Shown here: positions 1 through 64,000 of the stretch, piece by piece | Numbering within the stretch: position 1 is the first letter of the stretch | How the letters are laid out: each line of letters opens with the position of its first letter | NCBI GenBank assembly: GCA_938085045.1 | Contig: CALKGI010000005.1 | Coordinates: forward strand, 1-64,000 | DNA from: an uncultured Alteromonadaceae bacterium | GTDB taxonomy: Bacteria; Pseudomonadota; Gammaproteobacteria; Enterobacterales; Alteromonadaceae | DNA: 64,000 nucleotides | Direction: 5' to 3' | Translations under genes and position numbers: made by a program | The notes under the pieces: model-generated | Database searches by the model: none | What the model was told of the DNA's origin: nothing | What the model saw: only the letters and a program-made list of their open reading frames with translations

Positions 1-1203
1 CTTAAGCTTCACGCCAAAGGTTATAACTCAGCCTATTTAAATTTACCTCAAGCCGCAGGCCTTGCCACCGAAAGCCTGTCGGCCCATATTGGCCAGCGAA
101 TTCGCTGGGCACGAGGCATGGCGCAAATCTTCAGACTCGACAACCCGCTATTTAAAAAAGGACTCAAGCTCGGCCAACGTCTATGTTATTCCAATGCCAT
201 GCTGCACTTTTTATACGGCATTCCAAGACTGGTCTTTCTTACCGCCCCTTTGGCATTTTTGGTGGGCCACGCATACACCATTTTTGCCCCGGCCATTTCT
301 ATTGCGCTGTACGTGTTACCCCACATCATTCACGCCAATTTAACCAACTCGCGAATGCAAGGAGACCACCGTAATTCGTTTTGGGCTGAAATGTACGAAA
401 CGGTACTGGCTTGGTATATTTTGCGCCCGACCACCATGGCCATCATCGACCCATCTAAGGGCAAGTTCAATGTCACTGAAAAAGGCGGTTTGATTGCCAA
501 AGACTATTTTGATTGGACCATTTCAGTCCCCTATTTGGTTTTGGTCGGGTTAAACCTCACCGGTCTAGGATTTGGCGTTTGGCGAATAATGACCGGGCCC
601 GCCGACGAAATTGCCACCGTATTCGTCAATCTATTCTGGGTCACCTACAATCTATTTATACTCGGTGGTGCCATAGCAGTAGCATCAGAGGTTCAACAGG
701 TGCGAATCGACCACAGAGTCGATTTTCACCTGCCAGCGGCATTGCTACGAGGTAGTGGTCACATGTTGTCGTGCCGCATGACCGATTACTCCGAAGGGGG
801 CATGGGAATTGAGTTGCATGATAGTTCGATGCTCAAGGCACAAGAACTGGTCATGATCATATTACGCCGGGGTTCATTGGAGTTTTCCTTCCCAGCTAAA
901 ATCACCCATATCCGCAATAACATGGTGGGTTTACAATTTGAAGAACTCACTTCACAACAACAAATTGATTTGGTGCAATGCACCTTCGCCCGAGCCGACG
1001 CGTGGACATCATGGCAGGAAACACGGGCAGTAGACGAACCAGTAAAATCCTTGGTTGATGTATTGTCCATGGGGGTCAGAGGATACAGCAAACTGTTTCA
1101 GCTGATGTTTGGTAGCTCTGAGCGTAAACGCCGAGAGATGTACATCGTCAGGCGCTACTTACAAGATTATTTCCCGCGCTCGCCTAAGTTGCGAGTGCCT
1201 TGA
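1..1203 (+). CDS. bcsA: Cellulose synthase catalytic subunit BcsA, C-terminal part (5' end outside window)
   Basis: The frame is open from base 1, so only the last 400 residues are present. BcsA polymerises UDP-glucose into beta-1,4-glucan at the inner membrane and threads the chain through its own channel. The acceptor-site QxxRW motif (QRIRW) is at bases 94-108. Hydrophobic membrane segments follow, then the gating-loop motif FxVTxKG (FNVTEKG) near residue 156. A PilZ domain comes next, with its RxxxR (RIDHR) and DxSxxG (DYSEGG) c-di-GMP-binding motifs. These assignments are firm from family knowledge; activation by c-di-GMP is inferred from the intact PilZ motifs. It heads a same-strand bcsA-bcsB-bcsZ-bcsC series, but a 222-bp gap containing an inverted-repeat element separates it from bcsB, which is unusual for this operon. 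Confidence 0.95.
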   Translation, partial: LKLHAKGYNSAYLNLPQAAGLATESLSAHIGQRIRWARGMAQIFRLDNPLFKKGLKLGQRLCYSNAMLHFLYGIPRLVFLTAPLAFLVGHAYTIFAPAISIALYVLPHIIHANLTNSRMQGDHRNSFWAEMYETVLAWYILRPTTMAIIDPSKGKFNVTEKGGLIAKDYFDWTISVPYLVLVGLNLTGLGFGVWRIMTGPADEIATVFVNLFWVTYNLFILGGAIAVASEVQQVRIDHRVDFHLPAALLRGSGHMLSCRMTDYSEGGMGIELHDSSMLKAQELVMIILRRGSLEFSFPAKITHIRNNMVGLQFEELTSQQQIDLVQCTFARADAWTSWQETRAVDEPVKSLVDVLSMGVRGYSKLFQLMFGSSERKRREMYIVRRYLQDYFPRSPKLRVP

Positions 1204-1217
1204 GGGATTAAGAGCTT

Positions 1218-1382
1218 TCACACGGAGGCACAGAGGCGCAGAGGTTCACGGAGGAAGAAAAAGAATTTGAAAGATAAAAAAATATGAAAAACGAAAGGTA
1301 AATTTGATGTTTTGCCAACGCAGTGTTTATTGTTTTTTTTGGTTTTCTCTGTGAACCTCCGTGTCTCCGACTCTCCGTGTGA
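1218..1382. repeat. MITE-like inverted-repeat element between bcsA and bcsB
   Basis: The left end (from 1218, TCACACGGAGGCACAGAGG) and right end (to 1382) are imperfect inverted copies about 40 nt long. Both contain CACGGAG and GAGGTTCAC blocks. The roughly 80-bp centre is AT-rich and has no coding sequence. Ends of this type recur as intergenic repeats in many proteobacterial genomes. It occupies nearly the whole bcsA-bcsB gap and could form a long hairpin in the operon transcript. Confidence 0.6.
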
Positions 1383-1425
1383 GATTATTTAGTTTCGGTC
1401 TAAAGGAAAAAGAAAAAGGTATCCA

Positions 1426-3711
1426 ATGAAAAGAATGGTTTCAACCATGTTTATGGTTTTGCTCAGCTTGCACTGTGCCACGCCTGCGTGGGCGGCAGAT
1501 GACGATATCAACTATCAACATACCGATAAACCTAGGCATCTGCATTTCAGTGACGAGCAACTGCTTGAAAAGCATAAAAAGTACCTGTTCGGTGATTTAA
1601 CTGGTGCCCAAGAAGTAGCCTTGCAAGGCTCTTATGGCACCCGCGCGCTCGACTTTGGCGGACGCCGCGACGAAGTGGTCACCAAGGCAGAAATGACCCT
1701 GTTTTACACCTATTCACCGGCGCTTATCCCCGGATTATCACACGTAAAAATGTATCTCAATGGCGAATTAATTGGTCTTTTGCCCATCAACAAAAAAGAT
1801 GGCAGCCGACAGGTATCCACCACAATCAAAATCAACCCTCACCTATTTGCCAACTTCAACAAACTCAGTTTCGAATTGATTGGCCACTACGCCGCGCAAT
1901 GTGAAGACCCTCAACACTCGAGTATTTGGTTTAACATCAGCAAAAACTCATTTTTAGAGGTCACCACTTTACCGCTAACCCTTAAAAATGAATTGGTGTT
2001 CTTTCCCCAACCGTTTTTTGATGACCAAGACTTTACTCGCCAGCCGTTGCCCTTTATATTCCCAGCCAAACGAGATCAAAAAATGTTACGAGCCGCCGGT
2101 ATCACTGCATCATGGTTTGGCGTACAAGCCGCTTGGCGTGGAGTCGAATTTGGGGTGTTATATGACCGCCTGCCCAGCCGACATGCCGTAGTATTTGCCA
2201 CCAATAAAGACAGGCCCTATTTTTTAAAGAACTACCCACAAATTAAGCTACCCACCATAGAGGTGGTTAGCCACCCTGATTTTGATCACATCAAACTACT
2301 GTTAGTACTAGGGCGAGACAATGACGACTTAATTACCGCCGCCGAGGGCATCGCACTAGGCACATCGGGCTTTTCAGGCAACGCCTCTTACATCAAAAAA
2401 ATCGACCACATTCTGCCACGTGAACCCTACGATGCACCAAATTGGGTCAGAACCAATCGACCAATGAAACTCATTGAACTCGTGCAATCGCCTAACGACC
2501 TGCAAGTCAGTGGTTACTTACCACCGAGTATCCCCATCAGCATGAACGTACCAGCAGACTTGTTTACGTGGCGCAGTATCGGCATTCCGATTGACTTGAA
2601 ATACCGTTACACCCGCCCGGTCAAGCTCGACGAATCGCGTCTTAACATCAGCATTAACAACCAATTTGTTCAATCGTTTAACTTACAGGGCACCGGTGAA
2701 GGAGGTCGTAAAGAACGGGTAAGGGTGCCTTTACTCGGTGGATTGTTTGGCGCGGCTAACCAACTGTTTATCCCCGCTTTTAAAGTCGGCTCTACTAATC
2801 AACTTAATTTTGATTTCAGCTTTGCCAGCTACAACGAAGGCGGATGTGGCGGTGGCAGAGTCTTTAACGTCAAAGCGGCTATGGACGCTGATACCGAAAT
2901 AGACTTCACCGGCTTCCCCCATTACGCAGAAATGCCTAACCTGACCTTTTTTGCCAACTCCGGCTTCCCATTCACCAAATTCGCCGATTTATCTAACACC
3001 ACTGTGGTTGTCAATCGCCAGACCCCGGCTAACGAATTAGAAACCATGCTGACCTTACTGGGCACCTTGGGCGCATCTACTGGCTACCCGGCGTTAAAAC
3101 ACACCTTGGCCTACCCAGATCAGCTCGGTAAACTCCAAGATAAAGATATATTAGTGGTCAATGCACTAACTGGCGACTTGCTCGAAGCGGCCAAAGAAAA
3201 CGGACTACCCGCACTGCTCAACGCCAACAATCGCCAACTCACTCAGCCGGTATTATCGAGCAAAGAAAACGACGATAAAAGCGATTACAAATCCACTCAA
3301 GATTCGCGCACTTCAACCTTGATGGATTTAGATGGCACCGGTGGTTTGGCGGCCTTAGTCGGTTTTGAGTCCCCGTATAGCAGTGAACGTTCAGTGGTCT
3401 CTTTAATGGCCACCTCGCCTTTACAGCTCGGTAAAGCCATCGAAGCGATAACCAACCCCGGTAAAATCAGCCAGATGTACGGCAATGTCGTCTTGTTTCG
3501 AGGCAATCAAGTCAACAGCGATTTGATAGGCGACACCTATTTTGTTGGCAGCCTACCCGCTTGGACGCTCATTTGGTTTCACCTGTCAGAGCGCCCATTT
3601 TTACTGATATTTTGCACCTTAATAGCGATCACCATTATTGCCTTCACCTTGTGGCGCATCTTGTTAGCCGCCAGTATCAAACGATTACGAGACAGTGGTC
3701 ATGAAATTTAA
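1426..3711 (+). CDS. bcsB: Cellulose synthase periplasmic subunit BcsB
   Basis: A 761-residue protein with an N-terminal signal peptide ending near AWA, a large periplasmic region and a C-terminal hydrophobic anchor (about residues 720-745) followed by a short basic tail. This is the standard BcsB layout of alternating carbohydrate-binding and flavodoxin-like domains held to the inner membrane beside BcsA. BcsB guides the nascent glucan across the periplasm; although once called the c-di-GMP-binding subunit, it does not hold the PilZ domain. The start is preceded by a purine-rich AAAGGAAAAAG tract. It overlaps bcsZ by 11 bp, so the two are probably translationally coupled. The length is normal and no lesion is visible. 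Confidence 0.93.
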   Translation: MKRMVSTMFMVLLSLHCATPAWAADDDINYQHTDKPRHLHFSDEQLLEKHKKYLFGDLTGAQEVALQGSYGTRALDFGGRRDEVVTKAEMTLFYTYSPALIPGLSHVKMYLNGELIGLLPINKKDGSRQVSTTIKINPHLFANFNKLSFELIGHYAAQCEDPQHSSIWFNISKNSFLEVTTLPLTLKNELVFFPQPFFDDQDFTRQPLPFIFPAKRDQKMLRAAGITASWFGVQAAWRGVEFGVLYDRLPSRHAVVFATNKDRPYFLKNYPQIKLPTIEVVSHPDFDHIKLLLVLGRDNDDLITAAEGIALGTSGFSGNASYIKKIDHILPREPYDAPNWVRTNRPMKLIELVQSPNDLQVSGYLPPSIPISMNVPADLFTWRSIGIPIDLKYRYTRPVKLDESRLNISINNQFVQSFNLQGTGEGGRKERVRVPLLGGLFGAANQLFIPAFKVGSTNQLNFDFSFASYNEGGCGGGRVFNVKAAMDADTEIDFTGFPHYAEMPNLTFFANSGFPFTKFADLSNTTVVVNRQTPANELETMLTLLGTLGASTGYPALKHTLAYPDQLGKLQDKDILVVNALTGDLLEAAKENGLPALLNANNRQLTQPVLSSKENDDKSDYKSTQDSRTSTLMDLDGTGGLAALVGFESPYSSERSVVSLMATSPLQLGKAIEAITNPGKISQMYGNVVLFRGNQVNSDLIGDTYFVGSLPAWTLIWFHLSERPFLLIFCTLIAITIIAFTLWRILLAASIKRLRDSGHEI

Positions 3712-4837
3712 ATTCGGCTTTGTTTGTTTACTGATATCAGTGGCTCTTACCTGCACCGCTTGCATGGCCAAAACAGTGCAATCAGAACAGTGTAAGGTTT
3801 GGCCAGACTGGCAAGCCTTCAATAAAAACCTAGTCACCAAAGATGGCCGAGTGGTTGACCCATCCACCGAGTTTTTATATACCACCAGCGAAGGACAGTC
3901 ATACGGACTGTTTTTTGCTTTAGTGGCCAACGACCAACCCCTGTTTGATAAACTGCTGAGCTGGACTGAAAACAACCTTAGCCAAGGAGACCTAACCGCC
4001 AGATTACCTGCTTGGCAATGGGGCAAACGCAAAGATGACAGTTGGGGGGTCATCGACAAAAATTCAGCCTCAGATTCTGATTTATGGATAGCCTACGCCT
4101 TACTCGAAGCAGGCCGTTTGTTCAAAAACAAGCGTTACACAGCGCTTGGCAAACTGCTGAGCCTGCGGATATTGCGCGAAGAAACCACCGATATACCCGG
4201 CCTTGGCCCTACCCTATTACCCGCACCTATTGGCTTTCATCCCGATGAAAAAACGTGGCGCTTAAACCCCAGCTATGTGCCCATTCAAATTTTTCGAGCG
4301 CTTTATCATCATACCCACAACCACAAATGGCTGACGCTAATCCAATCGTCCCAACAACTGCTGATAAAAAGCGCCCCCAAAGGTTTTAGCCCTGATTGGG
4401 TAAATTACCACGCTGACGAGGGCTTTATACTCAAAGGGATAGGCAGCTTTGATGCCATTAGAGTTTACCTGTGGGCAGGCATGATGCACCAAGACGACCC
4501 ACTACAACAAGCGCAACTAAACCAATTTAAACCCATGGTCGACTACCTGACCAAACACGCTGTGCCGCCACAATCGGTAGATATCATCAGCGGCAAAAAT
4601 ACCGGGGTCGGTTCAGTTGGCTTCTCGGCAGCCCTATTGCCATTTTTGGCCAGCAGCAACGCCACCGACCAACTCGAACAACAAAAATTACGCTTAGTCG
4701 CCCGCCCACTAAGTGAAAAACCCAACGACTATTACAGTCAGGTCTTGGGGTTGTTCGGTCAGGGCTGGATAGACAAACGTTTTGGTTTTGACAAAGAAGG
4801 TCGGCTACTGCCCGGCGTGGGCAGTGTATGCCCCTAA
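3701..4837 (+). CDS. bcsZ: Periplasmic endoglucanase BcsZ (GH8 family)
   Basis: A GH8 endo-1,4-beta-glucanase of 378 residues with an N-terminal signal peptide. It cleaves beta-1,4-glucan in the periplasm, where BcsZ homologues trim or relieve stalled chains during secretion. The TSEGQSYG segment carries the catalytic glutamate, and a downstream SDSDLWIAYAL segment supplies the acidic residues typical of GH8. The ATG at 3701 is preferred to the GTG at 3695 because it gives a basic-hydrophobic signal sequence (MKFKFGFV). Overlaps of 11 bp with bcsB and 10 bp with bcsC indicate a compact, coupled operon. The gene order B-Z-C is the one found in enterobacteria and alteromonads. Confidence 0.92.
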   Translation: MKFKFGFVCLLISVALTCTACMAKTVQSEQCKVWPDWQAFNKNLVTKDGRVVDPSTEFLYTTSEGQSYGLFFALVANDQPLFDKLLSWTENNLSQGDLTARLPAWQWGKRKDDSWGVIDKNSASDSDLWIAYALLEAGRLFKNKRYTALGKLLSLRILREETTDIPGLGPTLLPAPIGFHPDEKTWRLNPSYVPIQIFRALYHHTHNHKWLTLIQSSQQLLIKSAPKGFSPDWVNYHADEGFILKGIGSFDAIRVYLWAGMMHQDDPLQQAQLNQFKPMVDYLTKHAVPPQSVDIISGKNTGVGSVGFSAALLPFLASSNATDQLEQQKLRLVARPLSEKPNDYYSQVLGLFGQGWIDKRFGFDKEGRLLPGVGSVCP

Positions 4838-7800
4838 AAAAGATAATCTGGTTTTTGAAGATACCATGGTTAATCTTGCCATGCCTGATAGGATTAGCTT
4901 TGCTAGTCCAGCCACAATGGATTGCCCAATCAGCTAACGCCTTGCCAGAGCAAACAGAGCAAACAGAGCAAACAGAGCAAACAGAGCAAACAGAGCAAAA
5001 CAAAGCAGTCAATCATCTACTCATGCAACTAAAACTGTGGGAGTCGCGCTATCGTACCGACATGGTTAACGAAGTACTGACCAAGTTGTTCAATGTCGAC
5101 CCAGATCATGTTTACGGGTTAGAAGTCTTTTCGCGCTATCAAATGCGTCTGGGCAAATTTCAAGAAGCCCAATGGGCAATGGAAAAAATTCGCCTAATTC
5201 AACCCAATAACCCCGCAGTGTCACGTCTTCGCAACCTGTTAAGGTTAGAAACCAAAGACAAACAAAAACTACAACAAGCCCGTATAATGGTACTCGGTGG
5301 CAGAATCAACGAGGCCCTAAAAACCTTCGAAAAACTCTTTAATGGGCCGCCACCCAGCCCTGATTTAGCGCGTGAATACTGGCAGATGATGTATAAAACC
5401 GGCAACGGAAAACAGCGGGCATTTGAAGGCCTAAAAGCACTAGCCGAAGAATACCCCGACAACGTGCGTTTTCGTTTGGCATATATCGAACTAGAAATAG
5501 ACAAAACCCCGTTTGATGTCGCCTATATCGATGAATTGGCCCTTCTGGCTAAAGATCCCAACATCAACCTCGACGCCATTAGAATATGGCGCAGTGCCGT
5601 CGGTAACCTAGGCCCAGTACCGCCCAGCGTGCCCTACATAAAAGACTATTTGCATTTTAACCCCACCGACAAAGCCATACACCGCTTGTTGGCTCAAACC
5701 CAAGGCACCATTAACGATTTTGTAGCACTGCAACAAAACCCATTTTATCAGGCCAAACAAAAGGGTCTTGAAGCACTGGCGAGTAATGAAAATATTCGAG
5801 CAGAAATTGAATTTAACGAAGCAATCAAACATTACCCCAAAGACCCCGAAGTTATCGGCGGCCTCGGTTATGTTGCCATGCGCAAGGGCATTCGCCTCGA
5901 TGCTATCGTCTATTTTAAACGGGCACTTAAATACGACCCCAACAATCAAGGGCAATGGAATTCACTGATTCAAACCAACCGCTTTTACCGCGAACTCGCT
6001 TGGGCCAACACAGCCTTAAATGCTGGTAATATAAAAAAAGCCCACAACCACGTTAACCGTGCAGAAAAATATAGCCCCGGCGATGTAGAAATAGATGTTT
6101 ACCGAGGCACTATTGCCAGCAGGCAAGGCAAGTTAAAACAAGCCGACAAGTTATATCGCAAGGCATTGCGTAAAGATCCACAAAACGGCAATGCCATTCG
6201 TGGCCTGCTCAATCAATACACAGGCCTTGAACAACGCGAAAAAGCCATGAGGTTTATCGATGGGTTACGCAACGAACAAAAAACGACACACAACAACTTT
6301 ATCACCGGCATAAAAGCCCAATTTTTACAACAAGATGCGCAAAAACTCACCAGCCCTAAACAACAGAAAAAGGCGCTGTTGAAGCTTGAGCAAGCCTTAA
6401 TACTCACGCCAAACGATCCATGGTTGCGCTCTGACATTGCCAAACGCACCGTCACCCTTGGCAACCCAACCAAAGCATTAGCCCTGTATGATGGACTCAT
6501 CACCACTAAAACCCGAGATGTCGACCTCCTCTACTCCAACGCTTTGTTTATGTCATCGATAGACGAAGACGAATTAGCACTACAAAGACTGGCCCAAATC
6601 CCCCGCCATGAATACACCCAAGGGATAACCGACTTACAACAGCGCCTCACCATAGTTAAGTTGTTAAACCAAGCCGAGGCTAGCAACAATACTGCTAAAA
6701 CCAGCCGCTTAATGAATGAAGCTCAAGCATTGGCGGCGATCAACAACGATTTTTACCTACGCCTAGCCAACAGTTGGCAGCGACAAAATAATACTGTCAA
6801 AGCTCTGGTCGCGATGGAGTCGTATTTGGCACATCAAAACGCTAGCCAGCAATTGATTGATACCGACACTTTGACCGACTACGCCAATTTGCTTATCGCC
6901 AACAACCAACAAGATGACGCCATAAAACAGCTGCAATCACTGGCGAAAAGTCCGGCAGTAGGTGCACCTGAATTGCTAGAAATAACCAATATCTACATTG
7001 ACTTAAGCGAGTCGAACGATAATAACAAAAACTTTCTATCATTGGCCGAGCAGACTTTTGAGCGCCTACCAACACCAGCAAAGATAGACAAAGCGGCAAT
7101 GCAGGTTTCACTGACGTTGAACAAGCTAAACAACGATACCGAACAAGTCATCGCTTCTATGGATAAGATACTCACCCGCTACCCAAACGAACACGCTACA
7201 CGGCTCGATTTAGTTGAGTTATTAAAACAAGACCCCAAAAATCACCAGCGCGCCCAATATCACATAACTCAATTGATTGGTGACTATCAACAACTGACCT
7301 ACGGCCAACAAGTCACCATGATTGACTATATGAGCGACGATGGCAGTGAAAACAATGGTGAAACGCAACTGGACAATGCCAGTAAAACCCAAAACAAAAT
7401 TCGAGTGCAGAGCGAAATTGCCACCTTATTGGCGGCCCGCCCACTCGACCCCGACTTATACCGGGCCGCCATTCAAAACGCCGCATTAGACGAATCGCCT
7501 AGAGTCATTAACCACAAATACCAGCAAGCCATTATCACTCGCAGGCTCAGCCTGTTGATAGAAGCGGCGGAATTAGACTCTGTCAACGAGCTCTCATCCA
7601 CCGAGGCTCGCCAACAACTGGCCAAACAAAACCTCACCACTATGGGCAAAGAATCACAGATAAATCAGGCACTCATGTTACTCAATCAACTAGACAATAT
7701 CAGCAGCAACGAACCGCTACTTAACGACGATGCCTTTTTAATAAATGACACTCAACAAACCGACAACTGGCAGATAGCCTCATTAAAATCGGCCATGGTC

Positions 7801-8967
7801 GACAATTGGACCAACAACAACGATTACCTTGAAATCGGTTTTGACTGGAGTGACAAATCTGGTGCTCCCGGACAATCAAAGCTGAGCTCATTGAACATTC
7901 CAATCGAGGCGAGATTTTCAATCAGAGAAGGCGGCAGTTGGTTCTTTCGCGTAGAGCCAGTATTGCTGCACGCAGGTCGACTAAACATGGATAACCGCAA
8001 CCAATTTGAACTGTTTGGTACCGTTCTATTGTGCGACCTCAACGGCACTGCATTATGTCCTACCGGACAAATCAAACAAAAAGAAGTAGGTATGTCGGTT
8101 GCCGTTGGTATTGAGAAAGAAAATTGGAAAGCCGACATAGGCACCATTCCGCTGGGGTTTGAAATCATTGATTGGGTTGGCGGCTTTGAATACAGCGGCG
8201 ACATGGGCGAATACTATTACTCCGCAAACCTGTCAAAACGGCCAATATCTAGCAGCTTACTGTCGTTTTCAGGTCAAACCGACCCTAACAGCGGCAAAGT
8301 TTGGGGCGGCGCAACCACAATGGGTATCGACTTAGGTTTTGGTTATGACCAAGGTGAAGCCTTAGGTGTATGGTCGAGCTTTGGCTATCACAAAATTAAA
8401 GGCAAAAACGTACAAGATAACACCCGAAAAAGAGCAATGGGCGGCGTTTATTATCGGTTGTTAACTGAAAACCCCTTCCAATTAACCGTAGGCTTAAACG
8501 CCCTGACGTGGTCATACGACAACGATTTGAGTGAATACAGCTTTGGACAAGGCGGCTATTACAGCCCCCAGTCATACGCCTCAATCTCAATTCCAATCGA
8601 CCTATTTGGCCGCATCGGCGACTTCTCATACCTGCTGAGAATCATTCCATCAGGTTCAATAACCGCCGATTCATACTCACTGTATTATCCAACAGACAAC
8701 CTATACCAGTCTCAAGCAGGCCAAGTAAACAGCGCCCCATTTTACCGGGGCGACGACAGCAAAGACTTTGGTTTTGGCATGTCTTACCAAGGTGCAGTTG
8801 AGTGGCGTTTCGCCCCCCGCTGGACGGTAGGGGCAACGTTTGCGATAGAAAAAGCTGACTTTTACGAACCTAGCCACGGCATGATTTATTTGCGATATAG
8901 TTTTGAACCGACTTTAATTCCGGTCAATACACCGCCGAGGCCTGTACTGCTTTATCAGGATTTTTAG
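4828..8967 (+). CDS. bcsC: Cellulose export protein BcsC (TPR scaffold plus outer-membrane barrel)
   Basis: At 1,379 residues it has the expected BcsC architecture: an N-terminal hydrophobic export signal, a long alpha-helical TPR region (about residues 50-950) and a C-terminal beta-barrel of roughly 330 residues with alternating aromatic strands, ending in a phenylalanine (VLLYQDF). It forms the periplasmic scaffold and outer-membrane pore for cellulose. The start overlaps bcsZ. Just after the signal sequence, at 4948-4999, lies a nine-base tandem repeat that encodes repeated Glu-Gln-Thr. The repeat changes in units of three codons, so copy-number change would lengthen or shorten the linker without disrupting the frame. 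The gene appears intact. Confidence 0.93.
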   Translation: MPLKKIIWFLKIPWLILPCLIGLALLVQPQWIAQSANALPEQTEQTEQTEQTEQTEQNKAVNHLLMQLKLWESRYRTDMVNEVLTKLFNVDPDHVYGLEVFSRYQMRLGKFQEAQWAMEKIRLIQPNNPAVSRLRNLLRLETKDKQKLQQARIMVLGGRINEALKTFEKLFNGPPPSPDLAREYWQMMYKTGNGKQRAFEGLKALAEEYPDNVRFRLAYIELEIDKTPFDVAYIDELALLAKDPNINLDAIRIWRSAVGNLGPVPPSVPYIKDYLHFNPTDKAIHRLLAQTQGTINDFVALQQNPFYQAKQKGLEALASNENIRAEIEFNEAIKHYPKDPEVIGGLGYVAMRKGIRLDAIVYFKRALKYDPNNQGQWNSLIQTNRFYRELAWANTALNAGNIKKAHNHVNRAEKYSPGDVEIDVYRGTIASRQGKLKQADKLYRKALRKDPQNGNAIRGLLNQYTGLEQREKAMRFIDGLRNEQKTTHNNFITGIKAQFLQQDAQKLTSPKQQKKALLKLEQALILTPNDPWLRSDIAKRTVTLGNPTKALALYDGLITTKTRDVDLLYSNALFMSSIDEDELALQRLAQIPRHEYTQGITDLQQRLTIVKLLNQAEASNNTAKTSRLMNEAQALAAINNDFYLRLANSWQRQNNTVKALVAMESYLAHQNASQQLIDTDTLTDYANLLIANNQQDDAIKQLQSLAKSPAVGAPELLEITNIYIDLSESNDNNKNFLSLAEQTFERLPTPAKIDKAAMQVSLTLNKLNNDTEQVIASMDKILTRYPNEHATRLDLVELLKQDPKNHQRAQYHITQLIGDYQQLTYGQQVTMIDYMSDDGSENNGETQLDNASKTQNKIRVQSEIATLLAARPLDPDLYRAAIQNAALDESPRVINHKYQQAIITRRLSLLIEAAELDSVNELSSTEARQQLAKQNLTTMGKESQINQALMLLNQLDNISSNEPLLNDDAFLINDTQQTDNWQIASLKSAMVDNWTNNNDYLEIGFDWSDKSGAPGQSKLSSLNIPIEARFSIREGGSWFFRVEPVLLHAGRLNMDNRNQFELFGTVLLCDLNGTALCPTGQIKQKEVGMSVAVGIEKENWKADIGTIPLGFEIIDWVGGFEYSGDMGEYYYSANLSKRPISSSLLSFSGQTDPNSGKVWGGATTMGIDLGFGYDQGEALGVWSSFGYHKIKGKNVQDNTRKRAMGGVYYRLLTENPFQLTVGLNALTWSYDNDLSEYSFGQGGYYSPQSYASISIPIDLFGRIGDFSYLLRIIPSGSITADSYSLYYPTDNLYQSQAGQVNSAPFYRGDDSKDFGFGMSYQGAVEWRFAPRWTVGATFAIEKADFYEPSHGMIYLRYSFEPTLIPVNTPPRPVLLYQDF
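4948..4999. repeat. Nine-base tandem repeat (GAGCAAACA) inside bcsC
   Basis: Five perfect copies of GAGCAAACA (4948-4992) are followed by a partial sixth. They encode Glu-Gln-Thr repeats immediately after the BcsC export signal. The sequence suggests slipped-strand expansion in frame. Confidence 0.95.
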
Positions 8968-9308
8968 GGATAGGAGAAGTTTGATGCATAATCAAACCTC
9001 TAAGTAACTCAGTTCAACTGAATCTCATTTGTACAAAGCTTTAAAAAAAAGCAAAAAAAACGACAATGCCACTCAATTTAACGCTCATAAGCAGTGTAGC
9101 CATGCAAATAATAATCCCAAAAGAAACAGCCCAATTTTTGAAATCTGAAGTCACCAAAAAGCTTACACTTGACTCATATACAAATAAGGGGCTGCATGTC
9201 ACTTGTGATTGCGCCAATCTGGCTAAATAGCCTGAATTTACAAATTGGCGCAATACTGCCAAATATGCTAAAGTAAATCATAACAATATAAACACAAGTG
9301 AGTCGTTT
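8968..9308. promoter_or_regulatory. Intergenic region upstream of the toxin-antitoxin pair, with an 11-bp inverted repeat
   Basis: This 341-bp stretch has no convincing gene. A small stem (GTTTGAT/ATCAAAC, 8979-8997) follows bcsC without a T-run. The notable element is ATTGCGCCAAT at 9208-9218 with its exact inverse ATTGGCGCAAT at 9244-9254. An outer pair, CACTTGTG (9200-9207) and CACAAGTG (9293-9300), nests around it. Antitoxins of this class usually repress their own promoter, so this is a plausible operator; that function is inferred. Confidence 0.5.
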
Positions 9309-9731
9309 ATGAGTGCACACGTTAACCTAGTAAATCAGACCGACAGCCAGATTGGTCCGGCCCATATTGCGGCGTTAATCAGGTGGTTTAATAAAGCTGC
9401 GGGTCCAGATGTATGGGGTTTATCTTTGGCAGAGCGATGTAGCTTGCTTGGTGGGATCCCTGTGCGAACATTCTCAAGTTGGAAACTAAAAGAGAAAAAC
9501 GGTCAACCGATAGAGTTATCTCGTGATGTCATTGAGCGTTTCAGTTTACTGCTTGGTATATACAAAACCCTCAACATGGTCTCTCCGGCAGGCGAGAATC
9601 ATGCGTTTTTCAACGCCAACAATACAATCCCACTTTTTGAGGGTTTATCAATTAAGGACTACTTGGTTAAATCGGGTTCGATGCTTTCCCTTTATACAGT
9701 CAGGAGATACTTAGATGGTCAACGTGGATGA
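9309..9731 (+). CDS. ParS/Xre-MbcA-like antitoxin of a RES toxin-antitoxin pair
   Basis: A 140-residue protein whose C-terminal half resembles the DUF2384/MbcA-ParS toxin-binding domain, including the helical segment around VIERFSLLLGIYKTL and the terminal IKDYLVKSGSMLSLYTVRRYLDG. In characterised systems this protein binds and neutralises the RES-domain toxin and represses the operon. The toxin starts 17 bp before this gene ends, an overlap that supports co-translation. The N-terminal region has a helical RWFNKAAG/SLLGG section that could be a divergent helix-turn-helix. The assignment rests on both the sequence and the partner. An inverted repeat about 55 bp upstream is the likely operator. 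Confidence 0.8.
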   Translation: MSAHVNLVNQTDSQIGPAHIAALIRWFNKAAGPDVWGLSLAERCSLLGGIPVRTFSSWKLKEKNGQPIELSRDVIERFSLLLGIYKTLNMVSPAGENHAFFNANNTIPLFEGLSIKDYLVKSGSMLSLYTVRRYLDGQRG

Positions 9732-10410
9732 TTGTGCCGTGATCCTGCCTCAATGGCAGCACTATCGGGTCATTCATTCCAAGCTGCCGCCGAAGAATTT
9801 ATTTGATGTCGATGATGCTGACGCCATGCTGCTCGGTGAGGTTGAATCAATGACCAATGAACGTATGATCAACTGGCGGCAATATGTTTCAGTAGACGAT
9901 GGTCGATTCGGACCAGGATGGGGCGCTGTTATGGCCCCTTTGTGCTATCCACGACACGGTCGTTTTACAACTGACGACAAAGGCGCATATTACTGTAGTG
10001 ACAGCGCCCAAACCGCTATTGCTGAATGGTCATATCACACCGCAAGGTTTTGGCGACAATTTGGTTACGATAAAGAAGTCAGTGCGGTAGTCAGGTGTTA
10101 TACCGGTCAATTCAAAGAAGCCATTATCGACATACGCGGATGTACTGAATTATGTCAAAAAGACCCATCACATCAATATAAAATCCATGGAGAATTTGCG
10201 GCAACAGCGAGACGCCAAAATGCCTTCGGTATATTATATCGTTCTGCCCGCCGAGAAGGTGGTGAATGCGCAGCCTTGCTCAGGCCACCAGCCACATCTG
10301 CGCTGACCCAGTCAGCTCACTACGTATTGATGTTTGACGGTCAGGCTTTTCGTGAATATGCTCAGCTGGGTGATTTGAAGGTTATTGAAGATAATTCAGG
10401 TCAGCTTTAA
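9715..10410 (+). CDS. RES-domain toxin (NAD+-degrading family)
   Basis: A 231-residue RES-domain protein. Characterised relatives (MbcT, Res) destroy cellular NAD+ when not held by their antitoxin. Family signatures visible here are YRVIHSK near residue 19 with the conserved arginine, GRFTTDDKGAYYCSD near residue 83, AIAEWSYH with the conserved glutamate, and a late SALTQSAHYVL segment. It overlaps the antitoxin frame by 17 bp. The length is a little above the RES core, and no lesion is visible, so the toxin is probably intact. The NAD+-targeting activity is taken from the family, not shown here. Confidence 0.82.
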   Translation: MVNVDDCAVILPQWQHYRVIHSKLPPKNLFDVDDADAMLLGEVESMTNERMINWRQYVSVDDGRFGPGWGAVMAPLCYPRHGRFTTDDKGAYYCSDSAQTAIAEWSYHTARFWRQFGYDKEVSAVVRCYTGQFKEAIIDIRGCTELCQKDPSHQYKIHGEFAATARRQNAFGILYRSARREGGECAALLRPPATSALTQSAHYVLMFDGQAFREYAQLGDLKVIEDNSGQL

Positions 10411-10718
10411 ATTGATTATCATCGAGACCACTCTTTTAGCCCTAATCTCATCACCAAAATCAACGGTTTTAAGTTGATGTTGTGCCATCAATAAACGCAT
10501 TGGTGACGCACCTGCATCCATGTCGCCAATGCGTTGATTAAATTCTGTCTGCTCAGGGCGGTGTTTTCAAGAAGTTTATCCACTATACCCATGTGCTTAA
10601 CAAAGACTCCGCGCACTTAATTGGCACAGATGAAATTAATGGGAACAGTGGTTTTATGGATGTAATAAGCGACTAAATCCCTTAATCGGCGGCTTTCAAA
10701 CACTACCACTAATTATAT
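10398..10718 (-). pseudogene. Possible decayed coding fragment between the RES toxin and the Rpn nuclease
   Basis: No intact gene lies in this 308-bp gap. Read on the minus strand, it contains protein-like stretches such as LRDLVAYYIHKTTVP and, after an in-frame stop, MGIVDKLLENTALS. The reading then seems to shift frame into MRLLMAQHQLKTVDF. The pattern of one stop and one frameshift resembles a degraded gene, but the family was not recognised. It could also be chance open frame. Confidence 0.3.
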
Positions 10719-11696
10719 CTATAGGTTTGCTAATTGAGTTTTTAGTTTGAGTATAACTGCCAGCTCAAGCCCAGTAATACGTGCGACAAACCTAGGCTCA
10801 GCACCTTCTTTGAGCGCATTGATTGCGATTTCTTCGCGGCCTTTTTCAAGACCTTTTTCTAGACCTTTTTCTAGGCCTTGCTCTTCTCCCCAGGCCCGTA
10901 ATTTCTCTGCTGCTGTCATAAACTCACCTCGTACAGGTTTAGGTAGTCGTCGACCGACTTCAATTAACTGTTCAACATCATCTATATTACCAGTCTCAAT
11001 CACGTAATATAACACCGTTTCAATAAAGTCTAGCGTCAAACGCTGACTCAAGTCCACTGAATTTAAACTGTCTGCCAGCCATTCAAGGTATCGAGAAATA
11101 TCTCTATCTCGAATGTGTTTTAACGCACCTGTCATTATGCCCACTAATTGCTGCTTTTTTAAGTCATCATCTTTTGCGTGATTAACATCAATCAAAGGCA
11201 CTGGCGCTTCGAATATCTGCTCCATAATATTCAATGGATCATCAAAACAATCAGTCAGGTGCAAGGAGTATGGATAAGGTGTTTGCTTGCCGTGATAGAA
11301 GACCAGTGCATAAACAGCTGGCAGCTTGTCTATTCGTTGCTCGTTACTTTGCTCCTTTAACACTTTGTAAAGCATATTAAAAAGATAATGATACACCCGA
11401 AATGCCATCAGTTTATCTGGTGTTGATTGATGTTCGACAAGTAAAATCACTTTTGCATCATTGCTACTGTCTTTATTTTCCTGCTCATGACTATAGGGGC
11501 AGCTAAATACCAGATCACTAAAAGTTTCCTGCAAGGTTTTATCAACATAAGAACTATTTTGCAGTTCAAAACCATTAATCTCGATTGCATTGAGCAAAGG
11601 CTTTGGCAGGTATTGTTGGAAAAACTGTTTTGCGATAACACTATTCTGCATAGAAGAGCGGAAGAACTTGTCATGCGGATTTGTTGGAACGGCCAT
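10719..11696 (-). CDS. Rpn-family (PD-(D/E)XK) recombination-promoting nuclease / YhgA-like protein
   Basis: A 325-residue member of the Rpn/YhgA family once annotated as putative transposases. E. coli RpnA is a DNA endonuclease that promotes RecA-independent recombination. The family opening HDKFFRSSM, the FSDLVF strand with the active-site aspartate and the VILLVEHQS strand with the E-x-Q element are visible. The ATG at 11696 is chosen over upstream starts because it begins directly at the conserved MAVPTNPHDKFF and has AAGG ten bases upstream. Near the C-terminus a 12-bp tandem repeat (10840-10875) encodes repeated Gly-Leu-Glu-Lys, a common and variable feature of this family. It lies alone beside the toxin-antitoxin pair, consistent with an accessory segment. 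Confidence 0.85.
   Translation of the reverse strand: MAVPTNPHDKFFRSSMQNSVIAKQFFQQYLPKPLLNAIEINGFELQNSSYVDKTLQETFSDLVFSCPYSHEQENKDSSNDAKVILLVEHQSTPDKLMAFRVYHYLFNMLYKVLKEQSNEQRIDKLPAVYALVFYHGKQTPYPYSLHLTDCFDDPLNIMEQIFEAPVPLIDVNHAKDDDLKKQQLVGIMTGALKHIRDRDISRYLEWLADSLNSVDLSQRLTLDFIETVLYYVIETGNIDDVEQLIEVGRRLPKPVRGEFMTAAEKLRAWGEEQGLEKGLEKGLEKGREEIAINALKEGAEPRFVARITGLELAVILKLKTQLANL
10840..10875. repeat. 12-bp tandem repeat in the Rpn-family gene
   Basis: Three copies of a CCTTTTTCNAGR unit on the plus strand encode repeated Leu-Glu-Lys-Gly on the minus strand. Copy-number change would stay in frame. Confidence 0.9.
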
Positions 11697-11917
11697 TTGA
11701 GCTGTGCCTTGTAGTGAAGCGTTGATGGCAAAACACCACGTTTTGCTCATTTCATTCAATATAACGGAATATGTTATATATGAGAAGCACCATAACGGGA
11801 CCACGATACAAAATAGTCTAGTGGGTCAACGAAGCACATAACCCTCAAAAACTACCTCCTTAGAGGGGGTTTCCATAACCCATTAACAGTGATACCATCA
11901 CATCAAATACAAACAAG

Positions 11918-11930
11918 AATGATTATCATT
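11918..11930. promoter_or_regulatory. Fur-type iron box at the start of the FTR1 permease gene
   Basis: AATGATTATCATT is a perfect 6-1-6 palindrome and matches the core of the Fur consensus GATAATGATTATCATTATC. It ends three bases before the ATG at 11934, over the place where a ribosome-binding site would be. Iron-dependent repression is inferred from this site and the product. Confidence 0.8.
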
Positions 11931-11933
11931 TAG

Positions 11934-13841
11934 ATGTTAACGATAAATACACACTCACTTCGCTTACTTGTTATGTTGGCAACCCTACTATTTGGCGCGA
12001 CAGTTCAAGCCAGTACAGCGCCTGCCCAGCTTAGGCAATTAATGCAATTGGCCGAATATATTGGCGCCGATTACGCTGAAGCGGTTACCGCAGGAAAGGT
12101 AGCTGACGCTGGTGAATATCAAGAAATGTTGGAATTTGCTCAGCTGCTTGTGACCAATGCTTTGCCCAACAACCCCACTTTTGGCAATCAAGCCAAGGCA
12201 TTGCTCGGCGCAATAAAAAACAAAGCGACTTTGGCTGAAGTGCAAAGCATGACAAATGCGCTTCGAGGTGAATTACTTGCCCTCGCGCCACAATCTTCGA
12301 TACCCAAAACACTGTTGCCCAAAGCCCAGGTGAGTGCATTATTTCAAACATCTTGCGGCGGATGCCACGGCATGTTGGGTCAGGGTAATGGCGCATTAGC
12401 CGCTTCACTTGAACCTGCCCCCACTGATTTTACCGACCGCCACAGAGCGTTAAACCGTTCGGTATTGGGCTTATTTGATGCCATCAACAACGGTATAGAC
12501 GGCACAGCCATGCCTGCATTTTCAACTATGACAGAACAGCAACGCTGGTCTTTGTCATTTTATGTCGGTAGCCTCGGGTTTGATTCGCTCGCCGTTGCCG
12601 ATAATCACAATGCCGACTTGCAACAAAGAGTCAATTACAGCCCCAACCAATTGTTCGACCTATTGTCTTTGCAACAACCGGGCAAGCTCGACCAACTAAG
12701 AAACTATGTCGAAAACCTTAACGAAGCACAACCCAACCCACTCGCCTTTACCAGCCAACAGTTACATAAAGCGCTAACATTGTATCAGTCAGGCCAATAC
12801 GACAAAGCACAAACACTGTCAGTGAGTGCTTACCTTGATGGATTTGAGCTGGTCGAAAATGCACTGGATGTCAAAGACTCAGATTTGCGAAAATCTATCG
12901 AAACCCAATTAATGGCATTACGCCGATTAGTCAGCAGCAATGCTGATATTAAAGAAATAGAAACCGCGTTTAGCGAAGTTCAAGTGCAATTAGCACAAGC
13001 CCAAAAGCTCATGAGCGGTTCTTCTTTGTCACCCGAAGCGCTGTTCACCGCCAGCTTTGTGATCTTATTACGTGAAGGACTCGAAGCCTTATTGGTAATC
13101 ATTGCGCTAGTCACCGTGTTACGCCGCACCGGTCGCAAAGACGCACTAAAATATGTTCATTTTGGCTGGGTGTCGGCGCTGCTGGCCGGTTTTGCCACTT
13201 GGTTTGCTGCGCAATACTTAATTACAATCAGCGGAGCAAGTCGCGAAGTGATGGAAGGTGCAGCCGCATTGCTCGCGGCCATTGTGTTGTTTTATGTTGG
13301 TTTTTGGATGCACAGTAAAACCCATGCCAACCCATGGCAGCTTTATATACAACAAAATATCAATGCTAACCTCAAGCGCGGCACTTTGTGGGGCATTTGG
13401 GGCTTGGCTTTTATCGCCGTTTACCGCGAAGTGTTCGAAACCGTTTTGTTCTACCAGTCGTTATTAAGCCAAGCAGGCTCTGCCGATATGTCGTCTGTGA
13501 TCAGCGGATTTATTGCCGCGTTGGCAGGGCTTGGATTCATCACTTGGTTTATGACTCGCTACTCGGTCAAACTCCCTATCAAACGCTTTTTTGCACTGAC
13601 CACTTATATTTTACTTGCCCTGTCATTTATTTTGCTCGGCAAAGCCATAGGCGCATTACAAGAAGCAAACCTGCTGAGCCTAACGCCCTTTCCATATGAT
13701 ATTGAAATGTCGTGGATAGGCGTTTATTCGACTTGGCAAAATGTGGTGGCACAAAGTATGGTGTTGGTGTTGTCGGCGGGGCTCTTGCTCGGCGCCAGTG
13801 GGAAAACAGCGACCCGACTGCGAAAAGAGGGCGAAAATTAG
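11934..13841 (+). CDS. Cytochrome c / FTR1-family iron permease fusion
   Basis: A 635-residue protein with a signal peptide (cleavage near VQAS), a periplasmic region with one c-type haem site CGGCH (about residue 140), and a C-terminal FTR1 permease domain. The two iron-binding REXXE motifs of FTR1 are REGLE (about residue 382) and REVFE (about residue 500), set in hydrophobic helices. FTR1 permeases move ferric iron released by coupled ferrous oxidation; here the cytochrome c could receive the electron in place of a multicopper oxidase, which is inference. The gene stands alone. The Fur-type box at its 5' end implies repression when iron is sufficient. No Shine-Dalgarno sequence is seen at 11934, so initiation may be unusual or may use the ATG thirteen codons downstream. 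Confidence 0.88.
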   Translation: MLTINTHSLRLLVMLATLLFGATVQASTAPAQLRQLMQLAEYIGADYAEAVTAGKVADAGEYQEMLEFAQLLVTNALPNNPTFGNQAKALLGAIKNKATLAEVQSMTNALRGELLALAPQSSIPKTLLPKAQVSALFQTSCGGCHGMLGQGNGALAASLEPAPTDFTDRHRALNRSVLGLFDAINNGIDGTAMPAFSTMTEQQRWSLSFYVGSLGFDSLAVADNHNADLQQRVNYSPNQLFDLLSLQQPGKLDQLRNYVENLNEAQPNPLAFTSQQLHKALTLYQSGQYDKAQTLSVSAYLDGFELVENALDVKDSDLRKSIETQLMALRRLVSSNADIKEIETAFSEVQVQLAQAQKLMSGSSLSPEALFTASFVILLREGLEALLVIIALVTVLRRTGRKDALKYVHFGWVSALLAGFATWFAAQYLITISGASREVMEGAAALLAAIVLFYVGFWMHSKTHANPWQLYIQQNINANLKRGTLWGIWGLAFIAVYREVFETVLFYQSLLSQAGSADMSSVISGFIAALAGLGFITWFMTRYSVKLPIKRFFALTTYILLALSFILLGKAIGALQEANLLSLTPFPYDIEMSWIGVYSTWQNVVAQSMVLVLSAGLLLGASGKTATRLRKEGEN

Positions 13842-13983
13842 TTTCAATATCACCAAAAAGCCGAGCATCATCACGCTAACGACAACAAGGGCTATTCTCT
13901 GACTAACTCCTAAGGTATAATTTTCGTCCGTTTAACCGCATATATTGTTTATTTGCTCTAGAAGTTGGTCGTAGGTTTTGACT

Positions 13984-15183
13984 TTGAACATTTATACCAA
14001 AATTTTGTCCGCAGCCTTAGCGCTGATAATGCTGTGTTTCTCGCTACAAAGTGGTGCAGAACAACTCAACTCACAAACCGAATTGCAATTTATTACGGCC
14101 ATAGATGAGATCAGCAATAATCGTATTGATTCGGCCATTGAACAGTTTTCGCAGCTAACCCAACAAGCGCCAAAATTCACGCTCGCCAAACTCATTTATG
14201 CCGACTTGCTAGCATCGCGTTTTGGGCAAGTTTCGACCATGGGCAATAATTCTTTGCTGAATCCGACCAAGTTGATGGCGCTCAAAGAAGAAGCCAAAAG
14301 CAGAGTTAAATATCACCAACAAAAAAGCCGAATTGACCAACTGCCCAAAGACCTAGTGCAAATGACCGACCGACAGCCCTACGCGGTGATGGTTGATATT
14401 TCGCAATCTCGACTTTACCTTTTCGCCAACGACAACGGCATGCCCAAATTAATCAAAGATTATTACGCCTCAAGCGGCAAAGCTGGTGCCGACAAGCAAG
14501 TGTCTGGCGACAACAAAACACCAATTGGGGTCTATTTTGTCACCCAGCGTATTCCCGCATCACGGCTACCATCAAAATATGGCGCCGGTGCATTGCCATT
14601 GAACTACCCTAACTCTTGGGACAGCCAACAGAAAAAAACCGGTAACGGCATTTGGTTGCACGGCTCACCTGTTGAAACCTATAGCCGCCCGCCTCAAGCA
14701 AGTGAAGGCTGTATTTCACTCACCAACTTTGATTTTGCCGAACTCGACAAATTGGTCGACATTAAATCAACGCCAGTGGTCATTGGACGCAATATCGAAT
14801 GGATCTCAAAACAGCAATGGCACGAGCAACAACAACAGTTCAAAAGCCTGATAAGCACATGGGCCACCGACTGGGAAAGCCTCGATAACGATCAGTACAT
14901 GACCAATTACTCTGCCGACTTTAAAAATGGCCGAGACACCTATCACAGCTGGTCAAAACGCAAAGAAAAGGTTAATAAACGCAAATCGTTTATCAAAATT
15001 GAAGTCGCCAACCTAAGCTTATTCACCTACCCAGACGACAAAGGCATGTTGGTCGCCTCGTTCCAACAAAATTATCAAAGCGATAATTACAACGGCAGCC
15101 ACAGTAAACGCCAGTACTGGCGCAAAGAAAATGGCATCTGGAAGGTAGTCTTCGAAGGCAAACCCTCTAAAGGCAGACCATAA
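13984..15183 (+). CDS. YkuD-fold L,D-transpeptidase/carboxypeptidase with C-terminal NTF2-like domain (Csd6/Pgp2-like)
   Basis: An exported 399-residue protein. The order is signal peptide, helical segment, YkuD domain (about residues 120-270), then an NTF2-like domain (about 285-399). Catalytic elements are IWLHGSP with the histidine and SEGCISL with the cysteine; the canonical SHGCIR is altered at two positions, His to Glu and Arg to Ser. The same overall architecture occurs in Helicobacter Csd6 and Campylobacter Pgp2, which act as L,D-carboxypeptidases that trim peptidoglycan peptides. A TTG at 13984 is favoured because AGG lies eight bases upstream; the TTG at 13978 is too close to it. 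The next gene begins directly after the stop, so the two form an operon. Carboxypeptidase rather than transpeptidase activity is inferred. Confidence 0.8.
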   Translation: MNIYTKILSAALALIMLCFSLQSGAEQLNSQTELQFITAIDEISNNRIDSAIEQFSQLTQQAPKFTLAKLIYADLLASRFGQVSTMGNNSLLNPTKLMALKEEAKSRVKYHQQKSRIDQLPKDLVQMTDRQPYAVMVDISQSRLYLFANDNGMPKLIKDYYASSGKAGADKQVSGDNKTPIGVYFVTQRIPASRLPSKYGAGALPLNYPNSWDSQQKKTGNGIWLHGSPVETYSRPPQASEGCISLTNFDFAELDKLVDIKSTPVVIGRNIEWISKQQWHEQQQQFKSLISTWATDWESLDNDQYMTNYSADFKNGRDTYHSWSKRKEKVNKRKSFIKIEVANLSLFTYPDDKGMLVASFQQNYQSDNYNGSHSKRQYWRKENGIWKVVFEGKPSKGRP

Positions 15184-16692
15184 ATGAACCGTTCATCTTT
15201 TTGTGCAGCGACTTTGATATTACTAGTTGTGGTGCTGGCTAGCTTTAGCACCAATGCAGCCCAATCGAAAAGCCAACATGTCGTTCATTTTGAAAATACC
15301 GACCACGAGCTGCACGTTTATGAAATAAAAGGCGAACAACCCGGTAAAACCATGCTGATCATCGGCGGTATGCACAACGAACCCGGCGGTTATGTCACTG
15401 CCGACTTATTTGCCGACACCCGCTTGAAAAAAGGCAATTTAATTGTGGTGCCCCGGGCGAATATGCCGGCTATTGTGAATAACAAGCGCGGTATTAATAA
15501 CGACATGAACCGCACTTTTATCGACAAATCGGCGCAACATCACCAGCATATCTACGAAGATGATATTGTTTCAATTCTCAAATCATTAATCGCCAAATCA
15601 GATGTTTTATTAAATTTGCATGATGGTTACGGTTTTTACCGCCCCGAATGGGAATCAGAACTGGCCAATCCCAAGCGTTGGGGGCAAGCCATTATTACCG
15701 ATCGCAGCCAATTCAAATCAAACAAAAACCAAAAAATGCTGATGCTAGGGCAACGGGCGCAATCGGTCGTCGACAAAGTCAATTTGCTGGTTAAAAACCA
15801 AGACCACCGCTTTCACTACAAAAATACTCGCACCAAAGATCAAGATTCAATACACAAAGAACAGCGCCAATCGGCCACCTTTTATGCCCTGTACGAACAA
15901 GGCATAGAGTCTTACGGAGTTGAAACTTCCAAGAATATCCGCTCGCTAGATTTAAAGGTGACGTACCAAACCATGATAGTTAACGCCTTTTTGGACGAAT
16001 TTGGCATCGTTGTTGAACGTCACAACCTACAACTGGCCAAACCCAAGCTCGATTATTTACTGGTGTCGGTCAACAACGAGCGCCCAGTGGCCTACAAAGA
16101 TGGTGAGGTTATTCTCGTTGAAGCAGGCGACACCCTGCGTATTGACGAAGCATTGACCAATTACGAGCGCGGTGTAATGGTCGATTTAGAGCAAAACAGT
16201 AGCCTTAATGATATAGGTAAAACGTTCAGCGTGACCCAGCCCACAGCTATTAGGGTGTTAAAAGATCAATATTTGGCCGGACGCGTTATCGTACAAACAG
16301 CGGTGCAAGACAACGCCCAAAGCCCATCACAAGGCATGGCTCAAACCAGCGTAAAAACCCCCGTTCAGCTCGATGTCGCCCATTTAGTGGTCGAACTTAA
16401 CGGTCTGGCTAAAACCATCAAACCCGGCGAAACCCTATCAATCAACGATACCGACACCCTAAAACTCATTGGCTACCAAGATAATCAGCACCAACGACGT
16501 CCATCACAAATTAACTTCATTGGCTTTGTCGGCAATCGCCATCTCAACGACGGCGAAGATAGGGGTTACCTGATCACTAAAAATCAGTTGATCAAACGCT
16601 TTTCGGTTGACGGAGCAGGTAAGGTCTATCGCATCAAGGCCGAACAAGGCCAACAGTTACTCGCCCAATTTTACGTTAATACCGATGGCTGA
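15184..16692 (+). CDS. Exported M14/M99-like zinc carboxypeptidase (Csd4/Pgp1-like)
   Basis: A 502-residue exported protein with signal peptide cleavage near NAAQS. The zinc-binding set is visible as GGMHNEPGG (His and Glu of HxxE) and LLNLHDGYGFY (third zinc histidine). A conserved NDMNRTF segment sits between them, and a later SYGVETSK contains the candidate catalytic glutamate. This layout fits the M14 group that includes Csd4 (M99) and Pgp1, D,L-carboxypeptidases that shorten peptidoglycan tripeptides to dipeptides. About 200 residues of beta-rich sequence follow, as in M99 proteins. It abuts the upstream YkuD gene and overlaps the next gene by 8 bp. A succinylglutamate-desuccinylase-type activity is the main alternative, but the periplasmic location and neighbours favour the cell wall. 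Confidence 0.72.
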   Translation: MNRSSFCAATLILLVVVLASFSTNAAQSKSQHVVHFENTDHELHVYEIKGEQPGKTMLIIGGMHNEPGGYVTADLFADTRLKKGNLIVVPRANMPAIVNNKRGINNDMNRTFIDKSAQHHQHIYEDDIVSILKSLIAKSDVLLNLHDGYGFYRPEWESELANPKRWGQAIITDRSQFKSNKNQKMLMLGQRAQSVVDKVNLLVKNQDHRFHYKNTRTKDQDSIHKEQRQSATFYALYEQGIESYGVETSKNIRSLDLKVTYQTMIVNAFLDEFGIVVERHNLQLAKPKLDYLLVSVNNERPVAYKDGEVILVEAGDTLRIDEALTNYERGVMVDLEQNSSLNDIGKTFSVTQPTAIRVLKDQYLAGRVIVQTAVQDNAQSPSQGMAQTSVKTPVQLDVAHLVVELNGLAKTIKPGETLSINDTDTLKLIGYQDNQHQRRPSQINFIGFVGNRHLNDGEDRGYLITKNQLIKRFSVDGAGKVYRIKAEQGQQLLAQFYVNTDG

Positions 16693-18217
16693 TCTTAATT
16701 ATTGGGCTGGCGACCCTTTTGATACGCAGCTTAATCAACTCAAAAGTGCGCTGTCGACAAACGAAGCGTTAATCACCCTAACAGGCGAGGCCGGGGTGGG
16801 CAAAAGTGCGCTATGCCACGAATTTCAGGCCATTGCGCAAGCCAATGGTGATTTTGTCATTTATTTGGCCGATCCGCCTTCGACAATCAAAGATTTACAA
16901 CAAGCATTTAAATCTCGGCAACCTCAACTCGACCAATATTCTTTTATGACGGCGCTAGAACGATGGTTGGTAGAGCTGTCTCAGCAAGGCCATAAAGCAG
17001 TTTTAGTCATCGACAATGCCCATCTGCTCAATGTTGAAGTCAGCACCGCCGTTCGGCTCATCAGTAATTTGCAAACGCAAACCTGCCAACTCATTCAGGT
17101 GTTACTGTGCGCACAACCGCAAATGTTCAAAGTGATGGGCCAACCGCAATATGGTGGGCTTTTGCAACGGGTCAGCCATCGCCTTGAATTATTACCACTC
17201 ACCAAAGCCCAATTGCACCAATTGGTAAACGATTGTTATTCAGTGCATTTGGCACCTGCCGCACTGTCGTTGATGTACAAGCTAAGCCAAGGCAAACCCG
17301 GTATTGCGGTTAGCATGGCGCAAATGCTAGGGCAACAAAGCAGTGCAAACCAGAGCGGCACAGGTGAACTAAGTAAAAGCCAGTTTGGCCGAGCCATTGC
17401 CGACAACGTTCAATTTCGCCGCCTGTTGAATCGTCACCGATTATCACAGTCAATTTTGCCCATAGGTATTTTGGCCGCAGCAACTATTGGCTTGTATTTG
17501 TATGTCTATTCCGAACCTCTAAATGCTGAACCGACAGTACTCACTGACAAAGTACACACCGCAAAAGTAGACACTGCAAAAGTACTCACCGCAAAAGCAA
17601 ACGCTGAAAAAGTGGCAATTAACGCGCCCATTCAAGTGCCTGTACAAACACAAATTCACACACCAGAGCAGCAAAAACCTATAACCTTGCAAACAACCGA
17701 AGAACACACAGCATTAATAACCACCCCTGCTCAAGAAGAGGCTTTAGAGCCTGAAATTGAGGCAGAAGTTACAGAAAAGATAAAGCCACAACAAATAGTG
17801 AAAGCCCAAGAAGAACCTCAAGAAGAGCAATTAACAACTCCCCCGCCGCCAACCAAGGCACAAATAGAGCAGGCCGTCATGCAGGCCATAACGCAGTGGA
17901 CAACCGCATGGCAAGCGCAAGATGTTGATGGTTTTTTCTCAGCTTACGCCACACAATTTACCCCAGATGACAAAACAAGCCATAAACAATGGCGTAAACA
18001 ACGGATGATACGTATTATTCGGCCACTTTGGATCACCCTCAATGTTGATGACATTCAAATTATGAACACCAGTGACCAGCGCATATTCAGCCAATTTTGG
18101 TTGTCATACGCCTCACCTAATTACCAAGACAAAACACTCAAACAGTTAGAATGGACTCAGCACGATGGGCGTTGGGTCATTGCAACAGAACAAAATATTA
18201 GATTATTAAGGCCCTGA
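16685..18217 (+). CDS. ExeA/DamX-like membrane ATPase with C-terminal NTF2-like domain
   Basis: A 510-residue protein. An ExeA-type AAA+ domain occupies about residues 1-240, with Walker A GEAGVGKS at 34-41 and Walker B VLVIDNAH near residue 118. A single hydrophobic helix (about 259-276, PIGILAAATIGLYLY) is followed by a low-complexity Thr/Glu/Pro-rich linker and an NTF2-like domain over the last 115 residues. The predicted topology is a cytoplasmic ATPase with a periplasmic NTF2-like domain. ExeA and DamX normally carry SPOR or other wall-binding domains at this end. The start at 16685 overlaps the preceding carboxypeptidase stop (ATGGCTGA), implying coupling. A role in powering or placing the wall enzymes is inferred from context. 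Confidence 0.75.
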   Translation: MADLNYWAGDPFDTQLNQLKSALSTNEALITLTGEAGVGKSALCHEFQAIAQANGDFVIYLADPPSTIKDLQQAFKSRQPQLDQYSFMTALERWLVELSQQGHKAVLVIDNAHLLNVEVSTAVRLISNLQTQTCQLIQVLLCAQPQMFKVMGQPQYGGLLQRVSHRLELLPLTKAQLHQLVNDCYSVHLAPAALSLMYKLSQGKPGIAVSMAQMLGQQSSANQSGTGELSKSQFGRAIADNVQFRRLLNRHRLSQSILPIGILAAATIGLYLYVYSEPLNAEPTVLTDKVHTAKVDTAKVLTAKANAEKVAINAPIQVPVQTQIHTPEQQKPITLQTTEEHTALITTPAQEEALEPEIEAEVTEKIKPQQIVKAQEEPQEEQLTTPPPPTKAQIEQAVMQAITQWTTAWQAQDVDGFFSAYATQFTPDDKTSHKQWRKQRMIRIIRPLWITLNVDDIQIMNTSDQRIFSQFWLSYASPNYQDKTLKQLEWTQHDGRWVIATEQNIRLLRP

Positions 18218-18319
18218 CAAAACTCAGATTTTGGGTAAACTGACAATCTATAGCCATGGTAAATATGCCACCAGTTTGCTAGTATCTGAGCACTTAACAA
18301 GGTAAAAATAACCCGGCCA

Positions 18320-18970
18320 ATGCAAATCAAATCACTCTGTTTAATCATCACTGTTTTGGTGCCCTGCCTCGCAATGGCACAAACCACCGCTATAGAAGAC
18401 AAACCTTTGCCACCGAAGTTTTTTAAGTCAGGCCAAATCAAATCGGGCGCTGATAAGCTCATCGACTGTGAAGATGCACAAAGTATTCATTGCTTGAGTA
18501 TTGGCGATATCACCATCGGCGGTGATTTTGACAAGTTAAAAGAACAACTAGGCAGCCCATGGCACTCACTGCCCAGAAAAGACCGCAGCATTGATGCCGT
18601 ATATCCATTAAGAATTTACCAGTACAGTACGGCCTATTGGGTGATTAGCCACAAAGACAACCGCATCATAGCTGTACAGCTGACCGGCAATCGTTCGCCG
18701 CAGGCGCTATTGTTTTCGGGATTACAGTTAGGCGACAAATATGACAAGGTCATTGAAACGCTCGGACATCCCAAAGCTCGCCGCCAATATGGCAAAAACG
18801 AGGCTTATTTATGGGATTACAGTCCATTGCCCTTTTCGCTTGAAATTCACAACAACCGTCTTTATTCAGTTCGAATACATATGCCCGACAGCAAAATTCC
18901 TAACAGGCAGGTGAGTAAAAAAATGGCCGATTTACTGACTGGACGGGTAAAACCTACAGTCAAAGATTAA
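18320..18970 (+). CDS. Small exported protein with two BamE/SmpA-like repeats
   Basis: A 216-residue protein with a clear signal peptide (cleavage after AMA). No family was firmly recognised. Two internally similar units are visible: DFDKLKEQLGSP followed by YWVISHKDNRIIAVQL, and KYDKVIETLGHP followed by LWDYSPLPFSLEIHNNRLYSVRI. The helix-LGxP-strands pattern is that of the BamE/SmpA fold, in which such domains sit in the outer-membrane or periplasmic space. There is no lipobox cysteine. It lies 102 bp after the ATPase gene and could belong to the same operon. It converges with the next gene, whose stop overlaps this one by 4 bp. The function is unknown. Confidence 0.6.
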   Translation: MQIKSLCLIITVLVPCLAMAQTTAIEDKPLPPKFFKSGQIKSGADKLIDCEDAQSIHCLSIGDITIGGDFDKLKEQLGSPWHSLPRKDRSIDAVYPLRIYQYSTAYWVISHKDNRIIAVQLTGNRSPQALLFSGLQLGDKYDKVIETLGHPKARRQYGKNEAYLWDYSPLPFSLEIHNNRLYSVRIHMPDSKIPNRQVSKKMADLLTGRVKPTVKD

Positions 18971-19956
18971 AGCGTCACTTCTTGAATGATCAACCACTTA
19001 CCTTGCTCTTTGCGCAAGCTAAGCTTTTTCACCACAGTATCTTTAAACGTATCAGAACGATAATGCTGTTCAAATATCGCCGTTGCTGATTTTGGTGATA
19101 ATTGCTTGACCGTGATACCAATGACATCGATTTCGATAAACTTAGGCCTTTGGATGCGCTTACCTCGGTAGGCTTCCCATCGTTTGCGCGACATTTTGCT
19201 CGGTGGGATGAAGTTTTGATGATAAAAACTGAAATAATCTTTAACGCTGCGCTGTGACCAAGCCTGAGACCACGCCTGAACCATACCTGTAATTTGTTCG
19301 TTGATATCCACAGCTTTCGTTTGAGTAACCACTGTTGGCTTAGTCGTTGATTGGCCAGTGCTTGGTGTTGCAACATCAGAAGCATTAGCAGTGCTGTTAT
19401 CATTAAGAATACCGACAGCATCTGGGGCTTGCGTAACAGACGCACCATACAATGTTTTACTCAGCAATGCATACTGGCCAGTTTTTTGTTTGGTTTTTTT
19501 ATCAATGTCGAGCGCTTCACGATAAGCTGACGAAGCCATTTGATTGTACAGTTCACGCAGGTTTTTATACGCCGTGGCGTAACTGTCGCTAGTTGAAAAC
19601 ACCTGTTGTAGGGTTTCGATAGCAAGGGCCGTTTGACCTTTGTCGGCGTATAAAACCGCAAGGTTATTATAGGCCTCGGGCATCGCGGGATATTGATTAA
19701 TCAATTGCTTGAAGATACTGGCCGCTTCAGTGGTATTACCCATCAACTTGCTAACATTGCCCTTTAACAGCAAGGCTTGAGCGTCATTGGCGTTATTGGC
19801 CAACAAAGTCGATATTTGTGATAAAGCCTGCTTATAACGACCATTTTCTTGATCGGCAATAATAGCGCTGTAAGGGTCATTAGCAGACACAGAAGACGTG
19901 GCGACCATACTGCAAGTAACAATGAGGGTCGCGATGCCGACTCTTAATTTTTTCAT
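18967..19956 (-). CDS. Exported TPR protein with C-terminal NTF2-like domain
   Basis: A 329-residue exported protein (signal peptide ending near SVSA). Four TPR-like units occupy about residues 30-150, including AQALLLKGNVSKLMGNTTEA and AYNNLAVLYADKGQTALAIE. A Ser/Thr-rich linker follows, then an NTF2-like domain (about 215-329) marked by WSQAWSQRSVKDYFSFYH, KFIEIDVIGI and GKWLIIQE. That domain aligns by eye with the ends of the YkuD protein and the ATPase encoded nearby. It is transcribed toward them, convergent with the BamE-like gene. A scaffold or partner role in the same envelope process is inferred. Its TPRs resemble those of wall-assembly adaptors, but no partner can be named. Confidence 0.72.
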   Translation of the reverse strand: MKKLRVGIATLIVTCSMVATSSVSANDPYSAIIADQENGRYKQALSQISTLLANNANDAQALLLKGNVSKLMGNTTEAASIFKQLINQYPAMPEAYNNLAVLYADKGQTALAIETLQQVFSTSDSYATAYKNLRELYNQMASSAYREALDIDKKTKQKTGQYALLSKTLYGASVTQAPDAVGILNDNSTANASDVATPSTGQSTTKPTVVTQTKAVDINEQITGMVQAWSQAWSQRSVKDYFSFYHQNFIPPSKMSRKRWEAYRGKRIQRPKFIEIDVIGITVKQLSPKSATAIFEQHYRSDTFKDTVVKKLSLRKEQGKWLIIQEVTL

Positions 19957-20041
19957 GAATAAAACCGAAATTTCAATGTGATAAAGCTCAATAGAATCAT
20001 GATATCAGCTTGGTTTTCTATTTTCATCTACTCGGTCCTGT

Positions 20042-23029
20042 TTATCTTGCAATGTTAAGATTGAGCATCGAGGAAGCGCCGCCAAGAATGGCAATTTCGG
20101 TCACTGTCATCGGCCAGCCAGCAAATAAAATGGCACTGACAAATCCGGCTTGCGTTTCATTGTTGTTATCAGTGAATAAATGAAAAGCACTCTGCAACGC
20201 CCAACGTTTATCAGTTTGTGTGCCACTACCGACCAATTGACCGTCAATAAACATTTTGTACTGCCCTGCCAATTCGGGCGCTGCATACATAACCATGGCA
20301 ATTCGATGCCAACTATTGGGTGCCAACGCGCCAAAATAGCCCTTACCCAAGCCAATTCCACCCGAAGGTTGATTTTCGGTGAACCACTCGCCTTCATCCG
20401 AATTGTCGAGCGTGGTTTGCAACATTGACCGCCATTGACCATCACTTGCGACAGGCCAAAGAATATCCATGACAAGGGTGTAATCAGACACCAGATTTTC
20501 ACTTTCAAAGTCACCATTAGCAGGTACATTGTGCGTAACAGTGTAGCCCTGTTCAGTCGTGGTTTTAGAAAACCCCATGACATGGGTAGGTCCATCAGGT
20601 AAGTCGGGCAAACCTAACTCCGTGGTCATGCCAAAAACGGTATTTTGTTCACCCCAGCCCGTTTGACCCGGATCACGATAACTCAACGCACCCGGTCCTT
20701 TGTCTGTTTTAAACGGGTTAGCGCTATCAGAAAAAGTCCAAACGCTGCGCATTTGCTCACGTTGACACGATTGCAACGCGGTTTCTGAATCAAAATATTT
20801 ACAGTCACTGGTTCTGTTGCGACCATATTGTTCTAGCGCCCAATACGATTCAGAACCAAAAGCCACCGCTTTGTAATCGACCCCTTCGCCAAATTTAATC
20901 AAAGGATTAAGCGCCGCAGCTTTGTGTAATAACACTTTATAATCTTGTGTATTGTTCGGCGCTACCGGACCTTGATAAGACCACAATGGTTGCAGCTGTT
21001 TCATTTTAATTAATGTATCGCCGCTGACATCTGCTACATACATGGCATTAGTACCCGGTGTATCTGAAAGCTGCCTTTCAATCCTATAAGCGTTGTTTAA
21101 TTGCTGCGCCGAAACATCGCCAACGCTCCATTGTCCCGGTGTCCATACAACCTCAGGGTCTAACAAGGCCGCATCAGCCTGATGGGCATACATACCGGCA
21201 AGCCCAGCGATGAGTGGCACTTGTTCGCGGGTAATCGTGTTTTCGACCACTGCAATAGGCGTGTCGGCATTCGGTGCGTATTGGGCAAGAATGTTGTTAA
21301 TAGCAGTGTCGACTTCACTATCGATGGCAGTCAATTCACTAACAAGTTGTTCTTTATATGTGTGTCCTGCAATACTCGCAGTTTGCAAATTGTATTGAAT
21401 ATCTAATTGCGTGACGCCATCAGCGCTAAAATCTGGTTGAATGACTATGGTATTGTTTGAATCAGTGCCAATACTGGCGCCCCCATGCGTATGTCCGCCC
21501 AATACAACATCAATACCATCAACATCTTCGGCAATCTCATTGTCGGCACCAATGCCCAAGTGGCTGAGCATCACCATCACATCGACATTGTGGCGGTGTT
21601 TTTGCACCATCAATTGCGCAATGTCATCCAAATCCCAATCCATTTTGAACGATGGCAAAAAATCGCCCTCGTATTGCTCATCGAATTCATTCCATGGTTC
21701 GGTGACCATGCCAAACATGCCCACCCGAACACATCCGAGCTGAAATTCGGTGTAGGCAACCGCACCAAAACCTTCGACTGCGTTACCGATATATTCAGTG
21801 TTACTCAACAACACTTTGCCATGTGGGTCTTGGGCGAATGACAATAACTGCGACTCACCCCAAGCGAAATCATGATTACCTATAACTCTGGCATCGAATT
21901 GCATTGCATGGATTGCCGCCATGGTGGCCACCCCGCCAGATAACGGCTCTGCAATCGAACCTTTTTCGTAATCATCACCGCCATCGGTAAACAAAGTATA
22001 GGGGTTGGCAGCTAGCACTGAATGATGATAAGCCTTGATTTTCGCAAAGCGATTATCGCGATGATAGTTAGCGTGCAAATCGGCGACATGAACAAAAGAA
22101 ATGGTTTGTTCGCTCAACAACGGGTCACACACCGGACCTATTGCCGTTATTGTTACGGGTTGATCAATGTCTGTTAAAACTAAAGCCCAAGTTTCTAATT
22201 CATCAACACTGACTGACACAATGTCGCCATTGGTGACTGACTGATACAAAATTTCCCATTCATCGTCGTCGAATTTGGCTAGCATTGCGCGTTGACCCTC
22301 AGGCACTGGCTGCTCTATACGCAAACTCACTGTCGCTGGGGCTAAAAGGTCAATATCTGGCGAAAAACGATAGGCCGAAGAAATCACAATGGCATCATCA
22401 CCGTCATCGTCTGATGCTACGGGCGCCTCAACCACCTCAACAGTCATACGAGTATCTTGCGCCAGTGCATTGGCAGGTATTGTTAACGCCGCATTGCCAG
22501 ATTGTGTTTGCACTACCCCGCCCTGCTCGGCAACAATTAAGCTGCCTTGTGCAAAAACAATGGCATATTGTGAAAAATGATTGAGCTGGGCCCAAACCGA
22601 GGTGTCATTGGCAACAGATTGAGGCAATAACTGCCAACTATCGCCTTCTAGCAAGCCAATAAAAGCCAACTGACCGGCAGGCACGGCGGTATGAAGCGTA
22701 AGAGTAAGGGTTACTGGCGACAGAAAATCGACATTACTAGGACCAATATCATAAACCTGAGAACCCAGATTTTGCTGATTTGGCTGGCCAGAAATGGGTT
22801 GTACGGTAAGTGTTACCCTGGTGTCGGCTGGCAATGCATTGGCAGGAATGTTAAGAACAGCAGCACCTGACGCCGATTGCACCTCGCCCCCTTGGCTTGC
22901 CACAATCACCTGACCTATCTCAATTCCACCATTGCCGCTGTCTTCGGGCGGTGCAACGTCAACACCGCCGCCGCAGGCGACTAACAGGTGAAGAGCCAAT
23001 AAATTAAAAACGAACCGCAGCCATTTCAT
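20042..23029 (-). CDS. Lipoprotein metallophosphatase (5'-nucleotidase family) with tandem ZU5-like domains
   Basis: A 995-residue predicted lipoprotein with a lipobox (LLVAC). Two tandem ZU5-like beta domains of about 120 residues each follow, both containing GG(E/V)VQ and IPANAL. The central region is a calcineurin-type phosphoesterase with ADLHANY, DGGDDY, GNHDFAWG, LSHLGIG and GGHTHGG, giving the usual two-metal ligand set. A 5'-nucleotidase C-terminal domain and a terminal concanavalin-like beta domain (SDYTLVMDILWP onward) follow. UshA-type enzymes hydrolyse extracellular nucleotides for uptake. The ZU5-like N-terminus is unusual for that family. It lies 44 bp downstream of the DUF4442 gene on the same strand, possibly cotranscribed. 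Substrate is not determined. Confidence 0.8.
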   Translation of the reverse strand: MKWLRFVFNLLALHLLVACGGGVDVAPPEDSGNGGIEIGQVIVASQGGEVQSASGAAVLNIPANALPADTRVTLTVQPISGQPNQQNLGSQVYDIGPSNVDFLSPVTLTLTLHTAVPAGQLAFIGLLEGDSWQLLPQSVANDTSVWAQLNHFSQYAIVFAQGSLIVAEQGGVVQTQSGNAALTIPANALAQDTRMTVEVVEAPVASDDDGDDAIVISSAYRFSPDIDLLAPATVSLRIEQPVPEGQRAMLAKFDDDEWEILYQSVTNGDIVSVSVDELETWALVLTDIDQPVTITAIGPVCDPLLSEQTISFVHVADLHANYHRDNRFAKIKAYHHSVLAANPYTLFTDGGDDYEKGSIAEPLSGGVATMAAIHAMQFDARVIGNHDFAWGESQLLSFAQDPHGKVLLSNTEYIGNAVEGFGAVAYTEFQLGCVRVGMFGMVTEPWNEFDEQYEGDFLPSFKMDWDLDDIAQLMVQKHRHNVDVMVMLSHLGIGADNEIAEDVDGIDVVLGGHTHGGASIGTDSNNTIVIQPDFSADGVTQLDIQYNLQTASIAGHTYKEQLVSELTAIDSEVDTAINNILAQYAPNADTPIAVVENTITREQVPLIAGLAGMYAHQADAALLDPEVVWTPGQWSVGDVSAQQLNNAYRIERQLSDTPGTNAMYVADVSGDTLIKMKQLQPLWSYQGPVAPNNTQDYKVLLHKAAALNPLIKFGEGVDYKAVAFGSESYWALEQYGRNRTSDCKYFDSETALQSCQREQMRSVWTFSDSANPFKTDKGPGALSYRDPGQTGWGEQNTVFGMTTELGLPDLPDGPTHVMGFSKTTTEQGYTVTHNVPANGDFESENLVSDYTLVMDILWPVASDGQWRSMLQTTLDNSDEGEWFTENQPSGGIGLGKGYFGALAPNSWHRIAMVMYAAPELAGQYKMFIDGQLVGSGTQTDKRWALQSAFHLFTDNNNETQAGFVSAILFAGWPMTVTEIAILGGASSMLNLNIAR

Positions 23030-23073
23030 CGATGGGCCTTATTGCATGTGGATAGACATGCAAAGATTGTAAT

Positions 23074-23550
23074 CTATTTTTTCGGACTTTTTGGCTTTTT
23101 CTTACGTAGATAAAGGGTTCGGTTAAGCTTGGCTACCACCTCGCCATCGCGGTCTTTCACCAGCACTGGCAATACAGGCAAATACTTACTGCCATCACTG
23201 GTGTTTTGTCTAATTTGTTCAAGCAAACCTTCGGTGAGGTTGAATTCAGCGTAAAGCGTGCCAAAACCGGGTTTGACATAATCGATATCAGCTAACTTAT
23301 CCCAAACATAATAATCGCCATGAAAATTGGCCATCAACATCAGCATATACATCGGGTCGGTCATAGCAAAAAGCGAACCACCAAAGTGCGCACCAACAGC
23401 GTTTTTATTCCACGGTCGCATGCGCAGTTCAACCCGTGCATAACGATAATCCTCAGACAATTCCACCACTCGAATGCCAGCAAACAAAATCGGTGGCCAC
23501 AGGTTTAAACCCCATTTAAGTACCCAAGACTTTTTAAACATCAAACTCAT
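23074..23550 (-). CDS. DUF4442 hotdog-fold protein (thioesterase-like)
   Basis: A 158-residue protein resembling the DUF4442 hotdog family, with the NAVGAHFGGSLFAMTDPMY helix typical of that fold. Hotdog proteins of this type are suspected acyl-CoA thioesterases, but no reaction is established. Starting at 23550 gives MSLMFKKSW and a strong AAGGAG ten bases upstream; a longer in-frame reading to 23601 lacks support. The C-terminus is strongly basic (KKKPKSPKK). Confidence 0.75.
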   Translation of the reverse strand: MSLMFKKSWVLKWGLNLWPPILFAGIRVVELSEDYRYARVELRMRPWNKNAVGAHFGGSLFAMTDPMYMLMLMANFHGDYYVWDKLADIDYVKPGFGTLYAEFNLTEGLLEQIRQNTSDGSKYLPVLPVLVKDRDGEVVAKLNRTLYLRKKKPKSPKK

Positions 23551-23799
23551 CGAGCGATTGCTCCTTATTTCTACTAGGTGATGCCAAGGTGGTCTGACCA
23601 CACTTTATTACAGTCGCTGCCAATAGTCAAAACGCAGCACCACAAAAAACCCAAATATGGAATCAACGAACCGCCAGTCACAAACGTGTCGTCTGAAGCC
23701 AGCACCGGCTTCTAACTAATCTTCCTCGCCATAAACCATTGATCTAAACCAATTTAATGGTTATTGTTGGTGCCAATACGCACCAAAGGACGTCCTGCA

Positions 23800-24399
23800 A
23801 TGTTACCAATCGAAGATATCATCACCCTGTCAAAGTCATTAACCCTAACCACTGAACGACTGACGTTACGTTTATTTCAAGCGACTGACTTACAATGCGA
23901 ACTCAAGCAGCAACAAGACCCCGAAGTGGTGCGTTATATTCGTGAACCGTTATCAAATGAACAAGCCGTACAAAGTTTTGAAGGTATGCTTAAACCTTGG
24001 CAAGGCAACGAGCGAGAATGGCTAGGTTTGTGCGTAACCAGAACGGCTGACCAACAATCTCTGGGTACCGTTTCCTTTCGCTTTGAAGTGTTAGATTTTG
24101 CCATTATTGAAATTGGCTATCGATTTAATCGTCAATACCAAGGCCAGGGATACGCCTTTGAAGCGGTTGAAGCACTCGTTGAGTTTTTGTTCGGCACATT
24201 AAAAGTACATAAAATCATGGCAATATGCGACCCACGCAACACAGCCTCTTTTAAGCTAATGCAAAAACTGGGAATGGAAAAAGAAGGCTTACAACGCAAA
24301 CATTATAAAATTGGCGAACAATACAGTGATGCCTTGCTCGCCGGTCTACTACAAGAAGATTGGGTTAGTTCTTCATCAAAATCTGTGGCTATTTCTTAA
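23800..24399 (+). CDS. GNAT-family N-acetyltransferase (RimJ/RimL type)
   Basis: A 199-residue GNAT protein. It opens with the RimJ/RimL signature LTTERLTLRLF, and has the acetyl-CoA-binding region near RQYQGQGYAFEA (R/Q-x-x-G-x-G/A pattern) and a late AICDPRNTASFKLMQKLGM motif typical of these acetyltransferases. The start at 23800 is preceded by AAAGGA nine bases upstream, better than the upstream in-frame ATG. It converges on the exported methyltransferase-like gene with an 11-bp overlap. The acceptor, protein or small molecule, is not evident. Confidence 0.85.
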   Translation: MLPIEDIITLSKSLTLTTERLTLRLFQATDLQCELKQQQDPEVVRYIREPLSNEQAVQSFEGMLKPWQGNEREWLGLCVTRTADQQSLGTVSFRFEVLDFAIIEIGYRFNRQYQGQGYAFEAVEALVEFLFGTLKVHKIMAICDPRNTASFKLMQKLGMEKEGLQRKHYKIGEQYSDALLAGLLQEDWVSSSSKSVAIS

Positions 24400-25114
24400 A
24401 GAGCATCACAAAACGGTCAGTCTTACGTCGTATTTCTGGCCTGAAGGGAGATATTTTGCGGCTATCTTTAGCATTGCGCAGCATATCGCCAGCTTTGACA
24501 AAAGCAAAACCACTATTGACTAGCTCATTTTTAACGTAACCTTCATCAATGCGGTGGAGTTTTTGCGAGTGCTTGGTGTCAGTGCCAAGTGGGGCTGAAT
24601 GGTCAATCACCAACAATCTTCCACCGGGTTTGAGCGCGTTTTTCAGTTGTTTGATGAAACCTTTGGCGTCAATATTCCAAACATTAGATGTATGGTATAA
24701 GTCGTGATAACCCAAAACGAAAAAAACCGCATCAAGGCTGCCATCTGCAAATTCAAGACTGTCTGCCTCGCGTTTGTAATCCACCACGTTGCTCAAACGA
24801 TCACCTTTCACTCTGGCAATCAATTCATCACCAACAAACTTTAGATAGGCCCGATTATTGTGTAAATAAACTTTGCCATTTTCGCCGACAACCTGCGACA
24901 ACAGTTCACTGTAATATCCACCACCACCAAATATATCGGCGACTTTCATGCCTTTTTTAATACCAGCAAACTCGATAAGTTGTTGCGGCTTAGCGGTGGC
25001 ATCTCGTTTAATATCTTGCGCTGTACGCTGGCTGTTATCAAATGCCATACCGGCAACTGAAGAAAAACTAGCCAAACCCAAGCAACTGGCCAAAACAAAG
25101 GATTTTAATTTCAT
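24389..25114 (-). CDS. Exported SAM-methyltransferase-fold protein, copy 1
   Basis: A 241-residue class I methyltransferase-fold protein with a credible signal peptide (MKLKSFVLASCLGLASFSSVAG). Motif I is DIFGGGGYY; a YHDLYH motif, a PGGRLLVIDHS post-I motif and KLHRID are also visible. SAM is not known to be available in the periplasm, so an exported methyltransferase is puzzling; it could fold and act before export, use another ligand, or bind rather than methylate. A paralogue at 48784 shares the signal peptide, YHDL and HRID features. The gene stands alone. Confidence 0.78.
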   Translation of the reverse strand: MKLKSFVLASCLGLASFSSVAGMAFDNSQRTAQDIKRDATAKPQQLIEFAGIKKGMKVADIFGGGGYYSELLSQVVGENGKVYLHNNRAYLKFVGDELIARVKGDRLSNVVDYKREADSLEFADGSLDAVFFVLGYHDLYHTSNVWNIDAKGFIKQLKNALKPGGRLLVIDHSAPLGTDTKHSQKLHRIDEGYVKNELVNSGFAFVKAGDMLRNAKDSRKISPFRPEIRRKTDRFVMLFKK

Positions 25115-25254
25115 AGATACAACTCCATCGATTTGCGAGAGGTTAAGTTAACACAATTTTAATAATTAAATGATAACAGACTGTTACCGGATGTTGCCGC
25201 TATTATAACCGCTATCGATTACAACTAAATGATTTGACCGTGCCAAACTCATTT

Positions 25255-27216
25255 TTATTTCTCGGTCAGTATTCTTACGCCGTGCTGATAATCATGCTCA
25301 TAATTCGACAGGTCCTGCAAATAACCTTTGCACGCCTGATGCAGTTTATTGGTAGGTCCATCATCAGGCCATTGGCTCACCAGCGTTTCAAGCAACTCTA
25401 ACGCTTGAATTAATCGCTGCTCAAACACGCCAACCAATGCCTGTTCATATTTATCGATATAAGCCAACTCTTGTTCGTCTGCACTAAAATGGGGCTGAAA
25501 TATTTTCAAGCCTTCGGTTTTGCCTTTAACCTGCACACAATCGAGCAGTCGAAAACGCACTGGCTGATGCCACTTATCTTGACATTGAAGAATATCATTA
25601 ACCGTCGACTCACTTAAAATCAGCGTCACGCCATAATTTTTGCATAACCCTTCAATACGTGAAGCAATATTCACCTGATCGCCAAGCACCGTGTAATTGA
25701 GCCGGTCATCAGAGCCCACCATGCCCGCCACCACGTTGCCGGTATTTAACCCCACCCCAATGTGAAGTTCGCAACCATAAGCTGAACGAGTCTGTTTGTT
25801 GAAAGGGATCAATGTATCCAGCATGTTTTTCGCCGCCACCAAACCATGATAAGCCGAGTGTTCACAAGGTATAGGCGTGCCAAACAATGCCATTACCGCA
25901 TCGCCGATAAACTTGTCGATAACCCCTTTTTCTTTGATGATGCAAAGATTGACCTGTGAAAAATACTCGTTAAGCAGGTTGATCAACGACTTTTCGTCGA
26001 GCTGCTCTGACAAAGAAGTAAAACCTCTAATATCGGCAAATAACATGGTGGCATACTGAGTTGTGCCGCCCAGTTCAACACCTTGTTTTAACATATGGTC
26101 GGCAACTTCTTTAGACACCGATTTGTCAAAAGCCGAGCGAATTTTTTGCTTTTCGCCCAAATCAACAATCATCTGATTAAACGAATCACCAAGCAGCGAG
26201 AACTCATCTCGAGAGCTGATTTTGACCCGGTGACTAAAGTTTTCTCTGGCGACTTGGGTTGTAGCAACCGACAGACGTTTAATCGGAGTAGATACGCCAA
26301 CGGCAAAACCAAAAGCAATCAAAATGGCAATGCCAATACCGATACCACCCAAAGCTTGCATGCTCTCGCGGATATTACGCACAAACACCAATTCTTCATC
26401 AAGCGAGCGGGCAATAATGTAGGGCGGCACAAACACGGTTTCATCCACAACCAGTTGCAACAAAAAGCGCTCATCACCCAGCTTAACCTCTAGTGTCTTG
26501 TCGCCGATTGCGTCCAGTGCTTGCTCATTGGCCAACCATAAATCAAAAGCACTCATCAAATGTTGTTGACTAGAAAGACCAGAAAACTCGGTGGCAATAA
26601 TGCGTTTATTAGCATCAAGCACTGCGATATCAATGTCGCTGATGCTTTTGATTCGGTCGATGTCTTGCTTGGTTAATACTCTGCCCGCGATGACGATGCC
26701 AATCATTTCTTCGGTTTGAAAAATTGGCATAGCAATGCCTTGATAGAACACTTCATCTTGCAAAATAAACCCGGCGACAGGTTCGCCTTCCATCGAATAA
26801 TCAAACCATTCGCTGGCAATAAAAGCTTCAACCGTCGCGGTTTCATCTTTTTGGTGGGCCAACAATTCACCCTCAGTGTTAGTGACAGCCAGTACATTAA
26901 GGTTGGCGAACTTAGGTAAAACTTCGTTTCTGACGATGTCGTTACGGGTCAGGGTGCTGATGGTTTGGTCGTTGATGATATCGCGAATGAGTTTGTCGTT
27001 AACAAGAGCAGTGGCATCATTGTCGAGCAGATAATAGCGGTCATCCATGCGCTGGCTTACGTTTCCTTTGGCTTGAATTAATCGCTTTTCGATTTGAATT
27101 CTAAACCTGTCTTCAATGTCATTTTGTACCACGGTAAAAATGGCGAACAACAAGGCGACAATGATCAACGCAATGATCACCGTCAGTTTGTAACGAAATG
27201 GAATATAATACTTCAT
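25255..27216 (-). CDS. Membrane class III adenylate/guanylate cyclase with extracytoplasmic sensor
   Basis: A 653-residue sensor cyclase. The order is an N-terminal membrane helix, a periplasmic Cache-like sensor (about residues 35-280), a second helix (about 290-312), HAMP-like segment, and a class III cyclase domain (about 385-560). The catalytic region has LFADIRGFTSL with the metal aspartate, FIGDAVMALFG with the second, and VLGDQVNIASRIEGL. A C-terminal tail follows. It makes cAMP or cGMP, and substrate choice cannot be read with confidence. The cupredoxin-like gene lies 40 bp upstream on the same strand, suggesting an operon in which the exported protein could influence the sensor. Confidence 0.85.
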   Translation of the reverse strand: MKYYIPFRYKLTVIIALIIVALLFAIFTVVQNDIEDRFRIQIEKRLIQAKGNVSQRMDDRYYLLDNDATALVNDKLIRDIINDQTISTLTRNDIVRNEVLPKFANLNVLAVTNTEGELLAHQKDETATVEAFIASEWFDYSMEGEPVAGFILQDEVFYQGIAMPIFQTEEMIGIVIAGRVLTKQDIDRIKSISDIDIAVLDANKRIIATEFSGLSSQQHLMSAFDLWLANEQALDAIGDKTLEVKLGDERFLLQLVVDETVFVPPYIIARSLDEELVFVRNIRESMQALGGIGIGIAILIAFGFAVGVSTPIKRLSVATTQVARENFSHRVKISSRDEFSLLGDSFNQMIVDLGEKQKIRSAFDKSVSKEVADHMLKQGVELGGTTQYATMLFADIRGFTSLSEQLDEKSLINLLNEYFSQVNLCIIKEKGVIDKFIGDAVMALFGTPIPCEHSAYHGLVAAKNMLDTLIPFNKQTRSAYGCELHIGVGLNTGNVVAGMVGSDDRLNYTVLGDQVNIASRIEGLCKNYGVTLILSESTVNDILQCQDKWHQPVRFRLLDCVQVKGKTEGLKIFQPHFSADEQELAYIDKYEQALVGVFEQRLIQALELLETLVSQWPDDGPTNKLHQACKGYLQDLSNYEHDYQHGVRILTEK

Positions 27217-27256
27217 AATTACACCAGCAATACCTCAGAGTGACCCAAAGAAAATA

Positions 27257-27943
27257 CTAGCGACGGTACCGCCCTTTCTTTTTATACTTTTTACCATGTT
27301 TGTTTTTATGTTTTTGCACTTCGCGCACAATCTTGGTGCTAACCACCTGTGCCAGCGGCAATTGTAACCCATTTTCACCAACCGTTATGGTTTTAGTACT
27401 GACGCCGCCGTAGATATGCCAAACATTTAAGTTGTACTGGCCCGGCGGTACATTGTCTATGGTAAAACTGCCCTTTTCATCGGTCACGGCAAAATAGTGG
27501 TTATCGAGTACCACAATGTCGAGGATCATTTTTTGGTGGATATTGCAGTAAACCTTATACATGCCGGTATCGGTGTATTGCACTTCGCGAAAATCACCTT
27601 TGGGATAACGGCCCAAATCAAAGCTTTTTTTCTTTTCGGTGCTGAACACGTTGTGATCTAATTCATCTTGATTAAAAAAGTGTACCACCTGCCCCTTAAC
27701 AATCGGCATGAGGCGAGGGAAAAACCGTTTCTCTTTTTGGTTGATTTTAATCGCGTTACTTTTCGCCTCGGTGGCAAGCACAGTATCAATACCACTAAGG
27801 TAAACTACGGCATACTGCGCACTATCAAACGCCTTGCGTCCGCCCTTTTTCATCACTTCGATTTGACCCGAGACCGTTGCACCAAGCGAAGACCAAGACA
27901 GGCACGAGGCCAACATAAGACAACCGATAAAATATTTGTTCAT
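27257..27943 (-). CDS. Exported cupredoxin-like protein with carboxypeptidase-regulatory-like domain
   Basis: A 228-residue exported protein. A signal peptide is followed by a cupredoxin-like beta domain with candidate copper ligands in the order DHNVFS (His), YCNIHQKM (Cys, His, Met). A CarboxypepD_reg-like beta domain (SFTIDNVPPGQYNLNVWH) comes next, and the tail is very basic (KNKHGKKYKKKGRYRR). Similar proteins are annotated as methylamine-utilisation-like. The ATG at 27943 is chosen because it precedes a normal signal peptide; a TTG 42 bases upstream gives a poor N-terminus. It lies just upstream of the sensor cyclase. Electron transfer or copper sensing is inferred from the ligand set. 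Confidence 0.75.
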   Translation of the reverse strand: MNKYFIGCLMLASCLSWSSLGATVSGQIEVMKKGGRKAFDSAQYAVVYLSGIDTVLATEAKSNAIKINQKEKRFFPRLMPIVKGQVVHFFNQDELDHNVFSTEKKKSFDLGRYPKGDFREVQYTDTGMYKVYCNIHQKMILDIVVLDNHYFAVTDEKGSFTIDNVPPGQYNLNVWHIYGGVSTKTITVGENGLQLPLAQVVSTKIVREVQKHKNKHGKKYKKKGRYRR

Positions 27944-28075
27944 ATTCAGCAAATTTGAGAAATTAGATTCCTTGGAGTATGACAAAGTCTAGTGGTTGTC
28001 GCAAATGCCCGGTGCTAATCCCGGGGCAATGCACAGGTAAGTCGCATCTATAAAACCCCATAATTGAACAAACAG

Positions 28076-28148
28076 ATTGTCGACAATAATCAATATTATT
28101 TAACTTTAAATGGATTAACTCATAATTAAATGATAAATTGTCGACAAT
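28076..28148. promoter_or_regulatory. Pair of ATTGTCGACAAT palindromes upstream of the PQ-loop-like gene
   Basis: The perfect 12-bp palindrome ATTGTCGACAAT occurs at 28076-28087 and again at 28137-28148, with centres 61 bp apart. The second copy ends 16 bases before the start codon. A shorter TTGTCGACAA (28699-28708) lies inside the gene. The arrangement suggests an operator for a dimeric repressor of unknown identity. Confidence 0.6.
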
Positions 28149-28164
28149 CACAACGGAGGAAGTT

Positions 28165-28848
28165 ATGTATCAGCTCGCAGGTTCAATCAATACCATCATG
28201 ATTTTTGTCAGTTTACTCGGTGTTTTCGCCCAGTTAAAACTGGTTTGGCAGCGCAAAAAAAACGGCCAATTAAACCCAGAAATAGGTCGGCCTACCGAAC
28301 TGTTATCACTCAATCAATTCAGTGTCAGTTTTCTCGCCTATTTTTCATTTTTTGTTTACGGTTATTCCATCACCCCATTTAACCATTTTATCGTCTGGCC
28401 CCGGCTGATAGCCTCATTGCTGGTGATGTGGATATTATTTGAGATATTACGTGACCGCAAAACCCGTTCTACTCGGGTGATGTTTAGCATGTCGATTGTG
28501 TGTTTAATTGCCGGTCTAATTGGATTGATATTTAACCAACAATTCGATGATTCTGGCAAAACCATTTCGAGCGTATTAATCGTCACCATCACGGCGTTTT
28601 TGGCACAGGGTTACTTTCATCAAATCAAACTCATCATCCAAAACCGTCAAACCGGTGCGGTGTCTATTCGAATGAGTCAGTTTATTTTATTAATGGATTT
28701 GTCGACAATCGCCTTTGCGCTAACCATGCCATTAAGTGACAGTTGGCCTCTGATGTTATTGGCTGTGGTCAGTGGTATCACCAAGCTGGTGATTATGTAT
28801 TTATTTCGCTGGGTGAGAGTTGGGACGAGAAAACCCGAAGCACTGTAA
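28165..28848 (+). CDS. PQ-loop/SemiSWEET-like polytopic membrane protein
   Basis: A 227-residue membrane protein with about seven hydrophobic segments. Two related repeats are visible, FAQLKLVWQRKKNG with following LSLNQFSVSFLAY, and FHQIKLIIQNRQTGAVSIRMSQF. This helix-loop repeat resembles the PQ-loop fold of SWEET and related transporters, although the Pro-Gln itself is not preserved. The start at 28165 has an excellent GGAGGA ribosome-binding site; the earlier frame start at 28138 lies within the palindrome. The substrate is unknown. Two copies of the ATTGTCGACAAT palindrome upstream suggest repressor control. Confidence 0.6.
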   Translation: MYQLAGSINTIMIFVSLLGVFAQLKLVWQRKKNGQLNPEIGRPTELLSLNQFSVSFLAYFSFFVYGYSITPFNHFIVWPRLIASLLVMWILFEILRDRKTRSTRVMFSMSIVCLIAGLIGLIFNQQFDDSGKTISSVLIVTITAFLAQGYFHQIKLIIQNRQTGAVSIRMSQFILLMDLSTIAFALTMPLSDSWPLMLLAVVSGITKLVIMYLFRWVRVGTRKPEAL

Positions 28849-28884
28849 TCAGATACGGCATAAACCCGCCTATACAAGGGCAAC

Positions 28885-28902
28885 GTAGGGGATTGCCCCT
28901 AC
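28885..28902. repeat. Short palindromic intergenic repeat GTAGGGG-N4-CCCCTAC
   Basis: A 7-bp perfect stem with a 4-base loop sits in the space between two convergent genes. It matches the style of dispersed REP-like repeats elsewhere in the window. Confidence 0.6.
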
Positions 28903-28940
28903 GCCACCAAAGAACCTTCATCGATACAAAGACGAGACAA

Positions 28941-30392
28941 TCACAATTGCGCCAAACCCCAAAAAAACGCCACCATAGCGGTGAAACTCAGCAACATAAT
29001 ATAAGTAAAACCAATCATGCCGAATTTAACGAATGTGAAAAAGTAACCTTGCTTATACACGCGTTTTTGCATGATGAACAAATAGATGGGCACCCATATG
29101 CTCAAACCGACAACAATATTTTCAACCATGTCACCCGCATCAGGGTACGTTTGATAAATGTTCTCATACAAAGTCGACAACATAGCCATCATCATCAGCA
29201 CCACAAACATAAAGGCATGACTGTGCAGCGCCACTGTTAAGTGTTCCATGTAAAAACGCTTTGAAAAAATGAAAAATACCTTAAGCAGCAGTGCAAACAG
29301 CGGTAACAAAAAGAACATCATTTGCGGTAACAAACCCAGCATTTGTTTAACTAGCGGTCCGGCATCTTGCAAAAAAGCCACTTTGGCTTTGGCTTCAAGC
29401 TCATCAAAAAAAACTTTCAACTTCTTATTGGTTTCATCCGACAGAAACTCAAATTGAGGGCTGAGATTCCATGAAAAATTGGATTTATCACTGCTCGATG
29501 ACGACTCATCTGCTGCGTCAACCGCCAGCTCACCGCTAAGTAACTGCGCTTTTTTAAGTTCTAGGGCCTGCTTGCGCTCCTCATCTTTTTCAGATGGTTC
29601 ATATTTTGGTAGGCTTTGTTTATGCTCTAGACGCTCTAGTTTTCGCTCCACTTTATGAATCGCAGCCAATCTTGGGTCTTCATCGAGGTTCATTTCAATC
29701 ATAGAAACCGCTGAAATTAACGCCTGCTTTTGAATCACCTCCCCAGGTTCTGGTTCGTAACCCGGCTGAGATTCTTTTTCTACAATGTCATCAATCTCGT
29801 CCTGAATCTCCTTAATGCTCTCTTTTAACTCTGTGCGTGTGTTTTCTCTATCGAGCACTAATTTATCGAGTTTTGCTTGATCTTCGGCAACTACGACATA
29901 ATCTTTGGCCGCCATTTTCGCTTTCAGTGAATCAATATCTTTACTAATAACACTGATAGACTCGATATTGCTTTGCTGAAAATGCTTTAAATCTTTAACC
30001 GAATCATCGGTAAAAAAGCCCAAAAACAAAAAGAATACGATGCTAACAAAGAAATACAACCTAATGGGTGGTACGTAATGTACTCGCCGGCCACGAAAAT
30101 ATTCATTGGTTAAAAACCCGGGCCTGAATATTAACGGCACTATGGTGCGCCCTGCGCGAGAATCAAAACCAAAAATATCATCGAGAATGTGCATAACCAC
30201 CGAACCGAAAAAGCGGATCACCGACATTTCGGGCTGACCACAACGTCCACAAAAAGGTCCATCCAGAACAAAACCGCAGTTCTCACACAATTTATCTGCA
30301 TCGTCTCTTTTAATGGGTCCCAAATTATTTTGCTCAGCGCCGGGCGGCAATGGGTTCATTGGGGCATTTGCGGTAATCACTTCGTTCGACAT
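28941..30392 (-). CDS. DUF3667 membrane protein with N-terminal zinc ribbon
   Basis: A 483-residue protein of the DUF3667 type. An N-terminal zinc ribbon is clear (CENCG and CGRCG near residues 35-52). A membrane helix (IRLYFFVSIVFFLFLG) is followed by a long, charged, mostly coiled-coil region (about residues 130-310), then four hydrophobic segments near the C-terminus. No function is established for the family. It converges on the PQ-loop-like gene, and a separate rhomboid gene diverges upstream. Confidence 0.8.
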   Translation of the reverse strand: MSNEVITANAPMNPLPPGAEQNNLGPIKRDDADKLCENCGFVLDGPFCGRCGQPEMSVIRFFGSVVMHILDDIFGFDSRAGRTIVPLIFRPGFLTNEYFRGRRVHYVPPIRLYFFVSIVFFLFLGFFTDDSVKDLKHFQQSNIESISVISKDIDSLKAKMAAKDYVVVAEDQAKLDKLVLDRENTRTELKESIKEIQDEIDDIVEKESQPGYEPEPGEVIQKQALISAVSMIEMNLDEDPRLAAIHKVERKLERLEHKQSLPKYEPSEKDEERKQALELKKAQLLSGELAVDAADESSSSSDKSNFSWNLSPQFEFLSDETNKKLKVFFDELEAKAKVAFLQDAGPLVKQMLGLLPQMMFFLLPLFALLLKVFFIFSKRFYMEHLTVALHSHAFMFVVLMMMAMLSTLYENIYQTYPDAGDMVENIVVGLSIWVPIYLFIMQKRVYKQGYFFTFVKFGMIGFTYIMLLSFTAMVAFFWGLAQL

Positions 30393-30508
30393 AAAATAGA
30401 TAACTCTTGGGGGGAGGCTGTATCATTTTGTAAAGATTATAAACTTAACCCTTATTTATAAAAAGGTTAAACTGGCCTTAAAGTTGTAAGAAATAGCGAA
30501 AAAACACC

Positions 30509-31060
30509 ATGAAAGAGATGACATCAGGCACAAAAATACTGCTCAGCAGCGCGGCACTTATGTGGTTGATTGAAATAATTAACACACTTTTTAATCACCA
30601 GTTTTCGCATTTCGGCATTGTTCCCAGAGAACTTAGCGGCCTTATCGGCATTGTACTCTCACCCTTTTTGCATTGGAGCTTGCCACACCTTATTGGTAAT
30701 ACCATCCCATTTTTAGTCCTTGGTTTTTTAGTGCATCAGAGTAAGCAACTGCTGTTCGTTAGTTTGGTTGTGACATTTGGTGGTGGCCTGTTGGTATGGC
30801 TATTTGCACGAGATGCAGCCCATGCCGGCGCATCAGGTTTAATTATGGGTTATTTTGGTTTTCTCATCAGTCACGGTCTTTTTACCCGTTCGATACGCAG
30901 TATTTTGATTAGCGTCGTCGCGGTAATATTTTATGGCGGTATCGTCTTTAGCCTGCTTGATTTTCGCTCGCACATCAGTTTTGAAGGGCACATCTTTGGT
31001 TTCATTGCCGGAGTAGCGGCGGCTTGGCACATTGGTAAATCTAAAAAACCAAATACCTAA
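30509..31060 (+). CDS. Rhomboid-family intramembrane serine protease
   Basis: A compact 183-residue rhomboid with about six membrane helices. The catalytic serine is in AGASGLIMG (GxSG motif) and the catalytic histidine is in SFEGHIFGFIAG near the C-terminus. Upstream, HWSLPHLIGNTIPFLVLG has the conserved His and Asn of the rhomboid core. Rhomboids cut membrane proteins within or near the lipid bilayer. No substrate is suggested by the neighbours. The first ATG has a weak ribosome-binding site; an ATG three codons later is possible. Confidence 0.88.
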   Translation: MKEMTSGTKILLSSAALMWLIEIINTLFNHQFSHFGIVPRELSGLIGIVLSPFLHWSLPHLIGNTIPFLVLGFLVHQSKQLLFVSLVVTFGGGLLVWLFARDAAHAGASGLIMGYFGFLISHGLFTRSIRSILISVVAVIFYGGIVFSLLDFRSHISFEGHIFGFIAGVAAAWHIGKSKKPNT

Positions 31061-31156
31061 ATTAAGGTTTTTTTTGACACTGGCGAAAAAAGGTATCTTA
31101 GGCAATACTTGGGCACAAGCAGCCATACTGGCTCTTGATTATTCAAGCAAGGTATC

Positions 31157-33832
31157 ATGACACAACAGCTCGCCAGTTCGGCAACCACACAAGCGTTTTC
31201 ATCGTTAAAAAACGCCGAGTTTCGGCCATTAATATTTATCGTATCTATCGGCATTTTGCTGACCATTATTGTCAGCACCTTAATGTATACCTCGCATCAA
31301 TCCTATAAAAGAACAGAGTTTGACTTAGTTGGCGCTCAATATGCCAATTTACTGCAAAACGGCCTTGACCGTAATATCAATGCGCTCAAGTTTACCGGCG
31401 ATTTTTTTAACTATTCGTCTGAGGTAACAAGAGCAGAGTTTGCCGAATTCACTAAAAAAGCTCTCGCCCGCTATCCCGACATTCATGCCTTCGCCTGGAC
31501 CCCATTAATATCAGACGAGCAACGCCCATATTTCGAAAATAAAGCACAAGCCGAAGGATTCAACGAGTTTACCTTTACCCGAAAAAATTCCGCCGGACAA
31601 ATGGTCAAAACCGAACCATTGCCAGAGTATGTTGTGGCTTATTATATCGAACCAATGCAAGGCAATGAATTGGCTCTGGGCTATACCATTAACACCCAAC
31701 AAGCCCGCTCACAAGCCATCAATAAAGCGTTTTCTAGCGCAGCGTTAACAGTATCGGCTGGCATTAAACTGGTTCAAGAATCCGCAGACGAACTGAGTGT
31801 ATTGTTACTTTTACCCCTGTACGAAAAAGGGATAGTCCCAAGTCCTGCTTCAAGATTAGAAAAACGTAAAGGGTTGGTCGTTGAGGTGATCAAAATAGGC
31901 CGTTTCTTTGAACATTCCGTCAGAGAATTACCGTTTTTTGGCGTGGATGTTTATCTTTATGACATCACTGACGACAAAGAACATTCGTTATTATATTTCC
32001 ATCCGGCCGACAAGCAACAAGGCACAACCCAACCCCTTTTAAACAAAACACAGCTTGAGAGTGGTTTACACAGCACAATTAACCTCTCGATAGCCGACCG
32101 ACAATGGCAAGTGTATTTTTCACCAACGGCGCAATACCAGCATGAAGACTTAATAATCGAGCAATTGGCAATCATCACCACAGGTTTAGGTTTTACCGCT
32201 TTGCTCGGCATACTGTTGTGGCAAAAAATTAACTTTAACCAAAACATTTGCCAATCTAACCTTAAGTTGCAACGTCAAATAGATGAGCGCAACAAGGCCG
32301 AAAATCAAGCCAATAAAATGACAGAATACTTAGACACCGTATTGTTAAACTTGCCCATCGGCGTGTCGATACTTGAAGGGCCAGATTTGCGTTGTGTTAG
32401 AGTAAATCCGACCATGGCAACGCTAAGTGATATGACCCGAGATGATTATTTAGACAAACCACTGTCACAGATATTATCCAAGTCACAAACCCGGTTTATT
32501 AACCAATTACACAAAGTATTAAAAACCGGACTGCCTATCGTTCATCAAGAATTCACTCAAACATTACCCGGGCAATCGAAAGAACCGCTATTTTTGATTG
32601 AATGGCACATTCCCATCAGAAGGCCAGACGAAGGTGCTAGTGCGATAGTGTCAGTAATGTTAGATATATCAGAGTTGAAAAACACCCAAGAACAGCTTGG
32701 ACAAAGCGCTAAACTCGAAGCACTAGGTACTTTGGCAGGCGGCATCGCTCATGATTTTAACAACATATTGGCAGCCATATTGGGCAATACCGAAATCGCC
32801 CAGATGACGCTAGACCAAGACAACCCCGCACGTAATTACCTGTCTAACATCGAAAAATCTGCCGTGCGGGCCGCCAATCTGGTCAAACAGATTTTGACCT
32901 TTAGCCGCATGCAAAGCACAGAGCTAAACGCAATGGACCTGTCTCAATGCATACGAGATTCATTGAGCACAATCAGAGCCACATTGCCGAAAAACATCAT
33001 CATCGAACAACAACTGCCAGCACAATGCCCTTTAATTTTGACCAACAGCAGCCAAATTGAGCAGATAATGCTTAACCTGTACAACAATGCCGTGCACAGC
33101 ATAGAACCTGACGCGGGCACCATTCGGGTGATAGTGAAGGTCTTGCGACTCGAAAACCCGTCAGAAAACCTAGGATTGCAAGCTGGCGAATATGTGCGCC
33201 TAACAGTCATAGACAACGGCAAGGGCATCGCACCTGAGCACCTTGAACGTATGTTCGATCCGTTTTTTACCACCAAAGAAGTCGGCAAAGGCACCGGACT
33301 GGGTTTATCGGTGGTGCACGGTATTGTAGAGCGACATAATGGTAAAATTATCGTCAAAAGCCAGTTGTCTAAAGGCACCACATTTGCGCTTTACTTCCCA
33401 ACGGTGCAGACACAAGCTCACGTCACATCGCTGAAACACCCAGCACAAGAAAAAAATAACTCAGGGCAAAACAAGCACATTTTGTTGGTTGAAGATGAGG
33501 AAACTTTAATTAACCTCTATCAACAATACTTACAAAAACATGGCTATAAAGTCACAGTGGCGAAAAACGGAGTAGAGGCGCTTGAAGTATTTACAGCCAA
33601 TCCACAGCAAATTGATTTGGTGTTAACCGATCAGTCTATGCCAAAAATGACAGGCAAAGATTTGATTAAGGCTTTATTTAAAATTCGCCCCGATATACCG
33701 GTGATCCTCTCTACTGGTTATTCTGATGTGATGACCGACGAAGAAGCGCTACAAATGGGGATTAAGAAATATTTGGTTAAGCCGATTAAGTTGTCGGTGT
33801 TAGAGCGGTGTATTGTGGAGTGTTTGGGGTGA
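31157..33832 (+). CDS. Hybrid sensor histidine kinase with CHASE, PAS and receiver domains
   Basis: An 891-residue hybrid kinase. A membrane helix near residues 25-47, a CHASE periplasmic sensor domain (about 70-330), and a second helix (about 335-355) precede a coiled coil and a PAS domain (about 385-515). The HisKA site is GGIAHDFNNILAA; the ATPase domain has NAVHSI, DNGKGI and GKGTGLGLSVV. The C-terminal receiver has VDEDEE-like acid residues (LLVEDEE), the phospho-acceptor in LVLTDQSMP and the conserved lysine in YLVKPI. No response regulator with an output domain lies next to it, so its target is not evident here. All catalytic residues look intact. Confidence 0.88.
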   Translation: MTQQLASSATTQAFSSLKNAEFRPLIFIVSIGILLTIIVSTLMYTSHQSYKRTEFDLVGAQYANLLQNGLDRNINALKFTGDFFNYSSEVTRAEFAEFTKKALARYPDIHAFAWTPLISDEQRPYFENKAQAEGFNEFTFTRKNSAGQMVKTEPLPEYVVAYYIEPMQGNELALGYTINTQQARSQAINKAFSSAALTVSAGIKLVQESADELSVLLLLPLYEKGIVPSPASRLEKRKGLVVEVIKIGRFFEHSVRELPFFGVDVYLYDITDDKEHSLLYFHPADKQQGTTQPLLNKTQLESGLHSTINLSIADRQWQVYFSPTAQYQHEDLIIEQLAIITTGLGFTALLGILLWQKINFNQNICQSNLKLQRQIDERNKAENQANKMTEYLDTVLLNLPIGVSILEGPDLRCVRVNPTMATLSDMTRDDYLDKPLSQILSKSQTRFINQLHKVLKTGLPIVHQEFTQTLPGQSKEPLFLIEWHIPIRRPDEGASAIVSVMLDISELKNTQEQLGQSAKLEALGTLAGGIAHDFNNILAAILGNTEIAQMTLDQDNPARNYLSNIEKSAVRAANLVKQILTFSRMQSTELNAMDLSQCIRDSLSTIRATLPKNIIIEQQLPAQCPLILTNSSQIEQIMLNLYNNAVHSIEPDAGTIRVIVKVLRLENPSENLGLQAGEYVRLTVIDNGKGIAPEHLERMFDPFFTTKEVGKGTGLGLSVVHGIVERHNGKIIVKSQLSKGTTFALYFPTVQTQAHVTSLKHPAQEKNNSGQNKHILLVEDEETLINLYQQYLQKHGYKVTVAKNGVEALEVFTANPQQIDLVLTDQSMPKMTGKDLIKALFKIRPDIPVILSTGYSDVMTDEEALQMGIKKYLVKPIKLSVLERCIVECLG

Positions 33833-33925
33833 ATGGGGGTGATGAAGGTTAACAGTGGCTTCGTTAAAGGCCGGTGGTCTGGAGGCTACGCAACAGGGGA
33901 CAGATCAGTTGATGGCTTCACTATC

Positions 33926-33954
33926 AAAAAACCCGGCATTCGCCGGGTTTTTTT
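33926..33954. terminator. Bidirectional rho-independent terminator
   Basis: AAAAAACCCGGC, loop ATTC, GCCGGGTTTTTTT. The GC-rich stem flanked by A and T runs can stop both the hybrid kinase transcript and the convergent M4 protease transcript. Confidence 0.9.
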
Positions 33955-33976
33955 AATTTAAATCAACTTATTGATT

Positions 33977-36661
<2,685 letters not shown>

Positions 36662-38431
36662 CTACCCTTGTCGCCTCTCGGTACCATCCCAATTCGAGTC
36701 TACTCCATCGACCATGAACTGGGCAGAACGATGGTGATACTTGGCGGCAGTTTGATCTTTTGGATTACGTTTAAGCACTTGCTTAAATAAGTAGGCGGCT
36801 TCTTCAAAGTCTCTTTCAAAATACAAAGACATGGCTTGTTCATATATCTCTAACGAATCTTGCTTAAGGTCGATAGTATCAAAATCATCACCATCAAAAA
36901 TTTCAAGCACAGTGAGGGTTTTACTTTCGTCTTGAAGTTTGAGCTTACCCAGTGGCCGTTGGTTAAAAGCATTATCTGGTGAGAGCTTTTCAAAACACAA
37001 TTGACTCACCAATAAAGAGGCGCCATAAAGTTTGCTTAACCCTTCGAGCCGAGCGGCGAGTTTAACCGCATCAGATATCACAGTGCCATCCATGCGTTGT
37101 TCGTCGCCTATGGTGCCCAGCATAACATCGCCGGTATCGAGCCCAATACCAATTGAAATTGCCTGTTTTTGCTCTAATCCACGCTTTTCATTAAACAAAG
37201 AGATTTGCTTGAGGATTTCAATGGCGGCAATTACCGCATCATCAGGCGTGGTAGGAAACAACGCCATTACGGTATCGCCCAAAAACTTGTAAATAAATCC
37301 TTTATTACGATGAATAGACGGGATCACATAACTGAGATACTCATTAAGAAAATCGAAATTCTGCTTTGGTGTCATGTTGTCGGCAATTGCAGAAAAATCG
37401 CGAATATCCAAATACATCACAGTCATTTCAGCCTGAGTTTGGTCACCCAAGCGCACATTCAACACAGATTCATGTTGCAGATGCTTTAAAAACTCCACCG
37501 GAGCGAAACGAGTATAAGCTTCGGTGAGCCTACCCACATCTAACAGCGCCTGTAAACGTGCTAACAATTCAAGATCATCACAAGGTATCGCGATAAAATC
37601 ATTGGCGCCACACGAAAATCCTTGCGCCATAACCAAGGTCTGGTTGGTGTCGCCCAACAAAATAATCGGCAATTCATTAAGTGCATATAACTTGCGAATG
37701 GCCAATACAAACTCAAAACCATCAAGCTTTGCCATTTCTATATCGAGCATCACCAAATCAAACGCACCGCTTTGAATGCGTGCCATTGCAGTATCTTTGT
37801 TGGTAACACCACTTAATTGAAAACTACTGGCCGACAATTGATTCATTAACAACTGCTGGTTAATCGGTTGGGCAACCACCAACACTTGGTTCATGTCAGG
37901 ATTAATCTCTTTGGCTTGAAGTGTTTGGTTTTCAAGGCTTTGGGTTTGCGCGACCACTAGAGATGGTCCATCAGAGTCGTTGTTATCTGGTTTGCCGGTT
38001 TGAACAGAGGATAGGAGTGAAGTTTGAAGTGAGCCTTTTACTGGGTTTTCATCTACAGGCGGCGCTGGAATTGAATGAATATCGTTGGCCAGTTTAGATA
38101 TGCCTCTGGCACTGGTCACCACCAAATCAAGGTTATCTCGGGTTTCTTGCGATAACTGGCCAGTTGCTCCACCAATTAATGAACCGGTCAAACCAATGAT
38201 GCTATTAATAGGGGCTTTTAAGTTTTGAGCGGTTATTTCAAGCTGTTTATCTTTGCTTTTATTGGTTTGCAGCAGTTCTTCATTGAGGTTTTGTAACTGC
38301 GTGATCTTTTTAAGCTGGTTGCGGACAAATATCACCAAACCAACAATAACAAATACACACACAATCAATAATAAGGTTACAACAAAACTCATCGGATGCC
38401 TGTAGGGTAATTTAACAAAATTTATTGCCAT
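36662..38431 (-). CDS. Membrane-anchored receiver/class III cyclase with degenerate kinase-like segment
   Basis: A 589-residue protein with an N-terminal membrane helix, coiled coil, a segment resembling a histidine-kinase dimerisation helix (TAQNLKAPINSIIGLTG) but lacking the phosphorylated histidine, a receiver-like domain (about residues 190-310) and a class III cyclase domain (about 325-510). The receiver keeps the candidate phospho-acceptor in LVMLDIEM, but the usual KP lysine is replaced (IAIPCDD). The cyclase has YLDIRDFSAI, YKFLGDTVMALF and GTVISDAVKLAARLEGL. cAMP or cGMP production is expected. It lies between two paralogous secreted proteases, which suggests but does not show coordinated control. 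Confidence 0.82.
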   Translation of the reverse strand: MAINFVKLPYRHPMSFVVTLLLIVCVFVIVGLVIFVRNQLKKITQLQNLNEELLQTNKSKDKQLEITAQNLKAPINSIIGLTGSLIGGATGQLSQETRDNLDLVVTSARGISKLANDIHSIPAPPVDENPVKGSLQTSLLSSVQTGKPDNNDSDGPSLVVAQTQSLENQTLQAKEINPDMNQVLVVAQPINQQLLMNQLSASSFQLSGVTNKDTAMARIQSGAFDLVMLDIEMAKLDGFEFVLAIRKLYALNELPIILLGDTNQTLVMAQGFSCGANDFIAIPCDDLELLARLQALLDVGRLTEAYTRFAPVEFLKHLQHESVLNVRLGDQTQAEMTVMYLDIRDFSAIADNMTPKQNFDFLNEYLSYVIPSIHRNKGFIYKFLGDTVMALFPTTPDDAVIAAIEILKQISLFNEKRGLEQKQAISIGIGLDTGDVMLGTIGDEQRMDGTVISDAVKLAARLEGLSKLYGASLLVSQLCFEKLSPDNAFNQRPLGKLKLQDESKTLTVLEIFDGDDFDTIDLKQDSLEIYEQAMSLYFERDFEEAAYLFKQVLKRNPKDQTAAKYHHRSAQFMVDGVDSNWDGTERRQG

Positions 38432-38520
38432 AAATCGGCTACTGAATTTACCATAAAGTACCGCTACAACGCTATGTTATATATAGAGGTATATCGGGTT
38501 TATTTTGCTGTTAAACGAAA

Positions 38521-38550
38521 AAAAGGCAACCACGTGAATGGTTACCTTTT
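38521..38550 (-). terminator. Terminator downstream of protease copy 2
   Basis: AAAAGGCAACCA / TGGTTACCTTTT around a six-base loop, with one mismatch, and an eight-base A run (T run on the minus strand) at its low-coordinate side. It suits transcription ending after the 38620-40743 protease. Confidence 0.75.
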
Positions 38551-38619
38551 GCTTTTAAGTTTTAAATTTTACCGCGTTACTAGCGAGCTTCCCTGCCTGC
38601 GTTAAAATAAATTTCTTAT

Positions 38620-41226
<2,607 letters not shown>

Positions 41227-41640
41227 ATGCTACAGCTAGACAAAAACTTTTCGATACCATTGGCAGAAATAGAATTGACCGCCATTCGCGCTCAGGGTGC
41301 CGGTGGCCAAAACGTCAACAAGGTCTCGTCTGCTATTCATTTACGGTTTGACATTAAAGCCAGTTCATTGCCTGCACTCTTTAAAGAACGATTGTTGGCA
41401 CTAAAAGACAGCCGAGTCACCAAAAATGGTATTATCATCATTAAGGCCCAACAGTTTAGAACCCAAGAAATGAACCGCGATAACAGTTTGAAAAGGCTGG
41501 CGGAGTTAATCAATTCGGTGATGGTGGTTAATAAAGTGAGGCGGGCGACCAAACCTACTAGGGGTTCACAGACTCGCCGAATGGACAGTAAAACAAAGCG
41601 TGGTGCGGTGAAGAACAATCGCGGTAAAGTGAGTTTTTAA
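41227..41640 (+). CDS. arfB: Ribosome rescue factor ArfB (YaeJ)-like peptidyl-tRNA hydrolase
   Basis: A 137-residue release-factor-like protein. The GGQ motif is in RAQGAGGQNVNKVSSAI, followed by the class I domain-3 core and a highly basic C-terminal tail (TRRMDSKTKRGAVKNNRGK) that in ArfB enters the mRNA channel of stalled ribosomes. Length and tail match ArfB rather than full release factors. It frees peptide from ribosomes stalled without a stop codon. The ATG at 41227 gives the expected N-terminus; the longer frame upstream does not. It converges on the LOG-like gene. Confidence 0.88.
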   Translation: MLQLDKNFSIPLAEIELTAIRAQGAGGQNVNKVSSAIHLRFDIKASSLPALFKERLLALKDSRVTKNGIIIIKAQQFRTQEMNRDNSLKRLAELINSVMVVNKVRRATKPTRGSQTRRMDSKTKRGAVKNNRGKVSF

Positions 41641-41657
41641 TGATTTGTTGCAACCCA

Positions 41658-42206
41658 TTACTCATGTAGTTTCAACATAGAAGAAGTCATCTGTATAACA
41701 TCCTCAACATCCTTAGCAAAATAAACTAGTTCGCGGTAAGCCTGTTTCGAAAAAATAAAATTATCGAGTAAAAATTTGATTTTTGTCGATTCAACATCAC
41801 CAAAGATAATGAGTTTTCGGTTGAACTCTTTATTGGCTTGCAACCGGTTCCAGGTGACCATGGTTTCTGCCATCGTGCCCAGTTGTCCGTCCAATACAAT
41901 AAAAACTTCACATTCACACAAAACGCTTAACCTTGAAAAGTAACAATCTTTCAAAATCAATTCGTCTATATCGTTGATTGACATGTATCTTTGGTCGCCA
42001 TAAGCCACCAACTTAACGTGGCTAACCTTCTTGGCCTTATGCACCCCTTGCAAAAAAAGGCCGATTAAGCCGGTTGTAGAACCGACAAAAATGTCGATGT
42101 CTTTGCTGGCCAACTCACCACCGAGCGCTTCAATTTGCGCCTGATACTCAGCGGGGCCAGTTAAATTTGCAGAGCCAAAAATGGCCACCTTTAATCGCTC
42201 ACTCAT
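41658..42206 (-). CDS. LOG-family-like nucleotide-binding protein
   Basis: A 182-residue Rossmann-like protein related to the LOG/TIGR00725 group. Visible features are VAIFGSANLTG at the N-terminus, a GSTTGLIG loop, and LDGQLGTMAETMVTW, a variant of the PGGxGTxxE motif (the first glycines are not preserved). True LOG enzymes release cytokinin bases from nucleotides; the altered motif makes that activity doubtful here. AAGG lies close to the ATG. It may share a transcript with the P-loop gene 50 bp upstream. Its function is unknown. Confidence 0.65.
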   Translation of the reverse strand: MSERLKVAIFGSANLTGPAEYQAQIEALGGELASKDIDIFVGSTTGLIGLFLQGVHKAKKVSHVKLVAYGDQRYMSINDIDELILKDCYFSRLSVLCECEVFIVLDGQLGTMAETMVTWNRLQANKEFNRKLIIFGDVESTKIKFLLDNFIFSKQAYRELVYFAKDVEDVIQMTSSMLKLHE

Positions 42207-42256
42207 CCTTATTTCTCTTTTAATAAACTCGGTTTATGCACAAAACATTAAGCACG

Positions 42257-42949
42257 CTACCTTGTTTGAAAGACATCTTGCATTTCTTTTACGGCTTCAA
42301 AATCAAACCTGTCCATTATGGTTGCCGCTGTTGCCTCTGGTGCCATATGGGTATTGTTGATATAGATATATTTTTCAAAGCGTTTGTGTAGCGCATCGTT
42401 CCAATTGGTGTTGAGCTTTTTACTAGACATCCAATCCATCAGATTTTTTTCTGACGCCACCACATTCACTTTGGTGGGTTTTTCGGCCAAGCGCTTTTCG
42501 CTTCTATTGCGCACAACCAGTGCACTAATGGTGGCTTTTAATTCAACTAAATGCACCCGATAGCCCAATTCAGCCAAACAATCAAAATAGTTGAACCCGT
42601 AGTCGTCTTCCAAATCCCAAACAAAAGTAAATATCAAACCTTTACCACTGCCGTTTAGAAACTGCTTAAAAACGACCTCACGAATGCCCTCTACCATTGA
42701 CCGATATGCATCATCTTCATATCCAAAGAAGTTTAACGCCAAATCAATAGACATATGATTGTGAAAAAGCCGATATCCGGTGAGTTTTTCCAAAGCCCTA
42801 CCCACGGTCATTTTACCTACAGCAGGCGGGCCAAAGATAACAATCAAGTCTTTTTCAGCTCGATTGGGCGGATTTTTTGAGTTTGTATCAATCTCGGTTT
42901 TAGGTAAATCTATTGATTTATGCACTGTCACTTTTTCGGTAAACCTCAT
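42257..42949 (-). CDS. Small P-loop ATPase/kinase-like protein
   Basis: A 230-residue P-loop protein with Walker A GPPAVGKMT near residues 39-47, followed by HNHMSIDLA and a GLIFTFVWDLEDD strand with acidic residues. The overall layout is that of small AAA_33/shikimate-kinase-like nucleotide kinases. The substrate is not evident. No clear ribosome-binding site precedes the first ATG, so the start is uncertain; about the first 30 residues are not part of the fold. Confidence 0.65.
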   Translation of the reverse strand: MRFTEKVTVHKSIDLPKTEIDTNSKNPPNRAEKDLIVIFGPPAVGKMTVGRALEKLTGYRLFHNHMSIDLALNFFGYEDDAYRSMVEGIREVVFKQFLNGSGKGLIFTFVWDLEDDYGFNYFDCLAELGYRVHLVELKATISALVVRNRSEKRLAEKPTKVNVVASEKNLMDWMSSKKLNTNWNDALHKRFEKYIYINNTHMAPEATAATIMDRFDFEAVKEMQDVFQTR

Positions 42950-43083
42950 TTGCTATTGCACAATTAATCGCCATGTTTACCCTTCTGTGACGCACTACCA
43001 ATGAAAATTATTCTATACACAATTCTAAGGCTGTCAAACGGTGCTTTTTTTGCGTCCAACCAACATAGGTAAGGCATTGATAT

Positions 43084-43878
43084 TTACCATTTGTTTCTGA
43101 GTTCGCGTAATTTCAAAAATACGGTTTTATCGCTGGGGTTCTCACCAATATCAGGAAACTCTTGTTGTAAAGTGGCAATGAGCGTTGGATTTTGCAACCT
43201 AAAAAAAGCATTGATTTGCTTTTCCATTGCCATAGTCGACACCATTGCATCAGCGGGATTTTGGTCTTTAACTTTTATCATTAACGCCTTGGCGGCTTCG
43301 TTGTCGGGTTCTCTGTTTAAGGTGAAACCTAAGTTATTGCTGATGTAGTCGTGTCCCGGATAAATACGGGTATCATCCTGCAATTGCGACAATTGAGAGG
43401 CAAATGTTTCATACAAAGCCGCCGGATGCCCACCACCATGGCAATTACCAACGCCGGCATTAAACAAAGTATCACCACAAAATAATGCTGGTTCGTCGGT
43501 TTGTGACAACAAACAAACATGAGACATGGTGTGCCCGGGGGTATCCAATGCCAATAACTCAATGGTCTTACCCACGGTGACCACATCGCCAGCATCTAAA
43601 CCGATATCAATTCCGCCGATAGTATCTTTGGCGTTTTGATGGGCCAGCAGTTTCGCCCCTGTCGCGGCAATCATCGCGTTATTTCCGCCAGTATGGTCGG
43701 CATGTTCGTGGGTATTGAGCACCTGAGTGATGGTCCAACCATTTTGCTTGGCAACCGCCAAACATTGAACGTGATCTAGCGGATCGATGGCCAACGCCTC
43801 ACCCGTTTGCGGGCATACAATCAAGTAGTTAAAATTTCTAAAGCGGTTATTGGTCCATATTTGCTTAACAATCATCAA
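43084..43878 (-). CDS. Hydroxyacylglutathione hydrolase-like metallo-beta-lactamase-fold protein (GloB-like)
   Basis: A 264-residue metallo-beta-lactamase-fold protein. THEHADHTGG carries the HxHxDH zinc motif; GHTMSHVCL, FCGDTLF and PGHDY supply the remaining ligands. A C-terminal domain ending in VFLKLRELRNKW is that of GloB, which hydrolyses S-lactoylglutathione in methylglyoxal detoxification. A second ATG lies directly after the first. The gene is not next to a glyoxalase I gene here. GloB is the best fit, but other glyoxalase II-like hydrolases cannot be excluded. Confidence 0.82.
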   Translation of the reverse strand: MMIVKQIWTNNRFRNFNYLIVCPQTGEALAIDPLDHVQCLAVAKQNGWTITQVLNTHEHADHTGGNNAMIAATGAKLLAHQNAKDTIGGIDIGLDAGDVVTVGKTIELLALDTPGHTMSHVCLLSQTDEPALFCGDTLFNAGVGNCHGGGHPAALYETFASQLSQLQDDTRIYPGHDYISNNLGFTLNREPDNEAAKALMIKVKDQNPADAMVSTMAMEKQINAFFRLQNPTLIATLQQEFPDIGENPSDKTVFLKLRELRNKW

Positions 43879-43929
43879 TATTCCAGTTTTTTGTTGTTGT
43901 ACAGATTGAGGTATTTTTTGTAATTATAG

Positions 43930-44046
43930 ATGAAATTTGAATTGAAATGGTTGGATCTGAAGACAAAGGCTGATGAGATTTTGAAGGAGATTAAAGAAAA
44001 ACGATCTTACCGGAGGCACACTGACCAACCAGCGGTAGCAAATTAA
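43930..44046 (+). CDS. Possible 38-residue small ORF
   Basis: An ATG at 43930 opens a 38-codon frame (MKFELKWLDLKTKADEIL...) rich in Lys and Glu, in the gap between two minus-strand genes. GAGG lies upstream but at a poor distance. It could be a small protein, a decayed fragment or chance. No homology is evident. Confidence 0.2.
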   Translation: MKFELKWLDLKTKADEILKEIKEKRSYRRHTDQPAVAN

Positions 44047-44099
44047 ACGAAACGTACAGGTGGCGGGATAAAGAGCCCACCACCGTAATTCAAAAAACC

Positions 44100-46532
44100 T
44101 TACTCGTATCGCAAAGACTTTATAGGTCTTGTATGCGCAGCAACAGAGGCCAAGCTACCCACTGTCACCCAAGCAATAACAAACGCAACCAAGGCGCTGG
44201 CAACAAAAATCATCGGATTCATATCAATACGATAGACAAAATTGGTCAACCAATTGCTCATCACATACCACGCAATCGGCCATGCGATAACATTGGCCAG
44301 CAGCACCAATTTTGAAAACTCCATCGACAATAACACCACAATATCCATCACCGATGCACCAATCACTTTACGAATACCAATTTCTTTGGTGCGCCGCTCG
44401 GTGGTAAATGATGCCAAACCAAACAACCCTAAACATGCAATAAAAATAGCCAAGGCCGAAAACAGGTTGAACATGGTCATTTGACGATCTTCTTCGGTAT
44501 ACATCGCGTTAAACTCATCATCCATATAATCCATGATAATGGGTTGATTGGGCATAACTTGTTGCCAAACTTCATTGATATGCTGGCTAACAGTGCTTAC
44601 GTTACCTTCAAACTTAATCGACATATTTGCAAAGCGCTCGGGATAATAAACATGATAAGTCGGTTTGATTTGTTCGTGCAAAGAAGAAAAATGATGGTCT
44701 TTCACCACGCCGACAATAGTTGCAGTCAACGCCTGTTTACCTTCATTGTCAAACGGCATGCGCAGCTGCTTACCAAGGGCTTCATTGTCTTGCCAGCCTA
44801 AAGATTTAACTGCCGCCTGATTAACAATCACCCCAACGTTTTTAAAAGGCTGTTGCTCTGTGGGATGAGAAAACTCATCAGCACCATATTCGGGGGCAAA
44901 GGGGCGGCCGCCAATAAACTCAATATCATAGACATCAAAATAATCATGACTCACCACGATTATTGGCATTTGTATTATCTCTTGCGATATAGGGTGCAGC
45001 AATTGATATGAGTCGACTAACAACTCAGTTGGATGAAGACTTGAACCCGCAACCCCGGTAATTTGAGGGTGCGCCAACAGTTTGTTTTTCAACACCTGCC
45101 AATTACCGGCACCACCTTGAGTGTTCACACGGTCGAGTAGCACAATATTTTCTTTGTTATAACCCAAATCAATATTGCGCGCATAACTCAATTGTAGATA
45201 AGTAATCGTGGTGGCAATCATCAACATGATGGCGATAGAAAACTGAAAAATCACCAACGATTTACGCAACCAAGCGCCAGATTTACCTCGGGTTAATTCG
45301 CCTTTGAGCACCTTGGCAGGATTAAAAGCTGACAAATAAAACGCCGGGTAACTGCCAGAAATAATACCAACGACCACAGCAACACTGACCAAAGAAAGTG
45401 CCGTAGAGAAGTCAGTAATGTAGTTAAATGTCAGCTCTTTGCCGATAAACTGGCTAAACGTCGGTAAAATAGCCTCTACAACACCACAAGCAATGGCCAT
45501 CGACAAGAAGCTAATCAACAGTGCTTCACCCAAAAACTGCATCACCAAATGGCTTTTGTATGCGCCCATAACCTTGCGTACACCCACCTCTTTGGCGCGT
45601 TTAGTCGCCCTAGCGGTAGACAAATTCATAAAGTTGATGCAAGCAATTAACAAAATCAAAATCGCAATGGTCGAAAAGGCATAAACGGTATTAATGTCGC
45701 CATTGGCCTTCATTTCAAACGCTTGTTTAGAAGTTAAATAGATATCTGTAATACGCTGTAGCTTGAGCGTAAATACATCAGAGATACCTTCACGTACTTT
45801 TTCTTCCATGTAGGCCGGTATTTTGGCTTCTAAAGCTTCCACGTCGGTACCCTTGGCTGTTTCAAAATAGGTATAGTAGTTAAAGCTTGGGTTTTCTTCC
45901 CAACCTTCATCACCCAGCATTTGCCCCATGGTGCCCCACGAAACCAAGGCATTAATGGCTAAATGGGTATTTTCTGGCAAATCTTTGATAACCGCAGTCA
46001 CTTCCAGTGCGATGTCACTGCCTGCCATCAAAGTTTGACCAAGTACATTGGTGCTGCCAAGCAAACGCTGCGCGGTACTTTCGGTTAATACCACAGTATT
46101 GGGTCTGGTTAATGCCTTTGTTAAATCACCACTAAAGGCTTCAAAGCTAAACAAATCAAACACATTGGCATCAACAACATAAACTAAGTTCTCGTTGAAC
46201 ATTCGCTGTTGAGTCCCCATAGACGTTCCGACATTTCTAAACCGGGTATAGGCCGTTAACTCGGCGAATTCCTGTACGAATGCTTCGCCGGTCTTATATT
46301 GACTAGTAGTAAAACGCTGTTCTGTAGAACCCGGAGGGTGCAAATCGGTCACGACACGTATGATGTTGTCTGATTTTGCATGGTAAGTGTCAAAACCCAT
46401 TTCGCTAAACACAAACAACGACATTAAGATGCAACTGGCCAAGCCAATAGCCAATCCAAATACGTTGATGGCTGAATACAGACGTTGAGTTAATAAACTG
46501 CGCAAGGCGATAATTAAATAACTTTTAAGCAC
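44100..46532 (-). CDS. MacB/FtsX-type ABC exporter permease with duplicated FtsX core
   Basis: An 810-residue permease. Each half has an FtsX-like membrane module and the two are related: RATKRAKEVGVRKVMGA in the first and ERRTKEIGIRKVIGA in the second. Large extracytoplasmic MacB_PCD-type regions lie between membrane segments. The adaptor and ATPase of the same operon complete an exporter of MacAB type; a TolC-like outer-membrane channel is not in the window. GTG at 46532 is the start: AGGAGG lies six bases upstream and it overlaps the ATPase stop by 8 bp. The exported compound is unknown, though antimicrobial peptides, macrolides and envelope lipids are typical family substrates. Confidence 0.88.
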   Translation of the reverse strand: MLKSYLIIALRSLLTQRLYSAINVFGLAIGLASCILMSLFVFSEMGFDTYHAKSDNIIRVVTDLHPPGSTEQRFTTSQYKTGEAFVQEFAELTAYTRFRNVGTSMGTQQRMFNENLVYVVDANVFDLFSFEAFSGDLTKALTRPNTVVLTESTAQRLLGSTNVLGQTLMAGSDIALEVTAVIKDLPENTHLAINALVSWGTMGQMLGDEGWEENPSFNYYTYFETAKGTDVEALEAKIPAYMEEKVREGISDVFTLKLQRITDIYLTSKQAFEMKANGDINTVYAFSTIAILILLIACINFMNLSTARATKRAKEVGVRKVMGAYKSHLVMQFLGEALLISFLSMAIACGVVEAILPTFSQFIGKELTFNYITDFSTALSLVSVAVVVGIISGSYPAFYLSAFNPAKVLKGELTRGKSGAWLRKSLVIFQFSIAIMLMIATTITYLQLSYARNIDLGYNKENIVLLDRVNTQGGAGNWQVLKNKLLAHPQITGVAGSSLHPTELLVDSYQLLHPISQEIIQMPIIVVSHDYFDVYDIEFIGGRPFAPEYGADEFSHPTEQQPFKNVGVIVNQAAVKSLGWQDNEALGKQLRMPFDNEGKQALTATIVGVVKDHHFSSLHEQIKPTYHVYYPERFANMSIKFEGNVSTVSQHINEVWQQVMPNQPIIMDYMDDEFNAMYTEEDRQMTMFNLFSALAIFIACLGLFGLASFTTERRTKEIGIRKVIGASVMDIVVLLSMEFSKLVLLANVIAWPIAWYVMSNWLTNFVYRIDMNPMIFVASALVAFVIAWVTVGSLASVAAHTRPIKSLRYE

Positions 46533-47214
46533 AATAGGCCTCCTGCATCTGTTCGGTAACAACATTGCCGTCAAATAAGTGAATGGTTCGATTAGCATAC
46601 GTTGCATGAGCGTCTGAGTGAGTCACCATGACAATGGTTGCCCCTTCTTGATTGAGCTTGGTCAGCATTTCCATCACTTCTTCACCGTTTTTAGAATCGA
46701 GATTACCTGTGGGTTCGTCGGCCAGAATCAATTTTGGACGGCAAATTAGTGCCCTACCCACAGCAACACGTTGTTGCTGCCCACCAGACAATTGCTGCGG
46801 ATAATGGTCTTTTCGATGCGCGATACCGACTTTTTCAAGCACGTCCATTACCCGTTGCTGACGCTCAACTTTGGCCACTTTTTGATAGATTAACGGCAAT
46901 TCAATGTTCTCAAACACGGTGAGTTCGTCAATCAAATTAAAGCTTTGAAAAATAAACCCGATATTAGATTTACGCAGGTCAGATAACCGACGTTCGCTGT
47001 AGTTAGCAACATCTTCGCCATCAAAATAGTAATGACCTTCGCTGGGTTGGTCGAGCATACCTATGGTGTTAAGCAAGGTTGATTTACCACAACCTGACTG
47101 GCCCATAATGGCCACGAATTCGCCCTTGCCGACATGAATATTAATCTTGTCTAACGCACGGGTTTCAACAGATTCAGTACGATACAGTTTTACGATATTT
47201 TTTAATGCCAACAT
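46525..47214 (-). CDS. ABC exporter ATPase (MacB/LolD-like)
   Basis: A 229-residue ATPase of the MacB/LolD group. Walker A is GQSGCGKST, the signature is [15 protein letters not shown], and Walker B is LILADEP. It is a stand-alone nucleotide-binding subunit pairing with the permease just downstream, whose gene it overlaps by 8 bp. The adaptor lies 57 bp upstream. GGAGAG precedes its ATG. The gene is complete and catalytic motifs are intact. Confidence 0.92.
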
Positions 47215-47271
47215 GATTTTTACTCTCCGATGGTGCCAATACTTTGTTTAATATTCTGTTTAATTTGATGT

Positions 47272-48519
47272 TTAATTCAGGCTCAGGTTCTGCATTTGCG
47301 CGAAGTTGCCATAACTTGAAACAACCACCCGCTCCCCGGGGTTCAACCCCGACAATACTTCGATATGACGGTTGTTACGCCTGCCCGTTTTAATCTCTTT
47401 ACGATAAGCCTGTTCACCATTGTCGCTGAGCACAAATACCCACTGCCCAGCAGTGTCTTGGTAAAATCCGCCGTTGCTCACCAGCAATGCGTCAATCGAT
47501 TCACCCAAATGCAAGTTCACTTGTAACGTTTGGCCACGGCGCATTTTTTGCGGCGCGACGCCTTTAAAAGCCAAGTCCACTTCAAACTGACCCCCATTAA
47601 TTTGTGAATACACCTTAGTTAATGTTAATTGATATGATTGACCTGCAATTTTAAACTCGGCATTTTGACCCGCCAGCACCCGGTTTACATAAAACTCATC
47701 CACGCGAGCTGTGACTTTGAACTGGCCGACAATATCGACCTGCCCCAAACGAACGCCTCTGTTTTTAGATTCACCCATTTGTGCATTCAAAGCACTGAGC
47801 AGTCCATCGACCGGCGCACGCACAACCAAATTTTCGAGGTTCTTACGAGTTACCGACAAATTGCGGTTCAATTGCGTCACGTTACCTTCTAGTTGCTTGA
47901 TTTGTGCAGCTCTTAACTTTTCATCCTGTTGTTGCTGTTCAATCGTTAATGCGCGGCTTTTGGTGAGATATTCAAATTCTTCGACAGACGCTGTCATTTG
48001 GTCAATTGATATCAACTTGCGTTTGAGCAATGATTTATTTTGTTTAACCTTGCGGCTTAATTGCTGCAACTTGTAGTCAATTTCAATCAAATCACGTTTT
48101 AGGCTCAAACGGTTTTGGTCAATGGCCAAACGGGTATTGTGAAGGTTGTTTAACTGTTCAGATATTTGTGCTTCGCGGGAGATAACGTCCAGTTGTAATG
48201 TGGTATTGCTCAATTCAAGGATCTTTTGCCCAGCAACCACCTGTTCGCCTTCTTCGACAAAAATCTGCTCTACCCGGCCACCTTCAATTGCATCTAAATA
48301 AACCGATTTGATTGGCTCTACATTGCCGCGCACCGGTATATAGTCGTTGAACTGACCTTGCGTCACAGTCGCGATAGTCAATCGTTTGGCATCAACGGTA
48401 TAACTTGCCGCCCCAGAGTGACCAGCAACATTAAATAAAACCGCAAAACTGCCCGCAACCACCACTGCGATAAAAACCATTTTTGACCAAGGTTTCTTCT
48501 TTTGTATTGCCGAATCCAT
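47272..48519 (-). CDS. Periplasmic adaptor (HlyD/MacA-type) of the ABC exporter
   Basis: A 415-residue adaptor with an N-terminal membrane anchor (about residues 14-30), a lipoyl half near VRGNVEPIKSVYLDAIEGG, a long alpha-hairpin coiled coil (about residues 90-210), a second lipoyl half (VRAPVDGLLS) and a beta-barrel. It joins an inner-membrane exporter to an outer-membrane channel. The ATG at 48519 is selected: GAGAGG lies just upstream, and the predicted sigma-54 transcript starts near 48558, so an ATG at 48561 would be outside the message. It opens the adaptor-ATPase-permease operon. Confidence 0.9.
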   Translation of the reverse strand: MDSAIQKKKPWSKMVFIAVVVAGSFAVLFNVAGHSGAASYTVDAKRLTIATVTQGQFNDYIPVRGNVEPIKSVYLDAIEGGRVEQIFVEEGEQVVAGQKILELSNTTLQLDVISREAQISEQLNNLHNTRLAIDQNRLSLKRDLIEIDYKLQQLSRKVKQNKSLLKRKLISIDQMTASVEEFEYLTKSRALTIEQQQQDEKLRAAQIKQLEGNVTQLNRNLSVTRKNLENLVVRAPVDGLLSALNAQMGESKNRGVRLGQVDIVGQFKVTARVDEFYVNRVLAGQNAEFKIAGQSYQLTLTKVYSQINGGQFEVDLAFKGVAPQKMRRGQTLQVNLHLGESIDALLVSNGGFYQDTAGQWVFVLSDNGEQAYRKEIKTGRRNNRHIEVLSGLNPGERVVVSSYGNFAQMQNLSLN

Positions 48520-48569
48520 AACACCTCTCATTTTGATACAATTTGGATTTGTGATGTCCATTCCTATAA

Positions 48570-48584
48570 CAATATGCGTGCCAT
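48570..48584 (-). promoter_or_regulatory. Candidate sigma-54 promoter of the exporter operon
   Basis: On the minus strand the sequence is TGGCACGCATATTGT. It matches the sigma-54 consensus TGGCAC-N5-TTGC at all but the last base, where C is T. Its -24/-12 spacing is correct. Transcription would begin near 48558, about 40 bases before the adaptor ATG. An NtrC-family activator is encoded just beyond the next gene. Confidence 0.75.
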
Positions 48585-48639
48585 TAGTTTTTATTGATTA
48601 ATATCAATTGGTTGCGATTTTTTATTATTCACAAGAGCA

Positions 48640-48672
48640 ACACCAACTGTATCGTTTCGATACAGTTGGTGT
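48640..48672. promoter_or_regulatory. Perfect 15-bp inverted repeat, candidate activator-binding site
   Basis: ACACCAACTGTATCG at 48640-48654 and its exact inverse at 48658-48672 are separated by TTT. The centre is about 98 bp upstream of the predicted sigma-54 start, typical for a bacterial enhancer. A smaller GACAG/CTGTC pair lies at 48682-48696. No T-run follows, so a terminator role is unlikely. Confidence 0.7.
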
Positions 48673-48783
48673 ACGATATTAGACAGTATGGCTGTCAGCA
48701 ACGTCATAAATCGTTATACTGTGAATGAAACCAGCGACTCTAACGGTCCATTTCAATTCAGACCACAATAGGAATTTATCACC

Positions 48784-49536
48784 ATGTTACGAATTGCCCT
48801 CGGCGTAATGCTGACCTTAACCGCACCGGCCATGTTATTAGCCAGCACAGCCAGTATCGCCGCAGACTCTACTGCCATTGATTATAAAGAAATCGTTAGC
48901 AGCTCAGACCGCCCAAAAGGCGACTTGGCTCGTGACAAAAGCCGTTTACCAGCACAGTTATTGGAGTTTATGCAATTAAAACCCGGCATGGTGGTGTTTG
49001 AACAAGGTGCTGGTGCGGGTTACACCACAGAATTGTTAGCCCGTAGCGTAGGTAAAACTGGCAAAGTTTTTGCCGAAGGTTTAGATCCGGGCCGCCTCAG
49101 AGGCAATCGTTTACCTCAAGTCAAAGCACTAGACCGCGGCTTGGTTTATCAAATCCCTGAAAGAGCCGCCAGAGCAGGCTTAAGAAATGGACAGGCCGAC
49201 GCCGTGGTTTTAATGTTTACCTACCATGATTTAACCTTAAATGAACGTATCGACCGTCAAGACATGCTAAGTAACATGAAAGCCATGCTTAAATCAGGTG
49301 GAACTATCATCGTTGCAGACAACGCCGCGGTTGAAGGATCTGGCCAGTTATATACGCCCAAATTACACCGTATTGACAAAGAATTGGTGATGAAAGAATT
49401 CAAGCAAGCCGGTTTTGTATTTGACGCTTCAAGCGACATTTACGCCAATCCCGATGACGATTTGAAAGCCCACTGGCGCTTTTTGGCCAAACCTCGCCAT
49501 CATCACCGCATGTTGATCCGCTTCAAAAAACCTTAA
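48784..49536 (+). CDS. Exported SAM-methyltransferase-fold protein, copy 2
   Basis: A 250-residue class I methyltransferase-fold protein with a signal peptide (MLRIALGVMLTLTAPAML, cleavage near IAA). Motif I is altered to EQGAGAGY; TYHDLTLNE, SGGTIIVADNA and KLHRID match the paralogue at 24389. It lies between the exporter operon and the two-component system. Its promoter must lie in the divergent region that also contains the sigma-54 elements. Whether it methylates anything in the periplasm is unknown. Confidence 0.76.
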   Translation: MLRIALGVMLTLTAPAMLLASTASIAADSTAIDYKEIVSSSDRPKGDLARDKSRLPAQLLEFMQLKPGMVVFEQGAGAGYTTELLARSVGKTGKVFAEGLDPGRLRGNRLPQVKALDRGLVYQIPERAARAGLRNGQADAVVLMFTYHDLTLNERIDRQDMLSNMKAMLKSGGTIIVADNAAVEGSGQLYTPKLHRIDKELVMKEFKQAGFVFDASSDIYANPDDDLKAHWRFLAKPRHHHRMLIRFKKP

Positions 49537-49561
49537 TTGACAGCTTTGTTGTCATTCATAG

Positions 49562-49639
49562 GGGCAATCCCCCGTGATTGCCCTTATTGTTCGGTAATAT
49601 ATCGATAGCTCACAAAAGGGCAGACACGTGGGTCTGCCC
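49562..49639. repeat. Two adjacent palindromic intergenic repeats upstream of the response regulator
   Basis: GGGCAATC/GATTGCCC (49562-49583) and GGGCAGAC/GTCTGCCC (49618-49639) form two short stems, each with a 6-base loop. They have the form of dispersed REP-like repeats. They fill most of the gap between the methyltransferase-like gene and the regulator. Confidence 0.65.
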
Positions 49640-49688
49640 CTACGCAAATCTTTTCTCTTTTAATCGCAAGGTGACACGAGACCATCCC

Positions 49689-51080
49689 ATGGCTAAAAAC
49701 CCCGCCAAGATATTAGTCGTCGATGACAACAAAGATGTACTAATTGCCGCAAAAATGCTGCTAAAACAGCATTACCAACAAGTCGACACGCTAGACAATC
49801 CACACAATCTCTGTACTGTGATGGCCAAAACTCAATATCAGGTGATTTTACTCGACATGAACTTTACCCGAGACTCAATCTCGGGCGACGAAGGTTTTTA
49901 CTGGCTAAAGAAAATCAAAGAATTCGATGCCAACGTAGTTGTCATTTTGATCACCGCCTTTGGTGACGTCAACACAGCGGTAGATGCGGTTAAAGCTGGC
50001 GCCACCGACTTTGTGCTCAAACCATGGCAAAACCAAAAGCTACTAACGACTGTTTCAAGCGCCGTCAGCCTCAACAAAAGCCACGCAAAAATAGAGCAAC
50101 TATCACAACTTCAGTCGGCCATTGGCATGGATACCGACCAACAATATCAAAACTTTATCGCCACCAGCCCCGCGATGACGCAGGTGATGGCCACCATCGA
50201 AAAAGCAGCTAAAACCGATGCTAATGTGTTGATCTTGGGCGAATCGGGCACTGGTAAAGAACTAGTTGCCAGAGAATTGCATCGTCAATCGTTACGACAC
50301 AAAGAGATATTTTTAAGCGTTGATATGGGCACGATCGCCGAAAGTCTGTTTGAAAGCGAATTGTTCGGCCACAAAAAAGGGGCTTTTACTGATGCCAAAG
50401 CCAGCCGCAAAGGCCGTTTTGAATTGGCCGATAGCGGTAGCCTGTTTTTAGACGAACTCGGTAACATTCCAATGCAATTGCAAGGAAAGTTACTCACTGC
50501 AATCCAAAATAGAGTGGTCACCCCGGTTGGCGATACTCGTCAAGTCAGCATGGACATTCGATTAATAGCCGCCACCAACATGCCACTTTATGACATGGTC
50601 CGAGAAGGCCAGTTCCGTCAAGATTTGCTATACCGTATTAACACCGTCGAAATACACATACCGCCGCTGCGAGAAAGGCTACAAGATATTCCCTTGCTGA
50701 TTGAACATTATATTGGGCACTTCAGCAAAAAATATAAACTCGCCACCAAACCCCTATCAAGCGGCGTGATAGAACAGTTGTGCAGCTATCACTGGCCGGG
50801 CAATATTCGAGAATTACAACACATTGTTGAACGTGCCGTTATCATGGCAGACGATGGCCAGCTCAGTTTTGTTTTGTCATCAAGCCACAACCAAAGTGTC
50901 TCAACTGAGCCTTCACAAGACTACCTTTTAACTTGCAACACCCTAAATCTTACCGCCATTGAAGAAATAGCGGTTGAAAAAGCTTTGCGCAAAAACACCG
51001 GCAATATCAGTCATGCCGCCAAAGAGTTGGGCATTACCCGAACCTCTTTATATCGCAAGATGGAAAAATATGGCCTCTGA
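49689..51080 (+). CDS. NtrC-family sigma-54-dependent response regulator
   Basis: A 463-residue regulator with a receiver (about residues 1-125; phospho-acceptor in ILLDMNF), a sigma-54 AAA+ domain (about 155-395) and a Fis-type helix-turn-helix (NISHAAKELGITRTSLYRKM). The AAA+ core has Walker A GESGTGKE and the sigma-54-contact loop ELFGHKKGAFTDA. A start at 49689 begins at the receiver; upstream in-frame codons read through REP-like repeats. It overlaps the kinase by 11 bp. The target is probably the exporter operon nearby, where a near-consensus sigma-54 promoter occurs. Confidence 0.92.
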   Translation: MAKNPAKILVVDDNKDVLIAAKMLLKQHYQQVDTLDNPHNLCTVMAKTQYQVILLDMNFTRDSISGDEGFYWLKKIKEFDANVVVILITAFGDVNTAVDAVKAGATDFVLKPWQNQKLLTTVSSAVSLNKSHAKIEQLSQLQSAIGMDTDQQYQNFIATSPAMTQVMATIEKAAKTDANVLILGESGTGKELVARELHRQSLRHKEIFLSVDMGTIAESLFESELFGHKKGAFTDAKASRKGRFELADSGSLFLDELGNIPMQLQGKLLTAIQNRVVTPVGDTRQVSMDIRLIAATNMPLYDMVREGQFRQDLLYRINTVEIHIPPLRERLQDIPLLIEHYIGHFSKKYKLATKPLSSGVIEQLCSYHWPGNIRELQHIVERAVIMADDGQLSFVLSSSHNQSVSTEPSQDYLLTCNTLNLTAIEEIAVEKALRKNTGNISHAAKELGITRTSLYRKMEKYGL

Positions 51081-52455
51081 ACCCGCTAACATAATCCCTA
51101 ATAAAAAAGGCAGCCCATTGTTTAAAAAGCTGTTTTGGCCATTGCTAGTGGGATTTGGCTGTGGTGTTGGTGGTTTGTATCTGGTGATTTTAACCCACGC
51201 TATGTTAATTGGTTTGGGCTTGCTGATATTGTGCGGCCTGTGTTTTCGTCAACTATTTCTGCTTGTGAGTCAAACCGAACGTGATGTGCTGAGTTTTATG
51301 CAATCGATTGAATACGAAGACTTTTCTCGTCGTTTTCAAAAAAGTGATAATACCGGGCAAACCTTTGAACTGGCCGGCGCCTTTGACCAAGTCTTAAGCC
51401 AATTTCAACAATTAAAACTTGAGCATCAGCAACAAACCCATTTGTTGAAATCGGTGATACAGCAAATTAGCAGCGGCATTTTACTGATTGACCACAAAGG
51501 CCAAGTCATCATCAGAAACAGCGCTGCGGTACATCAGCTCAACATTACTGGACTGAAAACGCGCCAACAGGTAACCGAAAAATACCCGCAGTTAAACGCC
51601 ATTTTCAACGACGATGATGGCACCTACAGTGTTAACCTCAACAATCGACAATTCCAATTAATCGACCATAAAATCACCGTTGGCAGTCAAGCTTACCAAC
51701 TGATTGTATTAACCAATATCCACGATGAAATAGAATCTAACGAAATCGAATCTTGGCAAAAACTGATTTCGGTTTTGATTCATGAAATTAGTAATTCCAT
51801 CACTCCCATCAGCTCATTGTCATCGACGGTTGACGATATGGTGACATTGTCGATTATGCCAAAAATCGCCGAACTGGGCATCAACGACGACGATTTGAAC
51901 GAAACCATCGATGATGTGCATCAGTCGGTCACCACCATATCGCGTCGCTCTGAAGGATTAATTAATTTTGTTGATGAATATCGTAAATTAACTCGGGTGA
52001 ACATTGCCGACAAAAAACCGGTGGCGGTAGTCGACCTCATCCAACAAATTCAAACTTTGTTGTCAGATGAACTAAGCCAACAGCAGGTTGAGATAGCGAT
52101 TAACATCGAACCGATAAGTTTAAGTATTAACATCGACCAAAGTTTGATTGAACAAGTGCTGATCAATATCTTTATTAATGCGCTACAAGCGACTGAAAAT
52201 CAGCAAACATCGGCGAAAATCACCATAAACGCTTACATAAATGATTATGCTAAAGCGGTGATAGACATTAGTGACAATGGCATGGGGATGACTGAACAGG
52301 GCCAAAGCAAAATATTCACCCCGTTTTACACCACCAAACCCACAGGCTCTGGCATTGGACTGGCACTGGCTCGACAAATCATGCACAAGCATCGCGGTGC
52401 CATTCAAGTATCGTCCCAAATAGATAAAGGTAGCAAATTCAGGCTAATATTCTAA
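51070..52455 (+). CDS. Sensor histidine kinase partner of the NtrC-family regulator
   Basis: A 461-residue kinase with two closely spaced membrane helices near the N-terminus (about residues 20-65), leaving almost no periplasmic loop. A PAS-like segment follows (about 130-230), then the phosphorylated histidine in VLIHEISNSITPI, and ATPase motifs NIFINALQAT, DNGMGM and GSGIGLALAR. The short outer loop suggests the signal is sensed in or near the membrane. The ATG at 51070 overlaps the regulator stop by 11 bp. Together the pair forms a standard two-component system. Confidence 0.9.
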   Translation: MASEPANIIPNKKGSPLFKKLFWPLLVGFGCGVGGLYLVILTHAMLIGLGLLILCGLCFRQLFLLVSQTERDVLSFMQSIEYEDFSRRFQKSDNTGQTFELAGAFDQVLSQFQQLKLEHQQQTHLLKSVIQQISSGILLIDHKGQVIIRNSAAVHQLNITGLKTRQQVTEKYPQLNAIFNDDDGTYSVNLNNRQFQLIDHKITVGSQAYQLIVLTNIHDEIESNEIESWQKLISVLIHEISNSITPISSLSSTVDDMVTLSIMPKIAELGINDDDLNETIDDVHQSVTTISRRSEGLINFVDEYRKLTRVNIADKKPVAVVDLIQQIQTLLSDELSQQQVEIAINIEPISLSINIDQSLIEQVLINIFINALQATENQQTSAKITINAYINDYAKAVIDISDNGMGMTEQGQSKIFTPFYTTKPTGSGIGLALARQIMHKHRGAIQVSSQIDKGSKFRLIF

Positions 52456-52520
52456 AAAGCCACTTTGTTGTAGTGCACAATAATCGTTATAATAAAAATT
52501 CAATAATAAATGGGCCTATT

Positions 52521-53612
52521 ATGTACAGTGATATTCGACCTTATCGTGATGATGAGGTAGCTGGGGTTATCGAAACCCTAGTCAATGATGAAGAGTTTCA
52601 ATCGTCGGTTGCAATCTATGCAATGCCGCGATTGATCAAGGTATTTCCGGGCATTTGCCGCTGGTTGGTGAAAATGTCGTTGAAACGACGAACCAGTTCG
52701 CTAACCAGAGTGCATGATATTCAGCTCGAAGCGGCCAGATACATGTATAAACTGATCAAGCGCAGTACCGACGGTTTTACTTATACCGGCCTCAATGAAC
52801 TGGATATGTCAAAACCAACCTTGTTTATAAGTAATCACCGAGATATAGCACTCGACCCTGCGCTGATAAATCTGGCACTTCACGAAGGCGGTCACACCAC
52901 GCTTGAAATTGCCATAGGCGACAACTTACTGAGCAAACCGTGGATATCAGACGTGATGCGGCTCAACAAGAGCTTTATCGTCAAACGTTCAGAAAAAACC
53001 AAGCGAGCGATGCTAACAGCGTCGAAAAAGCTCTCTGCTTATATTCACCACACGCTAAACGACAACAAACAAAACGTTTGGATAGCCCAGCGAGAAGGCC
53101 GAGCCAAAGACGGCAATGACACAACCAATTCAGCCGTATTGTCTATGTTATTACTCAATAGACAAAAGCCCATGCCCATTGGTGAATATTTAAAGCAACT
53201 GAACATAGTGCCGGTTTCAATAGCCTACGAAATTGACCCGTGCGACCAAGATAAAGCCAAAGAATTGGCCGCAGTAGAGGCCACTGGCAGCTACGAAAAA
53301 GCCGAACACGAAGACATTCGCAGCATAACCCAAGGGATTTTAGGTCACAAAGGCCGCGTTAATGTCGCTTTTGGCACCGTATTACAAGGCGACTTTGAAG
53401 ACACCAAAGCCATAGCAGCTGCTATAGATGAACAGGTCATTAGTAATTACCGACTGTTCGACAGTAACCTATCTGCCCATGCCAAACTCAACGGCACAGG
53501 CAAAGTCATCGACAAACTAGCCAAACGACTCGAAGGACTCGACGAAGCCCAACAGCGCTGGTTGTTAACCATGTATGCCAACCCGGTTAATGCTAAAGAA
53601 AAGATGAAATAA
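52521..53612 (+). CDS. Glycerolipid acyltransferase-family protein (PlsC-like domain)
   Basis: A 363-residue protein with an acyltransferase domain. The HX4D motif appears as NHRDIALD near residue 114, and IAQREGRAKDGND matches the later glycerol-phosphate-binding block of these enzymes. The N-terminus contains an extra segment of about 80 residues compared with PlsC. It likely transfers an acyl group to a lysolipid or related acceptor at the membrane; the substrate is unknown. The ATG at 52521 starts the recognisable protein. It stands between the two-component system and an exported phosphatase. Confidence 0.78.
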   Translation: MYSDIRPYRDDEVAGVIETLVNDEEFQSSVAIYAMPRLIKVFPGICRWLVKMSLKRRTSSLTRVHDIQLEAARYMYKLIKRSTDGFTYTGLNELDMSKPTLFISNHRDIALDPALINLALHEGGHTTLEIAIGDNLLSKPWISDVMRLNKSFIVKRSEKTKRAMLTASKKLSAYIHHTLNDNKQNVWIAQREGRAKDGNDTTNSAVLSMLLLNRQKPMPIGEYLKQLNIVPVSIAYEIDPCDQDKAKELAAVEATGSYEKAEHEDIRSITQGILGHKGRVNVAFGTVLQGDFEDTKAIAAAIDEQVISNYRLFDSNLSAHAKLNGTGKVIDKLAKRLEGLDEAQQRWLLTMYANPVNAKEKMK

Positions 53613-53616
53613 TAAA

Positions 53617-53638
53617 GTGGGCAATCATTTGTGCCCAC
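53617..53638. repeat. Short palindromic repeat GTGGGCA-N8-TGCCCAC
   Basis: A 7-bp perfect stem immediately after the acyltransferase stop, followed by CCTAC. It is of the same style as other intergenic repeats in the window and might act as a weak transcript end. Confidence 0.55.
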
Positions 53639-53765
53639 CCTACTCCCCCGAAACAATTTGACAAAAAACCACCATTTACAAAGCTGTTTTTTTAACTTAG
53701 AGTTATAGCTCTAATAATTAGTTGTCCAACTGGTCAACTTTAACAATAAAAAACAGGAAATCATC

Positions 53766-54578
53766 ATGTTTAAACAACTTGTGGCAGCGAGCTGCCTTTT
53801 AATTACCAGTGCAACGGCCCTCGCGGCAGACGCCAGTATCATCTATTTAACCCGTCATGCTGAAAAACAAACCGGTTCAGATCCAGCATTAACCGCAGAA
53901 GGTCAATTGCGGGCGCAAAATATCGCAGATTTACTCAAACGTGCTGACATCAGCTCAATTTACTCAACTGACTATAACCGCACTCAACAAACAGCCACAC
54001 CATTGAGTACTGCCATATCAGTGCCAATAACCTCATACGATCCGAACCAGTTAGCATCATTTGCCAACCAACTTAACAATCTTAGCGGCAATACTTTGGT
54101 TGTGGGTCACTCTAACACCACACCAGAGTTAGTTGGTTTGCTAGGTGGTCAAGCGACAGCAATTCCTGAAAGCGAATTCGACCGTTTATATCAGGTGATC
54201 ATTGGAGACAATGGTCAAGTAACCACTGTTTTATTGACGTCTTTACCCGCACAAGCCACTCCAACAAGTTGTGATGCCGTAGAAGTTACAGCCGCAGGTT
54301 TGTCAGCTTCAAAAAATGCATGGGTATACAAAAGTATTGATGTGCCAGCATGTGCCAACACCTTGAATGTCAATATTGCAGGTAGTGTAGGTGATGCTGA
54401 TTTGTATATCCGCTTTGGTTCACAACCAACTACGGCTGCATACGAGTGTCGTCCATGGAAAGACGGCAGCAATGAAACTTGTACTGTTAATAATCCTAAC
54501 GCTGGCATTTGGCATATTGGTATTAATGCTTACGATGCCTTTTCAGGCTTGAGCTTAACCGCCACTGCTACAGAATAA
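53766..54578 (+). CDS. Exported histidine phosphatase with C-terminal PPC domain
   Basis: A 270-residue exported protein. The signal peptide ends near LAA. A histidine-phosphatase domain follows, with the LTRHAEK phosphohistidine motif, SSIYSTDYNRTQQTA and GHSNTTPEL containing the second histidine. After it lies a PPC domain (about residues 175-270) with DADLYIRFGSQPTT and a YECRPW...C cysteine pair like those of the two M4 proteases. AGGAAA precedes the ATG. Joining a small phosphatase to a PPC domain is unusual; the domain may help secretion through the outer membrane. Substrate is unknown. Confidence 0.85.
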   Translation: MFKQLVAASCLLITSATALAADASIIYLTRHAEKQTGSDPALTAEGQLRAQNIADLLKRADISSIYSTDYNRTQQTATPLSTAISVPITSYDPNQLASFANQLNNLSGNTLVVGHSNTTPELVGLLGGQATAIPESEFDRLYQVIIGDNGQVTTVLLTSLPAQATPTSCDAVEVTAAGLSASKNAWVYKSIDVPACANTLNVNIAGSVGDADLYIRFGSQPTTAAYECRPWKDGSNETCTVNNPNAGIWHIGINAYDAFSGLSLTATATE

Positions 54579-54596
54579 TTACCGTTATAACAGCAA

Positions 54597-54616
54597 AATG
54601 CCACACGGATGTGGCA
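54597..54616. terminator. Weak stem-loop after the phosphatase
   Basis: ATGCCACA-CGGA-TGTGGCAT forms an 8-bp stem, but the following bases are ATTAAAATAA rather than a T-run. A weak terminator is possible. Confidence 0.45.
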
Positions 54617-54680
54617 TATTAAAATAACGTAGGCGTAATGGCTAAGAGGCTAAGAGACAGCGGTGAAAAGCAAAAGCCTG

Positions 54681-55163
54681 CTATTCCAAAAAAATCTTAT
54701 TAGAATAAATCAGGCTCGGCATATTATTGGCGACTTTCCATTGCAGCAAACCATATTGGGCGCTGACAAATAGCTCGTCGGAGGGTTTAATACGGGTTTT
54801 ATATTTAGATAAGTCAATTTGTGCATGGATCACCATTGAATCGCCTGCATCCAGACTAGTGAAATCATTATATTTGTAGTCACTGACCAACCGGCGGCTG
54901 ATCCTATGGGTGAGATTATGATTGTCTTGTGCCCAAACCAATACCGTTAAAGGATTAGGACTAGTTGGGACTTTTAAAGTAAGATTATCTTGCGAAACAT
55001 TGGTGATGGTAGCAACAAGATTCAATTGATTGCTCGATGCTTGTTCGAGCTCGATATTTAGGGTGAGAGGTTCGAGTTTTTGCGCAGTAATTTCGGGTGT
55101 GCCCAAACACCCACTTAAACTTAAAACCAGTATACAACTAACAAATCCAGACGGTAATTTCAT
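54681..55163 (-). CDS. Small predicted lipoprotein of unknown function
   Basis: A 160-residue protein with a lipobox (LSLSGC). The mature part is beta-rich, with a pattern ATITNVSQDNLTLKVP that resembles a small immunoglobulin-like domain. No family was recognised. It converges on the phosphatase and borders a 671-bp gap containing a decayed coding fragment. Confidence 0.65.
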   Translation of the reverse strand: MKLPSGFVSCILVLSLSGCLGTPEITAQKLEPLTLNIELEQASSNQLNLVATITNVSQDNLTLKVPTSPNPLTVLVWAQDNHNLTHRISRRLVSDYKYNDFTSLDAGDSMVIHAQIDLSKYKTRIKPSDELFVSAQYGLLQWKVANNMPSLIYSNKIFLE

Positions 55164-55282
55164 CGTTTCCGACGCTCCAAAAGTAACCTGATAACTTAAT
55201 CTTAGTTGTTCATTTTACATCCTACAAACACCATTGCTGCAAAAGTGTACAAATGTAGGGAGTTTAGTAACATAGCCCGTAA

Positions 55283-55621
55283 ATACCCGGTATTACGAAC
55301 AAATTATCAACGATTTCAGTGACATCCGGCCCCATTTTTGTTAACAATTATACCAATGACATTAATTCACTGGTCTGATTTTGGGCAGGAAAAATAAGCA
55401 GTAGCAAGGCATTAATCGCCGCCACTAGTCACTCTAATGGCAAGATTAATAACGAAGCTAATGCTTATTTTAGCCAGCAAAATGACCAGTTAATTAATGG
55501 ATTTGGTATTAGATATTATAACGACGGATATAGAGAACTATACGGGTAAGCTTTGATTAATGGAGATAGTAAAATAACTATACAATTGGCACCGATTAAA
55601 CCCGGTAACAATTTGGTATGA
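55283..55621 (+). pseudogene. Decayed coding fragment with two internal stops
   Basis: One reading frame gives protein-like sequence for about 113 codons, interrupted only by a TGA at 55376 and a TAA at 55547. It includes ISSSKALIAATSHSNGKINN, INGFGIRYYNDGYREL (weakly MORN-like) and, after the second stop, INGDSKITIQLAPIKPGNN. Persistence in one frame across two stops suggests a degraded gene. The family is not known, and chance remains possible. Confidence 0.4.
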
Positions 55622-55726
55622 GCGGCAAAAACGAAGTGTCGGTAACTGCGAACTACGTTGCCCTAATAAGATACATCATCCTTGTATTGAGCCTCACCGC
55701 GACCCTTGTTTTGATTGGCCTGCTGC

Positions 55727-55793
55727 CAATATCGCGCCGGGACGGCGCTCCTACCAATGAAGTGCCAATTGCGACCCAAATGGCGCTATATTG
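55727..55793. repeat. Imperfect large hairpin with an inner REP-like stem
   Basis: CAATATCGCGCC (55727-55738) and GGCGCTATATTG (55782-55793) are inverse copies with one mismatch. Inside lies GCGCC-GGGAC-GGCGC (55734-55748). The inner sequence resembles dispersed REP repeats of proteobacteria. It lies near the 3' end of the FAD monooxygenase gene. Confidence 0.55.
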
Positions 55794-55834
55794 ATCAAAA
55801 CTGACAAAGTGCTCTGCCCATCCAGCCTAAGCCT

Positions 55835-56950
55835 TCAAGACAACAGCTTGCGCCACCCTGCGACATTTGCAGGCCCTTGTTTTCTGACGATAAAATTACG
55901 AATTACTCGGCCAAGAAAACTGCGTCCTTTAGACGCCATGCGAATCACTCGGTTTGACTCGTCAATCACCCACGAAATGCGCTCAATGCGTTTGGCTCTG
56001 AACTGTCGTAATAAGGCTTCAACTTCAACACCTTTTTCCATCAAGTCAGCCAAACAGTGAACATCTTCAAGCCCCATACCGACACCTTGTTGCAAGGTGG
56101 GCGGGCAGCCGTGCAGGGCATCGCCAATCAGTACCACACAACCGCTGTAGACTTCGCGAGATTGAACCGCGTTTAATCGCCCGGGAATGATTTCGTCATC
56201 GGGGCCAACGGCATTAATGGCTTCAATTACTTTGTCTTCAAAGCCTTTGAATTGGTCTAGCAAAAAGTGTTTGTTGTTGATATTCAGCAACTTTTTATCT
56301 TCGTCAATGACATGTGCGTAGCAATAGACCTTATTGTCTGGCATTGGGTAACGCATAAAAAAGCTGTCAGAACCCAAGTAATAGGTCGGTTGTAGGTCGC
56401 TGGTGTCTTGGTCAATCAAAAACCGCCAGTTGGTAACGTCTAAATCTTCTAGTTCGGTTTGTTCAAAGGCTAACCCGCGCACTTGCGAATTAACGCCATC
56501 AGCGCCGATAACACAATCAAAATGCTCGGTTTGGCCATCACTGAACGTAACATCAGCGCCGTCTTCTGACTGCCTAATGGCTTTTAATTGGATGTTAAAG
56601 CGTACTTTTTTATCCATGCCCTTACGTAACAAATTGAGCAATTTAGCGCGTGGCAAAGCCAAAAATGGCTGCTTGTCAAGTGGAGCTTCAAGCAATGACG
56701 CTTTTGAAATCACTTGACCATTAGGTTTAACATAACTGACTTCGCTTACCTGATGGGCCATAGCGACTAAAGGTTCTTTCAACCCTAATCGTTCCATTCC
56801 GGCCACAGCATTAGCGGGTAAGCAAATGCCAGCACCATCTTGTGACCAACCAGATGAGCGTTCAATTAGGGTATATGGCAATGACATTTCGTCTAGGCGC
56901 CGTGCCATAGACAGGCCGACAATGCCGGCCCCAACGATGAGTATTTTCAT
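55835..56950 (-). CDS. FAD-dependent aromatic-type monooxygenase coupled to the Mur-ligase homologue
   Basis: A 371-residue flavin monooxygenase of the UbiH/PHBH type. The N-terminal GAGIVGLSMARRL binds FAD; GADGVNSQVR (DG motif) and VLIGDALHGCPPTLQQGVGMGLED (GD motif region) complete the fold. Its ATG overlaps the stop of the Mur-ligase gene in an ATGA junction, so translation is probably coupled. These enzymes hydroxylate small aromatic or similar substrates with NAD(P)H. Its place in a cyanophycin operon is unexpected, and its substrate is not evident. A role in modifying a cyanophycin-related product is speculation. Confidence 0.85.
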   Translation of the reverse strand: MKILIVGAGIVGLSMARRLDEMSLPYTLIERSSGWSQDGAGICLPANAVAGMERLGLKEPLVAMAHQVSEVSYVKPNGQVISKASLLEAPLDKQPFLALPRAKLLNLLRKGMDKKVRFNIQLKAIRQSEDGADVTFSDGQTEHFDCVIGADGVNSQVRGLAFEQTELEDLDVTNWRFLIDQDTSDLQPTYYLGSDSFFMRYPMPDNKVYCYAHVIDEDKKLLNINNKHFLLDQFKGFEDKVIEAINAVGPDDEIIPGRLNAVQSREVYSGCVVLIGDALHGCPPTLQQGVGMGLEDVHCLADLMEKGVEVEALLRQFRAKRIERISWVIDESNRVIRMASKGRSFLGRVIRNFIVRKQGPANVAGWRKLLS

Positions 56951-58647
56951 AAATGTTGTTCTATCAATTCGACTATTTCTTCACGTTCGCTGAGCACTAG
57001 CAACAATGCCAAATCGCCTTCTTGCAAATTATCGATGATAAATTTGGCGGCTTCAAAGGGCGAATCTTTGGTGTGAATGGCATCATCTGTTAAGCCGTGC
57101 TTTTTAGCGATATTGGCCATCAGGGTTGGAATCGAACCCACTGCTCGGCCACGCAAATAAGCGTGTAATTCTGCCGACATTAGCTGATCGGGTTTCATCA
57201 CCATCGCCGCTTCGGTCATCACCGAAATATCTTCATCAGAACGGTCGCCACCAGCAGAGAGCATCATCCATTTACGTTTCGACGGCATATTGTTAGTGGT
57301 AGCAACAATCGCGCTCATGCTGTGTTCGTTATGAGCAAAGTCCATCACCACTGTGGCGCCTTTGATTTTAAAGACATTACCACGACCCGGATTGTCTGCC
57401 GCATCAGAGCGAAAATCGCCTAATCCAGCAGCGATATCTTTGTCGCTAATGCCAAGGCTTTTGCCTACGCCAATCGCGCCAAGCGCATTTTGAATGTTAT
57501 GAACAGCGGCGCCGTTAAATGTCATTGGCACATCATTAACCGCGACTATATCAGTGCTGCCTGATTTATCTTGGTAGACCATTTGTCCATCACGGACGTA
57601 ACAAACAGCACCACCTTTGGACAAATGTTCAACCAGCACGGGATTGTTTTGGCTGCACGAGAACCAGCATTTGGTTTTATCGATGTCACAGCCGTACACC
57701 ACCGACTCGCCATCATCAGCATTAAGCACCAAAGTGCCAGCTTCAGTAACGGCTTTGGCCACCACAAATTTTGTCGCTGTTAAAGCTCGCAAGGTATTAA
57801 TGCCGTATTGGCCGAGGTGATCTTCTGCCACGTTGGTGACCATCGCTACATCTACTCTTGGGATGGGCAAGCCACGGCGTAATATGCCTCCGCGTGCAAC
57901 TTCAAGCAGAGCAACTTCAACTTCTTTGTTGCGCAGTAAAGTTCGTGCACCACCGGGACCTGAATAATCGCCCTTGTCGATAATGGTGTCGCCAACTCGA
58001 ATAAAGTCGGTTGAGGTTACGCCGCAGGTTTTGCCTGCTTCTTTTATAATCGACGAGGTGAGTCTAACAGATGTAGATTTACCGTTGGTGCCAGTGATCA
58101 TCGCCACGGGCACGGCTTGGTATTTATCCCACTGTACATCTGCTATTTTTGGTAATTTGTCGACTGGCCAAACTTCAACCGTTTTGCCAAAGCCCAATGA
58201 AAATTCGTCGTCATCAACCAACCATGGCATTTTGAGCGATTCGGCCTTGTTAATTAATTCAAGCAAAGGGGGATTAACTTCATCATCAATCAATTGAATC
58301 AGCGAATTGACCAATACGTTGCAAAGGTGTTCGGTGTCGTTGGAATGACCCAATAGCTCTTCACAGGTGAGGGTCCAAGCCGCTTCGTTAATTTCGGTTG
58401 CGGCATACAAAGCATCGAACGGGGCACTAAGCGCTAGGCTCACACCGTCTTCAAAGATGCGATGGATGGTTTTTTCGTGTGACCAGTTAACCGCTGCTAA
58501 CAGTTTATCTACATGTTTTTGCCAGCAATCAACCACTTTGGTTTTGTCGATTCCATGGACAAAAACGTCGATAATGGCACCGGGCAGGTCCCACAATAAG
58601 CCTTTGCCCGTTAAGCGTCGGCTATCATCTAATTCCAGCTTAATCAT
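56947..58647 (-). CDS. Mur-ligase-family protein related to the C-terminal part of cyanophycin synthetase
   Basis: A 566-residue ATP-dependent ligase-like protein. An N-terminal region of about 175 residues is not recognised and lacks an ATP-grasp domain. A Mur ligase core follows, with P-loop TGTNGKSTS near residue 190, LEVARGGILRRGL, TNVAEDHLGQYG and the late DFAHNEHSM. These segments match the Mur part of CphA. In CphA the Mur half adds arginine to the aspartate backbone; this protein could perform a related ligation, but no reaction is established. It lies 184 bp after cphA and is coupled to the FAD monooxygenase. Confidence 0.82.
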   Translation of the reverse strand: MIKLELDDSRRLTGKGLLWDLPGAIIDVFVHGIDKTKVVDCWQKHVDKLLAAVNWSHEKTIHRIFEDGVSLALSAPFDALYAATEINEAAWTLTCEELLGHSNDTEHLCNVLVNSLIQLIDDEVNPPLLELINKAESLKMPWLVDDDEFSLGFGKTVEVWPVDKLPKIADVQWDKYQAVPVAMITGTNGKSTSVRLTSSIIKEAGKTCGVTSTDFIRVGDTIIDKGDYSGPGGARTLLRNKEVEVALLEVARGGILRRGLPIPRVDVAMVTNVAEDHLGQYGINTLRALTATKFVVAKAVTEAGTLVLNADDGESVVYGCDIDKTKCWFSCSQNNPVLVEHLSKGGAVCYVRDGQMVYQDKSGSTDIVAVNDVPMTFNGAAVHNIQNALGAIGVGKSLGISDKDIAAGLGDFRSDAADNPGRGNVFKIKGATVVMDFAHNEHSMSAIVATTNNMPSKRKWMMLSAGGDRSDEDISVMTEAAMVMKPDQLMSAELHAYLRGRAVGSIPTLMANIAKKHGLTDDAIHTKDSPFEAAKFIIDNLQEGDLALLLVLSEREEIVELIEQHL

Positions 58648-58775
58648 ATGCTACCTTCGGGAGTCGACGGTTACCTGCTAGTGCGGGTAACCGTGTAATT
58701 TGGATGGGTATCGCGAAAATCGGTTTGGTTGTCAAATGAACCAAGGTTTAACATTGTGACCATCCTTGGCGCGTC

Positions 58776-58790
58776 GGGGATAAAATCCCC
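58776..58790. repeat. Short palindromic repeat between cphA and the Mur-ligase homologue
   Basis: GGGGAT-AAA-ATCCCC forms a 6-bp stem in the 184-bp gap between two same-strand genes. It is another member of the REP-like set and could influence the relative expression of the two genes. Confidence 0.55.
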
Positions 58791-58831
58791 TGCCTACAGT
58801 CGACTTTGCGACACCCTTCTTGGGGAGGGAA

Positions 58832-61651
58832 TCAATCAGAGTCTTCGTCAGACTCGTCGACTACACGTACACCACGACTATCAGTGACAATCTTCAAACC
58901 ACTGCCCAGTACAAAGGTATCTGGCTCGTTGGTCTCTAGCATAGACACCACAGTGTGAACTGGCTTAGTGGTCGCTTCATCTTTAGGCTCGCCAGCTGAA
59001 TTAAAGCTGATGATTTGTTTCCAGCAACGCGTAATCGCATCACCAAAGATCATCACCAAGTCATCTGCTGCGCCTAATGACAATGCTTTGTCGACAGCTT
59101 CGGTTTCGTCTGGGATCAACAATATCGCTTCATCTTTAATGCCATAATTGAGCAATGCATCACGCATCATGCTAGGCACTTCATCATGGCCACGGCCACG
59201 GCGGTTGTCGTCGGCTTTACAGATAAAGATGTCAAAGTGATCAGCAGCAGCTTTAGCAATATCAACAATATCTTGGTCACGACGATCTCCAGGACCGGCC
59301 AAAACCGCAACTCGCTTGCCCTGAACTTCGAGCTTGCTTGCCAGCTCACTCATGTAACGAATGCCGTCTTTGTTGTGTGCGTAATCAAGAATAACCCGAA
59401 ATGAATGCTGGTCGTACACATTCATACGGCCCGGTGCTTGGAAGAATGTGGTGTTAAATGAACGCAGACCGTGACGAATATCGTCTAGTGTTTTGCCCAA
59501 GCTGTAGGCCATGGCAGCCGCAAACATGGCATTTTGCACGTTGTGCATTGCCTTGCCTTCTAGTGTTGCTGGCATAAGGTGTGTCCACAGTAATGGAATG
59601 TGTGCGCCATTGTCATAAATGGTGATCATGTCGCCGTTAATGCCTTTTTCGAGCACTACCGCACGACCGCCAGAACGAATATGCTCACGAACCAAACCAT
59701 GGCCCGGGTTAACCGTTACATAACAAATGTGCTTGGCTTTGGTGTGGTCAGCCATTTTCAAACAACATGGGTCATCGGCATTTAATACTGCGGTGTCTTT
59801 GGCCACTTCAACCACAATTCGTTTAACTTCAGCCAGTTGCTCTACAGTATCTACGCCACGCAAACCCAAATGATCTTCTTGTACGTTCAATACAGCCGCT
59901 ACGTCTGATTCGCGATAACCCAAACCTGAGCGTAAAATACCACCACGAGCGGTTTCGAGTACTGCGATATCAACAGTAGGGTCGCGCAATACGATTTTAG
60001 ACGAAACCGGCCCTGTCATATCGCCTTTCACTGTTAAATGACCATCGATATAAACACCATCGGTTGAAGTCATACCAACACAATGACCAGCAGTTTTAAG
60101 GATGTGTGACAACATACGCGAAGTGGTTGTTTTACCATTGGTGCCGGTAATGCCTGCTACTGGTATGCGCGAAGGCGTACCCAGCGGGAACAGCATTTCC
60201 ATTACCTTGCCAGAAACATCACGTGGTTTACCTTCACTTGGCGCAACATGCATTCTAAAACCCGGGGCCGCGTTAACTTCAACAATACCGCCACCAGCAT
60301 CTTTGTATGATTGGGTAATATCGGCAGTTAAGAAATCAACACCACCAATGTCTAAACCAACGGCTTTAATTGCTCGTTCTGCCATGGCTTTGTTATCAGG
60401 GTGAACCACGTCAGTTAAGTCGATGGCGGTGCCACCTGTTGATAAGTTAGCGGTTGAACACAGATAGAAAATTTCGCCCTCAGGCAAAACCGACTCTGTC
60501 GTTAAATCGGCTTCTTCAAGCAAACGATTGGCTTGCTTATCAAACTCTAAACGGGTCAACACTTTTTCGTGGCCTACACCACGACGAGGGTCTTCGTTAA
60601 CGATATCAACTAATTGCCCGATGGTGTTTTTACCATCGCCAACCACATGACCCGGCACACGTTTGGCAACGGCAACTAAATCACCGTTAACCACCAACAT
60701 ACGATGGTCAAAACCAGTCAAGAACGATTCAACCAATACAGCGCGGCTTTTACCGTGCTCTTTGGCGTGATGAAAAGCTTCAATGATTTGCTCTGGTGTG
60801 GTTAGGTTAATAGAAACGCCACGACCATGGTTAGCATCTAGTGGTTTAAGCACAACCGGATAACCGATGCGCTGGGCCGCTCTAACGGCTTGAGATTCTG
60901 AATAAATCATACGCTGTTGCGGCACGGGTAAACCTAAGTCGCTCAGCAAATTATGGGTGTCTTCTTTATCACACGAAATTTCTACGGCGATATGATTAGT
61001 TTGACTAGTAATAGTGGCTTGAATGCGCTGTTGGTATTTACCGTGACCAAATTGTACTAGTGAATATTGATTAAGGCGTAACCACGGTATACCACGGTCT
61101 TCAGCTGCTTGAACCAAAGAGCCGGTGCTTGGACCAAAAGCTTTGCGCTGTGCAAAGCGGATAAAGGCGTTGAGCTCTTCAGCAAAATCAAAATCGTCAG
61201 CTAGTTTTGTGTCAAGCTGTGACTGTACTTCTTCAGGCATTAGCGAGATAAGCAATGAGCGACCCAATTGACCGGCTTCTAAGCCTACATCGCGCTGGGT
61301 GTATTCGTAGACCATGTTGTACTGGCCTTCTTCACCATTACCACGGGTTTTACCAAAAGAAACATCAGTACCGGCCATGCATTGTAGTTCAATACAAACA
61401 TGCTCCCAAATATGAGCAATCCAGGTACCTTCATCTTCTTTTAAGCGACGGATAAACCCACCGGGTTCACCGTAAGAACAACCGTGCCCCGACAGACCGG
61501 GCAAGACTTCAATTAAACGATTTATAAAATTTTCACCCAATTTTACCGAGGGCCATTGCTCCAAAATGCCGATATCGACAACGTGGCGGATGGTGGGAAA
61601 ATGAGCGTAAACACTGGGACCGACATAAACATTTGAGGAGAGGATCTTCAT
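58832..61651 (-). CDS. cphA: Cyanophycin synthetase CphA
   Basis: A 939-residue CphA with an N-terminal domain (about 1-160), an ATP-grasp domain (about 210-475; VLKPLDANHGRGVSINL) that adds aspartate, and a Mur ligase domain (about 485-870; ITGTNGKTTTSRM, LETARGGILRSGL, LNVQEDHLGLRG) that adds arginine. It polymerises Asp and Arg into the nitrogen and carbon store cyanophycin. Starting at 61651 gives MKILSSNVYVGP and AGGAAG just upstream. The last 20 residues are strongly acidic (VVDESDEDSD), which is unusual. A terminator in the upstream gap suggests cphA has its own promoter, separate from iadA-cphB. Confidence 0.95.
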   Translation of the reverse strand: MKILSSNVYVGPSVYAHFPTIRHVVDIGILEQWPSVKLGENFINRLIEVLPGLSGHGCSYGEPGGFIRRLKEDEGTWIAHIWEHVCIELQCMAGTDVSFGKTRGNGEEGQYNMVYEYTQRDVGLEAGQLGRSLLISLMPEEVQSQLDTKLADDFDFAEELNAFIRFAQRKAFGPSTGSLVQAAEDRGIPWLRLNQYSLVQFGHGKYQQRIQATITSQTNHIAVEISCDKEDTHNLLSDLGLPVPQQRMIYSESQAVRAAQRIGYPVVLKPLDANHGRGVSINLTTPEQIIEAFHHAKEHGKSRAVLVESFLTGFDHRMLVVNGDLVAVAKRVPGHVVGDGKNTIGQLVDIVNEDPRRGVGHEKVLTRLEFDKQANRLLEEADLTTESVLPEGEIFYLCSTANLSTGGTAIDLTDVVHPDNKAMAERAIKAVGLDIGGVDFLTADITQSYKDAGGGIVEVNAAPGFRMHVAPSEGKPRDVSGKVMEMLFPLGTPSRIPVAGITGTNGKTTTSRMLSHILKTAGHCVGMTSTDGVYIDGHLTVKGDMTGPVSSKIVLRDPTVDIAVLETARGGILRSGLGYRESDVAAVLNVQEDHLGLRGVDTVEQLAEVKRIVVEVAKDTAVLNADDPCCLKMADHTKAKHICYVTVNPGHGLVREHIRSGGRAVVLEKGINGDMITIYDNGAHIPLLWTHLMPATLEGKAMHNVQNAMFAAAMAYSLGKTLDDIRHGLRSFNTTFFQAPGRMNVYDQHSFRVILDYAHNKDGIRYMSELASKLEVQGKRVAVLAGPGDRRDQDIVDIAKAAADHFDIFICKADDNRRGRGHDEVPSMMRDALLNYGIKDEAILLIPDETEAVDKALSLGAADDLVMIFGDAITRCWKQIISFNSAGEPKDEATTKPVHTVVSMLETNEPDTFVLGSGLKIVTDSRGVRVVDESDEDSD

Positions 61652-61871
61652 TAGCACTTCCTGGATTTCTTAGGCAGATGGTATGGCCATACATTGCTTT
61701 TATTTTGTATGGCAAACATTCCCGAAACATATCATTAATACAGACTTTGATTCTAGTCCAAATCTTAAAAAAGGCAGGTTCTTTTAAGCAAATTAGTTGT
61801 CGGTAATAAAGGTTAGTTAAATGTTGCTGCAAAACGCTGATTATTCCAACAAAATATATTATTTTTTAGCC
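61652..61871 (-). promoter_or_regulatory. Probable promoter region of cphA
   Basis: About 220 bp lie between the cphB terminator and cphA. The region is AT-rich and must hold the cphA promoter if the terminator works. No clear -35/-10 pair or arginine-repressor box was recognised by eye. Confidence 0.4.
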
Positions 61872-61901
61872 AAAAAAAAGGTGCCAACAGGCACCTTTTT
61901 T
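61872..61901. terminator. Rho-independent terminator after cphB
   Basis: AAAAAAAAGGTGCC-AACA-GGCACCTTTTTT has a 6-bp GC-rich core extended by A/T pairs. On the minus strand, the direction of iadA-cphB, it is followed by a U-tract, so it separates cphB from cphA. Confidence 0.88.
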
Positions 61902-61923
61902 CAATAAACGCTAAGATTTAGCA

Positions 61924-62754
61924 TCAGTTTTTGGCGGGCGGAAATGCCTCACGCGTTGACAAGTCATAGGTTGAACCGGCGCTGAGCATATGCAACTTCA
62001 AACCCAACATGGTAACCGCGTCACCAACATCAGCTTCAGCCATTGACGAATACTGCAAATCAGTTGGGTCAACAATAGTCACGCTACCGCTTCCTTCAAC
62101 CTCAAGTACGCCATCTGGGCCAATAAACACAGCGGTGTCTTCACAAATCCCTATCGCTGATGCAAAAGGATTGTAAGAAATGGCAGACAACAAACGGCCA
62201 AGACGATTACGCTGGCTAAAATGTTGATCTAAAATCACCTTGTTAATCAAACCCAAGCCAGGGGCCATTGTTACGCCCTGTTCATTAGGTAAACCACCCG
62301 ATGAACCACCAGCAATCATATGTTCTGGCATAATCGCCGCACCGGCAGAAGTGCCAGCAACATGAACACCACCAGCATTCAAACGCCGGATTTTTTGCGC
62401 AAACTGAGTGCCACCCAAAATGGTCGACAATCGCAACTGATTACCACCAGTCATGAAAATGCCAGTGGCATTATCCAAAGCATCAAGATTGGTTTCACTC
62501 TGAGCATCGGCACGATCGCCAATCTCTAAAGAATAGGCTTCACCTACGCCAAGGTCTTTAAACACCTTAACGTAATTGGCACCCGTGTCTTCGAGCCGCG
62601 ACGCCGTTGGAATTATCGCAATTCTGGCCTCATTGCCACCACATAATTCAACAAAACGCTCTAAAATGACCGGATTGTCTACACGCTCTTCTGCTCCACC
62701 AATTGGTATCACAAAACCGCGTGTTCCCCCCTCAATAATCTTTGCAGGACACAT
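61924..62754 (-). CDS. cphB: Cyanophycinase CphB
   Basis: A 276-residue S51-family serine peptidase. The nucleophile is in GTSAGAAIM, and FMTGGNQLRLS and LDQHFSQRNRLGRL carry the other conserved residues, including the Gln-His-Phe block. CphB cuts cyanophycin to beta-Asp-Arg dipeptides in the cytoplasm. It follows iadA by 8 bp on the same strand, so polymer cutting and dipeptide splitting are probably co-expressed. A terminator follows the gene. The length is normal. Confidence 0.93.
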   Translation of the reverse strand: MCPAKIIEGGTRGFVIPIGGAEERVDNPVILERFVELCGGNEARIAIIPTASRLEDTGANYVKVFKDLGVGEAYSLEIGDRADAQSETNLDALDNATGIFMTGGNQLRLSTILGGTQFAQKIRRLNAGGVHVAGTSAGAAIMPEHMIAGGSSGGLPNEQGVTMAPGLGLINKVILDQHFSQRNRLGRLLSAISYNPFASAIGICEDTAVFIGPDGVLEVEGSGSVTIVDPTDLQYSSMAEADVGDAVTMLGLKLHMLSAGSTYDLSTREAFPPAKN

Positions 62755-62762
62755 ATTTACCT

Positions 62763-63938
62763 CTACTCAAACGTACCTTTAATAATTTGTTTACTCTGTT
62801 TTTTGTGCCACGACCCCATGGCCATCACACCTGAAATATCGTTCTGTTCATCAAGCACTATCAAATCCGCATCTTTACCCACTTCAAGCCTGCCTTTGTT
62901 CGACATGCGCAATAAATCGGCAACATTGGCTGTAAGCATAGGCAAAACAATGCTCAATTCAAGCCCCGTCGCCAAAATATCTTTGACCGTTTCATGCAGT
63001 GTCGATGCTCGCCCAAAGTCCATGCTAGTCAGCTCACCTTTGCAGTTAAAACAAGGCAAACAACCACCACCATCAGAGCTTACAGTCAACTGATTAAGCG
63101 GCACATTGCGCTCAACCGCCAGCCCAATTGCCTCGGCTGCCGTCCAACCGGGTTCATCGTCGCTTTTAGGAAAAGCAGTGATATCGGCATGAATGCCAAG
63201 GGCCAATAGTTCACATGCGTGATCAAACAAGGGTTTGTTGCGGTTAACATGGGTGGGATTAAACACTCTGGCTGGAATTTCTGTCTCTTTAATGGCGCGT
63301 TCAATCAAATCTAGTTTTCTGTCACCGTCACCCAAATGAAAATGAATGATGCCAGCTTTACCGGTCATCAAACCTGCTACGTGAGTTTCACTGGCCAAAC
63401 GAATGACCTCATCAAACGAAGGTTGGCTTGAACGGTGATCGCTAATGGCAAATTCACCAACGCCAATAACAGGCTCAAGATAAACAATATCTGATTTTGC
63501 ACTACCGGTAAGTGTGGTTAATGGTAAGTGATAGCCGCCAGTCCAACAATACGCCGACATCCCCTCTTCACGTAGGGCATAAACCCGAGCTAAAACGCTA
63601 CCAGTACTTCGAGTCAAATCATCGGTGCCCAGCAAACCAACAACCGTAGTGACACCCGCATTAGTAAACTGGCTAATAGGCACTGGAGGCACCTGAGTCG
63701 CAAAGCCAGCTTCACCGCCGCCGCCAGTAATATGGGCATGGGAGTCTATGTAACCGGGCAACAGCTTTTGCCCAGCCAAATCGATAACTTCAAAATTAAG
63801 GCTGTCGTCTAGCTTAATGGGCGAATCATTGATAGCCAAAATCTTGCCACCACCAATTAATAGTGATTTAACCCCTTGGTACTGGGGTGCATAAAGACTG
63901 GCGTTGTTGATAATGGTAAGTTGAGAAGCTGCGGACAT
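62763..63938 (-). CDS. iadA: Isoaspartyl dipeptidase IadA
   Basis: A 391-residue amidohydrolase-family isoaspartyl dipeptidase. The metal motif is GYIDSHAHITGGGGEAGF near residue 61, with further ligands in HFHLGDGD, NPTHVNRN and SSDGGG. IadA splits beta-aspartyl dipeptides; in cyanophycin users it releases Asp and Arg from the CphB product. It is the first gene of the iadA-cphB operon. Only 62 bp of upstream sequence lie in the window, so the full promoter may not be seen. Confidence 0.92.
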   Translation of the reverse strand: MSAASQLTIINNASLYAPQYQGVKSLLIGGGKILAINDSPIKLDDSLNFEVIDLAGQKLLPGYIDSHAHITGGGGEAGFATQVPPVPISQFTNAGVTTVVGLLGTDDLTRSTGSVLARVYALREEGMSAYCWTGGYHLPLTTLTGSAKSDIVYLEPVIGVGEFAISDHRSSQPSFDEVIRLASETHVAGLMTGKAGIIHFHLGDGDRKLDLIERAIKETEIPARVFNPTHVNRNKPLFDHACELLALGIHADITAFPKSDDEPGWTAAEAIGLAVERNVPLNQLTVSSDGGGCLPCFNCKGELTSMDFGRASTLHETVKDILATGLELSIVLPMLTANVADLLRMSNKGRLEVGKDADLIVLDEQNDISGVMAMGSWHKKQSKQIIKGTFE

Positions 63939-64000
63939 TCCAAATCAGAAACAAAATGAATAATAGCCGCGTATTTTAACCCAAGTAAGGCGGGCAAAGA

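Follow-up and report, generated by a model that had tools for sequence, protein, structure and literature searches.

A Cds6_C/NTF2-like tail shared by three envelope proteins of Algicola, and a possible module for trimming peptidoglycan stem peptides

Three different proteins encoded in one gene cluster of an uncultured Alteromonadaceae bacterium (genus Algicola) end in the same domain: the last ~110 residues of a YkuD protein, of an ExeA-like ATPase and of a TPR protein are Pfam Cds6_C (PF24125, NTF2-like). The cluster lies in the window, that is, the whole 64,000-nucleotide stretch of DNA analysed here. Taken as a whole, it may encode a stem-peptide trimming module whose partners are docked on the wall (probability about 55%); whether all of its members act as one concerted module is an even bet. 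In the proposed mechanism, the YkuD protein, an LD-carboxypeptidase of the Csd6/Pgp2/Bd1075 type, would shorten tetrapeptides to tripeptides, and an M99 protein, a putative DL-carboxypeptidase of the Csd4/Pgp1 type with a changed metal site, would shorten tripeptides to dipeptides. The membrane ATPase and the TPR protein, joined in a sister genome by a fourth secreted protein, would be non-catalytic envelope partners with the same NTF2 domain, which would dock partners on the same peptidoglycan through a conserved pocket. The enzymes would thereby work at chosen sites, and the ATPase would tie the inner membrane to those sites. The observations behind this reading are homology, the fold of one tail, the conserved pocket, the YkuD active-site residues and gene linkage, from which we infer that the tails bind the wall, that the proteins act jointly and that there is any effect on shape.

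The genes that the first-pass annotation had placed within 13984-19956 do lie there (Table 1); 13984 is the second TTG of the YkuD frame. The M99 gene begins right behind the YkuD stop codon, and the ATPase gene and the 3' end of the M99 gene share 8 bp, the ATPase start being taken by choice at the ATG at 16685 in a frame that is open already from a TTG at 16607. In the window and in the sister genome alike, these three genes share a strand, with neighbours either touching or overlapping. The TPR gene is convergent with that of the secreted protein, their 3' ends sharing 4 bp. Because the TPR gene is on the opposite strand, the five genes of the cluster are not one operon.

Table 1. Features of the cluster (positions in the window)
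Feature	Position	Strand	Description	Basis
YkuD protein	13978-15183	+	signal-peptide-like N-terminus, YkuD domain, C-terminal Cds6_C/NTF2	Pfam, hydropathy, PDB relatives
YkuD domain of the YkuD protein, LD-carboxypeptidase type	14380-14784	+		Pfam YkuD, E = 8.9e-20
Cds6_C NTF2-like tail 1 (YkuD type)	14842-15156	+		pocket residues Y/F/K/K and final E
Peptidase M99, Csd4-like	15184-16692	+	signal-peptide-like N-terminus	Pfam M99, M99_C; PDB
ExeA-like AAA_22 ATPase	16685-18217	+	AAA domain, one TM segment, linker, Cds6_C tail	
Cds6_C NTF2-like tail 2 (TPR type), on the ATPase	17876-18193	+		AlphaFold2 model, Foldseek, tree
Secreted protein	18320-18970	+	no family over cut-off	PF14504, E = 0.019, below cut-off
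TPR protein	18967-19956	-	signal-peptide-like N-terminus, TPR repeats, Cds6_C tail	hydropathy (N-terminus)
Cds6_C NTF2-like tail 3 (TPR type), on the TPR protein	18979-19293	-		pocket residues, tree

The idea that the three protein ends are one domain came from an alignment by eye; Pfam and shuffling bear it out, as does structure prediction for the ATPase tail. Cds6_C is recognised on the YkuD protein (E = 8.7e-25, 87.6 bits), the ATPase (E = 8.8e-14, 52.2 bits) and the TPR protein (E = 1.5e-15, 57.9 bits), each above the curated cut-off of 27, and no further copy was found in the genome, which is 81% complete. In pairwise local comparison the tails score 115 (YkuD-ATPase), 108 (YkuD-TPR) and 167 (ATPase-TPR). 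Chance resemblance is rejected for every pair, as 0 of 1000 shuffles reached the score (shuffle means 30-32, maxima 52-64). The tail motifs described at first hold up, with W-x3-W, Y, F-x3-Y, K, W and E invariant across 18 tails of many architectures. An AlphaFold2 model of the ATPase tail (pLDDT 90, pTM 0.81) predicts an NTF2 fold nearest to Bd1075, chains of which are the top two Foldseek matches in the PDB (7o21, TMq 0.82, 1.9 A), with Pgp2 at ranks 18 and 25 among the matches listed; structure prediction, proposed earlier as a check, gave no unrelated fold for this tail. The NTF2 fold of the TPR and YkuD tails is assigned from sequence. Enzymes and oligomerising proteins use the NTF2 fold as well: the Foldseek matches listed include ketosteroid isomerase and the CaMKII hub. 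The tree of the tails (98 tails, 114 columns) has 38 of 95 forks open and a bootstrap that is not settled.

The Pgp2 study gives Y233, F242, K257, K307 and E324 as residues of the peptidoglycan-binding pocket, which was studied with fragments bearing a stem peptide, and reports that association of the K307A variant with sacculi is only weak (PMC8038945). For Bd1075, the NTF2 domain is described as targeting the enzyme and as required for curvature (PMC8938487). The equivalents of the first four pocket residues are Y/F/K/K in the YkuD tail, F/F/R/K in the ATPase and Y/F/R/K in the TPR protein; the swaps are conservative (Y to F in the ATPase, K to R in the ATPase and the TPR protein). The final E is present in each of the three tails, E324 being placed by position alone because the PDB alignment stops before that residue. 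Over 102 domains, a set that leans to conserved columns because the HMM that picked it had these tails as its seed, the K307 column holds K in 91, R in 6, H in 1 and a gap in 4, and the final E is conserved at 94%. The pocket residues are also kept in a solo NTF2 protein (L067) from a 15 kb stretch without another tailed frame. Judged by these residues, the tails are likely to bind peptidoglycan. The phrase "recruited through one shared domain" in the first-pass annotation suggests binding between the tails themselves and is unsupported as written: the conserved feature is the Pgp2 peptidoglycan pocket, and wall docking is therefore a better reading than tail-tail recruitment.

The PDB relatives spanning both domains of the YkuD protein are 7o21, 4xzz, 6xj6 and 6xj7, the best being Bd1075. 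Its LD-carboxypeptidase signature is complete: the Tyr and Trp of the D-Ala pocket (Tyr133 and Trp158 in Csd6) and the catalytic His and Cys are found in 46/46 YkuD domains, the window's included. The protein is very probably an LD-carboxypeptidase that converts tetra- to tripeptides. With the M99 gene directly behind it, the pairing of a Csd6-like and a Csd4-like gene in one operon stands as first described.

The M99 protein has both family domains (M99, 125.5 bits, E = 3.5e-36; M99_C, 27.5 bits, E = 3.8e-6; Pfam cut-off 27 each) and PDB matches to 4wcm, 4wck and 4q6m (all E <= 3.7e-31); Pfam finds no NTF2 tail on it. The motifs LHDGxGxYRP and E-x-S-K are retained. The metal motif before PGG reads H-N-E in the window and the sister genome; the class's other M99 proteins have Q-G-D-E there (12/12). 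PDB chains of Csd4 show Q-G-D-EPGG (4wck and 4q6m) or H-G-D-EPGG (4wcm), and H-N-EPGG in the window is one residue shorter. This stretch is presumably the zinc motif. Since the motif is one residue short, carboxypeptidase activity of this copy is less sure and the copy may be altered or inactive; on balance, an active DL-carboxypeptidase that converts tri- to dipeptides is slightly favoured. Lacking the Q/H-G-D-E motif, the protein is assigned to the family by sequence and not as an active DL-carboxypeptidase. The earlier identification of a Csd4/Pgp1-like carboxypeptidase thus holds for the gene and its place beside YkuD, and less surely for the activity.

The ATPase matches AAA_22 (Pfam, E = 9.5e-16) and TIGR03015 (E = 1.6e-23, under that model's cut-off). 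Walker A is intact (GEAGVGKS); Walker B ends in DNAH in the window and the sister genome versus DEAQ in 7/7 paralogues, and the usual glutamate is missing. Hydropathy places one TM segment near residues 256-274. On the far side of the TM segment, ExeA/GspA ATPases carry a domain of PG_binding or GspB type; Pfam finds neither there in the window protein, and because Cds6_C is the sole domain in that part, the ATPase is not assigned as GspA/ExeA. We take MshM to be a relative and DamX to be an analogue. The Cds6_C-ATPase fusion is seen in two genomes only, both of Algicola, with 68-76% identity between their ATPases. A widespread fusion is rejected: among 61 fetched loci, only that of the sister genome (L008) has AAA and NTF2 in one frame, and no such frame is among the matches listed for 80 other NTF2-positive genomes, out of ~185 positives. 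A plasmid search with the ATPase returned 18 records, the 15 matches listed covering the AAA part only; a plasmid search with the YkuD protein and a search of the E. coli genome gave no match.

The TPR protein matches TPR_19 (Pfam, E = 1.9e-10). In the sister genome, a fourth cluster protein (L008:3834-5159) also ends in Cds6_C (E = 1.9e-9), and this fourth tailed protein is new. Its window counterpart, the secreted protein of Table 1, stops at 18970, before the tail; because its AlphaFold2 model is poor (pLDDT 45), any resemblance to BamE-type domains is conjecture.

PF24125 is present in 60 of the 369 genomes sampled from the class and in 127 of the 398 sampled from the phylum. Envelope proteins of eight or more kinds carry Cds6_C, including SurA-, BamE-, TpsB- and SPOR-containing ones; one locus (L097) carries both NTF2 and SPOR. 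Of 394 genomes sampled from the order, just 2 have the domain: the genome of the window, and another (L099) in which TPR and YkuD proteins are paired. Among 59 relatives, it occurs only in the two genomes of this genus. A conserved alteromonad system is therefore rejected for the full set: YkuD and TPR members are paired in other genomes, but the ATPase fusion was seen only in this genus. In 38 of the 46 YkuD loci fetched, the same strand carries a second NTF2 protein within 400 bases of YkuD, with a TPR match in 34; an M14 carboxypeptidase occurs in 11 of the 46 (one M14 checked by Pfam) and M99 in three. These adjacency counts are from six-frame translations, and the 61 loci were chosen for high score or diversity, not at random. 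In three loci (L059, L069 and L075), the HMM finds no tail on the YkuD protein. M99 is over the cut-off in 13 of the 369 class genomes and adjoins YkuD-NTF2 in three of them; 10 of the 13 are also PF24125-positive (Fisher p = 1.3e-6, kinship not corrected), one of these (G093) with an NTF2 match below cut-off. No account of an NTF2 cluster with YkuD, TPR and ATPase members was found in the literature searched, beyond the reach of which lay most subscription papers and preprints.

Several other readings bear on the same data. The tails could be protein-protein adaptors, the three NTF2 domains binding each other or one hub, with wall binding secondary. NTF2 folds often oligomerise, as the listed match to the CaMKII hub illustrates, the ATPase tail resembles that of the TPR protein more than that of YkuD (167 vs 115), and TPR repeats usually bind proteins. 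However, the Pgp2 pocket residues are conserved even in the solo NTF2 protein, which makes adaptors an unlikely reading. The Pgp2 construct studied is about monomeric by light scattering; however, the helices presumed to form the dimer are missing from it, and the authors of that work anticipate higher oligomers. Csd6 dimerises chiefly via its N-terminal domain. Similarly doubtful is a division of labour in which only YkuD, perhaps with M99, trims, while the ATPase and the TPR protein do other jobs, such as ExeA-like machine assembly through the wall, and the domain is a generic wall anchor. Cds6_C also sits on SurA-, BamE-, TpsB- and SPOR-containing proteins, and sharing it is therefore no proof of a shared pathway; moreover, ExeA binds peptidoglycan and secretin assembly depends on it (PMC4098917). 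Yet YkuD, M99 and the ATPase are tightly linked in both genomes, the TPR protein is the usual YkuD neighbour elsewhere (34/46 loci), and a scan of 8 proteins of this stretch turned up no secretin or pilus gene.

The altered motifs (H-N-E in M99, DNAH in Walker B) and the missing tail of the window's fourth protein would suit a module that is decaying or repurposed in this genus, with mainly binding proteins left. This is improbable: every frame is open, the YkuD active site is intact, and M99 keeps LHDG and E-x-S-K. In the window and L008, M99 and Walker B have the same altered forms even though the ATPases are only 68-76% identical, which argues for selection rather than decay. Very improbable is that the YkuD protein is an LD-transpeptidase, or a DpaA-like amidase freeing proteins from peptidoglycan, rather than a carboxypeptidase. 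It matches NCBIfam LdtF_DpaA_YafK weakly (22.9 bits vs a cut-off of 365), and one MEROPS group holds both DpaA and the LD-carboxypeptidases. DpaA, however, has Met at the Trp158 position, where the window protein has Trp like all 46 domains tested, which is why a DpaA-like amidase is rejected; Bd1075, the top PDB match across the two domains, is named an LD-carboxypeptidase in the literature.

Beyond the trimming module itself, a tentative and rather unlikely extension is that Cds6_C is a general SPOR-like wall-docking module marking a peptide-trimming zone of the sacculus, with a conserved TPR-NTF2/YkuD-NTF2 core, in part with M14/M99, and appended to SurA, BamE and TpsB. The Walker-B-altered ExeA-type ATPase of Algicola might then be an ATP-binding inner-membrane anchor coupling the cytoplasmic ATP state to the trimming site. 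The promiscuity of Cds6_C and the altered Walker B of the ATPase are new here. The spread of the domain across class, phylum and envelope protein kinds makes it possible to test, as a general matter, whether many envelope proteins take their position on the cell wall from a single small pocket domain.

Csd6 of Helicobacter pylori, Pgp2 of Campylobacter jejuni and Bd1075 of Bdellovibrio are YkuD LD-carboxypeptidases with an NTF2 tail. The window YkuD protein shares their domain order, catalytic His and Cys, D-Ala-pocket Tyr and Trp and NTF2 pocket residues; unlike them, it is accompanied by two further Cds6_C proteins and an adjoining Csd4-like gene. That gene has the M99 and M99_C domains, LHDGxGxYRP and E-x-S-K in common with Csd4/Pgp1 but differs in H-N-E, with one residue fewer. 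The ATPase resembles ExeA/GspA, MshM and XrtA-associated ATPases in AAA_22, a single TM segment and a C-terminal part beyond it, whereas its Cds6_C end and DNAH in place of DEAQ set it apart. Cds6_C and SPOR are alike in being small domains that recur on various unrelated envelope proteins. They are nevertheless separate families: SPOR recognises denuded glycan (PMC6895207), whereas work on the NTF2 pocket of Pgp2 used fragments that bear stem peptides.

The YkuD, ATPase and TPR proteins of the cluster all end in the NTF2-like domain Cds6_C (PF24125), with Pfam matches well above the cut-off in each tail. The first-pass annotation had claimed one shared domain on three proteins, and this is borne out by the Pfam matches and by shuffling, which excludes chance likeness. 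No further Cds6_C matches were found in the window genome, which is 81% complete and of which the window is contig 5. A model of the ATPase tail (pLDDT 90), for which six sequences were drawn from the window and from L008, a sister-genome locus of the same genus, has Bd1075 chains as its best PDB matches, with Pgp2 also among the matches listed. This tail, the one modelled, is thus predicted to be of NTF2 type, which argues against an unrelated fold for it, while the fold of the YkuD and TPR tails rests on sequence. Hydropathy identified N-terminal hydrophobic stretches in the YkuD, M99, fourth and TPR proteins and a single internal transmembrane segment in the ATPase; given the usual topology, all three tails would be periplasmic.

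Features of the window and of other fetched loci with NTF2 matches (L numbers)
Feature	Location	Strand	Remark
YkuD gene	13978-15183	+	first of five cluster genes
M99 gene	15184-16692	+	0 bases between YkuD and M99
ATPase gene	16685-18217	+	8-base overlap with M99; head to tail with YkuD and M99
Secreted fourth protein gene	18320-18970	+	downstream of ATPase, on the strand of YkuD, M99 and ATPase
TPR protein gene	18967-19956	-	converges on fourth gene, 3' ends overlapping
Rpn-family nuclease/transposase-like gene	10719-11804		close to cluster; PF04754, E 2.3e-46
FTR1 iron permease with cytochrome c domain	11934-13841		upstream of cluster
Large protein, ZU5 and calcineurin-like phosphoesterase domains	20042-23029		NCBIfam SoxB-like, below cut-off
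SurA-type isomerases	L091:7108-8829, L092:6111-7895, L093:139-1905, L108:6883-8583, L109:7143-8828		C-terminal Cds6_C; confirmed by Pfam on L091
BamE lipoprotein	L071:6242-7366		Cds6_C tail confirmed by Pfam; genome ~1.1 Mb
ShlB/TpsB transporter	L049		Cds6_C confirmed by Pfam
SPOR protein	L097		Cds6_C confirmed by Pfam
Sel1 protein	L110		Cds6_C confirmed by Pfam
Zinc-ribbon-like TM protein	L061		Cds6_C by Pfam; zinc-ribbon-like N-terminus judged by eye
YkuD with two tandem NTF2 domains	L064:6675-9412, L065:6692-9390		M99 gene directly after; Cds6_C confirmed by Pfam on L065
M14 carboxypeptidase, convergent on NTF2/YkuD pair end	L045:7387-10390		mostly ~300 aa across such loci

The NTF2 pocket of Pgp2 is reported to bind peptidoglycan; the K307A variant is pulled down weakly by sacculi, and Pgp2 substituted at Y233, F242, K257, K307 or E324 does not restore helical shape (PMC8038945). 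The first four residues were mapped through the PDB alignment onto 102 domains in 99 ORFs, picked by an HMM seeded on the window tails. At K307, 91 domains have K, 6 have R, one has H and 4 show a gap. The K257 column has R (49) and K (41), Y233 has Y (78) and F (10), and F242 has F (81) and Y (13). A closing E, equated with E324 by position only, occurs in 94% of the domains. In the order Y233/F242/K257/K307, the window tails read Y/F/K/K (YkuD), F/F/R/K (ATPase) and Y/F/R/K (TPR), each with the E. We read Cds6_C as a putative wall-docking domain common to trimming enzymes and their partners. Of the earlier proposal that partners are recruited through one domain, the shared domain stands, and the recruitment is more aptly described as docking of several proteins onto a common wall. 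Proteins of other kinds also carry the domain (Table). The LptD-like neighbours of the SurA-type genes in L108 and L109 contain a weak NTF2-like insert; for that of L109, Pfam returned no Cds6_C and a DUF4440 match below cut-off.

PF24125 was found in 127 of 398 genomes of the phylum (a large share from one family, f225), 60 of 369 of the class, 2 of 394 of the order, and 2 of 59 relatives, both of the window's genus; none of 14 control genomes had it. Across 61 loci (60 stretches fetched around PF24125 places, plus L008), a YkuD frame is present in 46, with a tail on the YkuD protein in 43 of these. A second NTF2 protein lies within 400 bases of YkuD on the same strand at 38 of the 46, with a TPR match in 34. 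An M14 carboxypeptidase adjoins YkuD at 11/46 loci and M99 at 3/46, so M99 may be replaced by a trimming enzyme from a different family. Convergent M14 genes occur at ten loci (L041, L043, L045, L047, L048, L051, L052, L060, L075 and L078; PF00246 confirmed on L078). M99 was above cut-off in 13 of 369 class genomes, ten of them also with PF24125 (one by an NTF2 match below cut-off), a count uncorrected for kinship. The two-tailed YkuD followed by M99 in L064 and L065 is a second arrangement of this pair. In the tree of tails, the window's YkuD tail groups with YkuD tails from other families of the class (support 99/90); the YkuD part of the cluster may have been acquired from outside the order, or may have been lost elsewhere.

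The ATPase is, in our reading, a local addition to the cluster. Its fusion to Cds6_C is present in both genomes of the genus and was absent from the matches listed for 80 other NTF2-positive genomes. The fourth protein of L008 (442 residues) also has a C-terminal Cds6_C (E 1.9e-9), and its tail is sister to the ATPase tail (support 100/93), the pair being nested within mostly TPR tails (96/88); both thus probably derived from the TPR type within the lineage. The window's fourth gene ends after residue 216, exactly at the end of the TPR gene on the opposite strand, and the missing tail may reflect a real deletion or an assembly fault. The AAA domain groups with ExeA-like and XrtA-associated ATPases; over 166 residues the protein is 33% identical to a paralogue of 305 residues that this genome also encodes. 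Walker B reads DEAQ in all seven paralogues examined and DNAH in the window ATPase and its L008 counterpart; because the usual catalytic acid is absent, the protein is predicted to bind ATP but to hydrolyse it weakly or in an unusual way.

The enzyme families had been named correctly at first pass. The gene after YkuD matches M99 and M99_C in Pfam and Csd4 structures in the PDB. Its LHDG and E-x-S-K motifs are conserved; however, where Csd4 has Q-G-D-EPGG (H-G-D-EPGG in 4wcm), the window protein has H-N-EPGG. Q-G-D-E also stands in each of 12 further M99 proteins from the class, whereas the L008 protein (L008:779-2314) shares the H-N-E form, one residue shorter. The protein is an M99 family member by sequence, with an enzymatic activity that this change makes uncertain. 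Across both of its domains, the YkuD protein has Bd1075 as its closest PDB match (E 4.3e-41), followed by Csd6 and Pgp2. Tyr133, Trp158, His and Cys are conserved in all 46 YkuD domains tested, the window's among them, whereas in the amidase DpaA, which belongs to this family, Met is reported at the position of the LD-carboxypeptidase Trp158 (PMC10653827). In C. jejuni, LD-trimming by Pgp2 is described as preceding DL-trimming by Pgp1 (PMC8038945).
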